Below, in pieces: positions 1 through 64,000 of a stretch of 64,000 nucleotides of DNA; position 1 is the stretch's first letter, and the number at the start of each line of letters is the position of its first letter. The notes under the pieces are model-generated. The model did no database searches. It was not told the origin of the DNA and was given only the letters and a program-made list of their open reading frames with translations. A program made the position numbers and the translations under genes. Source of the DNA: Actinomycetes bacterium (lineage in GTDB: Bacteria > Actinomycetota > Acidimicrobiia > Acidimicrobiales > GCA-2861595); assembly GCA_023264975.1 (NCBI GenBank), contig JAHFUS010000006.1:19923-83922 (forward strand), in the 5' to 3' direction.

Positions 1-1290
<1,290 letters not shown>

Positions 1291-1295
1291 CGTCC

Positions 1296-1332
1296 GGTAC
1301 CTAGGTCACCGAAAAATGGTGACCCGTGTACC
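1296..1332. terminator. Bidirectional terminator-like hairpin
   Basis: An inverted repeat GGTCACC / GGTGACC encloses a GAAAAAT loop. It is extended by an outer GGTAC / GTACC stem across a small internal loop. It sits 6 bp after the ligA stop and 6 bp before the stop of the convergent gene at 1338-1886, the expected place for a shared terminator. There is no long T tract, so termination is inferred from position and symmetry. Confidence 0.55.
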
Positions 1333-1337
1333 CGGGG

Positions 1338-1886
1338 TCAGGAGACGTTGAAGCACCAGCGGAAGCTGCCGGGGTCTGCGCCCGGGTTGACGGCCTGGTC
1401 GAAGGCGATGACGGCGCAGGTGCGGCCGGGGGGCAGCTCGTCGATCTCCTTGCCGTCGGCCGGTGTGAACGAATAGCGGTTGAGGCCCTCGATCACGTCG
1501 AGCTGGTCGTTCGGGATGACGGTGCCGTTGATGGTCAGGGAGCCGGTGTACGCGGGGTCGAGCTCGACGAAGATCTCCGTCTGTCGGAGCTGGAGGCTGC
1601 CCGGCTCGGGCGACACCGTCCCGACCGCCCGCGGCCGCAGCCGGGGGTTGGGCGTGTCGTCGTGCATGATGAAAGCGACGACGAGGCCGCCGAAGGCGAC
1701 GACCAGCAGTACGGACGACACCACGCGCCGGAACGTGAATATGCGGGCGGCGGCGGGGGGCACGGTCCCATTGTTGTCGAGCGGGGACGCACAGCGGCTG
1801 CAGCGCCGGTTGCGTCGCTTGTGCCCGCCGCGGTCGACCGGCCGCCGGGTGCCCCCCGCGGGTGTCCACGGAATCGGGTCGCCCAA
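1338..1886 (-). CDS. Membrane-anchored protein of unknown function
   Basis: Function not recognised. The 182-residue product has a basic N-terminus with a CSRCASPL motif (about residues 29-36) that could be half of a zinc ribbon. One membrane segment follows (VVSSVLLVVAFGGLVVAF, about 55-72), then an extracytoplasmic beta-rich domain. That domain contains SLTINGTVIPNDQLDVIEG and FTPADGKEIDELPPG and ends in a Cys-containing FRWCFNVS. A single-span protein with its C-terminal domain outside is the simplest reading. It is divergent from the PASTA kinase gene with only 16 bp between starts, so the promoters overlap and the two may be co-regulated. Confidence 0.7.
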   Translation of the reverse strand: MGDPIPWTPAGGTRRPVDRGGHKRRNRRCSRCASPLDNNGTVPPAAARIFTFRRVVSSVLLVVAFGGLVVAFIMHDDTPNPRLRPRAVGTVSPEPGSLQLRQTEIFVELDPAYTGSLTINGTVIPNDQLDVIEGLNRYSFTPADGKEIDELPPGRTCAVIAFDQAVNPGADPGSFRWCFNVS

Positions 1887-1902
1887 CCGCTAGCCTCGCA
1901 CC

Positions 1903-3792
1903 GTGGCCACGTCGAGCATGGCCGACCACGTCGGTCGCGTCCTCGGGGGGCGCTACCGTCTCCTGACCCCGATCGGAACAGGCGCGTCCGCGCAGGTCTT
2001 CCTGGCCGAGGACGTCACGTTGCGCAGGCAGGTGGCGGTGAAGGTCCTCCACCCCGCACTTGCCGAGGACGAGTCCTTCCTGCGCCGCTTCCGGGCCGAG
2101 GCACAGCAGGCGGCCGCCCTCAACCACCCCAACGCCATGAGGGTGTTCGACTGGGGCGAGTCGCCCGACGGGCCCTTTCTCGTCCTCGAGCACCTGGGCG
2201 GGGGCAGCCTGCGCGACCTGCTCGACAGCGGGAACCTGCTGTCGCCGTCACAGGCCCTCCTCGTGGGCCTGGAGGCGGCCAGAGGCCTCGACTACGCCCA
2301 TCGCCGGGGTCTGGTCCACCGTGACATCAAGCCCGCCAACCTGCTCTTCGACGATGAGAGCCGCCTGTGCATCGCCGACTTCGGCCTGGCCCGGGCCCTG
2401 GCCGAGGCGGCCTGGACGGAGCCGGCCGGCGCCATCCTCGGCACGGCCCGCTACGCCTCGCCCGAGCAGGCGCAGGGCCTGTCGGTGGACGGCAAGGCCG
2501 ACGTGTACTCGTTGGCGCTCGTGCTGGTGGAGTCGGTGACCGGACTGGTGCCCTTCTCGGCCGACACCACCATCGCCACGCTCATGGCCCGGGTGAACGC
2601 CCACTTCGAGGCGCCCGCCGCCCTCGGCACGCTCGGCCCTGCACTCGAGAAGGCCACCCACCCTGACCCCACCGAACGGCTCGACGCCCGCCAGCTGGTG
2701 GCCGCCCTCGAGGTGGCGGCGAGGGCGCTGCCCCCTCCCGCCCGTCTGCCGCTGGCGCCGCGGTCGGCCGGGGCCGACGCCACCGTCGTGCTACCCGGAC
2801 CGGCCACCGACATCACCGAGCTCGGCGTCGTCCCCCGCCCGGCCGCCGATCAGCCGGCGGGCGACGTCCGTGCCGCCGGTGCAGGCGCCGACCTGCTCCT
2901 GCCCGCCGCCCGCCGGCGCCGCCGGCGCTGGCCCTGGGCCGTGCTCGCCCTGTTCGTGCTGCTGCTTGGAGCAGCGAGCGCCTACGCCATCAACCAGGCC
3001 CGCATCCCGAAGCACCCGGTGCCGTCACTGCGGGACAAGACGGTGGACGAAGCCCGCACGGACGTGGCTGACGAGAAGTTCACGATCAAACTGGGCGTGG
3101 CACGGTTCGACGAGGCGGTGCCGGCCGACCGGGTCCTCGATCAGGACCCGTCCCCCCCGGCCAGCATCCGCGAGGGCGACAGCGTCACCGTCGTCGTGTC
3201 CAAGGGCCCGCCGCCGCGTGGGGTTCCCGACCTCGCCGGCACCGACCAGGCGACGGCCGAGCAGCGTTTGCGGGCCGCCGGCTTCGAGCCCCAGGTTGTG
3301 GCGAAGCCCGACGAGGTGCAGGTGAAGGGCGCGGTGCTCGACTGGTCGCCCAAGGGACTGCTGGCCAAGGGCACCCCGATCACCGTCACCGTGTCGAGCG
3401 GGCCGGTGCCCCGCGAGATCCCCGACGTGACCGGCAAGTCCTACGAGGAAGCGGCCGCCGCCATCACGGCCGTGAACCTGAAGCCCCAGCAGGTCGAGGT
3501 GTTCAGCTCCGACGTGGAGAAGGGCCTGGTCGTTTCCACCAAGCCGGGCGTGGGCAAGCCGGTGGAACGCGACTCCGTGGTCACCGTCAACGTCTCCAAG
3601 GGCCCGGACACCGTCGCCGTGCCCGACGTGACGGGAAAGTCGGTGGCCGATGCCACCGCCGCCCTCCAGGCCGCCGGCCTCCAGGTGAGCGGCACCGGCG
3701 GTCGCCCAAAGGGCCAGACGGTCTTCCTCACGGACCCGGTGCCGGGCGTGAAGGTGCCCCGCAACACGGGCGTCTTCTTGTACGTCCGCTGA
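1903..3792 (+). CDS. PASTA-domain Ser/Thr protein kinase (PknB-like)
   Basis: Membrane-bound Hanks-type kinase that probably senses peptidoglycan fragments or lipid II outside the cell. The kinase domain (about residues 17-275) has the glycine loop IGTGASAQVF, the VAVKVL lysine, the catalytic loop HRDIKPANLL, and a DFG segment in CIADFGLARA. A Pro-rich linker leads to one transmembrane helix (about 341-361, WAVLALFVLLLGAASAYAI), then four extracytoplasmic PASTA repeats, each opening with a VPxL/VPDV-type motif (near 373, 440, 507 and 573). The GTG at 1903 is used; ATG 1918 is an alternative. It is not beside cell-division or pbp genes as pknB usually is, so no symbol is given. Confidence 0.93.
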   Translation: MATSSMADHVGRVLGGRYRLLTPIGTGASAQVFLAEDVTLRRQVAVKVLHPALAEDESFLRRFRAEAQQAAALNHPNAMRVFDWGESPDGPFLVLEHLGGGSLRDLLDSGNLLSPSQALLVGLEAARGLDYAHRRGLVHRDIKPANLLFDDESRLCIADFGLARALAEAAWTEPAGAILGTARYASPEQAQGLSVDGKADVYSLALVLVESVTGLVPFSADTTIATLMARVNAHFEAPAALGTLGPALEKATHPDPTERLDARQLVAALEVAARALPPPARLPLAPRSAGADATVVLPGPATDITELGVVPRPAADQPAGDVRAAGAGADLLLPAARRRRRRWPWAVLALFVLLLGAASAYAINQARIPKHPVPSLRDKTVDEARTDVADEKFTIKLGVARFDEAVPADRVLDQDPSPPASIREGDSVTVVVSKGPPPRGVPDLAGTDQATAEQRLRAAGFEPQVVAKPDEVQVKGAVLDWSPKGLLAKGTPITVTVSSGPVPREIPDVTGKSYEEAAAAITAVNLKPQQVEVFSSDVEKGLVVSTKPGVGKPVERDSVVTVNVSKGPDTVAVPDVTGKSVADATAALQAAGLQVSGTGGRPKGQTVFLTDPVPGVKVPRNTGVFLYVR

Positions 3793-4027
3793 TCGGGCCC
3801 TGACTGACTAGTCCGTTTGGGCTATTTTCAAGTTGGCCCTGGACACCCGATGGCGCCGCCGTTGAGAATGACCTCGAACAGGCCAACGGGGCGGAGCTTG
3901 TCGAGGTAGCGATCCCCCAGCCGTTACCGGTGCTCGCCCGCCCCCTTGGTCTTGTCAAGGCGTCGACGCCCGGCCTCCCCCAGGGCCGGGCGCGCGCCGC
4001 GCCCGGCGTTACGGCGTGCCGCAGGTT

Positions 4028-4432
4028 TCAGGCCGTGATCTCGGCAATCCGCCGCTGCGCCTCGCCGGCCAGCGACTCCGGCGGCGCCTGAACGACCGTG
4101 AGCAGCTTGGTCATGTCGCCCTGCACCTTGATCTTGCCGGCCATGAAGTGCTGGATGGCGCTCTGGGGGTCGAGGAACACGGCCTTCGCCGTCTCGTAGT
4201 CGAGGGTGATGGCCACGTCGGCGTCGTCGAGGTGGCCGGTCTCCATCTCCAACTCGCCGCCCGAGGTGTCGAGATGGGCGTGGAGCGTGCCCTCGCCGAA
4301 GGGGACGTCGGTGATCACCTGGTTGAGCTTCACGGAGGGCTCGCCGGCCGGCACCTGATCCTTGAACTCCTCGCGGATCGCCCTGGCAGCAGCGATCCAC
4401 TCGTCGCTCAGGAAGGGATGGGACTCGGCCAC
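4028..4432 (-). CDS. SCP2 sterol-binding-fold protein
   Basis: A stand-alone SCP2-like domain of 134 residues, a fold that binds lipids or acyl-CoA in a hydrophobic tunnel. Typical features are the HLDDADVAITLDYETAKAVF strand-helix segment and the FMAGKIKVQGDMTKLL motif followed by a terminal helix. GTG at 4432 is preferred over the upstream ATG (4453) because AAGGAG lies 6 bases before it. The native ligand cannot be read from sequence; in actinobacteria such proteins often accompany lipid metabolism. The gene is divergent from the esterase at 4502. The 235 bp between its stop and the kinase stop hold no gene, only a GC-rich inverted repeat near 3985. Confidence 0.85.
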   Translation of the reverse strand: MAESHPFLSDEWIAAARAIREEFKDQVPAGEPSVKLNQVITDVPFGEGTLHAHLDTSGGELEMETGHLDDADVAITLDYETAKAVFLDPQSAIQHFMAGKIKVQGDMTKLLTVVQAPPESLAGEAQRRIAEITA

Positions 4433-4501
4433 GGTGTCTCCTTGGGTGTGCATGAGAGACTGCGGACGCTAGCGGGCGGCGGGCATCGGTACGGTTCACC
4501 C

Positions 4502-5260
4502 GTGCCCACCCCCAGCATGGACGAGCGCGAGGGCCGCCGGCTGCCGGGCGGCCCCTCCGGTGTCCTCGTGCTGCATGGGATCACGGGCACGCCGGCGTCG
4601 GTGGATCGGCTGGCGGCCGCCTTCGCCGACGCCGGATTCGCCGTGGATGCGCCGCTGCTGCCCGGCCACGGCACCGTGGTGGACGATCTGGCCACGGTGG
4701 GCTGGCACGAGTGGACAGACGCCGTCGAGCAGGCCTACCGGAGGCTGGCGGACAGCTGCGGGCCGGTTCTGGTGGCGGGGCTGTCCATGGGCGCCACGCT
4801 GGCGTGCTGGTTGGCGTCCACCCATCCCGAGGTGGTCGGCGTGGTCTGCATCAACCCCTACGTCCTGCCACCGGCCGAGTCGTTCCTCGCCCTCCTGCGG
4901 GACTGGCTGGCCAACGGCGCCGACATGCTCCCAGCCATCGGCGCCGACATCGCCCGTCCCGGCGCGAACGAGCCGTCGTATGCGCAGTTGCCCGTGGCGC
5001 CGATGCTCTCGCTCCTGGAGGCGGTTGGGCGTCTCGAACCCGACCTGGAGCGCATCGCCTGCCCGATGCTCCTGTTCACCAGCCGGGCCGACCACGTGGT
5101 GCCGCCGGCGTCCAGCGACTTCCTGGCCGAACGGGTGTCCGGGCCGGTGGAGCGGGTCTTCTTGGAGCGCAGCTTCCACGTGGCGACTCTCGACTACGAC
5201 GCAGAGGAGATCGAGCGCCGGGCCGTCGCCTTCGCCCTGAGGCTCAGGCAGGGCGGGTAA
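4502..5260 (+). CDS. Alpha/beta hydrolase, carboxylesterase / monoacylglycerol lipase type
   Basis: A 252-residue serine hydrolase of the Est30/monoacylglycerol lipase group. It has the oxyanion-hole HGITGTPAS near the N-terminus, the nucleophile elbow in AGLSMGATLA, and an acid in the SRADHVVPP loop. The catalytic His is in RSFHVATLDYD near the C-terminus. The order Ser-Asp-His and the length fit the family. The reading frame is open much further upstream, but that stretch is antisense to the SCP2 gene, so the GTG at 4502 is taken as start (ATG 4517 is possible). Likely substrates are short- to medium-chain esters; the sequence cannot decide. Confidence 0.88.
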   Translation: MPTPSMDEREGRRLPGGPSGVLVLHGITGTPASVDRLAAAFADAGFAVDAPLLPGHGTVVDDLATVGWHEWTDAVEQAYRRLADSCGPVLVAGLSMGATLACWLASTHPEVVGVVCINPYVLPPAESFLALLRDWLANGADMLPAIGADIARPGANEPSYAQLPVAPMLSLLEAVGRLEPDLERIACPMLLFTSRADHVVPPASSDFLAERVSGPVERVFLERSFHVATLDYDAEEIERRAVAFALRLRQGG

Positions 5261-5341
5261 GGCCTCAGCGGCCGGACGGCGACCCGTCGGGAGTCTTCAT
5301 CGCCAGTCGGGGCGGACGACCGTCTCCTAGGCTCGGAACCA

Positions 5342-5640
5342 GTGCCCGACCGCATCACCACGGCCGACGTGGCCCACGTGGCCCAGCTCGCCCGGCTCGA
5401 CCTCACCGAGGCGGAGCTCGAGCGCCTGGTCGTCGACCTCGGCGCTGTGCTCGACCATGCTGCCGGCGTGGCCGCCCTCGACACCGCCGGCGTGCCTCCC
5501 ACCGCCCACCCCCTGCCGCTCCAGAACGTCCTGCGCCCCGACGAGGTACGGCCCAGCCTCGATCGTGACGAGGTCCTGGCCATGGCGCCACAGGCCGAGG
5601 ACAACCGGTTCCGCGTCCCGTCGATCCTGGGCGATGGGCC

Positions 5641-5644
<4 letters not shown>
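5342..5644 (+). CDS. gatC: Asp-tRNA(Asn)/Glu-tRNA(Gln) amidotransferase subunit C
   Basis: Small subunit (100 residues) that wraps between GatA and GatB and stabilises the GatCAB complex. The N-terminal segment [25 protein letters not shown] is diagnostic, and the C-terminal [10 protein letters not shown] and VPSIL match the family. GTG start at 5342. It overlaps gatA by four bases (GTGA), showing translational coupling in the gatC-gatA-gatB operon. Confidence 0.95.
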
Positions 5645-7063
<1,419 letters not shown>

Positions 7064-7071
<8 letters not shown>

Positions 7072-8506
7072 CCCAGAAGCCGGAGCCCGAGCCTACGACA
7101 TCGTCGTAGGGCTGGAGGTCCACTGCGAGCTGCGCACGGTGACCAAGCTGTTCTGCGGCTGCCGCAACGCCTTCGGCGACGAGCCGAACACCAACGTGTG
7201 CCCGGTCTGCCTCGGTCTCCCCGGCTCCCTGCCGGTCCTGAACCGCCAGGCCGTCGAGTACGCCATGGCCGTGGGGCTCGCCCTGTCGTGCGAGGTGCGG
7301 CCGAGCCTGTTCCACCGGAAGAACTACTTCTATCCGGACATGCCGAAGGACTACCAGGTCAGTCAGTACGACGAGCCCATCAACGTCGACGGCCACCTGG
7401 ACCTCCCCGACGGCTCGGTGGTCGGCATCGAGCGGGCCCACATGGAAGAGGACACCGGCAAGAGCTCCCACGTGGGCGGCGGCGGTGGCCGCATCCACGG
7501 GGCCGACCACTCGCTGGTCGACTACAACCGGGCCGGCGTCCCCCTGGTGGAGATCGTGAGCAGGCCCGACATCCGCTCGTCGGCCCAGGCCGTGGACTAT
7601 GTGCGCGAGCTGCGCGCCATCCTCGTCACCACCGGCGCCAGCGACGGGAAGATGGAGGAGGGGTCGCTTCGGGTCGACGCCAACGTGTCGGTGCGGCCGG
7701 CCGGGAGCGACACGCTGGGCACCCGCTGTGAGATCAAGAACCTCAACTCGCTGCGCTCCCTCGGCCGGGCCATCGACCACGAGGCGGCCCGCCAGTGGGA
7801 CCTGCTGGATACGGGCGAACGCATCGTGCAGGAGACCCGCCACTGGAACGAGGACCTGGGCCGCACCGTCGCCGGCCGTTCCAAGGAGGAGGCCTACGAC
7901 TACCGGTACTTCCCGGAGCCGGACCTGGTGCCCCTCGCGCCCGACGATGCGTGGCGCGACCGGGTCCGGGCCGCCATTCCCATGCTGCCCGCCGCCCGGC
8001 GGGCCCGCCTCTGCCAAGCGGCCGGGGTCGACGCTGCGCTCGCCGGCACGGTCGTCGAACTCGACCTCGACACCCTGGTGCTGGCCGCAATCTCCGCCAA
8101 GGCCGACGGCCGCCGGGCCGTCAACCGGGCCGTGAACGAGGTGGCCGCCGACATCGACGCCGCCCGCCGGCTCGACCCGGCCGCCTTTACCAAGCTCTTG
8201 CTGCTCGAGGACCAGGGCAAGCTCACCGCCACCCAGGCCAAGCAGGTGCTGGCCGAGCTGCTGACCGCCGGCGGCGACCCGGTGGACATCGCCGCCGCCC
8301 GCGGCTTCGAGGCACTCGGCGACGATGCGCTCGCCGGCGCCGTCGACGCCGCCATCGCCTCCAACCCGGCCGAGTGGGAGCGCTTCAAGGGCGGCGACGC
8401 CAAGGTCACCGGGTTCTTCGTGGGCCTGGTCATGCGGGCCAGCGGCGGCAAGGCCGACGGCAAGGCGGTCACCGCCCTGCTCCGGGAGCGGGCCGCCGCC
8501 GGATGA
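7064..8506 (+). CDS. gatB: Asp-tRNA(Asn)/Glu-tRNA(Gln) amidotransferase subunit B
   Basis: tRNA-binding and kinase subunit (480 residues) that activates Glu- or Asp-tRNA for amidation. The N-terminal domain shows the signature [31 protein letters not shown] (zinc site), [19 protein letters not shown] and [13 protein letters not shown]. The C-terminal part carries the helical YqeY-like domain that binds the tRNA elbow (about 330-480, with [11 protein letters not shown]). GTG start lies inside the end of gatA. Confidence 0.97.
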
Positions 8507-8516
8507 CGGGTCGGGA

Positions 8517-9410
8517 GTGATCGCCCGGCGTCGCCGGCGGGCGGTGACGGGGGCGGCGGCGGTAGCCGCCCTGGTGTTGGGCGGCGCCTGCGGCGGCGGA
8601 GGGGGCGGCGGGGACAGGCAACGGGCGTTGGCCGCCGCCACGTCCACCACCTCCTCGACGGCGCTCGCGGCCAGCGTCACCGCCGCGCCCGCCACCGCCG
8701 CCGCGGCGTCGCCCCCGACCATCGCCGGCCGCACGCCTCGGACGACTGCGCCGGCCCGGGCGGCCACCACGTCATCCACCCCGTCCCCGAGCACGACTGC
8801 CGCCCGGTCGGCGCCCGCTCCCGGGCTCACGTTCGCGACGCCCGGCACGTACCGCTATGCCACGACCGGGTCGTTCACTTCGACGCTCACCGGGACGCAG
8901 TCGCGCACCGGCCAGAAGACCCTCACCGTCGACCCACCGTCGGGTTCGGACCAGCACAGCGTGCTCGGCGGGCTGGGCCAGACCACCGACCAGGTCCTGC
9001 GCCTCGACGGCGGGAGCGCCTACCTGGTGTCGCTCCACCTCACCGACACCGGGGTCGACAAGGAGGTGCGCCCGTCACCTCCCGCCCTGGCCGTCCCGGG
9101 CGACGCCGCTCCCGGTCGCACGTGGTCGTGGCGGGCGATGTCGACCGACGGCAAGACCGTCGTCGACTCCTCCTTCACGGCGGTCCGGACCGAGGACGTG
9201 TCGGTGGGGGCGGAGCGGGTCCCCGCCCTCGTGGTGGAGGTCGTGCTCGCCCTCAGCGGCGACATCATGTCGACGTCGAGACAGACCTTGTGGCTCTCCG
9301 CCGGCCACCGAATCGTCCTGCGCCAGGACGAGTCGACGAACGGCCGGTTCGGCCTCTTCACGTTCTCCAGCACGTCGACCGACAGCCTGCTGTCGCTCAC
9401 GCCGGGCTGA
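8517..9410 (+). CDS. Predicted lipoprotein of unknown function
   Basis: Starts at GTG 8517, 10 bp after gatB. A basic n-region (IARRRRRAV) and hydrophobic stretch end in a lipobox-like VLGGAC, so the Cys is probably lipidated and the protein anchored outside. A low-complexity Thr/Ser/Ala linker follows (about residues 38-100). The folded domain (about 105-297) contains FATPGTYRYATTG, SDQHSVLGG and RTWSWRAMSTDGKTVVDSS, a beta-rich pattern. No family was recognised. It may be transcribed with gatCAB by proximity, but a functional link is not evident. The longer upstream reading is antisense or out of frame to gatB and is not used. Confidence 0.75.
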   Translation: MIARRRRRAVTGAAAVAALVLGGACGGGGGGGDRQRALAAATSTTSSTALAASVTAAPATAAAASPPTIAGRTPRTTAPARAATTSSTPSPSTTAARSAPAPGLTFATPGTYRYATTGSFTSTLTGTQSRTGQKTLTVDPPSGSDQHSVLGGLGQTTDQVLRLDGGSAYLVSLHLTDTGVDKEVRPSPPALAVPGDAAPGRTWSWRAMSTDGKTVVDSSFTAVRTEDVSVGAERVPALVVEVVLALSGDIMSTSRQTLWLSAGHRIVLRQDESTNGRFGLFTFSSTSTDSLLSLTPG

Positions 9411-9456
9411 GGGGCGCCACCACGCCCGGCGGCGCCATCAAGCCCGGCGGACGGAG

Positions 9457-10146
9457 TCAGTTGCGTTCGCAGCGGTCGAGGGCCTCCGACTGCGCACCCA
9501 GGCGACCACCCGGTGCCGCCGGGAGCGCCGCCATGTACGTGGCGTAGTCGCTGTCGCTCAGGACGAGCATGCACATGTTGAGGGTCGTGGTGACGGAGCG
9601 GGTCCTCCAGCCCGAGTGGTAGCTGACCTCGATCCGGGGCAGGCGGTATAGGCCGGGGCGCCGCGCAGCGACCGAGATGGCGATGCGGGTTGCGTCCGGG
9701 CTCTCCAGGGGCCCCTCGATGCGCGTTCCCAGGAGGGGAGCTACCGCGTACGCATCCGCCAGGCTCCCGCGGTACGTGCCCAGATCCCCATCCTTGAGCC
9801 GGTGGAACTCGACCTGGAGGCCGTCCGTCGCGCCGATGGCACGGACGCCGGTCAACTCCACAGGGTGGCCGTGCGTGGTGCCGAGTGTGCCGGCGAAGCT
9901 GAGAGGGACGTTCACCGGGCTCGGCCCGCTGCCGACGGCAACGCCGAGGGTGAGTGTCTCGCCTCGATCGGCCCACCACAGCGTCGTCGAGAGGATCGCC
10001 ACCACGCCGGCCACCGCCACGCCCGCCACCGCCACGCCCGCCCGTCGTGCTCCCCTCGAGGTCACATGGAAAATGAACCACGGCCGCGACGGGCCCGCCC
10101 GGCCCACGCATTTCCGGCGATGCGCGCGAACGCTGCTGGTGCTCAC
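9457..10146 (-). CDS. Single-span membrane protein of unknown function
   Basis: A 229-residue product with a basic Arg-rich start, one transmembrane helix (AGVAVAGVAVAGVVAILSTT, about residues 36-55) and an extracytoplasmic beta-rich domain. The domain includes TLGVAVGSGPSPVNVPLSF, LTGVRAIGATDGLQVEF and IEVSYHSGWRTRSVTTTLN. Two Cys lie near the C-terminus (NMCMLVL and DRCERN) and may form a disulfide. Either GTG 10146 or GTG 10065 could be the start; neither has a clear ribosome-binding site. It converges on the lipoprotein gene. Not a family that I recognise. Confidence 0.65.
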   Translation of the reverse strand: MSTSSVRAHRRKCVGRAGPSRPWFIFHVTSRGARRAGVAVAGVAVAGVVAILSTTLWWADRGETLTLGVAVGSGPSPVNVPLSFAGTLGTTHGHPVELTGVRAIGATDGLQVEFHRLKDGDLGTYRGSLADAYAVAPLLGTRIEGPLESPDATRIAISVAARRPGLYRLPRIEVSYHSGWRTRSVTTTLNMCMLVLSDSDYATYMAALPAAPGGRLGAQSEALDRCERN

Positions 10147-10355
10147 CTTCGGGGCCGGTCTCCTGCCGGTGATCGTGAAGCTGGCGGCCGTCGGCGAGTG
10201 TCGGCGGTGCCGTCTAGGGTCGCGCCGTCGTGCGTACCGGCCGCCGTCTCCAGCTGGCGGATGTGCTGCGAGCCGCCTGACGGGCGGTCACGGCGACGTC
10301 GCTCGACACCGGAATCAGGTTCCGGGCCCGGCCCGTTCCGCCGTAACCTCGGGCC

Positions 10356-12047
10356 ATGACGGCTGACAACCGACCTCGCTCGCGCGAGGTCACCGAAGGG
10401 TTCGAGCGGGCACCGGCGCGGGCGATGCTGCGGGCGATCGGCATGACCGACGCCGACTTCGACAAGCCGCAGGTCGGCGTGGCGTCGTCGTGGAACGAGG
10501 TCACCCCGTGCAACATGCCGTTGGCCGCCCTGGCCCAGCGGGCCAAGGACGGCGTGCGCACCGCCGGGGGCTTCCCGATCGAGTTCGTCACCATCGCCGT
10601 CAGCGACGGCATCTCCATGGGCCACGAGGGCATGCGGGCGTCCCTGGTGAGCCGGGAGGTCATCGCCGATTCGGTGGAGACCGTGATGCACGCCGAGCGC
10701 TTCGACGGCATGGTGTGCCTGGCCGGGTGCGACAAGTCGCTGCCCGGCATGCTCATGGCGTCGGCCCGGCTGAACCTGCCGGCGGTCTTCCTCTACGGCG
10801 GGTCGATCCTTCCCGGGCGCATCCCGGGCGACCCGGCCGAGCGCAACCTCGACATCGTCAGCGTGTTCGAGGCGGTGGGCGCCCGCGCCGCCGGAACGCT
10901 CACCGACGAGGAGCTGTCGCTGATCGAGCGCCACGCCTGCCCCACGATCGGAAGCTGCGCCGGCATGTTCACGGCCAACACCATGGCGGCGGTGGGGGAG
11001 GCCCTGGGCATGTCGCTGCCGGGCAGCGCGTCGCCGTCCGCCGTCGACCCCCGGCGCGACGACGCCGCCCGCCGGTCCGGGGAGGCGGTGCTCGGCTTGT
11101 TGAACGCCGGCATCCGGCCCCGCCAGATCCTGACCAGGGAGGCGTTCGAGAACGCCATCGCAGTGGTCATGGCCCTGGGCGGTTCCACCAACGCGGTGCT
11201 GCACCTGCTGGCCATCGCCAGCGAGGCCCGGGTCGAACTCACCCTCGACGACTTCAACCGGGTCGGCCGGCGCACCCCCCACATCGCCGACACCAAGCCC
11301 CACGGCCGCTACCACATGGTCGACATCGACCGGGTGGGCGGCGTGCCGGTCGTGCTGCGCGAACTGCTCGACGCCGGTCTGATCCACGGCGACTGCCTCA
11401 CCGTCACCGGCCGCACGATGGCCGAGAATCTGGCCGACCTCGACCCGGCCGGTCCCGACGGCTCGGTCATCCACCCACTGTCGAACCCCATTCACGTCGA
11501 CGGCGGCATCGCCGTCCTGTCCGGCTCCCTCGCGCCGAAGGGGGCGGTGGTCAAGGTCGCCGGCCTCGACGTCGCCCGCTTCGACGGTCCGGCCCGCGTA
11601 TTCGACGGTGAGCAGGCCGCCCTCGACGCCGTGCTCGCCGGCGGCATCGAGCCCGGCTGCGTGGTCGTCATCCGCTACGAGGGGCCCAAGGGCGGGCCCG
11701 GGATGCGCGAGATGTTGGCCGTCACCGGCGCCATGAAGGGGGTGGGCCGGGGTGGCGACTGTGCGCTGCTCACCGACGGCCGCTTCTCCGGCGGCACCCA
11801 CGGATTCTGCATCGGCCATGTCGCCCCCGAGGCGGTGGACGGCGGCCCCATCGCCTTCGTGCGTGACGGGGACCGCATCGTCATCGACGTCACTGCCCGC
11901 ACCATCGACCTCCTGGTCGACGAGGCCGAGCTGGTCGTGCGCCGGGGCGAGTGGAAACTGCCGGAGCCCCGTTACACCACCGGCGTCCTTGCCAAGTTCG
12001 CCAGGCTGGTGACGGGGGCCGAGCGGGGGGCCGTCACCGAGCCGTAG
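10356..12047 (+). CDS. ilvD: Dihydroxy-acid dehydratase
   Basis: Converts 2,3-dihydroxy-isovalerate and 2,3-dihydroxy-3-methylvalerate to the 2-keto acids, the penultimate step of Val and Ile synthesis. At 563 residues it is full length. Fe-S cluster cysteines are visible in NEVTPCNMP (about 52), [11 protein letters not shown] (about 125) and [18 protein letters not shown] (about 192-199). The C-terminal [19 protein letters not shown] is diagnostic. The gene has its own upstream region, where a CCGGAA/TTCCGG hairpin (10311-10327) and a 16-codon GTG ORF (10229-10279) occur. That ORF has no Ile/Val run and no terminator follows, so no attenuator is claimed. It is separated from ilvB by the ilvB leader region. 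Confidence 0.97.
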
Positions 12048-12167
12048 GAACCGCGGCTTCGCTGCCGTCTCGTCCGCCGCGTGGCGATCAGCGGGGCGCT
12101 GACCGGTCGGCGGCGGACAGGGGCCTGACGCCCTTGCTTGCCGTTGTGCGTGCGGAGGTGCAACACT

Positions 12168-12209
12168 GTGAGCACTGTGACCGCGACCCGAATCCTCGTA
12201 GCCACCTAA
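12168..12209 (+). CDS. ilvBNC leader peptide (Ile-Leu-Val code)
   Basis: A 13-codon ORF, GTG AGC ACT GTG ACC ... ACC TAA, reads [14 protein letters not shown] consensus GGAGG (12154-12158) stands 9 bases before the GTG. The consecutive Ile-Leu-Val codons (12192-12200) are the three end products of the pathway that the downstream genes serve. The short ORF, the control codons just before the stop, and the hairpin plus terminator immediately after are the classic design of a ribosome-mediated transcription attenuator. The ORF is too short to be a functional protein. Leaders of this sort are known for ilvB in other actinobacteria. Confidence 0.88.
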
Positions 12210-12263
12210 CGCACGCCGTCCCTCTGCGCGTGCGTCACGACCTCCCAGCCGGGAGGTCGTTTT
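12209..12263 (+). promoter_or_regulatory. ilvB attenuator: stop-proximal hairpin and intrinsic terminator
   Basis: Hairpin 1, ACGCACGC (12209-12216) with GCGTGCGT (12228-12235), begins on the last base of the leader stop codon. Two bases later comes a terminator: CGACCTCCC (12238-12246), loop AGCC, GGGAGGTCG (12251-12259), followed by TTTT. Stalling at the Ile/Leu/Val codons should alter pairing upstream and prevent the terminator. The leader Shine-Dalgarno GGAGGT can pair with ACCTCC of the terminator arm, one possible competing structure. The ilvB start lies 50 bp downstream. Confidence 0.85.
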
Positions 12264-12313
12264 CGTTCCCGACCACAAACGCTCCGTCACTCCCGACACA
12301 GAAGGCGCACACC

Positions 12314-14041
12314 ATGAAGCTGACCGGGGCCCAGGCCCTCATCAAGAGCCTCGAGATGGAAGGGGTGGAGGTCATGTTCGGCCTCCCGGGCGGGGCCATA
12401 CTCCCCGTCTACGACCCCATCATCGACTCCACCATCCGCCACATCCTCGTGCGCCACGAGCAGGGCGCCGGCCACATGGCTGAGGGCTACGCCCACGTCA
12501 CCGGCCGCCCCGGCGTGGCCATCGTGACGAGCGGGCCGGCGGCCACCAACATCGTCACGCCCCTGTGCGACGCCTACATGGACTCGATCCCTCTCGTCGT
12601 GATCACCGGTCAGGTGCCGTCGGCCGCCATCGGCAGCGACGCGTTCCAGGAGTGCGACACCACCGGGATCACCATGTCGGTCACCAAGCACAACTGGCTG
12701 GTGATGGACGCCCAGGACATCCCCCGCATCGTGCGTGAGGCGTTCCACATCGCCACGACGGGGCGGCCGGGGCCCGTGCTCATCGACGTCCCCAAGGACG
12801 TGAGCATGCAGATGATGGACTGGTACTGGCCGAACAGCGTCGACCTGCCGGGGTACAAGCCGACCACGGTCGGCCACCCCCGGATGATCAAGGAGGCGGC
12901 CCGCTTCATCAGCGAGAGCCGCCGCCCGGTGATCTACGCCGGCGGCGGCATCTTGAAGGCCCGGGCGGCGGAGGCGCTGCGCACGCTGGCCGAGATGACG
13001 GGGATCCCCGTCGTCACCACACTCATGGCCAGGGGAGCCTTCCCCGACCGCCACGAGCTGTGCCTCGGCATGCCCGGCATGCACGGCAACTACACGGCGG
13101 TCACCGCCATGCAGAAGTCCGACCTCCTGATCGCCCTGGGGTCGCGGTTCGACGACCGGGTCACCGGCAAGGTCCCGTCGTTCGCCCCCGAGGCGAAGAT
13201 CATCCACGTCGACATCGACCCGGCCGAACTGGGCAAGGTGCGCCGGCCCGACGTGCCCATCGTGGGCGACTGCCGCCAGGTCATCCAGGAGCTGGTGAAG
13301 GCGATCGAGGCCATGGGCGGCGCCGATTCGCAGCCCGACCGCACGGAGTGGATGGCCCAGTTGCGCCAGTGGCAGAAGGAGTTCCCGCTCCACTACGAGC
13401 AGTCGTTCGACGAGGGTGGGGCGCTCAAGCCGCAGTACGTCATCGAGCAGCTGCGCGACGCCACGCCCGACGACTGCATCGTTGTGTCCGGCGTGGGCCA
13501 GCACCAGATGTGGACCTCGCAGCACTGGAAGTTCGACTACCCCTACACCTGGGTCAACTCCGGCGGCCTCGGCACCATGGGCTTCGCGGTGCCGGCGGCC
13601 ATCGGGGCCAAGGCCGGCATGCCCGACCGCATGGTGTGGGCCGTCGACGGCGACGGCTGCTTCCAGATGACCGCCCAGGAGCTGGTGACGGCGGCGGCGG
13701 AGCGGATTCCCGTCAAGATCGCCATCTTGAACAACGCCTACCTTGGCATGGTGCGCCAGTGGCAGGAGATGTTCTACGAGGAGCGCTATTCCGAGGTGTA
13801 CCTGTCGCCCGACCTCCCGGACTACGTGAAGTGGGCCGAGGCCATGGGATGTGTCGGCCTGCGGGTCGAGCGGCCCGAAGAGGTCCTGCCGGCCATCGAG
13901 AAGGCCAACTCGATCGACGACCGCCCCGTGGTCATCGACTTCCGCACCGACTCGTCCGAGAAGGTGTACCCGATGGTGGCCGCCGGCCACTCCAACGACG
14001 ACATCATCGTCGACCCCGCCCACGGCGAGGGCGGCCGATGA
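12314..14041 (+). CDS. ilvB: Acetolactate synthase, large (catalytic) subunit
   Basis: TPP-dependent enzyme joining two pyruvates to acetolactate, or pyruvate and 2-ketobutyrate to acetohydroxybutyrate. It has 575 residues from ATG 12314; the longer open frame upstream overlaps the leader and is not used. The activating Glu lies in [15 protein letters not shown] (about 53). The central FAD/DHS-like domain follows, and the TPP/Mg motif [20 protein letters not shown] ... [12 protein letters not shown] is at about 443-485. Its stop overlaps the ilvN start by four bases (ATGA), so subunits are translationally coupled. First gene of ilvB-ilvN-ilvC, controlled by the attenuator above. Confidence 0.97.
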
Positions 14042-14583
14042 GCCCGTCCGCAGCGACGCCGGCCCACCACACCCTGTCGGTCCTGGTCGAGAACAAGGCG
14101 GGTGTTCTCACCCGTATCGCCGGTTTGTTCGCCCGCCGCGGGTTCAACATCTATTCGCTGGCAGTGGCGCCCACCGACGACGAACGGTTCAGCCGCATCA
14201 CCATCGTGGTCGACGTCGAGTCTAAGCCCCTCGAACAGATCACCAAGCAGCTGTTCAAGCTGATCAACGTGGTGAAGATCAACGAGCTGGACCCCGACGA
14301 GTCGGTGGAGCGCGAGCTCGTCCTCTGCTCGGTCCGGGCCGGCGCCGGCGGCACCCGGGGCCAGGTCATCGAGCTCGTGCAGGTGTTCGAGGGGAAGATC
14401 GTCGACGTCGGCCCCGACCAGCTCACCGTGATGATGGCGGGCACGCCGGCCAAGGTCGACGACTTCGAGGAACTGATGCGGCCGTACGGGATCATCGAAC
14501 TACAGCGCACCGGCCGGGTGGCGCTGCCCAAGTTGGAGCGGCAGGCACCGCGCCTGCGCAGCGTGAGTGGAAAGGTGGGCTGA
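14038..14583 (+). CDS. ilvN: Acetolactate synthase, small (regulatory) subunit
   Basis: Regulatory subunit (181 residues) that activates IlvB and confers feedback inhibition by valine. An N-terminal ACT domain ([31 protein letters not shown], broken here only by its own length) occupies about residues 12-85. It contains the effector-site Asn/Gly pattern of IlvH/IlvN, and a second ACT-like C-terminal domain follows. ATG 14038 overlaps the ilvB stop; ilvC follows after 3 bp. Confidence 0.96.
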
Positions 14584-14586
14584 CCC

Positions 14587-15615
14587 ATGGTCGCCAAGAT
14601 CTCCTACGAGAACGACGCCGATGCAGGGCTGGTCGGCAGCCGCAAGGTCGCCGTCATCGGCTACGGGTCGCAGGGCCACGCACATGCCCTGAACCTGAAG
14701 GACTCGGGCATCGACGTGCGCGTCGGCCTGCGCGAGGGCTCGTCGTCGTGGGCCAAGGCGGAGGCCGCCGGCCTGTCGGTTCGCACGGTGGCGGACGCCA
14801 CGGCCGAGTCGGACCTGGTGATGATCCTGCTGCCCGACACCGAGCAGAAGTCGGTGTACGACGAGTCGATCGCCCCCAACCTCTCCGAGGGCGACGCCAT
14901 CTTCTTCGCCCACGGCTTCAACATCCGCTTCAACCTCATCACGCCCCCGCCGGGCGTCGACTCGGCCATGGTCGCCCCCAAGGGCCCCGGCCATCTGGTG
15001 CGGCGCACCTACACCGAGGGCGGCGGCGTGCCGGCGCTCATCGCCGTCTCCCAGGACGCCTCCGGCAAGGCCCGCGACCTGGCCCTGTCCTACGCCCACG
15101 CCATCGGCGCCACCCGGGCCGGCGTGCTGGAGACCACCTTCGACGAGGAGACCGAGACCGACCTGTTCGGCGAGCAGGTCGTGTTGTGCGGGGGTCTCAC
15201 GGCGCTGGTGATGGCCGGCTACGAGACCCTGGTGGACGCCGGGTACCAACCGGAGTCCGCCTACTTCGAGTGCCTCCACGAGCTCAAGCTCATCGTCGAC
15301 CTCATGTACGAGAACGGCATCGCCGGCATGCGCTTCTCCATCTCCGACACCGCCGAGTACGGCGACGTGACCCGGGGCCCGAGGATCATCAACGACGGCG
15401 TGAAGGCGGAGATGCGCAAGATCCTGGACGAGATTCGCAGCGGCAGGTTCGCCGAGGAGTGGATCGCCGAGAACAAGGCAGGCCGCCCCAATTTCGAGGC
15501 CTTGCGCGCCGCCGGCAAGGACCACCCCATCGAGAAGGTCGGCGCCGAGCTCCGCGCCATGATGCCCTTCATCTCCGCCGGCAAAGTGCGCCCCCAGGAC
15601 GTCAGCGGCGGCTAA
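14587..15615 (+). CDS. ilvC: Ketol-acid reductoisomerase (class I)
   Basis: Isomerises and reduces acetolactate to 2,3-dihydroxy-isovalerate with NADPH and Mg2+. At 342 residues it is the short class I form. The Rossmann motif [17 protein letters not shown] (about 22-38) is followed by [13 protein letters not shown], whose Arg and Ser residues suit NADPH. The knotted C-terminal domain has [12 protein letters not shown] and [18 protein letters not shown]. Last gene of the ilvBNC operon; a perfect long palindrome 33 bp past its stop may be the terminator. Confidence 0.97.
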
Positions 15616-15648
15616 CCTCCCCTGCAGGTCCACCTCTTCCCCCGATTC

Positions 15649-15697
15649 GCTTTCGAGTAAATAGGGTGTCATTGTGACACCCTATTTACTCGAAAGC
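15649..15697. repeat. Long palindrome, copy 1 (perfect 23-bp arms)
   Basis: Arms of 23 bp pair perfectly around a 3-base loop (TTG). The core arm CGAGTAAATAGGGTGTCA is shared with copies near 16.65, 31.91 and 34.65 kb. It lies between ilvC and the DUF559-type gene, both on the plus strand, the one copy not between convergent genes. No T tract follows, so if it terminates transcription it would be by the stem alone. Confidence 0.9.
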
Positions 15698-15726
15698 CGT
15701 GAGAACGCCTCGGATGAGGAGCGATC

Positions 15727-16644
15727 ATGGTGGACGAAGCTGTGGCTGAACTTGCACGTCGGCAGTACGGAGTCTTCTCGAGACGGCAGGTGCTGGCCGT
15801 CGGCGTGACTGCAACGGTGATGACCGGCCGATTGCGCGCTGGTCGTTGGCTGCAGATCGCGCCCGGCGTGTACTCGCTGCCGGGCATCCCACCCTCATGG
15901 CGGCGGTCGCTGATGGCCGCCTGCCTGGAAGCAGGCCCGGGGGCGGTGGTGTCGCACGAGGCGGCTGCCGCCCTGCACTGGTTCGCCACCTTCACGTCCG
16001 GGCCGGTCGTGGTCACGCTGGCACACGGGGACCACCAGCAGCTGCGGCTCGGCAGACTTCGCCAGTCCACTGACCTCCAGTCCCACCACTGCACGACGAT
16101 CGACGGCCTCCCGGTCACGACGGCGGCCCGCACGCTCGTGGATCTGGCCGCGGTGGTCCGGCCGGGGCGGTTACGCATCGTCGTGGAGGACGCGTTGGCG
16201 GCGCGGGCGTGCCGTCTGGAGGACGTGAGCGGGTGCCACCAGGAGTTGCGCCGGCCCGGCAAGCGTGGGATGGCGTGCCTGGCCCTTGTCCTCGGTGCGC
16301 TCGGCCCTGGCCGCGTCCCGTCACCGTCGGTGCTCGAGCGACGATTTCGTGAGGTCCTGCGCAAGGGCGGACTTCCTGCGCCGGTACGTGAGCATGCACT
16401 GCCGTGGCGCTCGGACGTCGAGGGCCGGGTCGACTTCGCCTACCCGGCGGCCAAGGTCCTCATCGAGGCGGACAGTAGGCGCTGGCACACCCGCGACCGG
16501 GACTTCGAAGTCGATCGGCGGCGCGACCGGGAGGCGCAGCTCGCCGGATGGGACGTCTACCGGTTCACCTGGCATGACCTGCGCACCGACCCGGAGGACG
16601 TGGTAACCACCGTCCGCCGTGGCCTCGCTCTTTCGAGTAAATAG
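15727..16644 (+). CDS. AbiEi-like / DUF559-type protein (predicted PD-(D/E)XK fold)
   Basis: 305 residues. The N-terminal part (about 5-60) reads as a winged-helix, type-IV-antitoxin-like segment (ARRQYGVFSRRQVLAVGVT). The middle (RWLQIAPGVYSLPG, VSHEAAAALHW, TTAARTLVDLA) is the usual AbiEi-family pattern. The C-terminus (about 225-300) resembles DUF559/Vsr-like nuclease folds: VDFAYPAAKVLIEADSRRWH then DRRRDREAQLAGWDVYRFTW. Such genes are abundant and scattered in actinobacteria and their role is not established; antitoxin and nuclease are both guesses. The stop codon lies inside palindrome copy 2, and copy 1 lies 30 bp upstream, so the gene is bracketed by the repeats. Confidence 0.8.
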   Translation: MVDEAVAELARRQYGVFSRRQVLAVGVTATVMTGRLRAGRWLQIAPGVYSLPGIPPSWRRSLMAACLEAGPGAVVSHEAAAALHWFATFTSGPVVVTLAHGDHQQLRLGRLRQSTDLQSHHCTTIDGLPVTTAARTLVDLAAVVRPGRLRIVVEDALAARACRLEDVSGCHQELRRPGKRGMACLALVLGALGPGRVPSPSVLERRFREVLRKGGLPAPVREHALPWRSDVEGRVDFAYPAAKVLIEADSRRWHTRDRDFEVDRRRDREAQLAGWDVYRFTWHDLRTDPEDVVTTVRRGLALSSK

Positions 16645-16676
16645 GGTGTCATTTTGACACCCTATTTACTCGGGAG
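16630..16676. repeat. Long palindrome, copy 2, between convergent genes
   Basis: Perfect arms CGAGTAAATAGGGTGTCA (16634-16651) and the reverse complement (16655-16672) around TTT. The stem extends outward four pairs, two of them G-U in the plus-strand RNA (CTTT against GGAG-type bases). The TAG stop of the upstream gene (16642-16644) is inside the left arm. serC, read from the other strand, stops 8 bp beyond the right arm. Confidence 0.9.
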
Positions 16677-16679
16677 CGG

Positions 16680-17816
16680 TCAGGACAGGGCGGCGATGAC
16701 GTGGTCGACGCAGCGGGTGAGGGCGGCGACGTCTTCGGGGTCGATGGCGGGGAACATGGCGAGGCGGAGCTGGTTGCGGCCGAGCTTGCGGTAGGGCTCG
16801 GTGTCGAGGATGCCGTTGGCCCGCAGGGCCTTGGTGACGGCGGTGGCGTCGATGGAGGCGTCGAGGTCGATGGTGCCGACCACGTGGCTGCGCTCGGCCG
16901 GTTTGGCCACGAAGGGCGAGGCGTAGGGGGACGACTCGGCCCAGCCGTAGAGGTACTCGGCCGAGCGGTCGCAGCGGGAAGCGGCCCACTCGAGCCCGCC
17001 GTTGGCGAGCATCCACTCGACCTGGTCGGCGAACAGGAACAGGGTGGCGAGCGCCGGCGTGTTGTAGGTCTGGTCGAGGCGGGAGTTCTCGAGGGCGATG
17101 TGCAGGTCGAGCGAGGCGGGCACCCAGCGGCCAGCCCGGTGCAGGTTCTCCACCCGGTCCACGGCGGCGGGGGACAGGAGCGCCACCCACAGGCCACCGT
17201 CCGAGGCGAAGCACTTCTGGGGGGCGAAGTAGTAGGCGTCGGTCTGGCCGGCGTCGACGCGCAGGCCGCCGGCGGCGGAGGTGGCGTCGACGGCCACCAG
17301 CGACCCCGCGGGCGCCGCTTCCGGGCGGGCGATGGGCATGGCCACGCCGGTAGACGTCTCGTTGTGGGTGAGGGCGTACAGGTCGACGTCGGCCCGGGCC
17401 TCGGGGAGCGGGTGGGTGCCCGGGGACGACTCGATGACCTCGGGCGCATCCAGGTGGGGTGCGGCGCCGGCGGCGGCGGCGAACTTGGAGGAGAACTCCC
17501 CGAACACCAGGTGCTGGCTGCGCCGGCCGACGAGGCAGAACGTGGCGACGTCCCAGAAGCAGGTTGCACCGCCGTTGCCGAGCACGACCTCGTAGCCGTC
17601 GGGCAGGTCGAAGAGGGTGGACAGGCCCTTCCGCAGGCGCCCGACGACGGACCGTACGCCGGCCTGGCGGTGGCTCGTGCCGAGGAATCCGGGGGCGGCG
17701 GCGGCCAGCGCCGAGACGGCTTCGGGCCGGACCTTGGACGGGCCGCACCCGAACCTCCCGTCGGCGGGGAGGAGTGATGTCGGGATGCGGATGTCGGCTG
17801 GGGACTGGGTGCTCAC
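16680..17816 (-). CDS. serC: Phosphoserine aminotransferase
   Basis: PLP enzyme converting 3-phosphohydroxypyruvate and glutamate to phosphoserine in serine synthesis. The product resembles the actinobacterial SerC group: RFGCGPSKVRPE near the start, LGTSHRQAGVRSVVGR, and the PLP-binding Lys in YYFAPQKCFASDGGLW (about residue 205). Residues THNETSTGVAMP contact substrate. GTG 17816 is chosen as start; a longer frame begins at 17852 but would run into the divergent aminotransferase gene at 17834. serA is nearby at 19796, so two of the three serine genes are clustered. Confidence 0.93.
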   Translation of the reverse strand: MSTQSPADIRIPTSLLPADGRFGCGPSKVRPEAVSALAAAAPGFLGTSHRQAGVRSVVGRLRKGLSTLFDLPDGYEVVLGNGGATCFWDVATFCLVGRRSQHLVFGEFSSKFAAAAGAAPHLDAPEVIESSPGTHPLPEARADVDLYALTHNETSTGVAMPIARPEAAPAGSLVAVDATSAAGGLRVDAGQTDAYYFAPQKCFASDGGLWVALLSPAAVDRVENLHRAGRWVPASLDLHIALENSRLDQTYNTPALATLFLFADQVEWMLANGGLEWAASRCDRSAEYLYGWAESSPYASPFVAKPAERSHVVGTIDLDASIDATAVTKALRANGILDTEPYRKLGRNQLRLAMFPAIDPEDVAALTRCVDHVIAALS

Positions 17817-17833
17817 TGTGACAGCATGGCCCC

Positions 17834-19027
17834 ATGGGACGCATTTCCGCACGTGTGGCTGCCGTCACCGAGTCCGCCACCCTTGCCATCGACGCCAAGG
17901 CGAAGGCCCTCAAGGCAGCCGGTGAGGACGTCATCGGGTTCGGCGCCGGGGAGCCCGACTTCCCCACGCCCGCCCACATCGTCGACGCCGCCGCCGAGGC
18001 ATGCAGGGACCCGAAGAACCACCGCTACACGCCCGCCGCCGGCCTGCCCGAGCTGCGCCAGGCGGTGGCCGACAAGACTAGGCGGGACTCCGGCCTAGAG
18101 GTGAAGGCCGACCAGGTCCTCGTCACCAACGGGGGCAAGCACGCCGTCTACAACACCTTCGCCACCCTTCTAGACGAGGGCGACGAGGTCCTCCTGCCCG
18201 CCCCGTACTGGACCACCTACCCCGAGGCCGTCGCCCTGTCGGGTGGGGTGAGCGTGGTGGTGCCCACCGACGAGACAACGGGATTCCGGGCCACCGTCGA
18301 CCAGCTGGAGGCGGCCCTCACCGACCGCACCAAGGTCCTCCTGTTCGTGTCACCGTCGAACCCGACGGGCGCCGTGTACAGCAGGGCCGAGATCGAGGCC
18401 GTCGGCCGGTGGGCGGCCGAGCACGACCTGTGGGTGGTCACCGACGAGATCTACGAGCACCTCGTCTACGGCGACACCGAGCACCACTCGATGCCGGTCG
18501 TCGTTCCCGAGCTGACCGACCGCTGCGTGGTGGTGAACGGCGTGGCCAAGACCTACGCCATGACCGGCTGGAGGGTGGGGTGGATGGTCGGGCCGGCCGA
18601 CGTCATCGCGGCATCCGCCAACCTCCAGTCCCACGCCACGTCCAACGTGGCCAACGTCTCGCAGCGGGCCGCACTGGCGGCGGTGACCGGCGACCTGTCC
18701 GCCGTCGACGAGATGCGCGCCATCTACGACCGCCGGCGCCGCAAGATGCTCGAGATGCTCCTGGACATCCCCGGCGTCGAGTGTGCCGAGCCGCAGGGGG
18801 CGTTCTACGCCTTCCCGTCCTTCAAGGGCACCCTCGGGCGCGACATCGGCGGCCGAACGCCCCGGTCCACCCTCGAGCTGGCCGAGGTCATCCTCGACGA
18901 GGCCAAGGTGGCCCTGGTGCCGGGCGAGGCGTTCGGCGCCCCCGGCTACATGCGCCTCTCCTACGCCCTGGGTGACGACGACCTCGTCGAAGGCGTCACC
19001 CGGGTCGCCAAGCTCCTCGCCGGTTAG
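17834..19027 (+). CDS. Aspartate aminotransferase, class I/II PLP family
   Basis: 397-residue fold-type I aminotransferase of the 1-beta group (thermophile/actinobacterial AspC type). Visible are [13 protein letters not shown], the [21 protein letters not shown] loop, [11 protein letters not shown], and [10 protein letters not shown]. The PLP Lys is in [16 protein letters not shown] (about residue 237), and the substrate carboxylate Arg in YMRLSYAL near the C-terminus. It makes aspartate from oxaloacetate and glutamate; some relatives accept prephenate. It is divergent from serC and followed after 4 bp by the DUF3105 gene. Confidence 0.9.
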
Positions 19028-19031
19028 ACGG

Positions 19032-19796
19032 ATGGCGAGCGGCAAGGGCAAGGGCAAGAAGCGTCCCCCCGCCAAGCGGCCCCCCGCCGCCAGGGCCCAG
19101 GGAACGAGGCCCCCGGCGACCACCGGCACGGCCGGCGACGGCAGCGCCCCCATCGCCACCACGCCGGCGGCCGGCACGCCGCAGCCGGCCAAGGTCAAGG
19201 CCACACGGGCCGAGCGCCTGGAGGCGGCCCGCCGGGCCCGCCAGCGCAAGGCATTACTCACCCGGGCCGGCATCGCCGGCGCCGTGGCTCTCCTGGTCCT
19301 CATCGTGGCCGTCGTGGTCGTCAACGACAAGAAGGACGCCAAGGCGGACCAGGCCCGGCTGACGGCCGGCTCGTGCACTTACGACACCAGGTCCGACCGG
19401 ACCGACCCGGCGCCCGGCAACCATGTGCCGCCCGCTTCGTACAAGGTGGACCCGCCGGCGGGCGGCAACCACGACCCCTCCCCGCCGGGAGCCGGCCTCT
19501 ACGACAAAGCGGACCAGTCCCCGCCCACCGACGCCCGGCTCGTGCACTCGCTCGAGCACGGCTTCGTGGTGCTGTGGCACCGCCCGGACCTGGACGAGGC
19601 CGACCTGGACGCCATCCACGGCGTGTTCGACGACCACAGCGACGACGTGATCGTGGTGCGGCGGGCGTCGCTCAAGGGCAAGGTTGTCGCCACCTCATGG
19701 GGGCGGCGCCTACTGTGCGGGGAGGTCGAGCCGGCACGCCTGAGCGAGTTCGTGGACCTGTACAAGAACAAGTCCCCGGAAGGCGGAATCCGTTGA
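19032..19796 (+). CDS. DUF3105-family membrane-anchored protein
   Basis: 254 residues from ATG 19032. A Lys/Pro/Ala-rich cytoplasmic N-terminus (MASGKGKGKKRPPAKRPP...) is followed by one membrane helix (about 80-100, AGAVALLVLIVAVVVV-like). The DUF3105 domain comes next, with the conserved YKVDPPAGGNHDPSPPGAGLYD, VHSLEHGFVVLWHRPD and VVATSWGRRLLCGE. Conserved His, Asp and Cys residues suggest a metal or thiol site, but the family's function is unknown to me. The stop overlaps the serA start (TGATG), so it is translated together with serA and the aminotransferase. Confidence 0.85.
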   Translation: MASGKGKGKKRPPAKRPPAARAQGTRPPATTGTAGDGSAPIATTPAAGTPQPAKVKATRAERLEAARRARQRKALLTRAGIAGAVALLVLIVAVVVVNDKKDAKADQARLTAGSCTYDTRSDRTDPAPGNHVPPASYKVDPPAGGNHDPSPPGAGLYDKADQSPPTDARLVHSLEHGFVVLWHRPDLDEADLDAIHGVFDDHSDDVIVVRRASLKGKVVATSWGRRLLCGEVEPARLSEFVDLYKNKSPEGGIR

Positions 19797-21367
19797 TGGC
19801 GCGCATCCTTGTCACCGAGCAGCTGGCCCAGCGGGGCCTCGACCTCATGACCGCCGCCGGCCACCAGGTCGACGAGCAGCTCGACCTCGACCCGGCCGGC
19901 CTGGTGCAGGCGGTGCCCGGGGCGGCCGCCGTCATCATCCGGTCGGCCACCCAGGTCACCGCCGAGGTGCTCGACGCCGGCACCGACCTGGTGGTGGTCG
20001 GCAGAGCCGGCATCGGCCTCGACAACGTCGACGTGGTGGCCGCCACCCGCCAGGGCGTGATGGTGGTGAACGCTCCGCAGTCCAACGTGCTGTCGGCGGC
20101 CGAGCACACCATGGCCCTGCTCCTGGCCCAGGCCCGCAACATCCCCCAGGCCAGCGCGGCGCTCAAGCAGGGGCGGTGGGAGCGCAGCCGGTGGGAGGGT
20201 GTGGAGCTGTACGGCAAGACCCTCGGCGTGATCGGGCTGGGCCGCATCGGCACGCTCGTGGCCCAGCGGGCCCTCGCTTTCGGGATGCGCCTGGTGGCGT
20301 TCGATCCGTTCGTGTCGCCCGACCGGGCACGCCAGCTCGGCATCGAGCTGGCCCCGTCGGCCGAGGACCTGGTGAGCCAGGTCGACTTCCTCACCATCCA
20401 CGTGTCGAAGACGCCGGAGACCATGGGCATGGTGGGCGCCGAACTGCTGGCCAAGGCCAAGCCGGGCCTCCGCATCGTGAACACTGCCCGTGGCGGCATC
20501 GTCGACGAGGCGGCCCTGGCCGAGGCGGTGGCGTCCGGCCAGGTCGCCAGTGCCGGCCTCGACGTGTTCGCCACCGAGCCCACGACGGAGTCCCCCCTCT
20601 TCGCGCTGGACCACGTCACTGTCACGCCGCACCTGGGTGCCAGTACAGCGGAGGCACAGGACAAGGCGGGCGTCACCATCGCCGAGCAGGTGCTGCTGGC
20701 CCTGGCCGGCGAGTTCGTCCCCTACGCGGTGAACGTAAGCGCGGCCGAGGCGTCGGAAACGGTGCGCCCCTTCCTGCCGCTGGCGGAGCGCCTGGGCGCC
20801 ATGTTCGGGTCGCTGAACGAGGGAACACCGCCCCAGCTCGAGGTCGAGTACCAGGGCGCCCTGGCCGACTACGACACCTCCATCCTCACCCTGTCGGTGT
20901 TGAAGGGCCTGCTGTCGTCGGGCTCCAACCTCGACCCCGTCTCCTACGTGAACGCGCCCCAGCTGGCGGTCGAGCGGGGCCTGGTGTGGAAGGAGTCCAA
21001 GACGGCCACCGCCCACGACCACGTGAACCTCGTCACCCTCCGGGGCGGCAGCCACTCGGTGGCCGGCACCCTCGCCGGCCTGCGGGGCGAGCCCCGCATC
21101 GTGATGGTGGACGACCACGCCGTCGACCTTCCGCCCGGCCGCCACATGCTGGTTGTGCGCAACGACGACCGGGTCGGCATGCTCGCCCTGGTGACCGGGG
21201 TGGTGGCGGCGGCCGGCGTGAACGTCGGCAACATGACGCTTGGCCGATCGCCGTCGGGCGACACCGCCCTGATGGTGCTGGGCACCGACACGCCGCTGCC
21301 CGCCGACGGCCTGGAGGAACTCCGGGCCGCCCCTGGCATTCTCGACGTCCGTTCCGTCACGCTCTGA
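19796..21367 (+). CDS. serA: D-3-phosphoglycerate dehydrogenase
   Basis: First step of serine synthesis: oxidises 3-phosphoglycerate with NAD+. It has 523 residues, the long actinobacterial type. The catalytic domain has VVGRAGIGLDNVDV, the Rossmann motif GLGRIGTLVAQRALAFGM (about 146-163), the Arg in NTARGGIVDE and the His in VTPHLGAST. An intervening ASB domain (about 320-440) and a C-terminal ACT domain (LVVRNDDRVGMLALVTGVV, about 450-523) mediate serine feedback in relatives. ATG 19796 shares its A with the preceding stop codon. Confidence 0.96.
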   Translation: MARILVTEQLAQRGLDLMTAAGHQVDEQLDLDPAGLVQAVPGAAAVIIRSATQVTAEVLDAGTDLVVVGRAGIGLDNVDVVAATRQGVMVVNAPQSNVLSAAEHTMALLLAQARNIPQASAALKQGRWERSRWEGVELYGKTLGVIGLGRIGTLVAQRALAFGMRLVAFDPFVSPDRARQLGIELAPSAEDLVSQVDFLTIHVSKTPETMGMVGAELLAKAKPGLRIVNTARGGIVDEAALAEAVASGQVASAGLDVFATEPTTESPLFALDHVTVTPHLGASTAEAQDKAGVTIAEQVLLALAGEFVPYAVNVSAAEASETVRPFLPLAERLGAMFGSLNEGTPPQLEVEYQGALADYDTSILTLSVLKGLLSSGSNLDPVSYVNAPQLAVERGLVWKESKTATAHDHVNLVTLRGGSHSVAGTLAGLRGEPRIVMVDDHAVDLPPGRHMLVVRNDDRVGMLALVTGVVAAAGVNVGNMTLGRSPSGDTALMVLGTDTPLPADGLEELRAAPGILDVRSVTL

Positions 21368-21406
21368 GCCCGCCGCCGGCCACGGGCGCCGACGCGGCCC
21401 CAGGGG

Positions 21407-22291
21407 TCAGCGCTTGGCGCGGATGAAGCCGTCGGCCTCGGCCGCCTCGCCGTCGACATAGCAGCGGTCGGGCCGGGTCCGGTCGTAGAAGGCCATGCCC
21501 GGCAGGTGGTAGAGCATGCTCGAGAGCTTGGCCTTCACCGGGTGCGTCGCGGGCGTGCCGGTGCCGAGGGGCTCCACCCAGGGCTGCTGGCGGGCCTTGC
21601 GGACCCGGCGCCTGGCCGGTGCGGCGGCGCCGGTGTCCTGTGTAACCACCTCGAGGGGCGCCGCCTTCCTGACCGCCTTGACGGCCTTCTTGGGGGCCTT
21701 CTTCACCGCCTTGTTGACCACCGGTGTGGCCGGCGCGGGCGGATCCATGTGGGGTACCGGGGGAACTGGCGGCACGTCGGCGGCCGGCGGTGAGGCCCAC
21801 GGGTCGGCCCCCGGCTCCGCCGGCTGGGGGCCGGCCGGTCGTGCAGGAGGCGCCGGCTCAGCCGGGGCCGGGGCCTGGGCAGCAGCGGGCTCGGCGGAAA
21901 CGGGGCGGGGGAGCGGCGGCGCGGCCGCCCGCTCGGGCAGGGGTGCCGGACGCATGGACGGCGGAGTTGACGACGCCGCCGGCGGGGGCGCAGGCGGCGC
22001 TGCGGCAGCCGGGGTCGGCGGGGGTGTGACGGGACGGGTGCCCGTCGGCGCCGGCGCAGGGGGAGGCGGCGGCGGGGAGGTGCTCGGAGCGGCCGGGAAC
22101 GGCGCCTCCGACCGCATGCGCCCGGTGACCGTCTGGGCGGCAGGCTCGAGGGTGACCGGCTCGGGTTGGAGGGGCGGCCACGTCGGTTCCCCGCGGGTCG
22201 AGCGGCGGGACCGGACCACCTTGATCACGGTGACGAGCACGCCCGCCAGAAGGCCGATCCGTAGCCCCAGGCGGAAGGATCGACGCACCAT
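21407..22291 (-). CDS. Proline/alanine-rich protein with sunset-like C-terminal domain
   Basis: 294 residues. An N-terminal membrane anchor (RLGLRIGLLAGVLVTVIKVV, about 6-25) is followed by about 180 residues of Pro/Ala-rich low complexity, then a Lys-rich stretch (NKAVKKAPKKAVKAVRKAA). The compact C-terminal motif HPVKAKLSSMLYHLPGMAFYDRT, split by its length, is followed by RPDRCYVDGEAAEADGFIRAKR. That ending resembles the small actinobacterial sunset domain (pattern HPVKxxxSSxxYHxPGxxxYDRTxPxxCF). Its role is unknown; the architecture suggests a tethered surface or cell-wall-associated protein. It converges on serA and is divergent from leuA. Confidence 0.75.
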   Translation of the reverse strand: MVRRSFRLGLRIGLLAGVLVTVIKVVRSRRSTRGEPTWPPLQPEPVTLEPAAQTVTGRMRSEAPFPAAPSTSPPPPPPAPAPTGTRPVTPPPTPAAAAPPAPPPAASSTPPSMRPAPLPERAAAPPLPRPVSAEPAAAQAPAPAEPAPPARPAGPQPAEPGADPWASPPAADVPPVPPVPHMDPPAPATPVVNKAVKKAPKKAVKAVRKAAPLEVVTQDTGAAAPARRRVRKARQQPWVEPLGTGTPATHPVKAKLSSMLYHLPGMAFYDRTRPDRCYVDGEAAEADGFIRAKR

Positions 22292-22344
22292 GGGGCCAAC
22301 GGTAGCTTGACCGGCGCCGAGTGGTCTGCGACCATGAGGTCGTC

Positions 22345-22383
22345 ATGACTGCCCGTACCCGCTGCGTTCTCCTGCTTACGTAG
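22345..22383 (+). CDS. leuA leader peptide (Leu-Leu-Leu code)
   Basis: A 12-codon ORF from ATG 22345 to TAG reads MTARTRCVLLLT. Three successive leucine codons (CTC CTG CTT, 22369-22377), preceded by Val, stand just before the stop. A GAGG (22335-22338) precedes the ATG. The hairpin and terminator that follow, and the downstream leucine-pathway gene, make this a textbook leucine attenuator leader. Confidence 0.88.
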   Translation: MTARTRCVLLLT

Positions 22384-22444
22384 AGCGAGCCTCCCTCTCC
22401 GGGGCTCGCTTCGCCTCCTGCGCCTTCGGGCCAGGAGGTTTTTT
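22384..22444 (+). promoter_or_regulatory. leuA attenuator: stop-proximal hairpin and intrinsic terminator
   Basis: AGCGAGCC (22384-22391) pairs with GGCTCGCT (22403-22410) directly after the leader stop. Three bases on, CCTCCTG (22414-22420) pairs with CAGGAGG (22432-22438), with further pairing inside, followed by six T (22439-22444). The order and spacing match the ilvB and leuB leaders in this window. leuA starts 44 bp further on. Confidence 0.87.
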
Positions 22445-22487
22445 GTTTCCCCGATTCCAGCTGATCCACCGCCGAAAGGAACCTCCG

Positions 22488-24041
22488 ATGTCCGAGCGCC
22501 TGATCATCTTCGACACCACGTTGCGCGACGGCGAGCAGTCGCCCGGCATCTCCCTCGACGTGGCCGAGAAGCTAGAGATCGCCGAGCAGCTCGCGCGCCT
22601 CGGTGTCGACTACATCGAGGCCGGGTTCCCCGTCGCCAGCCAGGGGGACTTCGAGGCGGTGGAAGCCATCGCCAAGACGGTGCGGGGGCCGGTGATCGCG
22701 GGTCTGTCCCGCACCAACCTGGCCGACGTCGACCGCTGCTGGGACGCCGTGCGCCACGCCGACCGGTCGCGCATCCACGTGTTCGTCTCCACCAGCCCCA
22801 ACCACATGGAGCACATGCTGAAGATGACGCCGGCCCAGGTGCTGGCCGAGACGAGGTCCGGGGTGGCCCGGGCCCGAGAGCACACCGACGACGTGGAGTT
22901 CAGCCCCCAGGACGCCACCCGCACGCCGCTCGACTTCATGATGGAGGTGCTGCAGGCGGCGGTCGACGCCGGCGCCACCACGCTGAACATCCCCGACACC
23001 GTCGGCTACGGCATCCCGTGGGACTTCGGCGCCCTCATCCAGTACGTCCGCCGCAACATCGGTGGCGACTACATCACGTCCACCCACTGCCACAACGACC
23101 TGGGACTGGCCACCGCCAACTCCCTGGCCGGTGTGCAGGCCGGAGCCCGCCAGGTCGAGGTCTGCGTGAACGGGCTGGGGGAACGGGCCGGCAATGCCGC
23201 CCTGGAGGAGGTCGTCATGGCGGTGCGCATCCGCGCCGACCAGTTCCCCGGCATCGAAGTCGGCGTGCGCACCGAGGAGCTGGCCCGCACCAGCCGCCTG
23301 GTGAGCCGCCTCACCGGCTACCCGGTGCAGTTCAACAAGGCGGTCGTCGGCCGCAATGCCTTCGTGCACGAGTCGGGCATCCACCAACACGGTGTGCTGG
23401 CCAACTCGTCCACCTACGAGATCATCGACGCCTCGTCGGTGGGCCAGCAGGGCAGCCAGATCGTTCTGGGCAAGCACTCCGGCCGCCACGCCTTCAGCGA
23501 CACGCTGGAGAAGATGGGCCTGCACGTCCAGGGCGACGCCCTCAACGCCGCCTTCGCCCGCTTCAAGGAGCTCGCCGACCGCAAGGTGCAGCTCACCGAG
23601 GCCGACCTCGAGGCCATCGTGGCCGAGGAGATCGGCGGGGTGGGGGCCGAGCCGGCCTTCACCCTGGAGTCGCTGGAGGTCACCGGCGGCACGGTCGGCG
23701 TCCCCCGGGCCCGGGTCGTCCTCATCCGCGACGGCGAGAAGACCGAGGCGTCGGCCGACGGTGACGGCATGATCGACGCTGCCTGCCAGGCCATCAAGGC
23801 GGCTACCGGCATCGACGCCCGCCTCACCGACTTCAACGTGTCATCGGTGACCGGCGGCGTCGACGCCCTGGGCGACGTGATCGTCCAGCTCGACGCCGAC
23901 GGCGTGAAGGTGTCGGGCCGGGGCGTGTCCACCGACGTCGTGGAGGCCTCGGCCCGGGCCTTCCTCAACGCCACCAACAAGGTGGTGCGGGTGCGGGCCC
24001 GCACCGAGGCACGCGCCCGCATCGACGAGGTCACGCCGTAG
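22488..24041 (+). CDS. leuA: 2-isopropylmalate synthase
   Basis: Condenses 2-ketoisovalerate with acetyl-CoA, the committed step to leucine. 517 residues from ATG 22488, with AAAGGA 7 bases upstream. The HMGL-like TIM barrel shows [15 protein letters not shown] (Arg/Asp at about 9-12), the metal-binding [14 protein letters not shown] (about 203-216), and [32 protein letters not shown] follows in the linker. The C-terminal LeuA dimer domain (about 380-510) is the leucine feedback site in the family. This is the short LeuA type, unlike the roughly 600-640-residue form of many actinobacteria. It is transcribed alone behind its attenuator. Confidence 0.95.
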
Positions 24042-24043
24042 TT

Positions 24044-24085
24044 GGGGACGTGACGGCTGCCCACGCAAGGGCCGCCGCCGTCCCC
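24044..24085. terminator. Possible terminator hairpin between convergent leuA and 3D-domain gene
   Basis: GGGGACG (24044-24050) can pair with CGTCCCC (24079-24085), with additional GACGGC/GCCGCC-type pairing inside. It lies directly after the leuA stop and 20 bp before the stop of the opposing gene. There is no T tract; the assignment rests on position and symmetry. Confidence 0.4.
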
Positions 24086-24105
24086 GCTGCGTCCGGCGAG
24101 GTGCG

Positions 24106-25251
24106 CTAGCGGACGACGTACGCGGTGAGCTGCTGGACGCCGAAGTCCCGGCAGTAGGCGGTTGACGGGTTCCAGATGTCGAGGCGGCGACCCTTGATGG
24201 CGCCGCCGGTGTCCATGGCCCGCTTGACGCCGAGGCCGCCCACGAAGATCTCGGTGCCGAGAGGGACGGCCCGGGGGTCGACCGCCACGATGTCCTTGGC
24301 GACCGGTGCGCCACTGGCCGTGATGCCCTTGAGGGCGTAGCAGGTGACGCCGAAGTTGCCGATGGCCTCGCCACCGGTGGCGAGCCAGACACCGTCGCCC
24401 GACTGGGTGGCCTCGAGGGCTACCACAGGGGCGTTGGTGGCGCCGGGCAGGGCGGTTGACGGGGCGGGTGCGGAGCCGAACGCGGCCACGCTGCCGTCGT
24501 TGGCCGCCACCCAGTAGCCGGCGCCGTCGGCCGCGGTGGCGATGTCGACGAACGGGCCACGGCGGTCGACCGGCGACCCGGCGAACGCGGCGTCGCCGAA
24601 GGCGAAGACGCCGCCGTCACGGGCCAGGAGCCGGTAGCCATTGCCCGACGGGGTGGAAGAGATGCCCACGACGGGCCCGTTGAGGGCGGTGCCGCCGGCC
24701 GAGCCGAGGAACGTGGCGTCGCCGAAGGCGAAGACGCCACCGTCCTCGGCCGCCAGCCAGTAGCCCTTGCCGGTGGGCGTGGGGGCGATGCCGACGAGCG
24801 AGGCATTCAGGCGCAGGTCGCCGAGGGAGCCGGCGTAGGCGGCGTCGCCGAAGGCGAACACGCCCCCGTCGTGGCCGACCAGCCAGTACCCCAGCCCGGA
24901 GGCGGTGGCGGCGATGTCGACGATGGGCTGGCGCAGAGGAGCGGGGGCGGTGCCGTAGAACGCGGCGTCACCGAACGAGTACACACCGCCGTCAGACGCG
25001 GCGAGCCAGTACCCCTTGCCGGACGCGCTTCGGGCCATGCCGGTGACCGGACGACCGGCGGCGCCGCCGAAATTGGCGGCGGCGCCGAGGGTGACGACCT
25101 GGCCGGTGGCGTTGTCCACAGCCCGGACGGGGCCGTTGGACGCCATCGGGAAGGCGAGCAGACCTATCAGGCCGACGAAGCCCGTACGTCTGAGCTTGAC
25201 GAAACGTCGAGGCCGGATTCGGGAATGGAGACGGGAACAACGGACGGGCAC
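24106..25251 (-). CDS. Secreted protein with GYWLAxxDGGVFxFGDA repeats and C-terminal 3D domain
   Basis: GTG 25251 is the start: GGAAGG lies 9 bases upstream and it opens a signal peptide (RRTGFVGLIGLLAFPMASNG, then a cleavable region around PVRA). The mature protein has about five repeats of roughly 46 residues of the form SGxGYWLAAxDGGVFAFGDAAFxGS (about residues 60-270), probably a beta-propeller-like array. The C-terminal 3D domain (about 310-381) contains AVDPRAVPLGTEIFVGG, AMDTGGAIKGRRLDIW and the three-Asp pattern of MltA/Rpf-associated enzymes. In relatives that domain acts on peptidoglycan. The combination suggests a wall-remodelling exoenzyme, inferred from domains only. The 246 bp upstream hold no recognised gene. 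Confidence 0.85.
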   Translation of the reverse strand: MPVRCSRLHSRIRPRRFVKLRRTGFVGLIGLLAFPMASNGPVRAVDNATGQVVTLGAAANFGGAAGRPVTGMARSASGKGYWLAASDGGVYSFGDAAFYGTAPAPLRQPIVDIAATASGLGYWLVGHDGGVFAFGDAAYAGSLGDLRLNASLVGIAPTPTGKGYWLAAEDGGVFAFGDATFLGSAGGTALNGPVVGISSTPSGNGYRLLARDGGVFAFGDAAFAGSPVDRRGPFVDIATAADGAGYWVAANDGSVAAFGSAPAPSTALPGATNAPVVALEATQSGDGVWLATGGEAIGNFGVTCYALKGITASGAPVAKDIVAVDPRAVPLGTEIFVGGLGVKRAMDTGGAIKGRRLDIWNPSTAYCRDFGVQQLTAYVVR

Positions 25252-25497
25252 AGGGTGGTCCTTCCTTGTCAGCTCCGTCCGGCGCCCCACGCACGCGACA
25301 AAGGTGGTGGTGGGGTTGGGACGAGGCACCGGTGGGCCCTCCGCCGCGCGGTTCCGCCTGCGGCTGAGGGGGCACCTGGCACGTTCCGCCGCCAGGCACG
25401 CATGTGCTGTGTCGGAGATCACACTAGTGGAACTCGGTGACAAAGGGCCAAACCGGGCCGGTGGTCGCCGGCCCGTCCAGCCGGTAGACAGGGGCCC

Positions 25498-25770
25498 ATG
25501 GCCCCGCCCGAGCGTTCCCCCCAGGATCTGGATGTGGCTGAGGCGGAGCGGTTGCGCCGGCTCCATGTGCGGCTCCGGAAGGCGTCCCAGGATCTGGAAG
25601 GGTTCACGGTGCCCAGGCGGATGAAGGGCCGGTGGGACAATGCCCCTGTTCCCGACGAGGCCGTGAAGGCGACGGGCGCCGAGCTGGCGGCGGCCTACGG
25701 CGCCCTGTGGTCGGCCTACCGGGAGTTGCTCGGATGGACCGGCGCAGGTTCAGGCGACGAGGGGGACTGA
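25498..25770 (+). CDS. Small charged protein of unknown function
   Basis: 90 residues from ATG 25498. The composition is mostly helical and charged: an N-terminal segment DLDVAEAERLRRLHVRLRKASQDLEGF, then GRWDNAPVPDEAVKATGAEL, and a C-terminal AAAYGALWSAYRELLGW. Codon use is strongly GC-biased at third positions, as in neighbouring genes, which supports it being real. No membrane segment or Cys pair. No family recognised. It precedes the rhomboid protease gene on the same strand by 50 bp and could be co-transcribed. Confidence 0.55.
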   Translation: MAPPERSPQDLDVAEAERLRRLHVRLRKASQDLEGFTVPRRMKGRWDNAPVPDEAVKATGAELAAAYGALWSAYRELLGWTGAGSGDEGD

Positions 25771-25819
25771 TCTCCGCCGCTTGCCCGTGGTGGCGGCGGG
25801 ATCGGTGGCAGCATCGGGC

Positions 25820-26659
25820 ATGGCCTCGCAGACGTGTTACCGCCACACCGGCCGCGTCACGGGGTCCAGTTGCACGCGCTGCGGGCGCCCGATCTGCCCG
25901 GACTGCATGATCGAGGCACCCGTCGGCCACCACTGCCCCACGTGCGTGCACGAGGCCCGAGCGGATATGAGGCATGTCAAGAAGGTGGCGTTCGCCCGGG
26001 GGGGCGCCGGGATGGCGGTGCAGGGCGGCGTCGTCTGTGTGGTGCTGGTCGCCGTAAACGTCATCGTGTTCGTGGTGGGACTCCAGGACCGCACCATCGA
26101 GCTCAGGTTCGCCGACAACGCCCTTGCCATAGCCGGGCACGGCGAGTACTACCGGATGCTCACGTCCGCCTTCCTCCATAGCGGGCTGTTCCACATCGGC
26201 TTCAACATGGTGCTGCTCTACGTGTACGGGTCGCAGGTGGAGGCCACCCTCGGCATCCCGCGCTTCATCGCCCTGTACTTCGCGGCCGCGCTCGGCGGGT
26301 CGGCCTGCTCGCTGTGGTTCACGCCCGTTGCGGCGTTCTCCCTGGGGGCGTCGGGCGCCGTGTTCGGTGTCTTCGGCGCCTTCTTCGTCATCGCCCGCAG
26401 CAAGGGCCAGGACACGTCGCAGATCGTCGGCCTGATTGTGATCAACCTGCTGCTCGGCGCGGTGATACCGCGGGTCGACAACTCCGCCCACATCGGTGGT
26501 CTGATCACCGGCGCCGCCATCGGTGCCCTCTACGAGTGGGCTCGGCGCCGGCGGGGGGTGGGCGGCGTGGCCCTCCAGGTCGCGGGTGTGGCGGCCATCG
26601 CCGCCGTGATCGCGGTGGCGACGGTGGTTCGCATCGAGAACCTCCGGGCCGGGTTCTGA
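25820..26659 (+). CDS. Rhomboid-family intramembrane serine protease with N-terminal zinc-binding motif
   Basis: Cleaves transmembrane substrates inside the membrane. From ATG 25820 the product is 279 residues. The cytosolic N-terminus has a B-box-like double CxxC pattern (CYRH, CTRCGRPICPDCMIEAPVGHHCPTC, split here by length) that should bind zinc. Six or so membrane helices follow, with HIGFNMVLLYVYG, the catalytic Ser in LGASGAVFGVFGAF, and the catalytic His in DNSAHIGGLITGA. Both dyad residues are present, so it should be active. A TTG at 25781 would add 13 residues but is less likely. Natural substrates are unknown. Confidence 0.9.
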   Translation: MASQTCYRHTGRVTGSSCTRCGRPICPDCMIEAPVGHHCPTCVHEARADMRHVKKVAFARGGAGMAVQGGVVCVVLVAVNVIVFVVGLQDRTIELRFADNALAIAGHGEYYRMLTSAFLHSGLFHIGFNMVLLYVYGSQVEATLGIPRFIALYFAAALGGSACSLWFTPVAAFSLGASGAVFGVFGAFFVIARSKGQDTSQIVGLIVINLLLGAVIPRVDNSAHIGGLITGAAIGALYEWARRRRGVGGVALQVAGVAAIAAVIAVATVVRIENLRAGF

Positions 26660-26672
26660 CGGGCCGGTCGGG

Positions 26673-27650
26673 TCAGCCCGCTTCCGCCTGGCGGAAGGTG
26701 CGGCGGTAGGCCTGGGGTGACGTGGCGACGGCGCGCCGGAAATAGGTGCGAAGGTTGGCGGCGGTGCCCATGCCGCAGCGGTAGGCGACCAGCTCGATCG
26801 AGTCGTCGGTGGTCTCGAGGAGGCGCGAGGCGAGCAGCACCCTCTGGCTGAGCAGCCACTGGTGCGGCGTGGTGCCGGTGACGGCGCGGAAGCGGCGGGC
26901 GAAGTGGCGGGGGCTCATGTGCGCGCGCTCAGCCAGGTCGTCGACGCCGAGCGGCTGGTCGAGATGCTCGAGCATCCAACCGAGGGTCGTGCCGAGCGGA
27001 TCGTCGCCGGCGCTGGGGGCGACCGGCGCCTCGACGAACTGGGCCTGGCCGCCGTCGCGGTGGGCCGGCACCACCATGCGCCGGGCGACGGCGTTGGCCA
27101 CCTCGGCGCCATGGTCGAGCCGAACGATGTGCAGGCACAGGTCGATGCCGGCCGCCGTGCCAGCGGACGTCATGACGTCTCCCTCGTCCACGTAGAGCAC
27201 CTTCGGGTCGACCTCGATCTCGGGGTGCCGCTTGGCCAGCAGGTCGGCGTACATCCAGTGCGTCGTCGCCCGCCGCCCATCGAGCAGGCCGGTGGCGGCC
27301 AGGACGAATGCGCCCGAGCACACCGACACGAGACGGGCGCCTCGCTTGTGGGCGGTGCGCAGCGCCTCGATGAGGTCGGCCGGCACTTCCATGTCGCCGC
27401 GGGCACCCCAGGCCGGGATGATGACCGTGTCGGCCCGCCGCACCTCCTCCAACCCGTACGGCGTGTCGATGGTGAAGCCCACGGACGAGCGGGTCGGCCC
27501 GGGCGTGGAGGCGCACACGAGGAACCGGTACCAGGGGTCGATCAGCTCCGACCGGTCGATGCCGAAGACCTCGCATCCAACGGCCAGTTCGAACGGTGCG
27601 ACACCGTCGGCGATGACGGCGGCGACGGTGTGGCGGCGGCGTCGGGCCAT
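26673..27650 (-). CDS. GlxA-type transcriptional regulator (DJ-1/PfpI domain plus AraC HTH)
   Basis: 325 residues. The N-terminal DJ-1/PfpI-like domain (about 8-190) includes ADGVAPFELAVGCEVFG and the nucleophile-elbow SVCSGAFVLAATGLLDGRRATTHW. The cysteine sits in VCSG, but in this regulator group it usually binds a ligand rather than catalyses. The C-terminal AraC/XylS pair of helix-turn-helices (about 220-318) shows LDQPLGVDDLAERAHMSPRHF, TGTTPHQWLLSQRVLLASRLL and GMGTAANLRTYFRRAVATSP. Ligand and targets cannot be told from context; the gene stands between the convergent rhomboid gene and an unrelated locus. Confidence 0.9.
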   Translation of the reverse strand: MARRRRHTVAAVIADGVAPFELAVGCEVFGIDRSELIDPWYRFLVCASTPGPTRSSVGFTIDTPYGLEEVRRADTVIIPAWGARGDMEVPADLIEALRTAHKRGARLVSVCSGAFVLAATGLLDGRRATTHWMYADLLAKRHPEIEVDPKVLYVDEGDVMTSAGTAAGIDLCLHIVRLDHGAEVANAVARRMVVPAHRDGGQAQFVEAPVAPSAGDDPLGTTLGWMLEHLDQPLGVDDLAERAHMSPRHFARRFRAVTGTTPHQWLLSQRVLLASRLLETTDDSIELVAYRCGMGTAANLRTYFRRAVATSPQAYRRTFRQAEAG

Positions 27651-27720
27651 GGCAGGATTCTAGCGAAAGTTGTCGTTCCTGCCAATGGTCATAGCCGCGG
27701 GAAGGCGGGACGATCGGGAC

Positions 27721-28283
27721 ATGGATGCTCCCCAGCTCACCCGGGTCGACGGTGTCGAGGTCGACTGTGTCGAGGTCGACGGTATCGAGGTCGACGGTAT
27801 CGAGGTCGACGGTATCGAGGTCGACGGTATCGAGGTCGACGGTATCGAGGTCGACGGTATCGAGGTCGACGGTAAGTTCCCCGGCAGCCTCCGTGCGGCC
27901 GCTACCGGGGACCACACCGACGCGGCCGCCGTGGCCCGGAGGGAGGCGTGGCAGCTGCCGGTGCTGCGGCAAGGCCGCCTCAGCCGCAGTCTGCCGGAGA
28001 CGTGGGAGGGCGTCCACCTCCGCCTCCGAGCCGCCCTGTGGGAGGTGGCCGCCAGCGCTGACGTCCCGTGCCGCCAGGCGCCTCCGTCGATGCGGTGGCC
28101 CGGCTCCTCGTCGGCTACGGCGCCATCATCCCGCCGGCCGGCGACGGCGTCCGGGCGCTTGCTGCCATCGCCGAGGCGGGCTGCTCAGGTCGCGAGACCA
28201 GCGGCGGCCCGGATGTGGCCGAAGCCGCCCGCCTCGGCGAACGCCTGTCCGGCTACCTCGCATTGCGGGCCCGCTTCGGTTGA
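27721..28283 (+). pseudogene. Frameshifted gene with N-terminal VDGIE pentapeptide repeats
   Basis: An ATG ORF begins at 27721 (MDAPQLTRVDGVEVD...), reads eight VDG(I/V/C)E-type pentapeptides encoded by the tandem repeat, and continues with strong GC3 bias to about 28065 (...LRAALWEVAASADV). From about 28068 the coding signature moves to another frame (PPGASVDAVARLLVGYGAIIPPAG ... ARFG) ending at 28283. The first frame runs on without sense. This looks like one about 187-residue gene with a single-base shift near 28065, or a sequencing error there. Function not recognised. Its 3' end overlaps the antisense gene at 28185-29063 by about 100 bp. Confidence 0.45.
27751..27870 (+). repeat. 15-bp tandem repeat, eight units
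   Basis: Unit GGTATCGAGGTCGAC. Two variant units (27751-27780, GGTGTCG.. and TGTGTCG..) are followed by six identical ones (27781-27870). A period of 15 keeps the reading frame and encodes repeated Val-Asp-Gly-Ile-Glu. Each unit contains the palindrome GTCGAC. Identity of the six units implies recent slippage expansion. Confidence 0.95.
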
Positions 28284-29063
28284 GGCGCCTGCGACCGGGA
28301 ACTGCCCGACGTCGACCCGAGACTTGCGACGCGAGGCTCGGTTGACCGTGGCGTCATCCGCGAGCGGCGGGACCGTGCGGGGCTCGACGTCGACCGGCTC
28401 GAGGCGACTCTGGCGGGCGCGCTCCTCGGCCTGTCGCAGTTCCCGGCGGTGGTGCTCGGCGGCGGCCCGCGCCTCGGCCTCGGGGCCGACCAACGGATCG
28501 GCGGCCAGGGCCAGGAGCTTGGTGTGCCAACGCTCGCCGAGGGCGCCGCCAACTGTCGAGCCGGTGAGCATGGCGACCAACGAACCGATACCGGCGACGG
28601 TGCCGAGGTCGCCCCATTCGGCACTCGACGTCGGGACGCCGACGCTGCGGAGGTTGCGCAGGATCTCGTCGCCGTCGGTGAACACGTTCACCAGGCCGGC
28701 CACGCCGGCGGCCACGACGACGCCGAAGACGAACACCATCAGCCCGTTGGTGGCGCCGGCCCGGCGGGCCATGCGCCCGGCCACGTAGCCGCCGAAGAGG
28801 TAGCAGAGGAGCAGGACGCCGGCGATGATCGCACCGCCGGCTGCGCCGAGAGTGCGCCACTCGTTCGTGCTCAGGTCCGTGTCGAACCCGACCGCTTCCG
28901 CTACGGCGCCGGTGATGGCGAGCAGCACGGTAAACGCCCCGTACGCCACCAGGGTGCCGGCCAGCACGCTGGCCAGCGAGACCCGCCCGAGGCCGGCATG
29001 CTGGGCCAGGACCGCCCGGTCGCTGCGGGTCTCCACGGCAAGCGCCCTTGTCGCTCGTGCCAT
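28185..29063 (-). CDS. Polytopic membrane protein of unknown function
   Basis: 292 residues from ATG 29063, preceded by AGGAGGC. Four hydrophobic segments can be seen (about residues 22-48, 65-95, 105-125 and 150-170). They include SVLAGTLVAYGAFTVLLAI, GGAIIAGVLLLCYLFGGYVA and TNGLMVFVFGVVVAAGVAGLV, a pattern found in TIGR04086/DUF-type actinobacterial membrane proteins. The C-terminal third is charged and cytoplasmic (RAAAEHHRRELRQAEERAR). The last 30 or so residues overlap the opposing gene remnant, so the true C-terminus is less certain. Not tied to any pathway by context, although leuCD lies on the same strand 112 bp upstream. Confidence 0.75.
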   Translation of the reverse strand: MARATRALAVETRSDRAVLAQHAGLGRVSLASVLAGTLVAYGAFTVLLAITGAVAEAVGFDTDLSTNEWRTLGAAGGAIIAGVLLLCYLFGGYVAGRMARRAGATNGLMVFVFGVVVAAGVAGLVNVFTDGDEILRNLRSVGVPTSSAEWGDLGTVAGIGSLVAMLTGSTVGGALGERWHTKLLALAADPLVGPEAEARAAAEHHRRELRQAEERARQSRLEPVDVEPRTVPPLADDATVNRASRRKSRVDVGQFPVAGASTEAGPQCEVAGQAFAEAGGFGHIRAAAGLAT

Positions 29064-29174
29064 GTCTGCCTCCTCGACGAGAGTCCGGTGATGGAACTGT
29101 CCCCGCCGGGCGGCGTCGGGAAACCGGAAGGAGCGTCTCCGCGCCGGCCTCCGCGGCACGGAGGGGATGACTGC

Positions 29175-29780
29175 CTATCCGCCCACGGGCGAGGTGGTCG
29201 GCAGCCAGCGAGGACGTGTGGACTCATACCCGGTGATGTCGGGCTCGTGGCGCAGGCTCAGTCCGATGTCGTCGAGCCCTTCGAGGAGGCGCCACCGTGT
29301 GAAGTCGTCGAGCGGGAAGGGCGCCTCGATGCCGGCGGCGGGCGCCCGCACGACGCGGGCCTCCACGTCCACTGTCACCTCGATGGTGGGGTCGGCCTCC
29401 ACCGCCGCCAGCAGGGCCGCCGCCGTCTCGACGTCCAGCTGGGCCGGCACCAGGCCGGCTTTCGTGCAGTTGGAGCGGAAGATGTCGGCGAAGCGGGGTG
29501 ACACCACGGCCCGGAAGCCGTAGTCGGTCAGCGCCCACACGGCGTGCTCGCGCGATGAGCCCGTGCCGAAGTTGGTGCCGGCCACCAGCACGCTGGCGCC
29601 GGCGTACTGCGGCTGGTTCAGGACGAACGACGGGTCCTTGCGCCACGCCGAGAACAGGCCGGCGGCGAAACCTGTGCGCTCCACCCGCTTCAGCCATTCG
29701 GCCGGGATGATCTGGTCGGTGTCGACGTCGGACCGGTCGAGGGGAACGGCGGTGCCGGTGATGGAACGGATGGGGTCCAT
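29175..29780 (-). CDS. leuD: 3-isopropylmalate dehydratase, small subunit
   Basis: Swivel-domain subunit (201 residues) that, with LeuC, isomerises 2-isopropylmalate to 3-isopropylmalate. Diagnostic motifs are GTAVPLDRSDVDTDQIIPAEWLK near the N-terminus (split here by length), TNFGTGSSREHAVWAL (about 65-80) and FRSNCTKAGLVPAQL (about 100-114). ATG 29780 lies one base after the leuC stop, so the two are tightly coupled. The same enzyme can act on citramalate, relevant because cimA is present. Confidence 0.96.
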   Translation of the reverse strand: MDPIRSITGTAVPLDRSDVDTDQIIPAEWLKRVERTGFAAGLFSAWRKDPSFVLNQPQYAGASVLVAGTNFGTGSSREHAVWALTDYGFRAVVSPRFADIFRSNCTKAGLVPAQLDVETAAALLAAVEADPTIEVTVDVEARVVRAPAAGIEAPFPLDDFTRWRLLEGLDDIGLSLRHEPDITGYESTRPRWLPTTSPVGG

Positions 29781-29781
29781 G

Positions 29782-31191
29782 TCAGTTCAGCTCCTGAGGC
29801 GTGGCGAAGTGGCCGGCCACCGCGGTGGCGGCGGCGACGGCGGGGGACACGAGATGGGTGCGGCCTCCGGGGCCCTGGCGACCCTCGAAGTTGCGGTTCG
29901 ACGTGGATGCGCACCGCTCGCCGGGCGCCAGCTTGTCGGGGTTCATGGCCAGGCACATGGAGCAACCGGCTTCCCTCCATTCGAAGCCGGCCGCACGGAA
30001 GATGCGGTCGAGACCCTCGGCTTCCGCCTCCGTCTTCACCAGCGCCGAGCCGGGGACGACCAGGGCGCGCACACCGTCGCGCACGTGGTGGCCGTCGAGC
30101 ACGGCCGCCGCGGCCCGAAGGTCCTCGATGCGGGCGTTGGTGCACGAGCCGATGAACACGGTGTCGACCGCGATGTCACGCACGGCGATGCCGGCGGCCA
30201 GGCCCTGGTAGGCGAGGGCACGTCGGGCCGCGTCGCGCTCGGCCGGGTCCGCTATGGCCTCGGGGTCAGGCACGTTGCCGTCGATAGGCGCGACCTGCGA
30301 CGGGTTGGTGCCCCATGACACGTGGGGCACGAGGGTGGTGGCATTGAGCTCCACCCCCTTGTCGAACGAGGCGTCGTCGTCGGTGGCCAGTGAGCGCCAC
30401 ACGTCGAGTGCCTCCTCCCACGCCTTGCCTTTCGGCGCGTGGGCCCGCCCTTCCAGGTAGGCGAAGGTGGTGTCGTCGGGCGCCACCAGGCCGGCCCGGG
30501 CGCCGCCCTCGATGCTCATGTTGCACACCGTCATGCGACCCTCCATCGACAACGAGCGGATGGCCGATCCCCGGTACTCGATGACCGAGCCCATGCCGCC
30601 GCCGGTGCCGATTCGGCCGATGACGGCGAGGATCATGTCCTTCGCTGTGACGCCCGGCGGGAGCTCGCCGTCGACCGTGACCGACATCGTGCCTGGCCGG
30701 CGTTGGGGCAGTGTCTGGGTGGCGAGCACGTGCTCGACCTCGCTGGTGCCGATGCCGATGGCCAGCGCCCCGACGGCCCCGTGGGTCGACGTGTGACTGT
30801 CGCCGCACACGATCGTCATCCCCGGCTGGGTGAGGCCCAGCTCGGGGCCGATGACGTGGACGATGCCCTGGTTGCGGTGCCCCATCGGGTAGAGCGGGAT
30901 GCCGAACTCGTCGCAGTTGGCGCCCAGCACCTCCATCTGCTTCTTGGAGATCGGGTCGTCGACGACCATGGCGCCGCCGGCGTCGAGGGTGGTGGGGACG
31001 TTGTGGTCCATCGTTGCCAGGGTGAGGTCGGGCCGGCGCACCGGGCGCCGGGCCATGCGCAACCCGTCGAAGGCCTGCGGGGACGTGACCTCGTGCACGA
31101 GATGGAGGTCGATGTAGAGCAGGTCGGGCTCACCCTCGGCCGACCGCACCACATGGCGGTCCCACACCTTCTCGCTCAGCGTCCGTCCCAT
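29782..31191 (-). CDS. leuC: 3-isopropylmalate dehydratase, large subunit
   Basis: Aconitase-family catalytic subunit (469 residues) carrying a [4Fe-4S] cluster. Cluster cysteines are in [16 protein letters not shown] (about 347) and [15 protein letters not shown] (about 407 and 410). Other family motifs are [20 protein letters not shown] (about 130-149) and [19 protein letters not shown]. It is divergent from the IclR-type gene at 31246 across 54 bp holding a palindromic operator-like site. Unlike the other Ile/Leu/Val operons here, it has no leader peptide. Confidence 0.97.
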
Positions 31192-31217
31192 CTGCGCTCC
31201 TCTGCTACTTGCCCGTC

Positions 31218-31234
31218 GTCTCAGAATATGAGAC
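31218..31234. promoter_or_regulatory. Palindromic operator-like site between leuC and the IclR-type gene
   Basis: GTCTCA-GAATA-TGAGAC: perfect 6-bp half-sites around a 5-bp AT-rich centre, in the middle of the 54-bp divergent gap. It stands out in a GC-rich context. IclR-family repressors of leuCD in other actinobacteria (LtbR, NdgR) bind short palindromes in the equivalent gap, so this is the likely operator for the regulator at 31246 and for leuCD. The -10/-35 elements are not confidently visible. Confidence 0.65.
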
Positions 31235-31245
31235 CCTTATCTCGG

Positions 31246-31899
31246 ATGACAAGACAGAGTGTAAACGGCGTCGGCGTGCTCGACAAAGCCATTGCGATTC
31301 TCGACTCCCTCGAGGAGGGCCCGCTCGGCCTCGCCGCTCTCGTGTCGGCCACCGGGCTGTCCCGCCCCACCGCCCACCGCCTGGCCACCGCCCTGGAGGG
31401 CCACGACCTGGTTGCCCGAGACAGCGCCGGCCGGTTCATCCTCGGGCCCCGCCTCGTGCGGCGCCCGCTGGAGGAGGCGGCCCGCCCTGCGTTGGCGGCC
31501 CTGCGGGACGCCACCGGCGAGAGCGCCCAGCTCTACGTTCCCCGCAACGGGGCCCGCTTGTGCGTCGTCGCCCTGGAGTCGCCCCACGGCCTGCGCACCA
31601 TCGTCCCGGCCGGCGCTGTCCTGCCGCTCGACCAGGGCTCGGCCGGCGCCGCCCTCCGCGGCTCGCCCGAGGTGCTGCGACGGGGGTGGGCCCAGAGCGC
31701 CGAGGAGCGCGAGCCCGGAGTGGCCTCGGTGAGCGCCCCCGTCCTCCACGACGGCGCCGTGGTGGCCGCCGTGTCGGTGTCGGGCCCGGTGGAGCGCACG
31801 ACTCGGTCACCCGGCCGGCGCTACTCGGCGGCGGTGGTGGCCGCCGCCCGTGCCGTGGAGGTCGCCATGGGCTGGAACCAGTCCCTTTCGAGTAAATAG
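31246..31899 (+). CDS. IclR-family transcriptional regulator, probable leuCD regulator
   Basis: 217 residues from ATG 31246. The N-terminal winged helix (about 5-65) has VLDKAIAILDSLEEGPLGLAAL and TGLSRPTAHRLATALEGHDLV. The C-terminal IclR effector domain is compact and somewhat shorter than usual (ATGESAQLYVPRNGARLCVVALE, LPLDQGSAGAALRGSP, VSAPVLHDGAVVAAVSVSGP). Its position divergent from leuCD matches LtbR of Corynebacterium and NdgR of Streptomyces, IclR-type regulators of leucine and other amino acid genes. The same role is inferred here. Its stop codon (TAG 31897-31899) lies in palindrome copy 3. Confidence 0.88.
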   Translation: MTRQSVNGVGVLDKAIAILDSLEEGPLGLAALVSATGLSRPTAHRLATALEGHDLVARDSAGRFILGPRLVRRPLEEAARPALAALRDATGESAQLYVPRNGARLCVVALESPHGLRTIVPAGAVLPLDQGSAGAALRGSPEVLRRGWAQSAEEREPGVASVSAPVLHDGAVVAAVSVSGPVERTTRSPGRRYSAAVVAAARAVEVAMGWNQSLSSK

Positions 31900-31930
31900 G
31901 GTGTCGAATTGACACCCTATTTACTCGGGA
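31886..31930. repeat. Long palindrome, copy 3, supplies stop codons to both flanking genes
   Basis: Arms CGAGTAAATAGGGTGTC (31889-31905) and its reverse complement (31911-31927) around GAATT, extended by T-G, T-G and T-A pairs. The plus-strand gene stops in the left arm (AGT AAA TAG). The minus-strand hydrolase stops in the right arm (GAG TAA, 31921-31923). The two convergent coding regions therefore overlap the palindrome from both sides. Confidence 0.92.
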
Positions 31931-32793
31931 ACGGGGAGGTTGGCGCGGGTGGCGACGTCGGTGCAGGCGTCGAGGAGGGCGGGGACGTAGCGGGCGGCAT
32001 CGGTGACGCATGCGCCGTGGTCGCCCTCCACCTCCGACAGGCGGGCGCCGGGGATGGCGGCGGCCAGGGCGTGCTGGCGACGGGGGCTGACCACCTGGTC
32101 GAGCGTGGTGACGATGACTGCGGCGGGGATGCCGGCGCCGCCGATCCAGCCCGAGGAGTCGAAGCGGCCTATGGCCCAGCCCGCTTCGAGGACGGCGGCG
32201 GCATCGCCGCGCTCCATCTCGGACTGGCCCCAGCCGGCCAGCGCGGCGCCCTGGAGGCGGCGCCGGATGAGGCTGTCTGCCACCTGCTGGCGCACCTGGG
32301 ACGGAGTGAAGCGGGCCACCACGGACAGCCCGAGCAGCGCCGAGAAGTAGGCCCGCGACCGGGCGTCGGGGTTGGAGAAGCTGCAGGCGGTGGCGCTCAG
32401 CACCAGACCGGCGACGAGGTCGGGGTGACGGCGCCATAGCAATTGCGCGATCGGCCCGCCCATCGAGTAGCCGACGGGGACCAGGCGGTCGATGCCCAGT
32501 TCGACGGCGAGGGCGGCGGCGTCGTCCGAGCAGTCCTCCAGCCGGAACGGCCGTCTCGAGCGGATCCCCTGGCCGTGTCCCCGGTGGTCCATGGCGACGA
32601 CCCGGAAGTGTTCGGCCAGCGGTGCGTAGCAGGCGAACCAGTTGAGGTCTGCCGTCACCGTCCAGCCGTGCAACAGGAGCAGGGTGGGTGCTCCCGGCGG
32701 CCCGGGCGCCTCGCGCACGAACGTCTGCCCACGACCCGGGAGCAGGACCGGCCGGCCGGCAGGCAGCGGGACCGGCGGAACAGCCGAGGACAT
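31921..32793 (-). CDS. Alpha/beta hydrolase
   Basis: 290-residue alpha/beta-hydrolase. The oxyanion region is LLLHGWTVTADLNW (about 39-52) and DHRGHGQGIRSRRPFRLED follows. The nucleophile is in VGYSMGGPIAQLLW (about 108-121), and the acid lies near TTLDQVVSPRRQ. The His is in EGDHGACV (about 257-264). The short lid, with no extra domain, gives no substrate hint; esterase, lactonase or a cofactorless peroxidase are all possible. Its reading frame ends VPE-TAA inside palindrome copy 3. It is divergent from the kelch lipoprotein. Confidence 0.88.
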   Translation of the reverse strand: MSSAVPPVPLPAGRPVLLPGRGQTFVREAPGPPGAPTLLLLHGWTVTADLNWFACYAPLAEHFRVVAMDHRGHGQGIRSRRPFRLEDCSDDAAALAVELGIDRLVPVGYSMGGPIAQLLWRRHPDLVAGLVLSATACSFSNPDARSRAYFSALLGLSVVARFTPSQVRQQVADSLIRRRLQGAALAGWGQSEMERGDAAAVLEAGWAIGRFDSSGWIGGAGIPAAVIVTTLDQVVSPRRQHALAAAIPGARLSEVEGDHGACVTDAARYVPALLDACTDVATRANLPVPE

Positions 32794-32834
32794 CGAGTGA
32801 GCGTAGGGGAGGGCCCGTGCGGCAGGATTCGGGC

Positions 32835-33812
32835 ATGTCCGCTCGGAGTGTCCGTCTGGCGGTGGGGATACTGTCGGTGACGCTCGTTGCCGGGTGCAGC
32901 AGCGATGAGGGCGGGGGAGGCTCGTCGCGCGACCGGGACGGTGCGGTCGGCGCCCCCCTCGGAGCCCTTCCCGTCCCCCGCACGGAGGTGGCCGGCGCCA
33001 CGTGGACGGGCCGGCTGGTGGTGGCGGGCGGCCTCACACCCGACGGCGGGGCCAGCGCGCTGGTACACGTTTACGAGGCCAGGACAGGCCGGTGGCGGAA
33101 GGTGTCGTCGCTGCCGGTGCCGCTGCACCATGCCGGCCTGGCCGTGCTGCGCGGCAGGCTCTTCATCGCCGGCGGGTACACCAACGGCCCTGGCGAGGAA
33201 TGGTTGCCGCAGGCGGCCGTGTGGAGTCTGGGCCGCGACGACGAGGAGTGGCGGGGCGAGGCGTCCATGCCGGCCGGGCCCAGGGGCGCCCTCGGCTTGG
33301 CGGCGTCGCTCTCCACCATGGTGGCGGCCGGCGGCGAGTTCGGGGGACAGGCGCTCACCCGGACCGAGTTCTACGACGCCGAGGCTCGGACGTGGAGGGC
33401 GGGCCCCGCCCTCGACCACCCCCGCGAGCACCTTGCCCTCACGGCCGACGGCGACCGGATCTACGCCATCGCCGGCCGGACGGCGGCGGGCGGAAACCTG
33501 GTCAGCGTGGAGTCGATCGACCCGATCCAGGAGTTGGCCTGGCGCGACGAACCGGTCCTGCACGACGCCCGTGGCGGGATCGGGGCGGCGACGGTGGAAG
33601 GTCGGGTGTGCGTGGCGGGCGGAGAAGCGCCGGACGGCACCATCGCATCGGTCGAGTGCCTCGACGGCTTCGACTGGGTGGAGGCGGGTCGTCTCGAACG
33701 CCCGCGCCACGGCCTCGCCGTCATGGCCCTCGACGGACGCCTGCACGTCGTGGGCGGCGGCGAACAGCCCGGCTTGTTCGTGAGCGACGCCCACGAGGCG
33801 ATCGATGTGTGA
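32835..33812 (+). CDS. Kelch-repeat lipoprotein
   Basis: 325 residues from ATG 32835. Signal sequence RLAVGILSVTLVAGC with lipobox LVAG-Cys (Cys about residue 20), so it is exported and lipid-anchored. The rest is a predicted beta-propeller of kelch motifs: WTGRLVVAGGLTPDGG, GRLFIAGGYTNG, LSTMVAAGGEFGG, DRIYAIAGRTAAGG, GRVCVAGGEAPDG and GRLHVVGGGEQPG, each with the GG doublet. Six repeats fit a propeller. Such proteins are usually binding scaffolds; no ligand is evident. It runs into the CooC-like gene on the same strand, 34 bp away. Confidence 0.85.
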   Translation: MSARSVRLAVGILSVTLVAGCSSDEGGGGSSRDRDGAVGAPLGALPVPRTEVAGATWTGRLVVAGGLTPDGGASALVHVYEARTGRWRKVSSLPVPLHHAGLAVLRGRLFIAGGYTNGPGEEWLPQAAVWSLGRDDEEWRGEASMPAGPRGALGLAASLSTMVAAGGEFGGQALTRTEFYDAEARTWRAGPALDHPREHLALTADGDRIYAIAGRTAAGGNLVSVESIDPIQELAWRDEPVLHDARGGIGAATVEGRVCVAGGEAPDGTIASVECLDGFDWVEAGRLERPRHGLAVMALDGRLHVVGGGEQPGLFVSDAHEAIDV

Positions 33813-33846
33813 GCCGACCGGCCTTGCCATCGGTCACAATGGCGGG

Positions 33847-34632
33847 GTGCGCGTCGGGATCGCAGGCAAGGGCGGCGTCGGCAAGACCACCATCTCGTCG
33901 GTGCTGGCCCGCACGCTCGCCCGGCGGAGCTACCGGGTGATCGCCCTCGACTGTGACTCGGACCCCCACCTGGCCATGAGTTCCGGCATCGAGCAGGATC
34001 GGATCGACGCCATGCGCCCGTTCGTCGAGCGACGGGGCCGGGGCGATTCGTTCACCACCGACGCTGTCACGCCGGAGGAGATCCTGGCCAGGCACGGCCT
34101 CGAAGGGCCGGACGGCGTCGTCTACATGCAGGCGGCCCGGATCACCAAGCCGGGCGGCGGCTGAACAGGCGGCTCCCATGTCACGGTTCGTGGCTTCATC
34201 GAGAACATCGAGGCGGAGTACCCCGGCACGGTCGTGATCGCCGACATGGAGGCCGGCCTCGAGCACCTGTCATGGGCGGGCGGCACCCTTCGCTACGTCG
34301 ACGCCCTTCTCCTGGTGGCCGAGCCGCAGAAGAAGGTGCTGCTCACCGCCCGCCGGGCCCACCGCCTCGCCGGCCAGTTGGGCATCGAGCGGGTCGCCTT
34401 CGTGGGCAACCGGGTCCGCGCCGGCGAGGAGCCGATCCTGCACGAGTTCGTGGCGTCGCTCGACGCCGACCTCCTGGCCGCCGTACCGGAGGACCCTGCC
34501 GTGGTGGCTGCCGACCGGGAGGGCCGTTGCCTCCTCGACGCCGCCCCCGACTCGCCCGCCGTCCTCGCCATCCAGCGCCTGGCCGACGACCTCGAGGACC
34601 GCTACCTCACCCGAGTCCCCGTTCCCGAGTAA
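33847..34632 (+). CDS. CooC-like P-loop ATPase with an in-frame UGA (recoded or broken)
   Basis: MinD/ArsA-type ATPase resembling CooC, the nickel-insertion accessory of carbon monoxide dehydrogenase. From GTG 33847: deviant Walker A GKGGVGKTTISSVLA at about 7-21, VIALDCDSDPHLAMSSGI, and VYMQAARITKPGGG. An in-frame TGA (34162-34164) follows, and the same frame continues for 468 bases: TGGSHVTVRGFIENIEAEYP, VIADMEAGLEHLSWAGGT (Walker B-like), VAEPQKKVLLTARRAH and FVGNRV. In CooC a Cys-x-Cys motif lies in this region and binds metal, so the UGA stands where a Cys is expected. Selenocysteine, a recent nonsense mutation or a base error are all possible. No CO dehydrogenase genes are near. The stop is inside palindrome copy 4. 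Confidence 0.75.
34180..34194 (+). other. Candidate SECIS-like hairpin after the UGA
   Basis: GTCAC (34180-34184), loop GGTTC, GTGGC (34190-34194): five pairs, one of them U-G in RNA. The apical loop begins with G and starts 20 bases after the UGA. Bacterial SECIS elements need a short stem with a G-starting loop at about this distance, so the arrangement is compatible with selenocysteine insertion. Short hairpins are common in GC-rich DNA, so the support is weak. Confidence 0.25.
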
Positions 34633-34667
34633 ATAGGGTGTCGTTTTGACACCCTATTTACTCGGGA
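34623..34667. repeat. Long palindrome, copy 4, between convergent genes
   Basis: Arms CCCGAGTAAATAGGGTGTC (34624-34642) and reverse complement (34648-34666) around GTTTT. The outer bases are CCC/GGG here, TTT/GGG in copies 2 and 3 and TTT/AAA in copy 1: changes that keep the stem. It gives the TAA stop to the CooC-like gene; greA, on the other strand, stops 11 bp beyond. Confidence 0.9.
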
Positions 34668-34677
34668 GTGTGCGGGT

Positions 34678-35148
34678 TCAGGCGACGTCGACGATCTCGA
34701 CCTTGAGGGTGGCGCCCGTGGGCGTCTCGTACTCGACCTGCTCGCCCGTCTTCCGGCCCAGAAGGGCCTGGCCGAGCAGGGAGCCCGGGGTGATGATGGT
34801 GACGCCCTCGACCCGCTCCTCGATGGAGCCGACCAGGTAGCGCTCGACCTCGTCGTCGCCCTCGTAGCGCAGTGAGACGGTGGAGCCGGCCACCACCTTG
34901 CCGCCGGTGTCGGCGTCGTCGTCGACGATGGAGGCCTGCGACAGCACCCGCTCGATGTGGCGGATGCGCGACTCCATCTTCCCCTGCGAGTCCTTGGCCG
35001 CGTGGTAGTCGCCGTTCTCCGAGAGGTCGCCGAGCATGCGCGCCGCCTCGATGGCCCGGGCGATCTCGACCCGGCCCCGGGTGGTGAGATCCTCCAACTC
35101 CTCACGGAGGCGGTCGTGAGCCTGACGGGACAGATGCGTCTCGCTCAT
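34678..35148 (-). CDS. greA: Transcription elongation factor GreA
   Basis: Rescues backtracked RNA polymerase by stimulating transcript cleavage. 156 residues, normal length. The N-terminal coiled coil (about 1-75) has the tip acidic residues in GDLSENGDYHAAKDSQG, the segment that reaches the polymerase active site. The C-terminal FKBP-like domain shows TVSLRYEGDDEVERYLVG and SLLGQALLGRKTGEQVEYETP. The gene is divergent from the leuB leader, with 65 bp between the GreA start and the leader ATG. Confidence 0.95.
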   Translation of the reverse strand: MSETHLSRQAHDRLREELEDLTTRGRVEIARAIEAARMLGDLSENGDYHAAKDSQGKMESRIRHIERVLSQASIVDDDADTGGKVVAGSTVSLRYEGDDEVERYLVGSIEERVEGVTIITPGSLLGQALLGRKTGEQVEYETPTGATLKVEIVDVA

Positions 35149-35213
35149 GGGGGGAGGCTAGTGCCGGAAGTGGCTAGCGCCTACGGGCGGCTACCCGGTA
35201 CAGTGGCATTGCC

Positions 35214-35246
35214 ATGACCGCCACCTCCGTAGCCGTCATTCCGTAG
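35214..35246 (+). CDS. leuB-ilvE-cimA leader peptide (Val-Ala-Val-Ile code)
   Basis: A 10-codon ORF, ATG 35214 to TAG 35246, reads MTATSVAVIP. Val (GTA), Ala, Val (GTC) and Ile (ATT) codons stand right before the Pro and stop. No good Shine-Dalgarno is visible, so the start may be leaderless or weak. The identical downstream layout (hairpin on the stop codon, then terminator) to the ilvB and leuA leaders is the main support. The absence of Leu codons before leuB is notable. Confidence 0.8.
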   Translation: MTATSVAVIP

Positions 35247-35301
35247 CGCACACCGTTCCCGGTGTGCGCTGTTCGACCGTCCACGCAGTGGGCGGTTTTT
35301 T
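35245..35301 (+). promoter_or_regulatory. leuB attenuator: stop-proximal hairpin and intrinsic terminator
   Basis: A perfect 10-bp hairpin AGCGCACACC (35245-35254) / GGTGTGCGCT (35261-35270) starts within the leader TAG. Six bases on, CCGTCCAC (35277-35284) pairs with GTGGGCGG (35288-35295, one G-U pair) around GCA, followed by six T (35296-35301). leuB begins 20 bp later with its own AAGGAG. Confidence 0.86.
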
Positions 35302-35321
35302 CTTTCCAAGGAGCACGAGAC

Positions 35322-36296
35322 GTGGCCCACAGGGTCGGGATCATCGCCGGAGACGGCATCGGGCAGGAGGTCGTGCCGGAGGCGCTGAAGGTCGTGCGCG
35401 CGGCCGGCGTCGATCTCGACACCATTGACTACGACCTGGGCGGTGCGCGGTACCTGCGCACCGGCGAGGTCCTTCCGGAGGCCATCCTCGACGAGCTGCG
35501 CGGACTCGACGCCATCCTGCTGGGCGCCGTCGGCACGCCCGAAGTCCCCCCCGGCGTGATCGAGCGCGGCCTGCTGCTGCGCCTGCGCTTCGAGCTCGAC
35601 CTCTACGTCAACTTGCGTCCCATGGAAGGGGCGCGGATCGACTGCGTGGTTGTCCGCGAGAACACCGAGGGCAGCTACGCCGGCGAGGGCGGGGCCCTGC
35701 GGAAGGGCACGCCCCACGAAGTTGCCACCCAGGGCTCGGTGAACACCCGCTTCGGGGTCGAGCGGTGCCTGCGGTTCGCCTTCGAGCTCGCGCAGTCCCG
35801 CCCCCGGCGCCACCTCACACTCGTGCACAAGACCAACGTCCTCACCTTCGCCGGCGACCTGTGGCAGCGGGCCTGTGACGAGGTGGCGGCCGCATACCCC
35901 GACGTCGCCACCGGGTATGACCACGTCGACGCCGCCTGTATCCACCTGGTCGAGCGGCCCGAGCGCTACGACGTGATCGTCACCGACAACCTCTTCGGCG
36001 ACATCCTCACCGACCTCGGTGGCGCCGTGGCCGGCGGGATCGGCCTCGCCGCGTCGGCCAACCTGAATCCGGCCGGCACAGGCCCGTCGCTGTTCGAGCC
36101 CGTCCATGGGTCGGCGCCCGACATTGCCGGTACAGGCCGTGCGAACCCGCTCGCCGCCATACGATCGGCGGCGATGATGCTCGAGTTCCTCGGGGAGGCT
36201 GACGCGGCCGCCCGGGTCACCAAGGCGGTCGCGGCAGCGGCGTCGCTGTCGGGAACCACATCCGAGTTGGGCGACGCCGTCGCGGAAAGGGTATAG
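35322..36296 (+). CDS. leuB: 3-isopropylmalate dehydrogenase
   Basis: Oxidative decarboxylation of 3-isopropylmalate to 2-ketoisocaproate with NAD+; the same enzyme family handles 3-methylmalate in the citramalate route to isoleucine. GTG 35322 with AAGGAG 8 bases upstream; 324 residues, slightly short like other actinobacterial LeuB. Motifs: [18 protein letters not shown], the substrate Arg cluster in [44 protein letters not shown], and the Mg-binding [14 protein letters not shown] (about 222-235). First gene of leuB-ilvE-cimA; ilvE follows after 4 bp. Confidence 0.95.
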
Positions 36297-36300
36297 AGAC

Positions 36301-37221
36301 ATGCCCCTGCAGAAGGTGGACAAGATCTGGATGGACGGCGTGCTCGTCGACTGGGACGACGCCAAGATCCACATCCTCACCCATTCGCTCCATTACGGCT
36401 GCGGCGTGTTCGAGGGCATCCGTGCCTATGCCACCACAAGTGGCCCGGCTGTGTTCCGCCTGACCGACCACATCGTCCGCCTGTTCGACAGCGCCAAGAT
36501 CTTCATGCTCGACATCCCCTACACGGTCGAGCAGCTTGTCGCCGCCACCAAGGAGACGGTGCGGGTCAACGGTCTCGACTCGTGCTACATCCGCCCGCTC
36601 GTGTACCTGGGCTACGGCGAGATGGGCCTCAACCCGCTGCCGTGCCCGGTGAACGTCTCGATCGCCGTGTGGCCGTGGGGCAGCTACCTGGGCGACGAGG
36701 GAATCAAGCGCGGCGTGCGCATGAAGATCTCGTCGTGGCAGCGCCACGACCCCAACGCCATGCCGCCGGCGGCCAAGGGCACGGGCATGTACATCAACTC
36801 GTCGATGGCCAAGGTCGAGGCGCTCAAAGCCGGCTACGACGAGGCCATCCTCCTGTCGCCCCAGGGATACGTGAGCGAGTGCACGGGCGAGAACATCTTC
36901 ATCGTGAAGAAGGGCCGCATCATCACCCCGCCCGTCAGCGCCGGCGCCCTCGCCGGCATCACCCAGGACTCGGTGATGACCATCGCCCGCGACCTCGGCA
37001 TCGAGTGCGAGGTGGGCCACATCCTGCGCAGCGACCTCTACACGGCCGACGAGGCGTTCCTCTCCGGCACGGCGGCCGAGGTGGTGCCGATCCGGTCGGT
37101 GGACGACCGCGAGATCGGCGACCCCGGCCCCGTCACCCGCAAGCTCCAGGAGGTCTTCTTCGCCGCCATCAAGGGCGAGGTCGACCGTTACAAGGACTGG
37201 TGTGAACACGTCGACGCGTGA
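36301..37221 (+). CDS. ilvE: Branched-chain amino acid aminotransferase
   Basis: Class IV PLP aminotransferase (306 residues) making Val, Leu and Ile from their keto acids with glutamate. The PLP-binding lysine is Lys159 in PPAAKGTGMYINSS; other motifs are HYGCGVFEGIRAYAT-like (HSLHYGCGVFEGIRAY, about 29-44) and GYVSECTGENIFIVKKGRI. It is the IlvE subgroup of about 300 residues. Its end overlaps cimA by 20 bp, in a different frame, so all three genes of the operon are physically coupled. Confidence 0.96.
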   Translation: MPLQKVDKIWMDGVLVDWDDAKIHILTHSLHYGCGVFEGIRAYATTSGPAVFRLTDHIVRLFDSAKIFMLDIPYTVEQLVAATKETVRVNGLDSCYIRPLVYLGYGEMGLNPLPCPVNVSIAVWPWGSYLGDEGIKRGVRMKISSWQRHDPNAMPPAAKGTGMYINSSMAKVEALKAGYDEAILLSPQGYVSECTGENIFIVKKGRIITPPVSAGALAGITQDSVMTIARDLGIECEVGHILRSDLYTADEAFLSGTAAEVVPIRSVDDREIGDPGPVTRKLQEVFFAAIKGEVDRYKDWCEHVDA

Positions 37222-38851
37222 CGCGGCGGCGCCCCTTGGGCGCGGCCGCCACAGCCCGTTGCCCGACCTGCCCGAGGCGGTCGACATCTACGACACCACC
37301 CTCCGGGACGGCAGCCAGCAGGAGGGCCTCTCCCTCACGGTGGACGACAAGCTCCGGGTCGCCCGCCAGCTCGACCACCTCGGTGTCGCCTATATCGAAG
37401 GCGGCTGGCCGGGCGCCAACCCCAAGGATGAGGAGTTCTTCCAGCGGGCGCCCGACGAGCTGAAGCTGGAGACCGCCACCCTGGTGGCCTTCGGCTCCAC
37501 CCGCCGGCCACGCAGCCGGACCGACACCGACGACACGCTCCGCCACCTGGTGAAGGCGAAGACCTCGGCCGTGTGCATCGTGGGCAAGTCGTGGGACCGC
37601 CATGTCACCGAGGCGCTGCGCACTGACCTCGACGAGGCGGTGGCAATGACGAGCGAGTCGGTGGCATTCCTGCGGGCCAACGGCCTGCGGGTGTTCTTCG
37701 ACGCCGAGCACTTCTTCGACGGCTACAGGTCCGACCGGGAGTTCACCCTCCGGGTCCTGCGGGCAGCCGAGGAGGCCGGGGCCGGGACGCTGGTGCTGTG
37801 CGACACCAACGGCGGCACGCTGCCCCACGAGGTCGAGCAGATCGTCTCCGAGGTGCGGGCTGAGGTGTCCGCCCAGATCGGCCTGCACTTCCACAACGAC
37901 GGGGGTTGCGGGGTGGCCAACACCCTCACCGGCGTCCGCCTCGGCGCCACCCATGTGCAGGGATGCGTGAACGGCTACGGCGAACGCACCGGCAACGCCG
38001 ACCTGTGCGCCGCCATCGGTGACCTCAGCGTCAAGATGGGCGTGCGCACCATCGACCCGGAGCGACTGGAGCGGCTGCGGCCGGTGTCCCACCACATCGC
38101 CGAGCTGGTCAACATCGCCCCCAACCCGCAGCAGCCGTTCGTGGGCCACTCGGCCTTCGCCCACAAGGCCGGCCTGCACACGTCGGCGATCGCCCGGGGC
38201 CGCGACCTCTACGAGCACATCCCGCCCGACACCGTAGGGAACGGCTCCCGCTTCGTGGTCAGCGAGCTGGCCGGCCGGTCCACCCTCGCCCTGAAGGCCG
38301 AGCAACTCGGTCTCGCCCTCGACGGCTCGGCGCTGGGCGCGGTGCTGGAGCAGCTCAAGGACCTGGAGCACCGCGGGTACCACTTCGAGGTGGCCGACGG
38401 GTCCCTGGAGCTGTTGATGCGCAGGGCGACCGGGTGGGAGCAACCCTTCTTCCGGCTGGAGTCGTTCCGGGTGATCACCGAGCAGCGCGAGGACCACCAC
38501 TTCGACACCGAGGCCACCATCAAGGTCCATGTGCAGGGCGAACGGGTGGTGGCCACGGGGGAGGGCAACGGCCCCGTCAACGCCCTCGACGCAGCGCTGC
38601 GCCGGGCGGTGGGGGAGAAGTACCCGGCGCTGTCCGGCGTCCACCTCACCGACTACAAGGTTCGGGTGCTCGACACGTCGAAGGGCACGGGCGCCGTCAC
38701 CCGGGTGCTGATCGACTCGACCGACGGCGAGCACACATGGTCCACCATCGGCGTGTCGGAGAACATCATCGAGGCGTCGTGGCAGGCCCTTTCCGATGCC
38801 GTCGTCTACGGTCTGCTCCACAGCGCCGCGGGCGCCGACGACAAGGGGTAG
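37202..38851 (+). CDS. cimA: Citramalate synthase
   Basis: Condenses pyruvate with acetyl-CoA to (R)-citramalate, the start of threonine-independent isoleucine synthesis. 549 residues. It has the CimA-type opening DIYDTTLRDGSQQEGLSLTV (about 28-47) rather than the GEQSPG of LeuA. The metal site is HFHNDGGCGVANT (about 229-241), with NGYGERTGNADLCAAIG. HSAFAHKAGLHTSAI follows, and the C-terminal regulatory LeuA-dimer domain (about 410-540). GTG 37202 lies inside ilvE. Being co-transcribed with leuB fits the use of LeuB on methylmalate. Confidence 0.93.
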   Translation: MNTSTRDAAAPLGRGRHSPLPDLPEAVDIYDTTLRDGSQQEGLSLTVDDKLRVARQLDHLGVAYIEGGWPGANPKDEEFFQRAPDELKLETATLVAFGSTRRPRSRTDTDDTLRHLVKAKTSAVCIVGKSWDRHVTEALRTDLDEAVAMTSESVAFLRANGLRVFFDAEHFFDGYRSDREFTLRVLRAAEEAGAGTLVLCDTNGGTLPHEVEQIVSEVRAEVSAQIGLHFHNDGGCGVANTLTGVRLGATHVQGCVNGYGERTGNADLCAAIGDLSVKMGVRTIDPERLERLRPVSHHIAELVNIAPNPQQPFVGHSAFAHKAGLHTSAIARGRDLYEHIPPDTVGNGSRFVVSELAGRSTLALKAEQLGLALDGSALGAVLEQLKDLEHRGYHFEVADGSLELLMRRATGWEQPFFRLESFRVITEQREDHHFDTEATIKVHVQGERVVATGEGNGPVNALDAALRRAVGEKYPALSGVHLTDYKVRVLDTSKGTGAVTRVLIDSTDGEHTWSTIGVSENIIEASWQALSDAVVYGLLHSAAGADDKG

Positions 38852-38856
38852 ACGGC

Positions 38857-39366
38857 GTGGCCCAACCGGAGTTCGTCCCGCTCCATGCAGGAGACAGGGT
38901 GCGTGCCGCGGAGCGCCTACCCGCCCATGGTGGGTGGCGCCAGGACCGCCCGGCCGAACTGCTTTCGCCCGATCTGCCCACCGGGGAGCGCTTCGGTTCG
39001 CCCGGTCCCGACCAGGGCTACGCACTCACCCTGGCCGGGCGCTTCGCCGACCGCCTGAAGCCGGCGCCCGGCGAGCACCACGAGGACGCCGTCGCCGGAG
39101 CGGTCGGTGTGGCCATGCGGCGGGCGTCGATGTTCGGGCGGGCGCCGGTGATCCACGATCTCGACCTTGCCTTCACCCTGTTCGGGTATCTGGGCGACGC
39201 GCCGGCGGACCTCGTGACGTTCCGGGCACCGCTGCTGCAAGGCGCGGCGCACAGCTACTGGGTGCAGCGCGACGTGGTCGACAAGGTGAAGCAGGAGACC
39301 CTGCGCATGACGCCGGTCCAGGTGCGGGCCAAGCTCGCCGAGTGGCCGAGCCTGTTCACCTCATGA
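38857..39366 (+). CDS. Conserved-looking protein of unknown function
   Basis: 169 residues from GTG 38857, 5 bp after cimA, so probably part of the same transcript. No signal peptide or membrane helix. Segments: LPAHGGWRQDRPAELLSPDLP, FGSPGPDQGYALTLAGRFADRL, VAGAVGVAMRRASMFGRAPVIHDLD and FTLFGYLGDAPADLVTFR. It ends in a helical RDVVDKVKQETLRMTPVQV. It reads as a soluble, mostly helical protein. I do not recognise a family. The stop overlaps the next gene by four bases. Confidence 0.7.
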   Translation: MAQPEFVPLHAGDRVRAAERLPAHGGWRQDRPAELLSPDLPTGERFGSPGPDQGYALTLAGRFADRLKPAPGEHHEDAVAGAVGVAMRRASMFGRAPVIHDLDLAFTLFGYLGDAPADLVTFRAPLLQGAAHSYWVQRDVVDKVKQETLRMTPVQVRAKLAEWPSLFTS

Positions 39367-40229
39367 GCGTCGACACCTTCGAGCTCGAGGCCGGTGACTT
39401 CACGTTCACCGCCCACGCCGCCGGGCCCGAGGACGGCCGGCTCGTCCTCCTCCTCCATGGCTTTCCGCAGAACTCGTTCGAGTGGCGCCACCAGATGGCG
39501 GCGTTGGCCGCCGCCGGATACCGGGCCGTTGCCTTCGACCAGCGCGGGTACTCGCCGGGCGCCCGTCCCGAGGGCGTGGAGCAGTACCGCATGGAGCATC
39601 TGGTGGCCGACGTGCTGGCCGTGGCTGATGAGCTCGGTGCCCACCGACTCGACCTGGTGGGCCACGACTGGGGTGGCGCGGTCGCGTGGTTGGTCGCCGC
39701 CCACTACCCGCAGCGGGTGCGCACGCTCACGGCCGTGTCCATGCCGCACCCCGCCGCGTTCGCACTGGCCCTCTCGGGCGGCGACCCCGATCAGGCGGCC
39801 AAGTCCTCCTACATTGAGATGCTGCGCCAGGAGGGGACGGCCGAGGAGGCCCTCCTCGCCGGCGATGGCCGGGGCCTGCGGCGCGTCCTGGCCGCCACCG
39901 GCCACCCTTACCCCGACAACACTGACGAGTACATTCGGCTGCTCTCCGAGCCCGGTGCGCTCACCGGCGCCCTGAACTGGTACCGGGCCGTGTCGGTGAG
40001 CGAGGCGGCAGCCCGCTCGGCCGGTGGGCTCAAGGTTCAGGTGCCCACCATGTACGTGTGGGGCGACGCCGACGCCGCCCTCGGTCGGGTGGCGGCCGAA
40101 AGGAGTGCCGAGTTCGTGGAGGGCCCGTACCGCTTCGAGGTGCTCGAAGGGGTAGGCCATTGGATCCCCGAAGAGGTCCCCGACGACCTCAGCAAGCTCC
40201 TCCTGGAGCACCTGTCCTCCCACGGCTGA
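39363..40229 (+). CDS. Alpha/beta hydrolase, epoxide-hydrolase / haloalkane-dehalogenase-like
   Basis: 288 residues from ATG 39363 (overlap ATGA with the previous gene). HGFPQNSFEWRHQM is the oxyanion HGFP motif. The nucleophile elbow VGHDWGGAVAW has Asp, as in epoxide hydrolases and dehalogenases, instead of Ser. A cap domain follows (about 135-215), and the family end motif is GVGHWIPEEVPDDL with the catalytic His. A tyrosine pair expected for epoxide opening could be NWYRAV (about 210) in the cap. Substrate unknown; epoxide hydrolase is the best guess. Confidence 0.87.
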   Translation: MSVDTFELEAGDFTFTAHAAGPEDGRLVLLLHGFPQNSFEWRHQMAALAAAGYRAVAFDQRGYSPGARPEGVEQYRMEHLVADVLAVADELGAHRLDLVGHDWGGAVAWLVAAHYPQRVRTLTAVSMPHPAAFALALSGGDPDQAAKSSYIEMLRQEGTAEEALLAGDGRGLRRVLAATGHPYPDNTDEYIRLLSEPGALTGALNWYRAVSVSEAAARSAGGLKVQVPTMYVWGDADAALGRVAAERSAEFVEGPYRFEVLEGVGHWIPEEVPDDLSKLLLEHLSSHG

Positions 40230-40328
40230 GCGCAGTTCGGCCGGCTGGCGCCGTCCGGTCTGCGAAAACGGTCCGTTCCGGTGGTGTTTAGCTGACCAGA
40301 GCGCCTGTGTCGGTGCGACACTGAGGCG

Positions 40329-41477
40329 ATGCAGCCGATCCTGCTGACCGACGAGCAGCGGGAGTTCCGCTCGGTCCTGCGCCGGTTCAGCGAGGGAAAG
40401 ATCGCGCCGCGCGCGGCCGAGGTCGACGAGCGGGCCGAGTTCTCGTGGGACAACTACCGGGACTGCGTGGCCATGGAGCTGCCGTCGCTGGGTGTGCCCA
40501 CCGAGTACGGCGGGGCAGGCGCCGACGCCGTCACCCAGGCGATCATGGTCGAAGAGCTGGCGCGGGTGTGCGCGTCGACCAGCCTCATGATGCTCATCTC
40601 CAAGCTCGGGATGATCCCAGTTATCAACTGGGGCTCGGAGGAGCTGAAGCAGGCCTACCTGCCACGTGTCGCCTCAGGTCAGGCGCAGGCGTCATACTGC
40701 CTCTCGGAGCCCGACGCCGGCTCCGACGTGGCCGCCATGTCCGCCCGGGCCGTCCGCGACGGCGACTCATACGTGCTCAACGGCGTGAAGTACTGGACCA
40801 CGAACGCCGGCATCTCCGACACCTACACGGTGTTCGCCAAGACCGACCCGGCCGCCGGCCACCGGGGCATCTCCTGCTTCCTCGTGGAGCGCGACTGGGG
40901 CCTGCGGATCGGCAAGCTGGAGAAGAAGCTCGGGGTGCGGGGCAGCCCCACAGGTGAGGTGCTCCTCGAGGACGTGCGGGTCCCCGCCACCCACCGCATC
41001 GGCGAGGAAGGGCAGGGCTTCTACATCGCCATGGGTACGCTCGACCGCAGCCGGCCCTCGATCGGCGCCCAAGCGGTCGGCATCGCCCAGGGGGCCATCG
41101 ACTACGCAGCGGGCTACGTCAAGCAACGCCGCCAGTTCGGGCGGCCGCTGGCCGAGCTGCAGGGCCTCCAGTTCATGCTGGCCGACATGGCCATGAGGAC
41201 CGAGGCGGCCCGGGGCCTGGTGTACCGGGCCTGCGCCCTCATCGACGCCGGCGCCGACGGGGCGGCGGAGCTGAGCGCGGCCGGCGCAATGGCCAAGTGC
41301 TTTGCCTCCGACACGGCGATGGCCGTCACCACGGACGCCGTGCAACTGCTGGGCGGCTACGGCTATACCCGCGACTTCCCGGTGGAGCGCATGATGCGTG
41401 ACGCAAAGATCACCCAGATCTACGAGGGCACCAACCAGATCCAGCGGATCGTGATCGCGAAGAACCTTCTGCGGTAA
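40329..41477 (+). CDS. Acyl-CoA dehydrogenase
   Basis: FAD-dependent alpha,beta-dehydrogenation of acyl-CoA. 382 residues, full length. The N-terminal helical domain is followed by [20 protein letters not shown] (FAD and substrate contacts, about 119-138), YWTTNAG and [18 protein letters not shown]-terminal motifs are [23 protein letters not shown] and [17 protein letters not shown], where the Glu of YEGTNQ (about 366) is the usual catalytic base. ATG 40329 is used. Chain-length preference cannot be called; no beta-oxidation partners are adjacent. Confidence 0.93.
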
Positions 41478-41570
41478 GGGGTTTGTGGCTCCGGCGCCGG
41501 CACGGGAACATCGCTGGCACCGGTCATGGAGTCACTGACGTTCGGCAGGGTGAACCCGCTCGGATGCAGG

Positions 41571-41590
41571 TAGTGCTGCAGGTAGCACTA
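41571..41590 (+). other. Hairpin and strong ribosome-binding site ahead of the pilin gene
   Basis: TAGTGCT-GCAGGT-AGCACTA, a perfect 7-bp stem, lies within the 255-bp gap between the acyl-CoA dehydrogenase and the pilin. Just downstream GGGGGAGG (41593-41600) precedes an ATG at 41606 whose reading frame is not that of the pilin and yields unconvincing protein. Further GC-rich pairing follows to 41700. This may be a structured 5' leader for the pilin gene. Confidence 0.35.
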
Positions 41591-41732
41591 TCGGGGGAGG
41601 TGACAATGAGCCGATCGGACTCTGGCAACCGGGTCCGATCCGGCTCACAATGCGAACGGGCCGGTCCCCTGCCGGCTGGAGCGAGTGGCCAGGGCTCGGG
41701 CCCCGCCCGTCAGGAGAGCCCGAGGGAAACCC

Positions 41733-41927
41733 ATGGACGTGTTCGGGATGGTCCGGGCGGCCTACGGGCGCGCGGCACGGCAGTGGAGCAGGTGCCAGCA
41801 CGGTGCCGCACTCGTCGAGTACGGGCTCCTGATCGCCTTCATCGCCGTGACCTGCCTCGCAGCAGTGGCCTACATAGGCGGCTGGGCCAACGACGCCCTG
41901 ACGTCGATCGGCAATCGGATCCAGTAA
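41733..41927 (+). CDS. Flp/Fap-type pilin (type IVb)
   Basis: 64-residue pilin. The short basic N-terminus (MDVFGMVRAAYGRAARQWSR) ends at the processing and hydrophobic region HGAALVEYGLLIAFIAVTC. The Glu of VEYGLL is the hallmark Glu of Flp pilins. A hydrophobic helix and a short tail (GGWANDALTSIGNRIQ) follow. GAGGG lies 6 bases before ATG 41733. Flp pilins are assembled by Tad machinery; none of those genes (tadA-G, rcpA, cpaF) is in this window, so this is an orphan pilin. Confidence 0.85.
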   Translation: MDVFGMVRAAYGRAARQWSRCQHGAALVEYGLLIAFIAVTCLAAVAYIGGWANDALTSIGNRIQ

Positions 41928-42019
41928 GCAAGGCCGCCCGCCGCCGTGTGATTGCCGCCGGCGCGGGTTGTGACCGATACTGGTGGTTGCGTCCGCACTG
42001 GCCGAAAAGCGGACCCGAC

Positions 42020-42475
42020 GTGACCCCGCCTTCCCCGTCCGACTCCGAGTGGTTCGACGACCCTCGCCTCGAGGAGATCTTCGCCTCGTGGGCCGAGAGC
42101 AACCATCCCTCCACCCGCGACACCAGTGCCAAGACCCCTGACCCGGCCGCCGAGGGGGAGGCCGAGCGGCCGCCCGGGGACGCCGGCGCGGGGGACGCCG
42201 GCGCAGTGGATGCCGGCGGGGGGGACGTCGGCGGGGGGGACGTCGGGGACGACCTCGACGCCCGGAGCGCCGCCGGCGCCGACGTGGACTGGGACGTACC
42301 GGACCTCCGCCAGGCGTGGACCGGGGCCGACACCGATCCGGCCCCGGGCCCGCCGGAGGCCACCGGGCCCGATCCGCAGCCCGAGCCGCCGGCCGAGGGC
42401 GGCCCCTGGGCCCGCGACCGCGACGACGTCATCCCCGCTTCCCGCCGGCGGCGGTGGGGACGCCGCAAGGGCTGA
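42020..42475 (+). CDS. Acidic low-complexity protein of unknown function
   Basis: 151 residues from GTG 42020. It begins with a plausible short folded part (DSEWFDDPRLEEIFASWAESN). It then consists of Asp/Gly/Pro/Ala repeats, including GDAGAGDAGAVDAGGGDVGG encoded by a near-repetitive stretch (42178-42250). It ends with DDVIPASRRRRWGRRKG, a basic tail. High acidity and lack of hydrophobic segments suggest an intrinsically disordered protein. No family recognised. Confidence 0.5.
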   Translation: MTPPSPSDSEWFDDPRLEEIFASWAESNHPSTRDTSAKTPDPAAEGEAERPPGDAGAGDAGAVDAGGGDVGGGDVGDDLDARSAAGADVDWDVPDLRQAWTGADTDPAPGPPEATGPDPQPEPPAEGGPWARDRDDVIPASRRRRWGRRKG

Positions 42476-42484
42476 CCGGGCCGC

Positions 42485-42685
42485 TCAGATCCTCCGCCGC
42501 AGCGGATGGTCCTCGGGCACCTCCACCAGGCGCAGCTCGTTCCCCTTCGGGTCGGTCACCCAGCACTCCACCTGGCCCCACGGCATCGCTGCCGCCTCCT
42601 TCACCACGGTGACGCCGGCCCGGCGGAGCCGGGGACGCGCAGAGCGCGCCGCCTCGTCCCGTAGGTACCAGCGGGACATCGGCAT
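42485..42685 (-). pseudogene. Remnant of a glyoxalase/VOC-fold protein (C-terminal half)
   Basis: The 66-codon frame ends with AMPWGQVECWVTDPKGNELRLVEVPEDHPLRRRI. This is the last beta-alpha-beta of a vicinal-oxygen-chelate protein, with the metal-ligand Glu in NELRLVE. The first three quarters of the fold are missing, and no good upstream continuation exists in this or neighbouring frames. Probably decayed. Confidence 0.55.
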
Positions 42686-42822
42686 CTACGCGAGAACTCG
42701 GCTCCTCGAAGGGGCGGGCCGCCTTCGTGGCCTCTTCCACCGCCTCGGCGGCCAGGCCACCATGGCGCCGTCCGATCCGTCGCCGTTGGGCCCGGAGCCC
42801 GCATCGGCGCCGGCCGACTTCT

Positions 42823-43224
42823 CTAGGCGCCCGACTTCCCGGTCGCCGGAGCCTTCTTGGCCGGGGCCTTCCCGGCCGGCTGCTCGTGCTTGGCGCCGCC
42901 GCCATCGCCGTCGCTGCTGGCCTCGGTCTTGGCCGGTGCCTTCCTGGCCGGCGTCGCCTTGGCGCCCCCCGATTTCTTGACCGGCGCGGCGTGGTCGTGG
43001 TCGTGCGCCTCGCCGTGGTGTTCCTGTTCGAAGTTCTCGTGCGGGTAGTGGGCGTGCGAGATCTGGGCATGGTCGTGCTCATGCTCGTGTTCGGAGCTGA
43101 GGTGGTCGAACCCACCTGCTAACCGGTTGTGGTTGTGGGTCACGTGGTAATGCCGGTGCACGTGCACCAGCGCCTCGTGTTCGTGTGTGTCCCACTCCCC
43201 GTGCTGCTCGTGGCCCTCAGCCAT
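42823..43224 (-). CDS. Histidine-rich protein with Lys/Ala/Pro-rich tail
   Basis: 133 residues from ATG 43224, with AGGAGGG 5 bases upstream. Residues 1-75 are packed with His in HxH and HxHxH patterns (WDTHEHEALVHVHRHYHVTH, SSEHEHEHDHAQISHAHYPH, GEAHDHDHA), about one residue in four. The remainder is a low-complexity cationic tail (KKSGGAKATPARKAPAKTE, GKAPAKKAPATGKSGA). Binding of nickel, zinc or copper is plausible from composition, but no known family was recognised and no metal genes adjoin it. The tail resembles histone-H1-like tails of actinobacterial proteins. Confidence 0.72.
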   Translation of the reverse strand: MAEGHEQHGEWDTHEHEALVHVHRHYHVTHNHNRLAGGFDHLSSEHEHEHDHAQISHAHYPHENFEQEHHGEAHDHDHAAPVKKSGGAKATPARKAPAKTEASSDGDGGGAKHEQPAGKAPAKKAPATGKSGA

Positions 43225-43291
43225 AGTCCCTCCTGCGTCGGTCGACGTTGTAGCGCTTCCCCCTATCCGAACAGGCGTAGCAGGCAACACC

Positions 43292-44160
43292 CTAAGCCTG
43301 GGACGGTGGCGATGCCGACGCGGTCCCCGGCCACCAGATGGCCGCCACCCGGTGCTCGAGCGGCGGCAGCGTCCGCAGCAGCTCGGCGATCTCCTCGTCG
43401 CGCTCAGGGCCGACCAGAAGCCGGCGTCGGGCGAAGGCCACCCGGTCCGGCGTGACGTCGCGGGGCCGGGGCGGGAGCACCACGTCCTCGCGAGCGGCGT
43501 CGATGCCGAGGGCGGCGATCACCCCCTCTATCTCGTCGGCCACGACCCGGTCGGGGCGGGCGACGCCGTGGATCGCCTCCCACATCGGGGGGGTTCAGGC
43601 CGAGCGGGGGAGCGTGGGACGAGATCTCAAGGACGACCCGCCGCAGGGCCTTCTCCGTGAGAGCGGTGAGGAAGTCCTCGATGTCGTCGGCGAAGTAGAG
43701 GGCGTGGTGACTGACGACCACGTCGACCGGCTCGATCTGGTTGGCCACGTCGGGCCAGGCGCCGAGGACGGCCCGGGCCTCGACCCCAGCCGTGCGTGCG
43801 CTCGCCCGGAAGGAATCGAGCATGCCTTCGAGGCGGTCGACACCCACGACGAGCCCGGCCCGGGGCGCCAGACCGAGGCTGGAGGCGCCGCCACCGACAC
43901 CCACGTCGAGCACCGACCCACCCTGTGGCAGTGCCTCCAGGGCCCGCAGGCGCGACAGCCGGGGCGGCTGCTCGGCGTCCTCCTCCGGTCGCCAACGGAA
44001 CATCTCGGGCTCGAAGGGTGAACGTGGGCTCGGGGGACGGCTGCCGCATCCACTCGGGGACGGCGGCGTCGTACATCGCCTGCCGCCAGCGGTCGCCCGG
44101 TCTCGGCCGCCCTTGGTCGTCCGGCTGCTGGTCCGTCGGGGGAGTGGGAGGATCGGCCAC
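43292..44160 (-). pseudogene. SAM-dependent methyltransferase gene broken by two frameshifts
   Basis: Three frames join into one class I methyltransferase. The start GTG 44160 (VADPPTPPTDQQPD, RWRQAMYDAAVPEWMRQPSP) runs to about 44010. A second frame carries FRWRPEEDAEQPPRLSRLRAL, the SAM-binding GGSVLDVGVGGGASSLGLAP, VVGVDRLEGML and DVVVSHHALYFADD to about 43590. A third frame carries MWEAIHGVARPDRVVADEIEG to the stop at 43292. The second shift lies at a run of seven G (43586-43592), a typical site for slippage or base-calling error. Either a recent pseudogene or an intact gene with two sequence errors. Confidence 0.7.
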
Positions 44161-44361
44161 ACCGTAGTATCGCCCGCCAGGTGTGAGGATGGCGCCATGC
44201 ACGTGGAGCGGTTCGATCTCGTCGTCGTCGGCCGAAGTGAGCCCTGGGCCGGCGAAAGACAAGCGGCCACGGAGTTGGCTCAACGTAACTTCGCGGCCGG
44301 GCGGCGCACCGAGTGGCCGGGGCCTGCCAGACTCGCGGCGTCCCCAGAGACAGGAGTGGTC

Positions 44362-44934
44362 ATGCGTGCACTCTCGTTCCGTCCGGCGCTCACCCTGCGG
44401 GGCAGGACGTTCAAGGGGTTGCGGGGGTGGGCGGGCAAGCCGCTGCACCCGCCGCTCACCGATGTGCCCGTCGGCGCCTACATCCTGGTGGCAGCGTTCG
44501 ACGTGCTGTCGTTCCTTTTCAAGGACGAGCTGTGGGCCCGCGACCTTTACCGGGCGGGCACGTTCACCATGGTGGGCGGCGCGGTGGTGTCGGTGTTCGC
44601 AGCTCTGACCGGCTTATGGGACTGGCTCAAGTCCACCAAGAAGGGCACCCAGGCCCGGCGGACGGCCAACGCCCATGCCTGGACGATGCTCACGGTCACC
44701 GGCCTGGTGCTTGTCGACATAGTGATGCGGTGGTTCCTCTACGAGTACGTCCGGTACACCCCGCCCCGCGTCCTGATAGTGACGCTGGCCGCCGCAGGTC
44801 TCACGTTCATCGGCGGCACCCTCGGCGGCTCGCTGGCCTACGACTACGGCTTCAACGTGGAGACGTCGGGTGACCACCCTGTCTGGCACGAGTCCGAGGT
44901 GGACGTGTTCCCGGGCGACGGGCACCCCGCCTGA
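44362..44934 (+). CDS. DUF2231-type membrane protein
   Basis: 190 residues from ATG 44362, with AGGAG 9 bases upstream. DUF2231 signature: GKPLHPPLTDVPVGAYILVAAFDVL-type start (about 27-50), then four membrane segments. The second has AGTFTMVGGAVVSVFAALTG and the fourth IVTLAAAGLTFIGGTLGGSLAYDYGFNV. The conserved His-Pro at the first helix start is present. Relatives are four-helix inner-membrane proteins, sometimes next to redox or cytochrome genes. Function unknown. Confidence 0.85.
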   Translation: MRALSFRPALTLRGRTFKGLRGWAGKPLHPPLTDVPVGAYILVAAFDVLSFLFKDELWARDLYRAGTFTMVGGAVVSVFAALTGLWDWLKSTKKGTQARRTANAHAWTMLTVTGLVLVDIVMRWFLYEYVRYTPPRVLIVTLAAAGLTFIGGTLGGSLAYDYGFNVETSGDHPVWHESEVDVFPGDGHPA

Positions 44935-45117
44935 CCCCGGGCGAGCTGCATTCCGTGGAGTCTTGCATCCGGTATGCAGACGCAGTACTCCACAGAATCT
45001 CGCCGTCCGGGGTCAGGAGCGGTGGCGATGAGGGCCGTCAGGCCGCGGCGCCGGCGCGGCTTGGTCGGAGAACGTACGATCCGGTCGGCGGCACAATCGG
45101 CGAAGGGAGCGACAGCG

Positions 45118-45696
45118 GTGGGAGAGCACGGCCAGGATCTTCCGTCCCTCTACCGCCGGGCGGTGTCGGGCTTCGGCGACCTCGTGCATGCGGTGGCGAC
45201 CGACCGGTGGACGGCGCCCACGCCGTGCGCCGGCTGGGACGTGCGGCAGTTGGTCAACCACGTGGCCGGCGAGAACGCATGGATCCTGCCCCTGCTGGAG
45301 GGGCGCACCATCGCCGAAGTCGGCGACACCCTTGACGGTGACCTGCTCGGCGACGACCCGGCCGGAGCGTGGGACGAACTGGCGGCGGCGGCCGTGATCG
45401 CCACGGCTGCGGACGGGGCGCTCGACACGGTGGTGCACGTGTCCTTCGGTGACATCCCCGGCAGCGAGTACCTGTCCCAGGTTGCAGTCGACCACGTCAT
45501 CCACGCGTGGGACCTGGCCCAGGGCATCGGCGCCGGCGTGGAGCTGGCCCCCGATCTGGTGGAGTTCGCCTACGACTACCTGGCGCCGCATGTCGAGCAG
45601 TGGCGGGCCGTGGGCGCCTTCGGCGAGCGGGTGGACGTTCCTGACGACGCTGCGCCCGAGGTCCGCCTTCTGGGCCTCGCGGGCCGACGGGCCTGA
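45118..45696 (+). CDS. TIGR03086/DinB-fold protein, mycothiol-dependent isomerase-like
   Basis: 192 residues from GTG 45118, with GAAGGGAG upstream. It has the N-terminal maleylpyruvate-isomerase (DinB-like) four-helix domain: VATDRWTAPTPCAGWDVRQLVNHVAGENAWILP-type start (His in LVNHVAG). A second metal-ligand pair lies in VDHVIHAWDLAQGIG, with His residues spaced as in family members. These bind a divalent metal and, in some cases, mycothiol, which suits an actinobacterium. The specific reaction is unknown. Confidence 0.85.
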   Translation: MGEHGQDLPSLYRRAVSGFGDLVHAVATDRWTAPTPCAGWDVRQLVNHVAGENAWILPLLEGRTIAEVGDTLDGDLLGDDPAGAWDELAAAAVIATAADGALDTVVHVSFGDIPGSEYLSQVAVDHVIHAWDLAQGIGAGVELAPDLVEFAYDYLAPHVEQWRAVGAFGERVDVPDDAAPEVRLLGLAGRRA

Positions 45697-45795
45697 TCGC
45701 CTCGGCGACACCGGCGCGTTCCTGTCGGTGCATCGCGGCGAACTTCGCAGCGATCTGCCCGCGAGAAGGGCCGCCGGGGCCGGGCAGGGTTTGCA

Positions 45796-47121
45796 TCAGG
45801 CCGCCTGGCCGGCCGCCTGAATGGCCTCGACCGCCCGCTGCGCACCTGCTGCCTGCCGGCGCCGCAGGCTGGGCATGCCGAGGGCGACCAGGGCCACGAC
45901 CAGGCTGGCGGTCCCGCTGAGCGCCAGGCCGGAGCGCGCCCCCCAGTGCTCCGACACGAAGCCGAGCAGCGGACCCCCGAGCGGCGTGGTGCCGAGGAAC
46001 ACCAGTCCGTAGATGGCCATGACCCGTCCCCGCATGGCGGGCGACGAGTTGAGCTGCAGGGTGGCGTTGGCCGTGGCCAGGAACAGCATCACCGAGACGC
46101 CCACCGGCACGAGCAGCACGGCCACGGTGGCCGCGTTGGGTGCGCCGGCCGTGGCCAGCGTGAGGACGCCGAAGGCGACGCCCGACCCCACCAGCCGGGC
46201 GCGGGTCGGCCTGGCGCGGGAGGCGGCGAACAGGGCGCCGAGCAGCGAGCCCAAGGCCATGACGCCGGTGAGGAGGCCGTAGAGGGGGGCGCCGCCGTGC
46301 AGCGTGTCGCGGGCCAGCAGGGGCAGCACCACGGCGAAGTTGAAGCCGAAGGTGCCCACGACCGCCACGAGGATCAGCGGTGACCGCAATTCGGGGGTTC
46401 GCCACACGTGGCGGAGCCCCTCTCGGATCTGCCCGGGCCGGCGGCCGCAGTCGTCGTCGACCGCCGTGGTGCGGTACAGCTCGGCCGGGCGCATGGCCCG
46501 CAGGGCGGCGATGACCACCACATAGGACACGGCGTTCACCAGGAATGCAGGTGCCACGCCGGCCGTGGAGATCACCACGCCGGCGGCGGCGGGGCCGACG
46601 AGCCGGCCGGCATTGAACATGGCGCTGTTGAGGCCGACGGCGTTGGGCACCTCGTCGGGCCCGACCATCTCGGTGACGAACGCCTGCCGGGTGGGCATGT
46701 CGACGACCTGCACCAGGCCGAGGGCGAAGGCGAGCACATAGACCATCCACAGCTGGACCACGTCGGTGACGACCAGCGTCCACAACGTCAGGGCCAGGAC
46801 GGCGGCCACCGCCTGGGCGGCGATGAGGACCTGGCGCTTGTCGAAGCGGTCGGCGATAACGCCGCCCCACATGCCGAACAGCAGCATGGGCAGGAACTGG
46901 AGCGCGACAGTGAACCCGAGGGCGGTGCCGCTGTCGGTGAGCGTGATCACGAGCCAGCTCTGTGCCACCTGTTGCATCCAGGTGCCCGACACCGACACCA
47001 GCTGGCCGGTGAAGAACAGGCGGTAGTTGCGGACCCGCAACGAGCGGAAGGTGCGCCGGGTGGCCTTGCCGACCGCTGCACGAGCTCCGTCGTCGCCGAA
47101 CGGGCTCCGGGTCAGGCTCAT
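45796..47121 (-). CDS. MFS transporter, EntS/MFS_3-like
   Basis: 441 residues with 12 predicted helices. The opening FRSLRVRNYRLFFTGQLVSV is typical of this exporter subgroup. The first membrane segments contain SGTWMQQVAQSWLV and LLFGMWGGVIADRFDKRQVLI, with the DRxDKR loop-2 motif. The second half has MRGRVMAIYGLVFLGTTPLGGPLLG. It is likely a proton-coupled exporter of small hydrophobic compounds. ATG 47121 overlaps the stop of the MarR gene by four bases, so the pair forms an operon of regulator then pump. Confidence 0.9.
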   Translation of the reverse strand: MSLTRSPFGDDGARAAVGKATRRTFRSLRVRNYRLFFTGQLVSVSGTWMQQVAQSWLVITLTDSGTALGFTVALQFLPMLLFGMWGGVIADRFDKRQVLIAAQAVAAVLALTLWTLVVTDVVQLWMVYVLAFALGLVQVVDMPTRQAFVTEMVGPDEVPNAVGLNSAMFNAGRLVGPAAAGVVISTAGVAPAFLVNAVSYVVVIAALRAMRPAELYRTTAVDDDCGRRPGQIREGLRHVWRTPELRSPLILVAVVGTFGFNFAVVLPLLARDTLHGGAPLYGLLTGVMALGSLLGALFAASRARPTRARLVGSGVAFGVLTLATAGAPNAATVAVLLVPVGVSVMLFLATANATLQLNSSPAMRGRVMAIYGLVFLGTTPLGGPLLGFVSEHWGARSGLALSGTASLVVALVALGMPSLRRRQAAGAQRAVEAIQAAGQAA

Positions 47122-47585
47122 TCGGGCACGTCCAGCAGGTGTTCGAGGGCGTCGACGGCAGCGGCCAGGGCGGCTCGGTCGTCGGCGCCGAGTGCGCTGA
47201 GGCGGGCAGCCAGGTAGGCGTCCTTGCGGTGGCGGCTGCGGTCGACGAAGCGCTGCCCGGCGTCGGAAACGGCCACGCGCGACACCCGGCGGTCGGTTGG
47301 GTTCACGGCGCGGGAGACGAGGCCAAGCCCCTCCAGCGACGCGACGATGCGAGTCATGGTGGGAGGCTTCACCCGCTCGGCGGCCGACAGCTCGCCCAGT
47401 GTCAAGGGGCCGCAGTTGGCCAGCGACGCCAGTGCCGAGAGCTGCGAGGCCGAGACGTCCGTGTCGGCCTGCTGGCGCAGGCGCCTGGCCAGGCGCATCA
47501 CGGACAGCCGCAGGCGGGCGGCCAGCTCGGCGCCCGCCTCGTCAGCGCCCGTCGCGTCCGGCTCCACGGAGGTCATGCGTCCCAT
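47118..47585 (-). CDS. MarR-family transcriptional regulator
   Basis: 155 residues. Winged-helix features: LRLSVMRLARRLRQQADTD, LSALASLANCGPLTLGELSA, recognition region AERVKPPTMTRIVASLEGLGLVSR-like, and wing NPTDRRVSRVAVSDAGQRFV with the conserved DRR. The C-terminal helix makes the dimer. It is upstream of and overlapping the MFS exporter gene, so it probably represses that operon until a toxic ligand binds. The 128 bp upstream contain its presumed operator; no clear palindrome was found. Confidence 0.92.
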   Translation of the reverse strand: MGRMTSVEPDATGADEAGAELAARLRLSVMRLARRLRQQADTDVSASQLSALASLANCGPLTLGELSAAERVKPPTMTRIVASLEGLGLVSRAVNPTDRRVSRVAVSDAGQRFVDRSRHRKDAYLAARLSALGADDRAALAAAVDALEHLLDVPE

Positions 47586-47713
47586 GCTGCATCCAACTCC
47601 TTAGCAATGCGAACTATTTCCGCGACCGGCAGGTTTCTACAGGCGCCCGGTGACCATGCCGAAACCACTCTCGGTGGTCAGTTCCGGCCCCCGAGGAAGA
47701 AGGGAGGCCGTAC

Positions 47714-48121
47714 ATGGCAGACGATGTGCCCCATTCGACGGAGACGCTGGGCCTGCTGCGGGTGCTCCTGGTCGATGACGATCCGGACATGCGCGGCCTG
47801 CTCGTGCTCATGCTGGCCGAGGACGGGCGCTTCGCCGTCGTGGGCCATGCCTCCGACGGTGCCGAGGCCGTGCGCCTGGCCGTCTCCGAGCAGCCGGACG
47901 TGGTCGTCCTCGACCTCCAGATGCCGGGCATGGACGGGCTGACCGCGCTTCCGCTACTGCGCGAGCGACTGCCGCACGCCCGCATCGTCGTGATGTCGGC
48001 GTTTCCCGACCCGCTCACCCTCGCGGACGCCATGCGACGCGGTGTGGACGGGTACATCGACAAGAGCCGAACATGGTGCGAACTGGTTCCCACACTCGAA
48101 GGGCTCTGCGCCCTGGTGTGA
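47714..48121 (+). CDS. Single-domain response regulator
   Basis: 135 residues, receiver domain only. Acidic pair in VLLVDDDPDMRG (about 18-25), phosphoacceptor Asp in DVVVLDLQMPGMDG (about 62), Ser in VVMSAF, and Lys in VDGYIDKS. There is no output domain and no histidine kinase nearby, so it probably acts by protein-protein contact, or as a phosphate sink, with a kinase encoded elsewhere. Confidence 0.92.
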   Translation: MADDVPHSTETLGLLRVLLVDDDPDMRGLLVLMLAEDGRFAVVGHASDGAEAVRLAVSEQPDVVVLDLQMPGMDGLTALPLLRERLPHARIVVMSAFPDPLTLADAMRRGVDGYIDKSRTWCELVPTLEGLCALV

Positions 48122-48202
48122 CGTCCGGCAGGGAAGCAGGCGACGTGTCCTGGCCGCCCTTTCCCACCCGCCTCCGTGGGCCAGCGGTGGTCGCCCGGTA
48201 GC

Positions 48203-49648
48203 ATGCGCGGCGTGGCGGTCAGGCTCCGATTCTCGCCGTCGCCCACGGGGTACTTCCACGTCGGTGGAGCCCGCACCGCCCTGTACAACTGGCTCGAGGC
48301 CCGTCGCCAGGGCGGCACCTTCATCCTGCGTATCGAGGACACCGACACCGAGCGCAATCGCCCGGAATGGGTCGACGGGATCCAGTCCGCCATGCGGTGG
48401 TTGGGCCTCGACTGGGACGAGGGGCCCTACTTCCAATCGCTGAGGGCGCATCTGTACGAGGCGGCCGCCGCCAAGCTGATGGTCGGTGGGCAGGCGTACT
48501 GGTGCGACTGTACGCGCGAGGTGGTGCTGGAGCGCACAAGGGGAAACGCCATCCCCGGCTACGACGGCTTCTGCCGTGACCGCGACCTGGAGCCGGGCGC
48601 CGGCCGGGCCCTGCGCTTCCGCGTGCCCGAGGAGGGATCGACCACGGTGGTCGACATCATCCGGGGGAGGCCCACATTCGAGAACGCCACCATCGAGGAC
48701 TTCGTCATCGTGCGCTCGAACGGCACGTCCCTGTTCGTGCTGGCCAACGTGGTGGACGACGTCGACATGGGCGTCACCCACGTGATCCGGGCCGAGGAGC
48801 ACCTACCCACCACGCCGAAGTACCTGCTACTGCACGGCGCGTTGGCCGGCGGTGTCGACTTGCCCGTGTTCGCCCACGTGCCAGTCCTGGTGGACGAGCG
48901 CCGCAAGAAGCTGTCCAAGCGCACCCACCGGGTGGCGCTCGAGGACTACCGGGAACAGGGCGTCCTCCCCGAGGCCATGCGCAACTACCTGGTCCTGCTG
49001 GGCTGGGCGCCCGGCGGCGACCGGGAGGTGCTGACGCTGTCGGAGATGGTCGAGGAGTTCCGGCTGGAGGACGTGAACTCGTCGCCCGCCTTCTTCGACG
49101 AACGCAAGCTGCTGCACTTCAACGGCGAGTACATACGGGCGTTGGACCCGGATGCCTTCGTGGCCCGGTCGGCTCCCTTTCTCGAGCAGGGGGGATGGGC
49201 ACCGGACGACTTCGACCCGGCAGCCTTCGCGACACTCGCGCCGCTCGTGCAGGAGCGGGTCAAGACACTGGGTGAGGTCCCCGCCATGGTCGACTTCCTG
49301 TTCCAAGCTGAAGCGCCGATCGAGGCCAAGGCGTGGGAGAAGCGGGTGGTGCGGGGCGCCTCCGCCCGGGAGATCCTGGCCGCGGCCGTGGATGTCTACG
49401 GATCGGTGGAGTGGGATGCCGCGACCCTCCATGAGTCGACCGCCGACCTCGGTGACAAGCTCGGGCTGACCCTCGGAAAGGCCCAGTTCCCGATCCGGGT
49501 GGCGATCACCGGGCGCGATGTGGGCCCGCCGCTGTTCGAGTCGCTCGTCGTGCTGGGCCGGGAGCGGTCGATCCGGCGCCTGCGGACGGCGCTGGAGCGG
49601 CTCGACGCGGCCGGGCCGCCGGCCTCTCCCGACCGGCCGGCGGGGTAG
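48203..49648 (+). CDS. gltX: Glutamyl-tRNA synthetase
   Basis: Class I aminoacyl-tRNA synthetase, 481 residues. HIGH-type motif in FSPSPTGYFHVGGARTALYN (about 10-28), LRIEDTDTERNRPEWVDGI and the second signature KKLSKRTHRVALEDYREQG (about 237-255). An anticodon-binding helical domain lies at the C-terminus. ATG 48203 is preferred over GTG 48176. Since gatCAB is encoded here and no GlnRS is seen, this enzyme is likely non-discriminating and also charges tRNA-Gln with Glu for amidation. tRNA-Gln and tRNA-Glu genes lie 0.7-0.8 kb downstream. Confidence 0.96.
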   Translation: MRGVAVRLRFSPSPTGYFHVGGARTALYNWLEARRQGGTFILRIEDTDTERNRPEWVDGIQSAMRWLGLDWDEGPYFQSLRAHLYEAAAAKLMVGGQAYWCDCTREVVLERTRGNAIPGYDGFCRDRDLEPGAGRALRFRVPEEGSTTVVDIIRGRPTFENATIEDFVIVRSNGTSLFVLANVVDDVDMGVTHVIRAEEHLPTTPKYLLLHGALAGGVDLPVFAHVPVLVDERRKKLSKRTHRVALEDYREQGVLPEAMRNYLVLLGWAPGGDREVLTLSEMVEEFRLEDVNSSPAFFDERKLLHFNGEYIRALDPDAFVARSAPFLEQGGWAPDDFDPAAFATLAPLVQERVKTLGEVPAMVDFLFQAEAPIEAKAWEKRVVRGASAREILAAAVDVYGSVEWDAATLHESTADLGDKLGLTLGKAQFPIRVAITGRDVGPPLFESLVVLGRERSIRRLRTALERLDAAGPPASPDRPAG

Positions 49649-49658
49649 CGGGTCTGCG

Positions 49659-50345
49659 TTGCTGCGCCTGGCGGTGAAGGTGGCGGCCGGACTGACGGCC
49701 GTCATCGTCGTTTATCTGGCCCTCACGTTCATGCAGGTGGTGCGGGCGTCCGGTCGCGACCAGGCCCGCGGGGTGCAGGCCATCGTGGTGCTGGGGGCGG
49801 CCCAGTACAACGGCAGGCCGTCGCCTGTCCTGCGGGCCCGCCTGGACCACGCCGCCGACCTCTACGGCCGGGGCCTGGCAGCCAAGGTGGTGGTCACCGG
49901 GGGCAAGCAGGCGGGGGACAGCCTCACCGAGGCCGCCGTCTCGGCGAACTACCTGGCCCGCCACGGGGTGCCCGAGGGGTCGATCCTGCGAGAGGTCAAC
50001 GGGCGCTCGTCGTGGCAGCAGCTGGCGGCGGCGGCCTCGTTCCTCAAGAAGCGGGGGATCACCCGGGTCCTCCTCGTGTCCGACGGGTTCCACAGCGCGC
50101 GCATCGCCGCCATCGCCCACGAGCTTGGGCTCCAGGGCTACACGTCGCGGGCGACCGAGTCGCCCATCCACGGCGCCGCCGTCCTGCCCTACATGGTCAA
50201 GGAGACGCTGGCCGTGGCCGTCGGCCGCATCATCGGGTACCGGCGGGTGGCCGGCATCTCCACGGGAGCGACCCAGACGCTCGGTCCTGCGGTTCTGGGT
50301 TGGACGGCGAGAAGCGCTTGGCCGGGGATGGTGAGCACCGGCTAA
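49659..50345 (+). CDS. YdcF/DUF218-family protein, membrane-anchored
   Basis: About 228 residues. TTG 49659 or GTG 49674 could be the start; both are 10-25 bp after gltX. An N-terminal membrane helix (LAVKVAAGLTAVIVVYLALTF) is followed by a DUF218 domain: QAIVVLGAAQYNGRPSPVLRARLDHAADLY, split here by length, KVVVTGGKQAGDSLTEAAVSA, and the RVLLVSDGFHSARI strand. Relatives include SanA and YdcF, with a proposed role in envelope or nucleotide-linked chemistry that is not settled. Confidence 0.85.
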   Translation: MLRLAVKVAAGLTAVIVVYLALTFMQVVRASGRDQARGVQAIVVLGAAQYNGRPSPVLRARLDHAADLYGRGLAAKVVVTGGKQAGDSLTEAAVSANYLARHGVPEGSILREVNGRSSWQQLAAAASFLKKRGITRVLLVSDGFHSARIAAIAHELGLQGYTSRATESPIHGAAVLPYMVKETLAVAVGRIIGYRRVAGISTGATQTLGPAVLGWTARSAWPGMVSTG

Positions 50346-50361
50346 CCTCTGAGACGCCCGT

Positions 50362-50433
50362 TCGGGGGTGGTGTAATCGGCAACACGACAGGTTCTGGAC
50401 CTGTTTTTGGGGGTTCGAGTCCTCCCCCCCGAG
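50362..50433 (+). tRNA. tRNA-Gln(CUG)
   Basis: Full cloverleaf. The acceptor stem TCGGGGG/CCCCCGA is perfectly paired with discriminator G at 50433. The D stem is GTG/CAC. The anticodon stem ACAGG/CCTGT holds loop TTCTGGA with anticodon CTG. The T arm is GGGGG-TTCGAGT-CCTCC with one G-U pair. The 3' CCA is not encoded. Confidence 0.93.
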
Positions 50434-50460
50434 CTGACCGCCGGCGCCGCCGGCGGCCAA

Positions 50461-50533
50461 GGCCCCATCGTCTAGAGGCCTAGGACACCACCCTCTCAAG
50501 GTGGCGACACGGGTTCGAATCCCGTTGGGGCTG
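50461..50533 (+). tRNA. tRNA-Glu(CUC), integration site of the mobile element
   Basis: Acceptor GGCCCCA/TGGGGCT (G1-U72, usual for this tRNA), discriminator G. Anticodon stem CCACC/GGTGG with loop CTCTCAA gives anticodon CTC. T arm ACGGG-TTCGAAT-CCCGT. CCA is not encoded. The 3' part from 50493 on is repeated exactly at 60385, so the 3' half now present was probably brought by the element while restoring a functional gene. Confidence 0.95.
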
Positions 50534-50536
50534 CAA
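50493..50536 (+). other. attL: tRNA-proximal copy of the 44-bp att repeat
   Basis: Starts CTCTCAAGG in the anticodon loop of tRNA-Glu, contains GGGTTCGAATCCC, and ends CTGCAA three bases beyond the tRNA. Identical to 60385-60428; the bases before (CC against CA) and after (GC against AG) differ. Confidence 0.93.
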
Positions 50537-50594
50537 GCAAAACCGCAGTTGAGAGGCCATTTTGGCTCGGCTTGCTTGCTTTCGGTAGGCGGCT

Positions 50595-50638
50595 TTGCCA
50601 CTCTCTTGCCACTCCATCGAGTGGCGAAGGGAGTGGCA
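50595..50638. promoter_or_regulatory. Probable integrase arm-type sites, left end
   Basis: TTGCCACTC (50595-50603) and TTGCCACTCC (50606-50615) are direct copies 11 bp apart. GAGTGGC (50619-50625) and GGAGTGGCA (50630-50638) are the same motif inverted. The motif recurs twice near the right end (60258-60279) and lies just before the integrase start. This is the usual pattern of arm sites recognised by the N-terminal domain of tyrosine integrases. Confidence 0.6.
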
Positions 50639-50639
50639 C

Positions 50640-51812
50640 GTGCCCGGTTCCATGCGGCAGCGGGGTGAGTCCTGGGAGCTGAAGGTCTACCTCGGGCGGG
50701 ACGCTGTGACCGCCCGGAAGCGTTGGGCGTACCGCACGTTCCACGGCGGTAAACGTGACGCCCAGCGGGCGCTTACGGCGATGGTGGCCGAGGTCGACAG
50801 GGGCGGGCTGGCCCGTACCAGCGCCACCGTCGGCGAGCTGCTGGAGGAGTGGTTCGCCCATGCCGCCCCCTCGTTCTCACCGAAGTGCGTGCGGGAGACC
50901 CGCGGCGTGCTCGACCGGAACCTGCTGCCCTTCCTCGGCACGGTGCCGCTGTCCAAGCTCGGCGCCGCCGACCTGGACCGGTTCTACCGACGCCTGCGCG
51001 AGAAGGGCGGCCGGGCCGGGCGGCCGCTGTCGCCGGCCACCATCCGGCGTACGCACGGCATCATCCACCGGGCCCTGAACCAGGGCGTGCGCTGGGGGTG
51101 GCTGGCGCAGAACCCGGCGTCTGCGGCCTCGCCGCCCCGGGTTCCCACCCCCGACATCCACCCGCCGTCGCCGGTCGAGCTGGCCAAGCTGTTTGCGGTG
51201 GCCGGCGGCACCGACCCCGACCTGGCCGACTTCATCCTCCTGGCTGCCGCCACCGGCGCCCGGCGCAGCGAGCTGGTGGCGCTGCGCTGGTCGGACGTCG
51301 ACCTCGAGGCCGGACGACTCACCATCAGCCGGGCCATCGTGGCTGGCCCCGACGGTCTGGTGGCCAAGGACACCAAGACCCACGCCGCTCGCAATGTGTC
51401 GCTGGATGCCACGTGCGTCGCCGCCCTGGTGGCGCATCGGGCGCGGGCTTCCGAGCGCGCGTTCCTGTGCGGGGTCGAGCTGGGGCTGTCGGCCTACGTG
51501 TTCAGCGCCGCAGTGGACTGCACGACGCCCTGGTACCCCGACTCGGCGTCGCGGTCCTTCGCCCGGCTGTGCCGCCGGACCGGTGTCGACGGGGTCCGCC
51601 TGCACGATCTCAGGCACTACGTAGCCACCCGGTTGCTCTCGGCAGGGGTCGACGTGCGCACGGTGGCCGGCCGCCTCGGTCACCGTAACGCGGCTACAAC
51701 GCTCAACGTCTACAGCCACTTCCTGGTCGAGGCGGACCGGGACGCAGCCGACGTCCTCGGCCGCATCTTCGACGACGCCGTCGTCAAGGGCGAGGCGGAG
51801 GCCCGAACATGA
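50640..51812 (+). CDS. Tyrosine recombinase / integrase of the tRNA-Glu element
   Basis: Catalyses integration and excision at the tRNA-Glu att site. GTG 50640 with AAGGGAG upstream gives 390 residues. The N-terminal AP2-like arm-binding region (SWELKVYLGRDAVTARKRWA) leads to the SAM-like core-binding domain (TVGELLEEWFAHAAPSF, about 60-145). The catalytic domain follows, with Arg in TGARRSELVALRWSDVD (about 208), HxxR in RLHDLRHYVATRLL (about 322-325), His/Arg in AGRLGHRN, and nucleophile Tyr in TLNVYSHF (about 356). All catalytic residues are present, so it should be active. Its stop overlaps the next start. Confidence 0.95.
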   Translation: MPGSMRQRGESWELKVYLGRDAVTARKRWAYRTFHGGKRDAQRALTAMVAEVDRGGLARTSATVGELLEEWFAHAAPSFSPKCVRETRGVLDRNLLPFLGTVPLSKLGAADLDRFYRRLREKGGRAGRPLSPATIRRTHGIIHRALNQGVRWGWLAQNPASAASPPRVPTPDIHPPSPVELAKLFAVAGGTDPDLADFILLAAATGARRSELVALRWSDVDLEAGRLTISRAIVAGPDGLVAKDTKTHAARNVSLDATCVAALVAHRARASERAFLCGVELGLSAYVFSAAVDCTTPWYPDSASRSFARLCRRTGVDGVRLHDLRHYVATRLLSAGVDVRTVAGRLGHRNAATTLNVYSHFLVEADRDAADVLGRIFDDAVVKGEAEART

Positions 51813-52564
51813 GGTCCCGTCGAGATGCAGAGATGGCGAGCCGGCTGCCGCCGGTCGGGCATGATGCGATGGTGACGAAGCCTCGGATATCGATCCTCGA
51901 ACGGCCGGTCTACGGCGTCTCCGAGGCAGCGTCCATGCTCGGCCTTCGAGCGCCTCGCACCCGGGCCTGGCTCGACGGCTACACGCGTCACGGGGTCGTG
52001 TACCCGCCCGTGATCCGGCAGGAGCCGACCGGTGACGACACCGTTACGTGGGGCGAGTTCGTCGAACTGGGCTACCTGCGGAGCTACCGGAACAAGGGCG
52101 TGCCGCTCCAGCGGCTCCGGCCTGTCATCGACGAGCTCCGGCGCGAGTTCAACACGCCGTACCCCCTGGCGACGGCGAAGCCGTTCGTGCTCGGCAAGGA
52201 GCTTGTCCTCGAAGTCCAGGAGAAGAACGGCATCCCGCAGGCGATCGCCATCGTCATCAGGTCGGGGCAGCAGATCCTGCTCGCCGACGACGCCAGCCGC
52301 TTCTTGAAGAAGGTCGAGTTCGACCCGCCCGACCAGGGCGACGTGTGCCGGATGCATCCCGCCGGCCGGGCGTCGCCCGTGGTCATCGATCCCCTGGTCC
52401 GGTTCGGCCGGCCGTGTGTCCTTGGGGTCTCCACCGAGCGGCTCTGGGAGCTCTTCGACGCCGGCGAATCGGTCGAGGAGATCGCGGGCGGCTACGACAT
52501 GGCGAGCGAGCCGATCCGGGCCGCCATCGCGTACGAGGAGCAGCAGCGGTCACTGGCCGCGTAG
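51809..52564 (+). CDS. DUF433-domain antitoxin-like protein
   Basis: 251 residues from ATG 51809, overlapping the integrase stop; ATG 51869 would give 231. The N-terminal part (about 25-90) is a MerR-like helix-turn-helix (VYGVSEAASMLGLRAPRTRAWLDG, TWGEFVELGYLRSYRNKGV). The C-terminal DUF433 domain (about 180-245) shows SPVVIDPLVRFGRPCVLGV, STERLWELFDAGESVEEIAG and YDMASEPIRAAIAYEEQ. DUF433 proteins next to PIN-like genes are predicted antitoxins. Together with the next gene it forms a toxin-antitoxin pair that would stabilise the element. Confidence 0.85.
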   Translation: MRSRRDAEMASRLPPVGHDAMVTKPRISILERPVYGVSEAASMLGLRAPRTRAWLDGYTRHGVVYPPVIRQEPTGDDTVTWGEFVELGYLRSYRNKGVPLQRLRPVIDELRREFNTPYPLATAKPFVLGKELVLEVQEKNGIPQAIAIVIRSGQQILLADDASRFLKKVEFDPPDQGDVCRMHPAGRASPVVIDPLVRFGRPCVLGVSTERLWELFDAGESVEEIAGGYDMASEPIRAAIAYEEQQRSLAA

Positions 52565-52570
52565 CCGGAA

Positions 52571-52969
52571 GTGGCGGCCCGGTTCTTCGTCGACGAGAGC
52601 GACCTGGGCCTGGGCCGGGCGCTCGGTGAGCGACACGACGGCGTGGTCTTCCCCGGCCACGTCGACTTGCCGGAGGTCCCTCGGGGGACGCTGGATGACG
52701 AGTGGCTTCGTGTCCTCGGCACCAGGCGCCTCGTCGTTATCACCCGTGACCGGCGCATCCGGTACCGGCCCGTGGAACGGGAGATGTGGGTGGCACATCG
52801 CGTGCGCGGCTTCGTGCTGACAGGCACGGCCAGCCAGTCGACCGCTGACAGCCTCGGGCTCCTCGATCACCACTGGGCCCAGCTCGACGGCCTTGTGGAA
52901 TCGGAGCCCAACGGCCCGTGGATGCGGGCGGTCACCCAGGCAGGCCTGCGGCTCATCGATCTCGGCTGA
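52571..52969 (+). CDS. PIN-like (VapC45/DUF5615-type) toxin
   Basis: 132 residues from GTG 52571, 6 bp after the DUF433 gene. It begins RFFVDESDLGLGRALGER, with the Asp of the PIN-like strand. It continues with DDEWLRVLGTRRLVVITRDR, the acidic DDEW and the TRD motif, then RIRYRPVEREMWVAH. This matches the mini-PIN RNase fold seen beside DUF433 antitoxins. Predicted to cleave RNA when unneutralised. Expression would be coupled to the antitoxin by proximity. Confidence 0.82.
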   Translation: MAARFFVDESDLGLGRALGERHDGVVFPGHVDLPEVPRGTLDDEWLRVLGTRRLVVITRDRRIRYRPVEREMWVAHRVRGFVLTGTASQSTADSLGLLDHHWAQLDGLVESEPNGPWMRAVTQAGLRLIDLG

Positions 52970-53168
52970 GAACCCTGTCGGTCTCTCGGAGAAATCCGCG
53001 AGATGCCGCCTCCTGCAGCGGCCTTCCTGGACGTGAATTGGCTGACGACCACGTCGTCGGCTTCCCGCTGGCAGCAAGGTCGTCGAGGAGCCGACCCGAC
53101 CTGAGCGCTGACGCTCGTCGCTCCTCCTTCTCGCTGGCGCCGCACGCGCCTGTCACAGGAGGAACGAC

Positions 53169-53354
53169 ATGGATACCAACCGACTGACCCTCACCGTCGA
53201 GGAGGCGGCCCAGCTGCTGGGCATCTCCCGGGCCCTCGGCTACGAGCTTGTGGCCCGCGGCGAGCTGCCGAGCATCCGGCTCGGACGGCGAATCGTGATG
53301 CCCCGCCGGGCCCTTGACGCCCTACTGGAGCGCGCGTCGCTGGAGTCGGCATGA
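53169..53354 (+). CDS. Excisionase-like helix-turn-helix protein
   Basis: 61 residues from ATG 53169 with AGGAGG 9 bases upstream. It is a single MerR-like HTH_17/excisionase domain: LTVEEAAQLLGISRALGYELVARGELPSIRLGRRIVM, split here by length, with the ISR...YELV helix and the GELPSIRLG wing. In integrated elements this type either acts as a recombination directionality factor or activates transfer genes. The stop overlaps the next start (ATGA), linking it to the winged-helix and relaxase genes. Confidence 0.88.
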   Translation: MDTNRLTLTVEEAAQLLGISRALGYELVARGELPSIRLGRRIVMPRRALDALLERASLESA

Positions 53355-53878
53355 GCGCCCTTCGCGTCGACTCGGGTGCGTCGGCCTTGCGCCGCCGCCT
53401 CGGGCCGGTGCCGTGGTTCGTCCTGGAAGAGCTGGTCCTGCTGGCCGGCGCCGACTCGACGGTGGAGACCAGCGTCCGGGCGCTGGCGGCGAGCCTGTCG
53501 CTCAACAAGGACACGGTGGCACGGGCCCTCGGCCGCCTCCGGGACGAGGGCCTGGTGGCGGCCGAGCCCCAGCCCAACCGGGACGGGTGCTTCGGCCCGG
53601 CCCGCTACAAGCACGGCCCCGTCGCCGGCATCCAGTGCCTCGACGACGAGAAGACTTGCCCTCGCTCCCCTCGTCCCCCTCCCGTCCCGCCACCGGCAAC
53701 GAGCATCCAACTCAGCCTCATCGACGGCCCTCCCGCCGGCGACGACCGGCACCCCAGGTCGGAGAGCCCGACGACCCCTTGGAACGATGACGCACTTGCA
53801 CCAGGGGTGCAGGGCCATCCCGCGCCCGTCCCGCGGGACGCGCAGGACGCTGCCCGGACACGGTCGCAGCCATGCTGA
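53351..53878 (+). CDS. Winged-helix protein of the mobilization operon
   Basis: 175 residues. The first 90 form a helix-turn-helix/winged-helix: PVPWFVLEELVLLAGADS, SVRALAASLSLNKDTVARAL and GRLRDEGLVAAEPQPNRDG. The rest is Pro-rich and low in structure. It lies between the excisionase-like gene and trwC with overlaps at both ends, so it may help the relaxase at the transfer origin or regulate the operon. No family more specific than winged-helix can be given. Confidence 0.72.
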   Translation: MSALRVDSGASALRRRLGPVPWFVLEELVLLAGADSTVETSVRALAASLSLNKDTVARALGRLRDEGLVAAEPQPNRDGCFGPARYKHGPVAGIQCLDDEKTCPRSPRPPPVPPPATSIQLSLIDGPPAGDDRHPRSESPTTPWNDDALAPGVQGHPAPVPRDAQDAARTRSQPC

Positions 53879-56391
53879 GCGTCGCCAAGCTCCGCGCCGG
53901 CCAGGAGGACTACCACCGAGCGGCCCTCGCCGCCGGCCTGGAGGACTACTACGTCGGCGTCCGCGAAGCCCCCGGCCGCTGGGTCGGCCGGGGCGCCGAG
54001 CACCTCGGCGTGGCCGGTCGCGTGGTCACGGCCGAGGGCTTCGAGGCGATCCTCGCCGGCCGCGACCCCATCCGGGGGACAGTGCTGGCGGACCCGCCGG
54101 TGAAGACCATCGGCTACGACGCCACCTTCTGCGCCCCGAAGTCCGTTTCCTTGCTGTTCGCCCTGGGCTCGCCGGAGGTGGCGGCCGAGGTGCGGGCGGC
54201 CCATGACGCCGCCGTGCGGGCGGCCTTGGCCGTGTACGAGGACGTCGCCTGCCGGGCCCGCCGCGGCCACGCCGGAGCGACGGTGGTGGAGGCCGAGGGC
54301 TTCGTCGGCGCCGCCTTCAACCACTTGACCAGCCGGGCCGGCGACCCACACCTGCACACCCACGTCGTACTGGCCTATCCGGTCCGTTTCGCCGCCCGCT
54401 GGACGGCCGCCGACGGGCGACCCTGCTTCCCGTGGGCCAAGCCGGTCGGCCACCTCTACGAGGCCCACCTGCGGGCCGAGCTGACCCGGCGCCTCGGGGT
54501 GGAGTGGGGGCCGGTGCGCAACGGCATCGCCGACATCGCCGCTGTCCCCGGCAGCGTGCTCCGGGCCTTCTCCCAGCGCCGGGCCGAGATCGAGGAGCAC
54601 CTGGAGGAAGCCGGCCTCAGTTCGGCCAGGGCCGCCCAGGTGGCCACCTACGCCACCCGCCGTCCGAAGGACCACGACACGCTCCCGGAGGACCTGTCCG
54701 CCGACTGGCACCGCCGGGCCGCCGAGCTGGGCGTGACCGAGACCACCGTGGCCGCCTGGACCGGACACGCCCGCCGACTCGATCGCGCCGACGCCGACGA
54801 CCAGGACGTGCAGCGGCTGTTCGAGCACCTGGCCAGCCCCGAGGGGCTGACCGCCCGGCGGTCGAGCTTCCATCGGCGAGACGTGGTCCGTGCCGTGGCC
54901 GACTCCTTCGGACCCGGTGCCGACGTCGGCTCGATCATCACGTTGGTCGACGCCTTCCTGTCGTCCGACCATGTCGTCGCCCTCCCCGTACCCGACCGCT
55001 CGGCAGAGATCCTGCGCCGACGGGACGGCACGGTGGTGCCGCTCGAGGTCGACGGTGCCCGCTTCTCCACGCCGGAACTGCTGGCCGTCGAGGAGCGCCT
55101 GATCGCCGGCGCCATCGGGCGCAAGAGCGATGACGTCGCCTCGGTGTCGTGGGCCATCCTCGAACTGGCACTCAGCGAGCGTCCGGAGCTGAGCGCCGAG
55201 CAGCGGACCATGGTGTCGACCATCTGTCGGAGTGGCCGAGGCGTGGACGTGGTCGTCGGCGCCGCCGGCACCGGCAAGACGGCTGCCCTCGGCGCGGCAC
55301 GGGTGGTGTGGGAGGCGTCACGCCATCAGGTGATCGGGTGCGCCCTGGCGGCGCGGGCGGCCGCAGGGCTGACCAAGGGCTCAGGCATCCCGGCGTCAAC
55401 CATCGACCGCCTCCTTTCCTCGACGGCGGGCCGGCTACTGCCGGAGCGCTGCGTCCTCGTGGTGGACGAGACCGGGATGGTGGGGACACGTATGCTGGCC
55501 CGGCTGCTCGATCTGGCTGCTGCCAGCAGCGCCAAGGTCGTGCTGGTAGGCGACCATCGCCAGCTCCCCGAGATCCAGGCCGGCGGTGCCTTCGCCGGCC
55601 TGGCCCGCACCCTTGGAGCGACGACGCTGCGCCGCAACCGCCGCCAGGTCGAGCGCTGGGAGCGTGACGCCCTGGCCGACCTGCGCGACGGCGACCCGCA
55701 GCCGGCCATCGACCGCTACGTCAAGGAGGGCCGGGTGCACGTCGGCGACGCCGCCCGGGCCGTGCAACGCCAGATGGTGGACGACTGGTGGGAGGGGCGC
55801 ACGCAGGGCAAGGAGGTCTTGATGCTGGCCGGCCGGCACACCCAGGTCGACGCCCTCAATCGGCTCTCTCGCAAGCGCCTGCGGGACGAGGGAGAGCTCG
55901 GAGACGACGAGGTCCTGGCGGGCGGCCGGCGGTTCGCGACCGGCGACACCGTGATGGCCGGCTACAACGACTACCGGCTCGGGCTGCTGAACGGCACGCG
56001 GGGAACCGTGACCGCCGTCGACATCCGACGCGGCCGGGTCCAGGTCGCCACCGACGACGGGCGCTCGGTCGACGTCCCTCGCCGCTACCTGGAACTTGGT
56101 CGCCTCACGCACGGGTATGCCTCCACCGTGCACAAAGCCCAGGGCGCCACTGTCGACTCCACGCTGTTGCTGGTGGACGACCAGTCCTACCGAGAGGCCG
56201 CCTACACCGGCCTGTCCCGCGGACGGATGGCCAACCGGGTCTACGTGGTCAGCGACGACGCCGAGGCGGCTGAGGTCCATGTGCCGGCGAGGGAGGTAGC
56301 GGACGAGCTGGCCACTCTTCACGAGGCCGTCAAGCGTTCAGGCGCGCAGCAGATGGCCACGTCAACCCGCGGACGAGGCGTCCGCCGTTGA
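53872..56391 (+). CDS. TrwC/TraI-type (MobF) relaxase with helicase domain
   Basis: 839 residues. The N-terminal relaxase (about 1-290) opens with MLSVAKLRAGQEDYHRAAL, has catalytic-region Tyr residues in EDYYVG, the segment FCAPKSVSLLFALG, and the HxH metal motif in DPHLHTHVVLAYP (about 160-172). The C-terminal RecD-like helicase has Walker A VVVGAAGTGKTAALGAA (about 460), Walker B VLVVDETGMVGTRML and the end motif HGYASTVHKAQGATVDSTLL. It nicks and unwinds the element DNA for transfer. Compared with TrwC of larger plasmids (about 970) it is compact. An oriT should lie nearby, but none could be identified by eye. Confidence 0.94.
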   Translation: MLSVAKLRAGQEDYHRAALAAGLEDYYVGVREAPGRWVGRGAEHLGVAGRVVTAEGFEAILAGRDPIRGTVLADPPVKTIGYDATFCAPKSVSLLFALGSPEVAAEVRAAHDAAVRAALAVYEDVACRARRGHAGATVVEAEGFVGAAFNHLTSRAGDPHLHTHVVLAYPVRFAARWTAADGRPCFPWAKPVGHLYEAHLRAELTRRLGVEWGPVRNGIADIAAVPGSVLRAFSQRRAEIEEHLEEAGLSSARAAQVATYATRRPKDHDTLPEDLSADWHRRAAELGVTETTVAAWTGHARRLDRADADDQDVQRLFEHLASPEGLTARRSSFHRRDVVRAVADSFGPGADVGSIITLVDAFLSSDHVVALPVPDRSAEILRRRDGTVVPLEVDGARFSTPELLAVEERLIAGAIGRKSDDVASVSWAILELALSERPELSAEQRTMVSTICRSGRGVDVVVGAAGTGKTAALGAARVVWEASRHQVIGCALAARAAAGLTKGSGIPASTIDRLLSSTAGRLLPERCVLVVDETGMVGTRMLARLLDLAAASSAKVVLVGDHRQLPEIQAGGAFAGLARTLGATTLRRNRRQVERWERDALADLRDGDPQPAIDRYVKEGRVHVGDAARAVQRQMVDDWWEGRTQGKEVLMLAGRHTQVDALNRLSRKRLRDEGELGDDEVLAGGRRFATGDTVMAGYNDYRLGLLNGTRGTVTAVDIRRGRVQVATDDGRSVDVPRRYLELGRLTHGYASTVHKAQGATVDSTLLLVDDQSYREAAYTGLSRGRMANRVYVVSDDAEAAEVHVPAREVADELATLHEAVKRSGAQQMATSTRGRGVRR

Positions 56392-56560
56392 AACTGATCG
56401 GGTGCGCGTTCGAGCCGTTGCCGCCAATGGTTACGACGGTACGCGTTCCGTGCTGGCCGGTTCAGCCCGTGTGTGGGTTACAGCTCGGGAACTTCAACCA
56501 GCGCGGCTGACGGGCGCCTCGCCCCTGCGTGCCACTTGGCGGGTTCCGCCACGAATCGGA

Positions 56561-58324
56561 TCACCGATACCGCTGCGCCTGCAGAGCGTACAACTCGGCG
56601 TAGCGGCCGGCGGCGCCGAGCAGGGCGTCGTGGGTGCCCGTCTCCACCACCCGCCCCCCCTCGAGCACGACGATCAGATCGGCCATCCGCACCGTCGAGA
56701 ACCGGTGGGACACCAGCACGGTCACGCCGCCCCGCCCGCGGGCGGCCACGGACTCGCTGGCGTAGCGCTCGAACAATAGGTGCTCGGCCCGGGCGTCGAG
56801 GGCGGCGGTGGGCTCGTCAAGCACGACAAGCAACGGAGCCGTCCGCATTAGGGCCCGCGACAACGCCACCTTCTGCCACTGGCCTTCGGAAAGGTCGGCA
56901 CCATCCGGGAAGTCCCGGCCGAGCTGGGTCGCATAGCCCGACGGCAGGCCCTCCAGGAAGGGAGCCGCGCCGCCGGCCAGGGCTGCGGCGGCGACCCGCT
57001 CGTGGTCCGCGCTGGCGGACAGGTCGCCAATGCCGACCGCATCTTTGGCCAGGAACCGGAAGCGGACGAAATCCTGGAATGCGCCGGTCGTTGACGCCCG
57101 CCATTGGTCGAGGTCGATGTCGCGCAGGTCGACGTCGTCGACGGTGAGGCGTCCCTGCTGCGGGTCATAGAACCGGCAGAGCAGCTTGACGACGGTCGAC
57201 TTTCCCGCGCCGTTGTCGCCGACCAGTGCCACTGTCGAACCCGCGGGAAGGAAGAGAGAGAGGTCGTCCAGCGCCGGCCGACGGGCGCCCTCGTACTGGA
57301 ATGTCACGCCGTTCAGCCGGATGCCGGCGCGCAGCGCGGCGGGCGCCGGCCTCGGATCTGCCGAGACGGTCAGCTCGGGCCGGTAGTCGAGGAGCCACAG
57401 GTACCGGGTGGCGACGTGGGTGTTGCGGGCGATGTCGGCGCCCATGTTCGTTCCGATGGCGCTGGCGTTGTCGACCGCAGTCCGCAGCACCACAAGCCCG
57501 AGGGCGAGGTCACCAGTGGTGGCCCGTCCCGTCGCGGCCAGGCGGACGAGCCACAGGATGCCCAGCCCGAGCAGCGCGGCCTGAGCCACCCCGCTGACCG
57601 CGGCCGCCAGTACCGGGCCACGCTCCCCGGCGGCCAGTCGACGGGCGACCTCGTCGGCCTCCAGTCGGTGGCGGGCCACCAACCACGGGCCGAGAGCGAG
57701 GGTGCGGACCTCCTTGGCCGCCGAGGGTGATGTGGCCAGCTCGGCCAGGCGCCGGGTCAGGCGCTGGCCGGGCAGAGACTCGTGTATGTAGGCAAGGCTG
57801 CGCCGGCGGCTGGCGGCGTGGAGCACGCCGAGCCCCGCCGCGCCGGCGACGGGCAGGAGCAGAAGCGGATGGACGCCGGCCAGCACGTACAGCGAGACCC
57901 CGAGCCCGAGGAGGCCGCCGAGCACGCCGGCCATCCAGTCGAAGAGCAGTCCCGGGATTCGGGCGTTGGTCCGCACTACCTCCATGGCGTCGGCATAGCG
58001 GGCGCTCTCCAAGTGGTCGATCCCGGCCGGGGCCAGCGCGGCGGCCATCACCGCTTGGGCGGCGGCCTGGTTGGTGCGCAGATCGAGGGCGCGTTGGAGC
58101 CAGTCCCAGAGTGGCCGGTTGGCCAACGGGAACAGGGCGGCGACCACGAGCAGCGCCATCCATCCGGCCCCGCCTCCATTGAGCAGTGCTCGCAGGGCCA
58201 GGCCGGGCAGCAACCCGCGGCACACATCGAACGCCACTGTCACCAGTACTCGGCCGACGGCGCCCGCCGGCCAGGCCCTGAAGGCGAGGGAGGCGGTCAC
58301 CTTCCAGGCCCGCAGCGCGTTCAT
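56561..58324 (-). CDS. ABC exporter half-transporter, second gene
   Basis: 587 residues: a six-helix permease domain (about 20-320) fused to an ATPase (about 350-580). Walker A LVGDNGAGKSTVVKLL. The signature is LSEGQWQKVALSRAL, in which Glu replaces the usual second Gly. Walker B LLVVLDEPTAALD, H-loop VLVSHRFSTVRMAD. The altered signature suggests one degenerate ATP site in a heterodimer with the preceding gene. ATG 58324 overlaps the stop of its partner by four bases. Cargo of the element; substrate unknown. Confidence 0.9.
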   Translation of the reverse strand: MNALRAWKVTASLAFRAWPAGAVGRVLVTVAFDVCRGLLPGLALRALLNGGGAGWMALLVVAALFPLANRPLWDWLQRALDLRTNQAAAQAVMAAALAPAGIDHLESARYADAMEVVRTNARIPGLLFDWMAGVLGGLLGLGVSLYVLAGVHPLLLLPVAGAAGLGVLHAASRRRSLAYIHESLPGQRLTRRLAELATSPSAAKEVRTLALGPWLVARHRLEADEVARRLAAGERGPVLAAAVSGVAQAALLGLGILWLVRLAATGRATTGDLALGLVVLRTAVDNASAIGTNMGADIARNTHVATRYLWLLDYRPELTVSADPRPAPAALRAGIRLNGVTFQYEGARRPALDDLSLFLPAGSTVALVGDNGAGKSTVVKLLCRFYDPQQGRLTVDDVDLRDIDLDQWRASTTGAFQDFVRFRFLAKDAVGIGDLSASADHERVAAAALAGGAAPFLEGLPSGYATQLGRDFPDGADLSEGQWQKVALSRALMRTAPLLVVLDEPTAALDARAEHLLFERYASESVAARGRGGVTVLVSHRFSTVRMADLIVVLEGGRVVETGTHDALLGAAGRYAELYALQAQRYR

Positions 58325-60111
58325 GCGAAGCGCCTGGCCTGGAGGCCGTAGAGCTCGGCATACCGCCCACCGGCCGCCACCAGATCGTCGTGGCTGCCGT
58401 GCTCGACCATGCGCCCGCCCTCGAGCACCGCCACCGCTTCCGCCATCCGCACGGTCGAGAACCGGTGGGAGATGAGGAGCGTGGTCAGGCCCTCGGTGAG
58501 GCGGGCGAAGCGCTGGAAGATGTCGTGCTCGAGGCGCACGTCGAGGGCGGCGGTCGGCTCGTCGAGCACCAGCACCGATGCCTGGCGACCGAGACGGGCG
58601 GCCATGGCCCGGGCCAGCGCCATCCGCTGCCACTCGCCGCCCGAAAGGTCGACGCCCCCGAACTCCCGGGCCAGCACGGTGTCCCAGCCCTCGGGTAGGC
58701 GGGCGATGACATCGTCGGCCTTCGCCTGGCCTGCCGCGGTCTGCAGCAGGGCGCCGTCGTCGGCGCGGTCCACGCATCCGGTGCCAATGTTGGCCGCCGC
58801 GTTCAGCGGGAAGTGGATGAACTCCTGGAACACGACGGCCATCCGCCGACGCCACTCGGCCAGGTCAAGGTCGCGCAGGTCCACGCCGTCGAGGGTGATC
58901 CGGCCCTCGTCGGGGTCGTAGAACCGGCAGAGCAGCTTGACGACGGTGGACTTGCCCGCCCCGTTGTCGCCGACCAGGGCGAGCGACGATCCCGCCGGGA
59001 TCCACAGGTCGAGCCCGTCGAGGACCGGCCGGTCGGTACCGGGATAGGTGAAGTGGACGCCCTCGAAGCGGATGCCCGCCACCGGTGCCACCGGCGGGGA
59101 GGCGACAACGGTCACCGAGAGGCGGGGATCGCTACCAGCCAAGTCGACCAGGGCGAATAGGTCGGGCAGGAACTGGGCCGACGCCCGGGCCTCGGCCGGG
59201 AAGGTCTCCACCCATCGCATGGCGCCAAGGAACACGCCGATGGCGATCACCGCGGCGGAGAAGTCGCCGGCGCTGAGGTCGCCGGCGCGGAACCGTTGGT
59301 AGGCGACCACGAACGGGATCACGCTCACGATCGCCTTGGCCGCGCCGACGACAAGGGCCGACCGGAGCTCGCGCCTCATGTCGGCCATGACCGGATCCAT
59401 GGCCTCGTGCCACTTCTTGTCCTGGCGTTCGAGCAGCCACGCCCCGATCCCGAAGAGGCGGACCTCCCGGGCGGGGTCGAGCCCCACCGCCAACTCGGCG
59501 CCGTAGCCGGCATGGCGGAAAGAGGTCATCCGGGCCATGCGCAACGCCCTCTGGGCGCCGATGTGGCGCCAGGCGACGATGGCTCCGGACCAGGGGGTCA
59601 GAGCGAGGAGGACGGGCACCCACCAGCCGATGCGCGCCGCCACGACCGCCGCCCCGACGGCCTGGCTGAACCAGCGGAGGAAGTAGCCGGCGTAGTTGAC
59701 GATGGCCCCCGCCTGGGTGGCCCACTGGCTGGCTTGGATGGCGGAGGCCAGGTCGGGCTGGTCGAAGTGGGCCAGGCCGGGAAGGGCGGCGACCGCCTCC
59801 ATGCGGGTGCCGTCGACGGCCGCGCCGAATCGGTGGTTCACCAGGGAGTTCAGCATGCTCACGACCGCGTCGGCGATGCGGGCGACGGCCAGGGCGAGCG
59901 CCACGGCCACCATGGCGAGGACCGTCGCCCTCCGCGCCGTGTCGGAGTTGGCCGCCGTCGAGGCGTTGTCGAGGAGGGTGGCGCCGGCGGCCACGACAAC
60001 CGTCGGCGCCAGGCCGGCGACGATCTGTACGACCACAAGACCAGCCACTGCTCGGGGAGACGAGCGCACCAGCAGCGTCAGCCCGCGTCGAAGAACCCGC
60101 CCGCTCACCAT
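58321..60111 (-). CDS. ABC exporter half-transporter, first gene
   Basis: 596 residues: permease domain (about 10-320; segments such as LVVVQIVAGLAPTVVVAAG and AVGAAVVAARIGWWVPVLL) and ATPase. Walker A LVGDNGAGKSTVVKLL, canonical signature LSGGEWQRMALARAM, Walker B VLVLDEPTAALD, switch LLISHRFSTVRMAE. It forms a pair with the next gene and probably a heterodimeric exporter of the multidrug/peptide type. No peptidase (C39) domain is present. A 43-codon ORF lies 12 bp upstream on the same strand. Confidence 0.9.
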   Translation of the reverse strand: MVSGRVLRRGLTLLVRSSPRAVAGLVVVQIVAGLAPTVVVAAGATLLDNASTAANSDTARRATVLAMVAVALALAVARIADAVVSMLNSLVNHRFGAAVDGTRMEAVAALPGLAHFDQPDLASAIQASQWATQAGAIVNYAGYFLRWFSQAVGAAVVAARIGWWVPVLLALTPWSGAIVAWRHIGAQRALRMARMTSFRHAGYGAELAVGLDPAREVRLFGIGAWLLERQDKKWHEAMDPVMADMRRELRSALVVGAAKAIVSVIPFVVAYQRFRAGDLSAGDFSAAVIAIGVFLGAMRWVETFPAEARASAQFLPDLFALVDLAGSDPRLSVTVVASPPVAPVAGIRFEGVHFTYPGTDRPVLDGLDLWIPAGSSLALVGDNGAGKSTVVKLLCRFYDPDEGRITLDGVDLRDLDLAEWRRRMAVVFQEFIHFPLNAAANIGTGCVDRADDGALLQTAAGQAKADDVIARLPEGWDTVLAREFGGVDLSGGEWQRMALARAMAARLGRQASVLVLDEPTAALDVRLEHDIFQRFARLTEGLTTLLISHRFSTVRMAEAVAVLEGGRMVEHGSHDDLVAAGGRYAELYGLQARRFA

Positions 60112-60123
60112 GCCCGCCCGACC

Positions 60124-60255
60124 CTAGCGGCCGCCGTACCCGGCGCTACGGCTGCGCGGATCCTCGTCCGGGCCAGAACGTAGGGCGGCTACACGCCGTC
60201 GCCCAGAAGCTGCGCCCGAGTCTTCAGCGACGGCCTTCTCGGGCTCCTCCTTCAT
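60124..60255 (-). CDS. Possible small peptide gene preceding the ABC exporter
   Basis: ATG 60255 to TAG 60124, 43 residues: MKEEPEKAVAEDSG, then ASGRRRVAALRSGPDEDP, ending RSRSAGYGGR. GGAG stands 8 bases before the ATG, within an arm-type repeat. It is on the same strand as the exporter and ends 12 bp before it. An acidic N-terminal part and a basic, Gly-ending C-terminal part recall leader/core peptides, but there is no Gly-Gly processing site, no maturation enzyme and weaker GC3 than real genes nearby. It may be an exported peptide or chance. Confidence 0.32.
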   Translation of the reverse strand: MKEEPEKAVAEDSGAASGRRRVAALRSGPDEDPRSRSAGYGGR

Positions 60256-60257
60256 GT

Positions 60258-60279
60258 CTGCCACTCCATTTGCCACTCC
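60258..60279. promoter_or_regulatory. Probable integrase arm-type sites, right end
   Basis: CTGCCACTCC (60258-60267) and TTGCCACTCC (60270-60279), direct copies 12 bp apart, matching the left-end set at 50595-50638. They lie 106 bp inside the right att repeat, against 59 bp at the left. Confidence 0.6.
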
Positions 60280-60384
60280 ACTCGGCCAACCGGACCGGAC
60301 AGGAGGCCATCCAGCAGATCACCGCACCACCTGTGACCTGCGGCAACGCACCTGAGCGCGCTGGCCGTCACAGGCCTGGACGCA

Positions 60385-60428
60385 CTCTCAAGGTGGCGAC
60401 ACGGGTTCGAATCCCGTTGGGGCTGCAA
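60385..60428 (+). other. attR: distal copy of the 44-bp att repeat (tRNA-Glu 3' fragment)
   Basis: Identical to 50493-50536. It holds only the anticodon loop, T arm and 3' acceptor strand of tRNA-Glu, so it is not a tRNA gene. It marks the end of the element and the resumption of chromosomal sequence. Confidence 0.93.
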
Positions 60429-61186
60429 AGTCGCTGGTCAGGCCACATGTCCTGACCAGAGTGTCCACACCTCGAAAAGGTGGAGACATTCCGGATCGCC
60501 CGGTATCGGTGCTGTTCAGCGACCTGGTGGCGCCGTCGCTCGCCGTGGGCCCCCGGGGGGGGCCAGCCGGCGACGGCTGTGAGCCGAGCACCGCCTCCAG
60601 CAACTTTGTGCCCACTGGCACAGATCACATCGCATCCATCGGATGAATGAGCATTGCGGTTCCATCACGATGCCGCAGCGCGGATGTTGGACGGCGGGAC
60701 CGTTGACTTGAGATGATCGAGGGCCACGTTTCTGTCGCCCACCCCACTCCTCTCGCTCCGGACTGTTCCCCGTCGTCCCGGCGAAGGAGCCGTCAGCGGG
60801 ACCCTCCGCAGAGGGCCATGCTTGCTCGCCGGGAGGTCTCGGGCCTGTGCGGGCGCTCGCGACGGTTCAACGTAGCGCTCGTTCTGGCACACCCCTCGCA
60901 AGGCCGGCTGCGACCGGAACGCCGACTCGGGCGCGACGCGGTGGTCCTTCTGCGGCGGGCTCACCTCGCTGTTCTGTCGCGGCTCTGGGCTGGCAAGCCC
61001 CGGGCGGACCATGGACGTCCGGGCCGCGTCGTTTCCGAGCGCGCGGGAAGTGCCGATACTCGTGCGCCAGACTGGGCGGCGCCTTACAGCGGGCAGCGGC
61101 ACTGCGGTGCGGGCGTTATCGGGCTCCTTCGCAACGATGACGGGTCGGTCAGGTCACGGGCCAGAACCGCCCGTAGCCTCTCATCC
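60429..61186. other. 758-bp stretch without a recognisable gene
   Basis: Short frames exist on both strands but none shows recognisable motifs or the GC3 bias of neighbouring genes. It lies between attR and the BtuF-like gene and may be decayed chromosomal DNA. The strongest landmark is a run of nine G with flanking C (near 60550). No tRNA, hairpin-terminator or repeat was seen. Confidence 0.6.
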
Positions 61187-62077
61187 GTGCGGATCGTGTC
61201 CCTGCTCCCGTCGGCTACCGAGATCCTCTTCGCCCTCGGCCGGGGCGATCATGTGGTGGGCGTGACTTTCGAGTGCGATCACCCGCCCGAGGCCCGCTCC
61301 CGCCGCATCGTATCGACCTCGGCGCTGCCGGCAGGCCTGGCGCCTGGTGAGATCGACGCGCTCGTGCGTGAGCGCCTCGCCCGGGGGGAGGACCTCTACC
61401 ACCTCGACGCGGGCGCCCTGGCCGACATCGGCCCCGACCTCATCGTCACCCAGGACCTGTGCGCGGTGTGCGCGGTCGACGTATCGGAGGTGGAGGACGC
61501 CCTGGCCCACCTCGGCTGCAAGGCGCTGGTGCTGACCCTTGATCCGATGCGCCTCGACGAGGTCATCGCCTCGGTGGGAACGGTGGGGGCGGCGACGGGC
61601 CGTGAAGCTGCCGCCGCTGAGCTGATGTCTTCGCTGGGGGCCCAGCTCGCCGCGCTGGCGGCCCGCCTCGACGGCGCCCGGACCCGTCGGGTGCTCGTAC
61701 TGGAGTGGACTGACCCTCCGTTCAGCGCCGGCCACTGGGTCCCCGACATGGTTGCGGCCGCCGGCGGGGCGGAGGTCCTGGGCCGAGCCGGAGAGCGCTC
61801 TCGCGCGGTCAGCTGGGACCAGGTCCTGGCCTCGGGGGCCGAGGTGGTGATTGTGGCCCCGTGCGGCTACCACCTCGACGGCGCCCTCAGCCTTGCCGAG
61901 AAGCTCGTGGGTGCCGGCAGTGTGTCGCCCGGAGCCGAGGTCTGGGCCGTTGATGCCGACGCGTTCGTGGTGCGCCCGGGGCCTCGGGTCGTGGAGGGCT
62001 GCGAGATGCTCGCCCGTGTTCTGCACCCGAAACGCTGCGGCGAGCCCGACCTTGCCAGGGCCTGCCGGGTCGCCTGA
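61187..62077 (+). CDS. Cobalamin/BtuF-like substrate-binding protein without signal peptide
   Basis: 296 residues from GTG 61187. The class III periplasmic-binding fold of BtuF/FepB: VRIVSLLPSATEILFALGRGD at the start, VGVTFECDHPPEARSRRIV, PDLIVTQDLCAVCAVDV, FSAGHWVPDMVAAAGGAEVL and SGAEVVIVAPCGYHLD. The product starts directly at the first strand with no signal sequence or lipobox, so it is cytoplasmic. Many actinobacteria and chloroflexi encode such cytoplasmic cobalamin-binding-like proteins whose role is uncertain. No transport genes adjoin it. A much longer upstream frame (from 60713) lacks coding character. Confidence 0.87.
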   Translation: MRIVSLLPSATEILFALGRGDHVVGVTFECDHPPEARSRRIVSTSALPAGLAPGEIDALVRERLARGEDLYHLDAGALADIGPDLIVTQDLCAVCAVDVSEVEDALAHLGCKALVLTLDPMRLDEVIASVGTVGAATGREAAAAELMSSLGAQLAALAARLDGARTRRVLVLEWTDPPFSAGHWVPDMVAAAGGAEVLGRAGERSRAVSWDQVLASGAEVVIVAPCGYHLDGALSLAEKLVGAGSVSPGAEVWAVDADAFVVRPGPRVVEGCEMLARVLHPKRCGEPDLARACRVA

Positions 62078-62436
62078 ACTCACGGCGTGCCGGCAGGCGC
62101 CAGGGTGCTGAAACCCCGGACCCGGTCCCATGCCACTGGCGGACGGGTGGTCCCATCAAGGTGCCCTGGACCTCCCCGACAGCCCCGTCATTGATGCCGC
62201 CACGTTGCGTCGTCCCACTCGATAACGCCGTCGCCCAGAGGGTGACGCCTGCTCGAGCGCAACCCCCTACGCGCCCGCCCTCTTCCGTCGACCATCGCGA
62301 TTCGTCGGGCATCATCGAAGCGTGCTGGACCTTGCCGCGGCGGCCTCAGAGTGGATTGGCTCACGCTGCGGCCTCATCATGTCTGGCGTCGGCGGCGGCT
62401 CGTCGTCGGTCGGGACTCCGCCACCCCGTCCCGGGA
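62078..62436. other. 359-bp stretch without a recognisable gene
   Basis: No frame on either strand gives recognisable motifs. A GTG near 62322 (VLDLAAAASEWIGSRCGL) could open a short ORF, but it soon becomes low-complexity and is antisense to the end of the MerR chimera. Probably the debris of transposon activity around 62.4-64 kb. Confidence 0.5.
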
Positions 62437-63021
62437 TCAATCGGCGAGAAGCTTGCCCGCCTCGCTCGCCCGACGCCAGAGCACGAGATGGGAGGTGTGG
62501 AGACCCTCTCGCCGCAGAAGCTCCGATTTGGCGCCTGGATCAGTCGCTCTCTCATACTCGTTCAGGACCGCGAGCTTGTAGGCCGACGTGAAGCGTCGGC
62601 GACGAGGCCGTTCGCTGCGGTCCTTCGACAGTTGCCGAAGAACGTTGACGAGCACGGTCGTCGGGTCGAAGACCACGTACTGGCCGGGCGTGCGGCCGAG
62701 CCGGCAAAGATCCTTGGCACGGCTCACCGACATACTCTTGGAGGTTGTCTCCCAGACGATCACGAATCCGGCCCGCTCGGGAACGTCGAGGCGCCCCGTG
62801 GCCGTTCCGTAGCCTGCGACGTCAAGCCCCGAACGCCCGAGGTGACCGAGCGCGCCGAGGCGGATCACCTCGGAGAGGGCATACGTGCGCCGCCGGTCGG
62901 GACCCTCGGTGACGTGCGACGGGACGATCCATCCTCGACGAGCCCAGTAGTCGAGCTGGCGGTATGTGACGCCCGCCAAGGCCGCTGCCTCGGGTGCGGA
63001 GAACTCATCGGTCGCCGGCAC
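62437..63021 (-). CDS. Chimera of a MerR-type regulator and an IS3-type transposase N-terminus
   Basis: 194 residues from GTG 63021. Residues 1-75 are a MerR-like DNA-binding domain (FSAPEAAALAGVTYRQLDYWARRGWI, split by length; GPDRRRTYALSEVIRLGAL). A central region (about 80-135, FVIVWETTSKSMSVSRAKDL, TPGQYVVFDPTTVLVNVL) resembles the effector part of small MerR proteins. The C-terminal 50 residues match the helix-turn-helix of IS3/COG2963 transposase OrfA: RRRFTSAYKLAVLNEYERAT, PGAKSELLRREGLHTSHLVL, WRRASEAG. The transposase part stops early. It is either a regulator fused to an inserted element end or a domesticated fusion. Confidence 0.72.
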   Translation of the reverse strand: MPATDEFSAPEAAALAGVTYRQLDYWARRGWIVPSHVTEGPDRRRTYALSEVIRLGALGHLGRSGLDVAGYGTATGRLDVPERAGFVIVWETTSKSMSVSRAKDLCRLGRTPGQYVVFDPTTVLVNVLRQLSKDRSERPRRRRFTSAYKLAVLNEYERATDPGAKSELLRREGLHTSHLVLWRRASEAGKLLAD

Positions 63022-63123
63022 GCCTTGCTCCAGAACCCGGCGGTGACGACCGGTGAAAATTCGGCACGAGCCAAAGAACGACCATGACTGGAAGGGGCCA
63101 GCGGCCCGCCTGAAAGAGCCGCT

Positions 63124-63294
63124 TCATCGGGTATGGAGGCGACGGTAGAGGGCGACGGTCTCGTCGGCGATCGCCGGCCAACTGAAATGGTCCGCCACCC
63201 GCTGGCGACCCCGCTGCCCGAATAGGCGTGCCTTCGCCGGGTCGGCCAACAACTCGTTGACGCGTGCAGCGATGTCCCTGGCTAGACATCCCAC
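63124..63294 (-). pseudogene. 3' end of a GT4-type glycosyltransferase gene cut by an IS
   Basis: The frame ending at TGA 63124 reads LARDIAARVNELLADPAKAR, then LFGQRGRQRVADHFSWPAIA and DETVALYRRLHTR. This is the C-terminal helix region of a glycogen-synthase/GT4 glycosyltransferase (FSW..IA..T..LYR pattern). The preceding 300 or more residues are missing, and the transposase gene begins within about 15 bp of the break, so an insertion at about 63295 removed or displaced the rest. Confidence 0.75.
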
Positions 63295-63306
63295 GCTCGT
63301 AGCGTG

Positions 63307-64000
63307 TCAAGCGGCGATTGTTCGGTGGCCCCAGGCGGTGTGCTCGTTGTAGAGGGTGTCGTGGCGTAGGCAGCCGTGGAGGATGCCGACGAGGCGGTTG
63401 GCGAGGGCTCGCAGGGCGCGTTGGTGGGTGTCGCCTGCGGAGCGGTGTTGGTCGTAGAACGCCCGCGCTCCGGGGCTGGTGTTGATGGCGGCGAAGGCCC
63501 ACATCTGGCAGGCGTCAGCGAGCCGCTTGTTGCGGGCGTAGCGGGCAAGGACGACGCGGCTGCGGCCTGATGCCTTGGTGATCGGTGACGTGCCGGCGTA
63601 GTTCTTGCGACACTTGGCATCGGAATAGCGGTTCGGGTCATCCCCGAACTCGCCGAGCACCCGGGCGCCGAGTGTCATCCCCAGTCCTGGCAGGGATCGG
63701 ATGACCTTGGCGGCCGGGTGCTGCTCAAAACGGTCGGCCAGTTCGAGTTCGAGCCCGGCGATCTGGGTGGTCAACTCTGCGGCGACGGCGACGAGGGCCC
63801 GGGCAACCGAGCCCATCGACTCCGACACGAGGTCGGGCGCGCTGAGCTGGTCGGAACGCAACGCCGCTTGGATCTCGCCGGTGAATCGGCCTGGGTTTGA
63901 CGGAGGCTCGTTCGGTTGGTTTTGCCGTCCGGCTCGTCGCCGTCTGGCCCCGCGATTGTGGCACGGCGGGCGGCCGGTGTCAGTTGCCGCTGAGGAGCTC
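63307..64000 (-). CDS. IS110-family transposase, C-terminal part (runs off window)
   Basis: The stop is at 63307 and the frame stays open to the window edge. The Transposase_20 C-terminal domain is clear: RSLPGLGMTLGARVLGEFGD, RYSDAKCRKNYAGTSPITKA, SGRSRVVLARYARNKRLADA and LANRLVGILHGCLRHDTLY, with the conserved Ser in AGTSP used by this family. The N-terminal RuvC-like DEDD domain lies outside. IS110 elements usually lack long inverted repeats, so the end is placed only by the break in the glycosyltransferase gene. Confidence 0.9.
   Translation of the reverse strand, partial: SSSAATDTGRPPCHNRGARRRRAGRQNQPNEPPSNPGRFTGEIQAALRSDQLSAPDLVSESMGSVARALVAVAAELTTQIAGLELELADRFEQHPAAKVIRSLPGLGMTLGARVLGEFGDDPNRYSDAKCRKNYAGTSPITKASGRSRVVLARYARNKRLADACQMWAFAAINTSPGARAFYDQHRSAGDTHQRALRALANRLVGILHGCLRHDTLYNEHTAWGHRTIAA

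Follow-up and report, generated by a model that had tools for sequence, protein, structure and literature searches.

Organization of the leuA leader

In the window, the whole 64-kb stretch of actinobacterial DNA that was analyzed, a leuA gene is preceded by a promoter-like site, a short open reading frame (ORF), and two adjacent hairpins, the second of which ends in a run of T. The features of the locus are as follows:

22307–22312, plus strand: −35-like site TTGACC, 5′ of the leader ORF, where TTGAC(G) is conserved
22330–22335, plus strand: −10-like site GACCAT, separated from the −35-like site by a 17-nt spacer
22345–22383, plus strand: leader ORF of 12 codons, MTARTRCVLLLT followed by the stop (ATG at 22345, TAG at 22381–22383)
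22369–22377, plus strand: control codons CTC CTG CTT, the third being the rare CTT
22384–22410, plus strand: hairpin A, the proposed antiterminator, whose first base in the predicted fold directly follows the stop
22413–22444, plus strand: intrinsic terminator T, with the predicted stem 22413–22424/22429–22439
22474–22480, plus strand: leuA ribosome-binding site GAAAGGA, recognized from the sequence
22488–24041, plus strand: leuA, encoding a 2-isopropylmalate synthase of the TIGR00973 type (642.6 bits; cut-off 598.7)

The initial annotation had described a leader ORF with three successive Leu codons, an 8-bp hairpin abutting its stop, and a terminator with six T. All of these parts are present. 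The arms of hairpin A (22384–22393 and 22401–22410) form 8 Watson-Crick pairs, or 10 pairs with a U·G. The terminator begins two bases 3′ of hairpin A, and its T run consists of exactly six T (T22439–T22444). The segment 22345–22446 has a folding energy of −44.3 kcal/mol (z = −3.6), which was equaled by none of 200 shuffled sequences. A search of Rfam 15 at both gathering and E-value thresholds yielded nothing credible at the leader; the best sub-threshold match was to anti-hemB (22.3 bits versus the 49.5 required). The gene directly 5′ of the leader (21407–22291) is encoded on the opposite strand, as is the gene 3′ of leuA (24106–25566). The orientation of the latter indicates that leuA is monocistronic and stands alone behind its leader, as had been proposed.

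The ATG of the leader ORF lies 9 nt 3′ of the −10-like site. A −35/−10 pair followed by an in-frame start 4–10 nt past the −10 was found in 43 of 58 leuA leaders; a distance of 9 nt is the most frequent among them (20/43) and also the most frequent in each of the three leader families (leuA, ilvB, and leuB) described below. Because its start lies so close to the −10-like site, the transcript from which the leuA leader ORF is translated is probably leaderless.

We also considered a LeuA protein extended from an in-frame TTG at 22443 that lies behind an AGGAGG sequence. This candidate was rejected, as the frame is closed by a stop in the related locus L003. The frame between this TTG and leuA (22443–22487) is open in the window and in L002, and the AGGAGG belongs to the 3′ arm of the terminator. 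Two other features of the window were recorded: a match to the actinobacterial small RNA Ms_AS-4 of Rfam at 63613–63694 (83.7 bits) and, at about 27660–27920, a tandem repeat that keeps the reading frame (VDLDTVDLDT.../DGIEVDGIEV...), close to the start of the minus-strand gene 26673–27650.

Conservation of the leader and its sisters in the window

Among 148 genomes of the order, 63 yielded a LeuA of the TIGR00973 type. The relatives identified through LeuA consist largely of MAGs with the labels Acidimicrobiales, Acidimicrobiia, or Actinomycetes; they also include the cultured Ferrithrix thermotolerans DSM 19514, which carries the leader at locus L156. The DNA upstream of the order's leuA loci was read, 50 leaders were aligned (alignment A1), and a covariance model of the leader, designated R1, was built from them. 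R1 matches the leader at 61 of the 62 leuA loci of the order, 50 of which match by construction because they were used to build the model; L042/L160 is the only locus in the order sample that lacks the leader. When named loci are counted, a set that overlaps the 62 in part, R1 matches at 76 of 80.

Analysis of the 50 aligned leaders revealed that 96.7% of stem cells pair and that 13 of 18 stem pairs have changed on both sides (8/9 in hairpin A and 5/9 in the terminator stem). Double-change cells number 60, compared with 13 in shuffles; none of 500 shuffles reached any of the covariation measures, and sliding the stem partners destroyed the signal. Both stems thus covary among related genomes, an outcome on which the initial annotation had staked its attenuator. 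Conservation in the leader is confined to the Leu run, the stop, and the hairpin next to it. Leader peptides of the relatives keep only LLL(T) directly before the stop, with no conservation of the residues that precede the Leu run, and hairpin A begins 0–1 nt after the stop in 56 of 58 leuA leaders. CTT serves as the third Leu codon in 44 of the 50 leaders; it accounts for 3.0% of the Leu codons of nine genes in the window and for 9.9% of those of 139 leuA genes.

These results bear on whether the two hairpins are simply a strong double terminator that shields leuA from upstream transcription, with an ORF that is incidental. Tandem hairpins followed by a T run are efficient terminators whatever their context, but the leader has a promoter-like site of its own 9 nt 5′ of the ORF, the gene directly upstream is transcribed from the opposite strand, and the Leu codons, the position of the stop, and CTT are conserved across the order. 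We consider such a shield extremely unlikely. The leuA leader is real and conserved, and is probably a regulator of an ordinary kind.

The leader extends beyond one enzyme type and beyond the order. Members of the f7 family, which belongs to the same order, have the long LeuA (TIGR00970) yet carry the same leader (L073–L076); the leader has therefore been retained, or acquired anew, across a switch of LeuA enzyme type. Its presence above a different LeuA suggests that the regulatory switch follows the pathway step instead of the gene, as it seems to do here. In a phylum-wide sample of 199 genomes, 36 contained R1 matches, which stood upstream of either type of LeuA, of leuS-like genes, and of ilvB. 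Long TIGR00970-like LeuA is preceded by the leader at L073–L076, L228, L233, L234, L237, L239–L241, L244, L245, and L252. In other actinobacterial classes, leaders of the same build stand before leuS-like genes, identified by eye from N-terminal sequence, at L229, L232, and L242.

Independently of R1, a mechanical scan searched both strands of the 64-kb window for a short ORF, its stop, an abutting hairpin, a second hairpin, and a T-rich tail. The scan returned exactly three sites, the leuA, ilvB, and leuB leaders, and none in six Markov-1 random sequences; it found no such leader before ilvD (about 10413) or leuC (29800–31191, minus strand). The two sister attenuators, which lie within 12162–12262 and 35200–35305, are as follows:

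12177–12260, plus strand: attenuator before ilvB (12314)-ilvN-ilvC, with leader 12177–12209 (or from GTG at 12168), hairpin 12210–12234, and terminator 12237–12260 plus T tail; R1 score, 20.7 bits
35214–35297, plus strand: attenuator before leuB (35322)-ilvE-cimA, with leader MTATSVAVIP and stop at 35214–35246, hairpin 35247–35268, and terminator 35275–35297 plus T tail; R1 score, 22.5 bits

R1 matches both sister leaders weakly, and an own-genome search with R1 missed them; a match of that search on contig C108 (19 bits) was judged not to be a leader. Both leaders are kept in many relatives, and the 5′ and 3′ arms of hairpin A (A5:A3) and of the terminator (T5:T3) covary in each of the leuA, ilvB, and leuB families. 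At all three operons of the window, the control codons match the operon's products: Ile-Leu-Val, with one Leu among them, before ilvBNC; Leu-Leu-Leu before leuA; and V-A-V-I, that is, Val/Ile control codons, before leuB-ilvE-cimA. The product of cimA, citramalate synthase, leads to a precursor of isoleucine, and Val/Ile codons would therefore fit the latter operon. The sister leaders have a conserved GTA, which is the most frequent codon at fixed positions in both families and accounts for 0.8% of Val codons in window genes. The use of rare control codons would account for the conservation of both CTT in the leuA leader and GTA in its sisters. The candidate explanation that CTT is kept as a mimic of the anti-Shine-Dalgarno (SD) sequence is weakened by the conservation of GTA.

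The initial annotation also held that leucine supply would set only LeuA. That statement was too strong, because two sister devices are encoded in the same 64-kb window; the leuA leader is one of three matched attenuators, and leucine should weigh on ilvBNC as well.

Hairpin A as the proposed antiterminator

The arrangement of these parts suggests that the leader controls leuA by ribosome-mediated transcription attenuation, a reading to which we assign a probability of about 0.8 and which, as anatomy deduced from sequence, is well supported. According to this model, the leader would be translated while it is being transcribed. When Leu-tRNA is plentiful, the ribosome would reach the stop and cover about 10 nt of the 5′ arm of hairpin A, which would allow the terminator to form and transcription to end near 22444. 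When Leu-tRNA is scarce, the ribosome would stall within CTC-CTG-CTT with its leading edge extending only to about 22381–22387; hairpin A would then form and hinder the terminator flush beside it, and RNA polymerase would read into leuA. The leading edge of a ribosome lies about 15 nt from its P-site. Computed on this basis, the leading edge falls at 22381, 22384, or 22387 with the first, second, or third Leu codon in the A-site, leaving hairpin A largely free, and at about 22393 with the ribosome at the stop, covering the whole 5′ arm. These positions are the geometry of an antiterminator, and hairpin A, judged by its position, is likely to be one.

We searched for a mutually exclusive antiterminator pairing using masked and unmasked energies, mutual information, and matched-versus-swapped duplexes, and none was found. 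The matched-versus-swapped tests detected covariation within A and within T only. Similarly, mutual information across all column pairs gave strong signals for the two stems and disclosed no third covarying helix. Pairing of the A 3′ arm with the T 5′ arm reaches about −3 kcal/mol, compared with −17 for hairpin A, and partition-function calculations under three ribosome positions revealed that this pairing is not conserved as an antiterminator. The Leu run had no matched excess with the T 3′ arm, the arms of A, or the SD; a P value of 0.05 for its pairing with the T 3′ arm in one parse became 0.81 in another, and that signal is thus not robust.

These calculations also speak to a classical 2:3 antiterminator, in which the 3′ arm of A would be freed when the ribosome masks the 5′ arm and would pair with the 5′ arm of the terminator. 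Although GGGGC can pair with GCCUC in the window and its closest relatives (−6.8 kcal/mol), pairing exceeds 50% with the A 5′ arm masked in just 9 of 50 leaders, and matched A3′:T5′ pairs are no better than swapped ones. Moreover, the pairing requires a ribosome at the stop; because this is the leucine-rich state, the response would have the wrong sign. This arrangement is very unlikely.

Hairpin A and the terminator are no more than 5 nt apart in every one of the 58 leuA leaders that were parsed with a permitted gap of up to 8 nt, and their extended forms are flush or overlapping in 32 of the 58. In the window, the extended hairpins could overlap by 2 nt at the base of T, an overlap that is not conserved in the family. 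It is possible that A hinders T through such a small overlap or through steric crowding. Closure of the last 2–3 pairs of a terminator stem has been reported to be indispensable, with repression of the terminator by ribosomes close to the stem (PMC4824070); these findings render crowding by hairpin A plausible without proving it. A more general proposal would be that branched-chain amino acid (BCAA) attenuators in several actinobacterial classes form a class that operates without competing base pairs. In such a class, the stop-abutting, terminator-flush hairpin would be melted by the terminating ribosome, remain intact under a stalled one, and act sterically. We regard this generalization as rather doubtful.

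Relation to known leader elements

In leu/trp-type attenuators of Escherichia coli, the control codons, the stop, and the terminator follow in order. The leuA leader has the same order of parts, and hairpin A, the first after its stop, occupies the position of the 2:3 hairpin; unlike in E. coli, no segment shared by A and T was detected by covariation.

Closer counterparts are the ilvB1/ilvBNC leader attenuators of Mycobacterium tuberculosis and Corynebacterium glutamicum, to which the ilvB-II motif also belongs (PMC10272879). They resemble the present leaders in combining a short BCAA leader peptide, a hairpin beside a terminator (an antiterminator there and a proposed one here), and a downstream BCAA gene, and differ from the leuA leader, in which the gene is leuA and the control codons are Leu only. 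In M. tuberculosis, induction of ilvB1 is lost when its control codons, LVVI, are replaced by Ala codons, and the ilvB1 model has the same antiterminator geometry as that proposed for hairpin A (PMC13236596). The M. tuberculosis ilvB1 control codons include GUA (PMC13236596, PMC11857589, PMC10272879) and those of C. glutamicum ilvBNC are CUU and GUA (PMC11857589), which recalls CTT in the leuA leaders and GTA in the ilvB and leuB leaders. The C. glutamicum ilvBNC leader peptide starts one nucleotide from the transcript start (PMC13236596, PMC11857589, PMC10272879). At their junction, its two hairpins, antiterminator and terminator, have just three bases (GCC) in common (PMC11857589), whereas the hairpins described here are mostly flush or 1–5 nt apart. 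Together with the conservation of LLL(T) and the covariation of both stems, these tested relatives (PMC13236596, PMC11857589) support the proposal that leuA has an attenuator that relies on Leu codons. The leuS attenuators of Streptomyces (PMC1262725) likewise combine a Leu-codon leader with a terminator, and R1 matches leuS leaders in other classes; they differ in the gene controlled and have been described with a classical antiterminator.

In most Actinobacteria, leuA is preceded by the LEU element (Seliverstov 2005, PMC1262725), a pseudoknot in which the Leu run and the leuA SD form the base stem; other attenuator parts were missing in that set (PMC1262725). The present leader also lies upstream of leuA and encodes a Leu-run peptide, and its Leu run reads CCUCCUU in many relatives. 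It might be a LEU element that exerts translational control, in which the Leu run mimics an anti-SD sequence and pairs with the ribosome-binding site of leuA. In other Actinobacteria, the LEU elements that precede the long LeuA do resemble it in their Leu run and in a CGGCGAG-like helix start, and their Leu run:SD pairing is stronger for matched than for swapped partners (−11.5 versus −10.5; P = 0.05, n = 11). The same pairing is weak here (−6.0 matched versus −6.3 kcal/mol swapped; P = 0.81), and only the two nested hairpins covary, with no third helix and no pseudoknot found. In addition, the leuA leader has a terminator, and R1 does not match LEU loci at E values up to 1; where genomes of other classes carry the LEU element, their leuA leader differs and R1 finds no match. 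Identity with the LEU element is therefore very unlikely, and we retain the transcription attenuator as the preferred reading. A common origin of the two leaders is possible. The LEU elements L069 and L071 (CTCCTTAGCTGCCGCGGCGAG) and the leader L004 (CTCCTTACCTGACGGCGAG) are alike in their 5′ half.

Among the papers searched, no earlier description of leuA attenuation in the Acidimicrobiales lineage was found. Our analysis points to control of leuA by transcription attenuation in an Acidimicrobiales-like lineage of Actinomycetota; the better-studied members of Actinomycetota carry a different, unexplained device, the LEU element. It also provides more than 100 leaders of the leuA, ilvB, and leuB families for a problem noted in 2005, the existence of actinobacterial leader peptides that lack some of the components of an attenuator.
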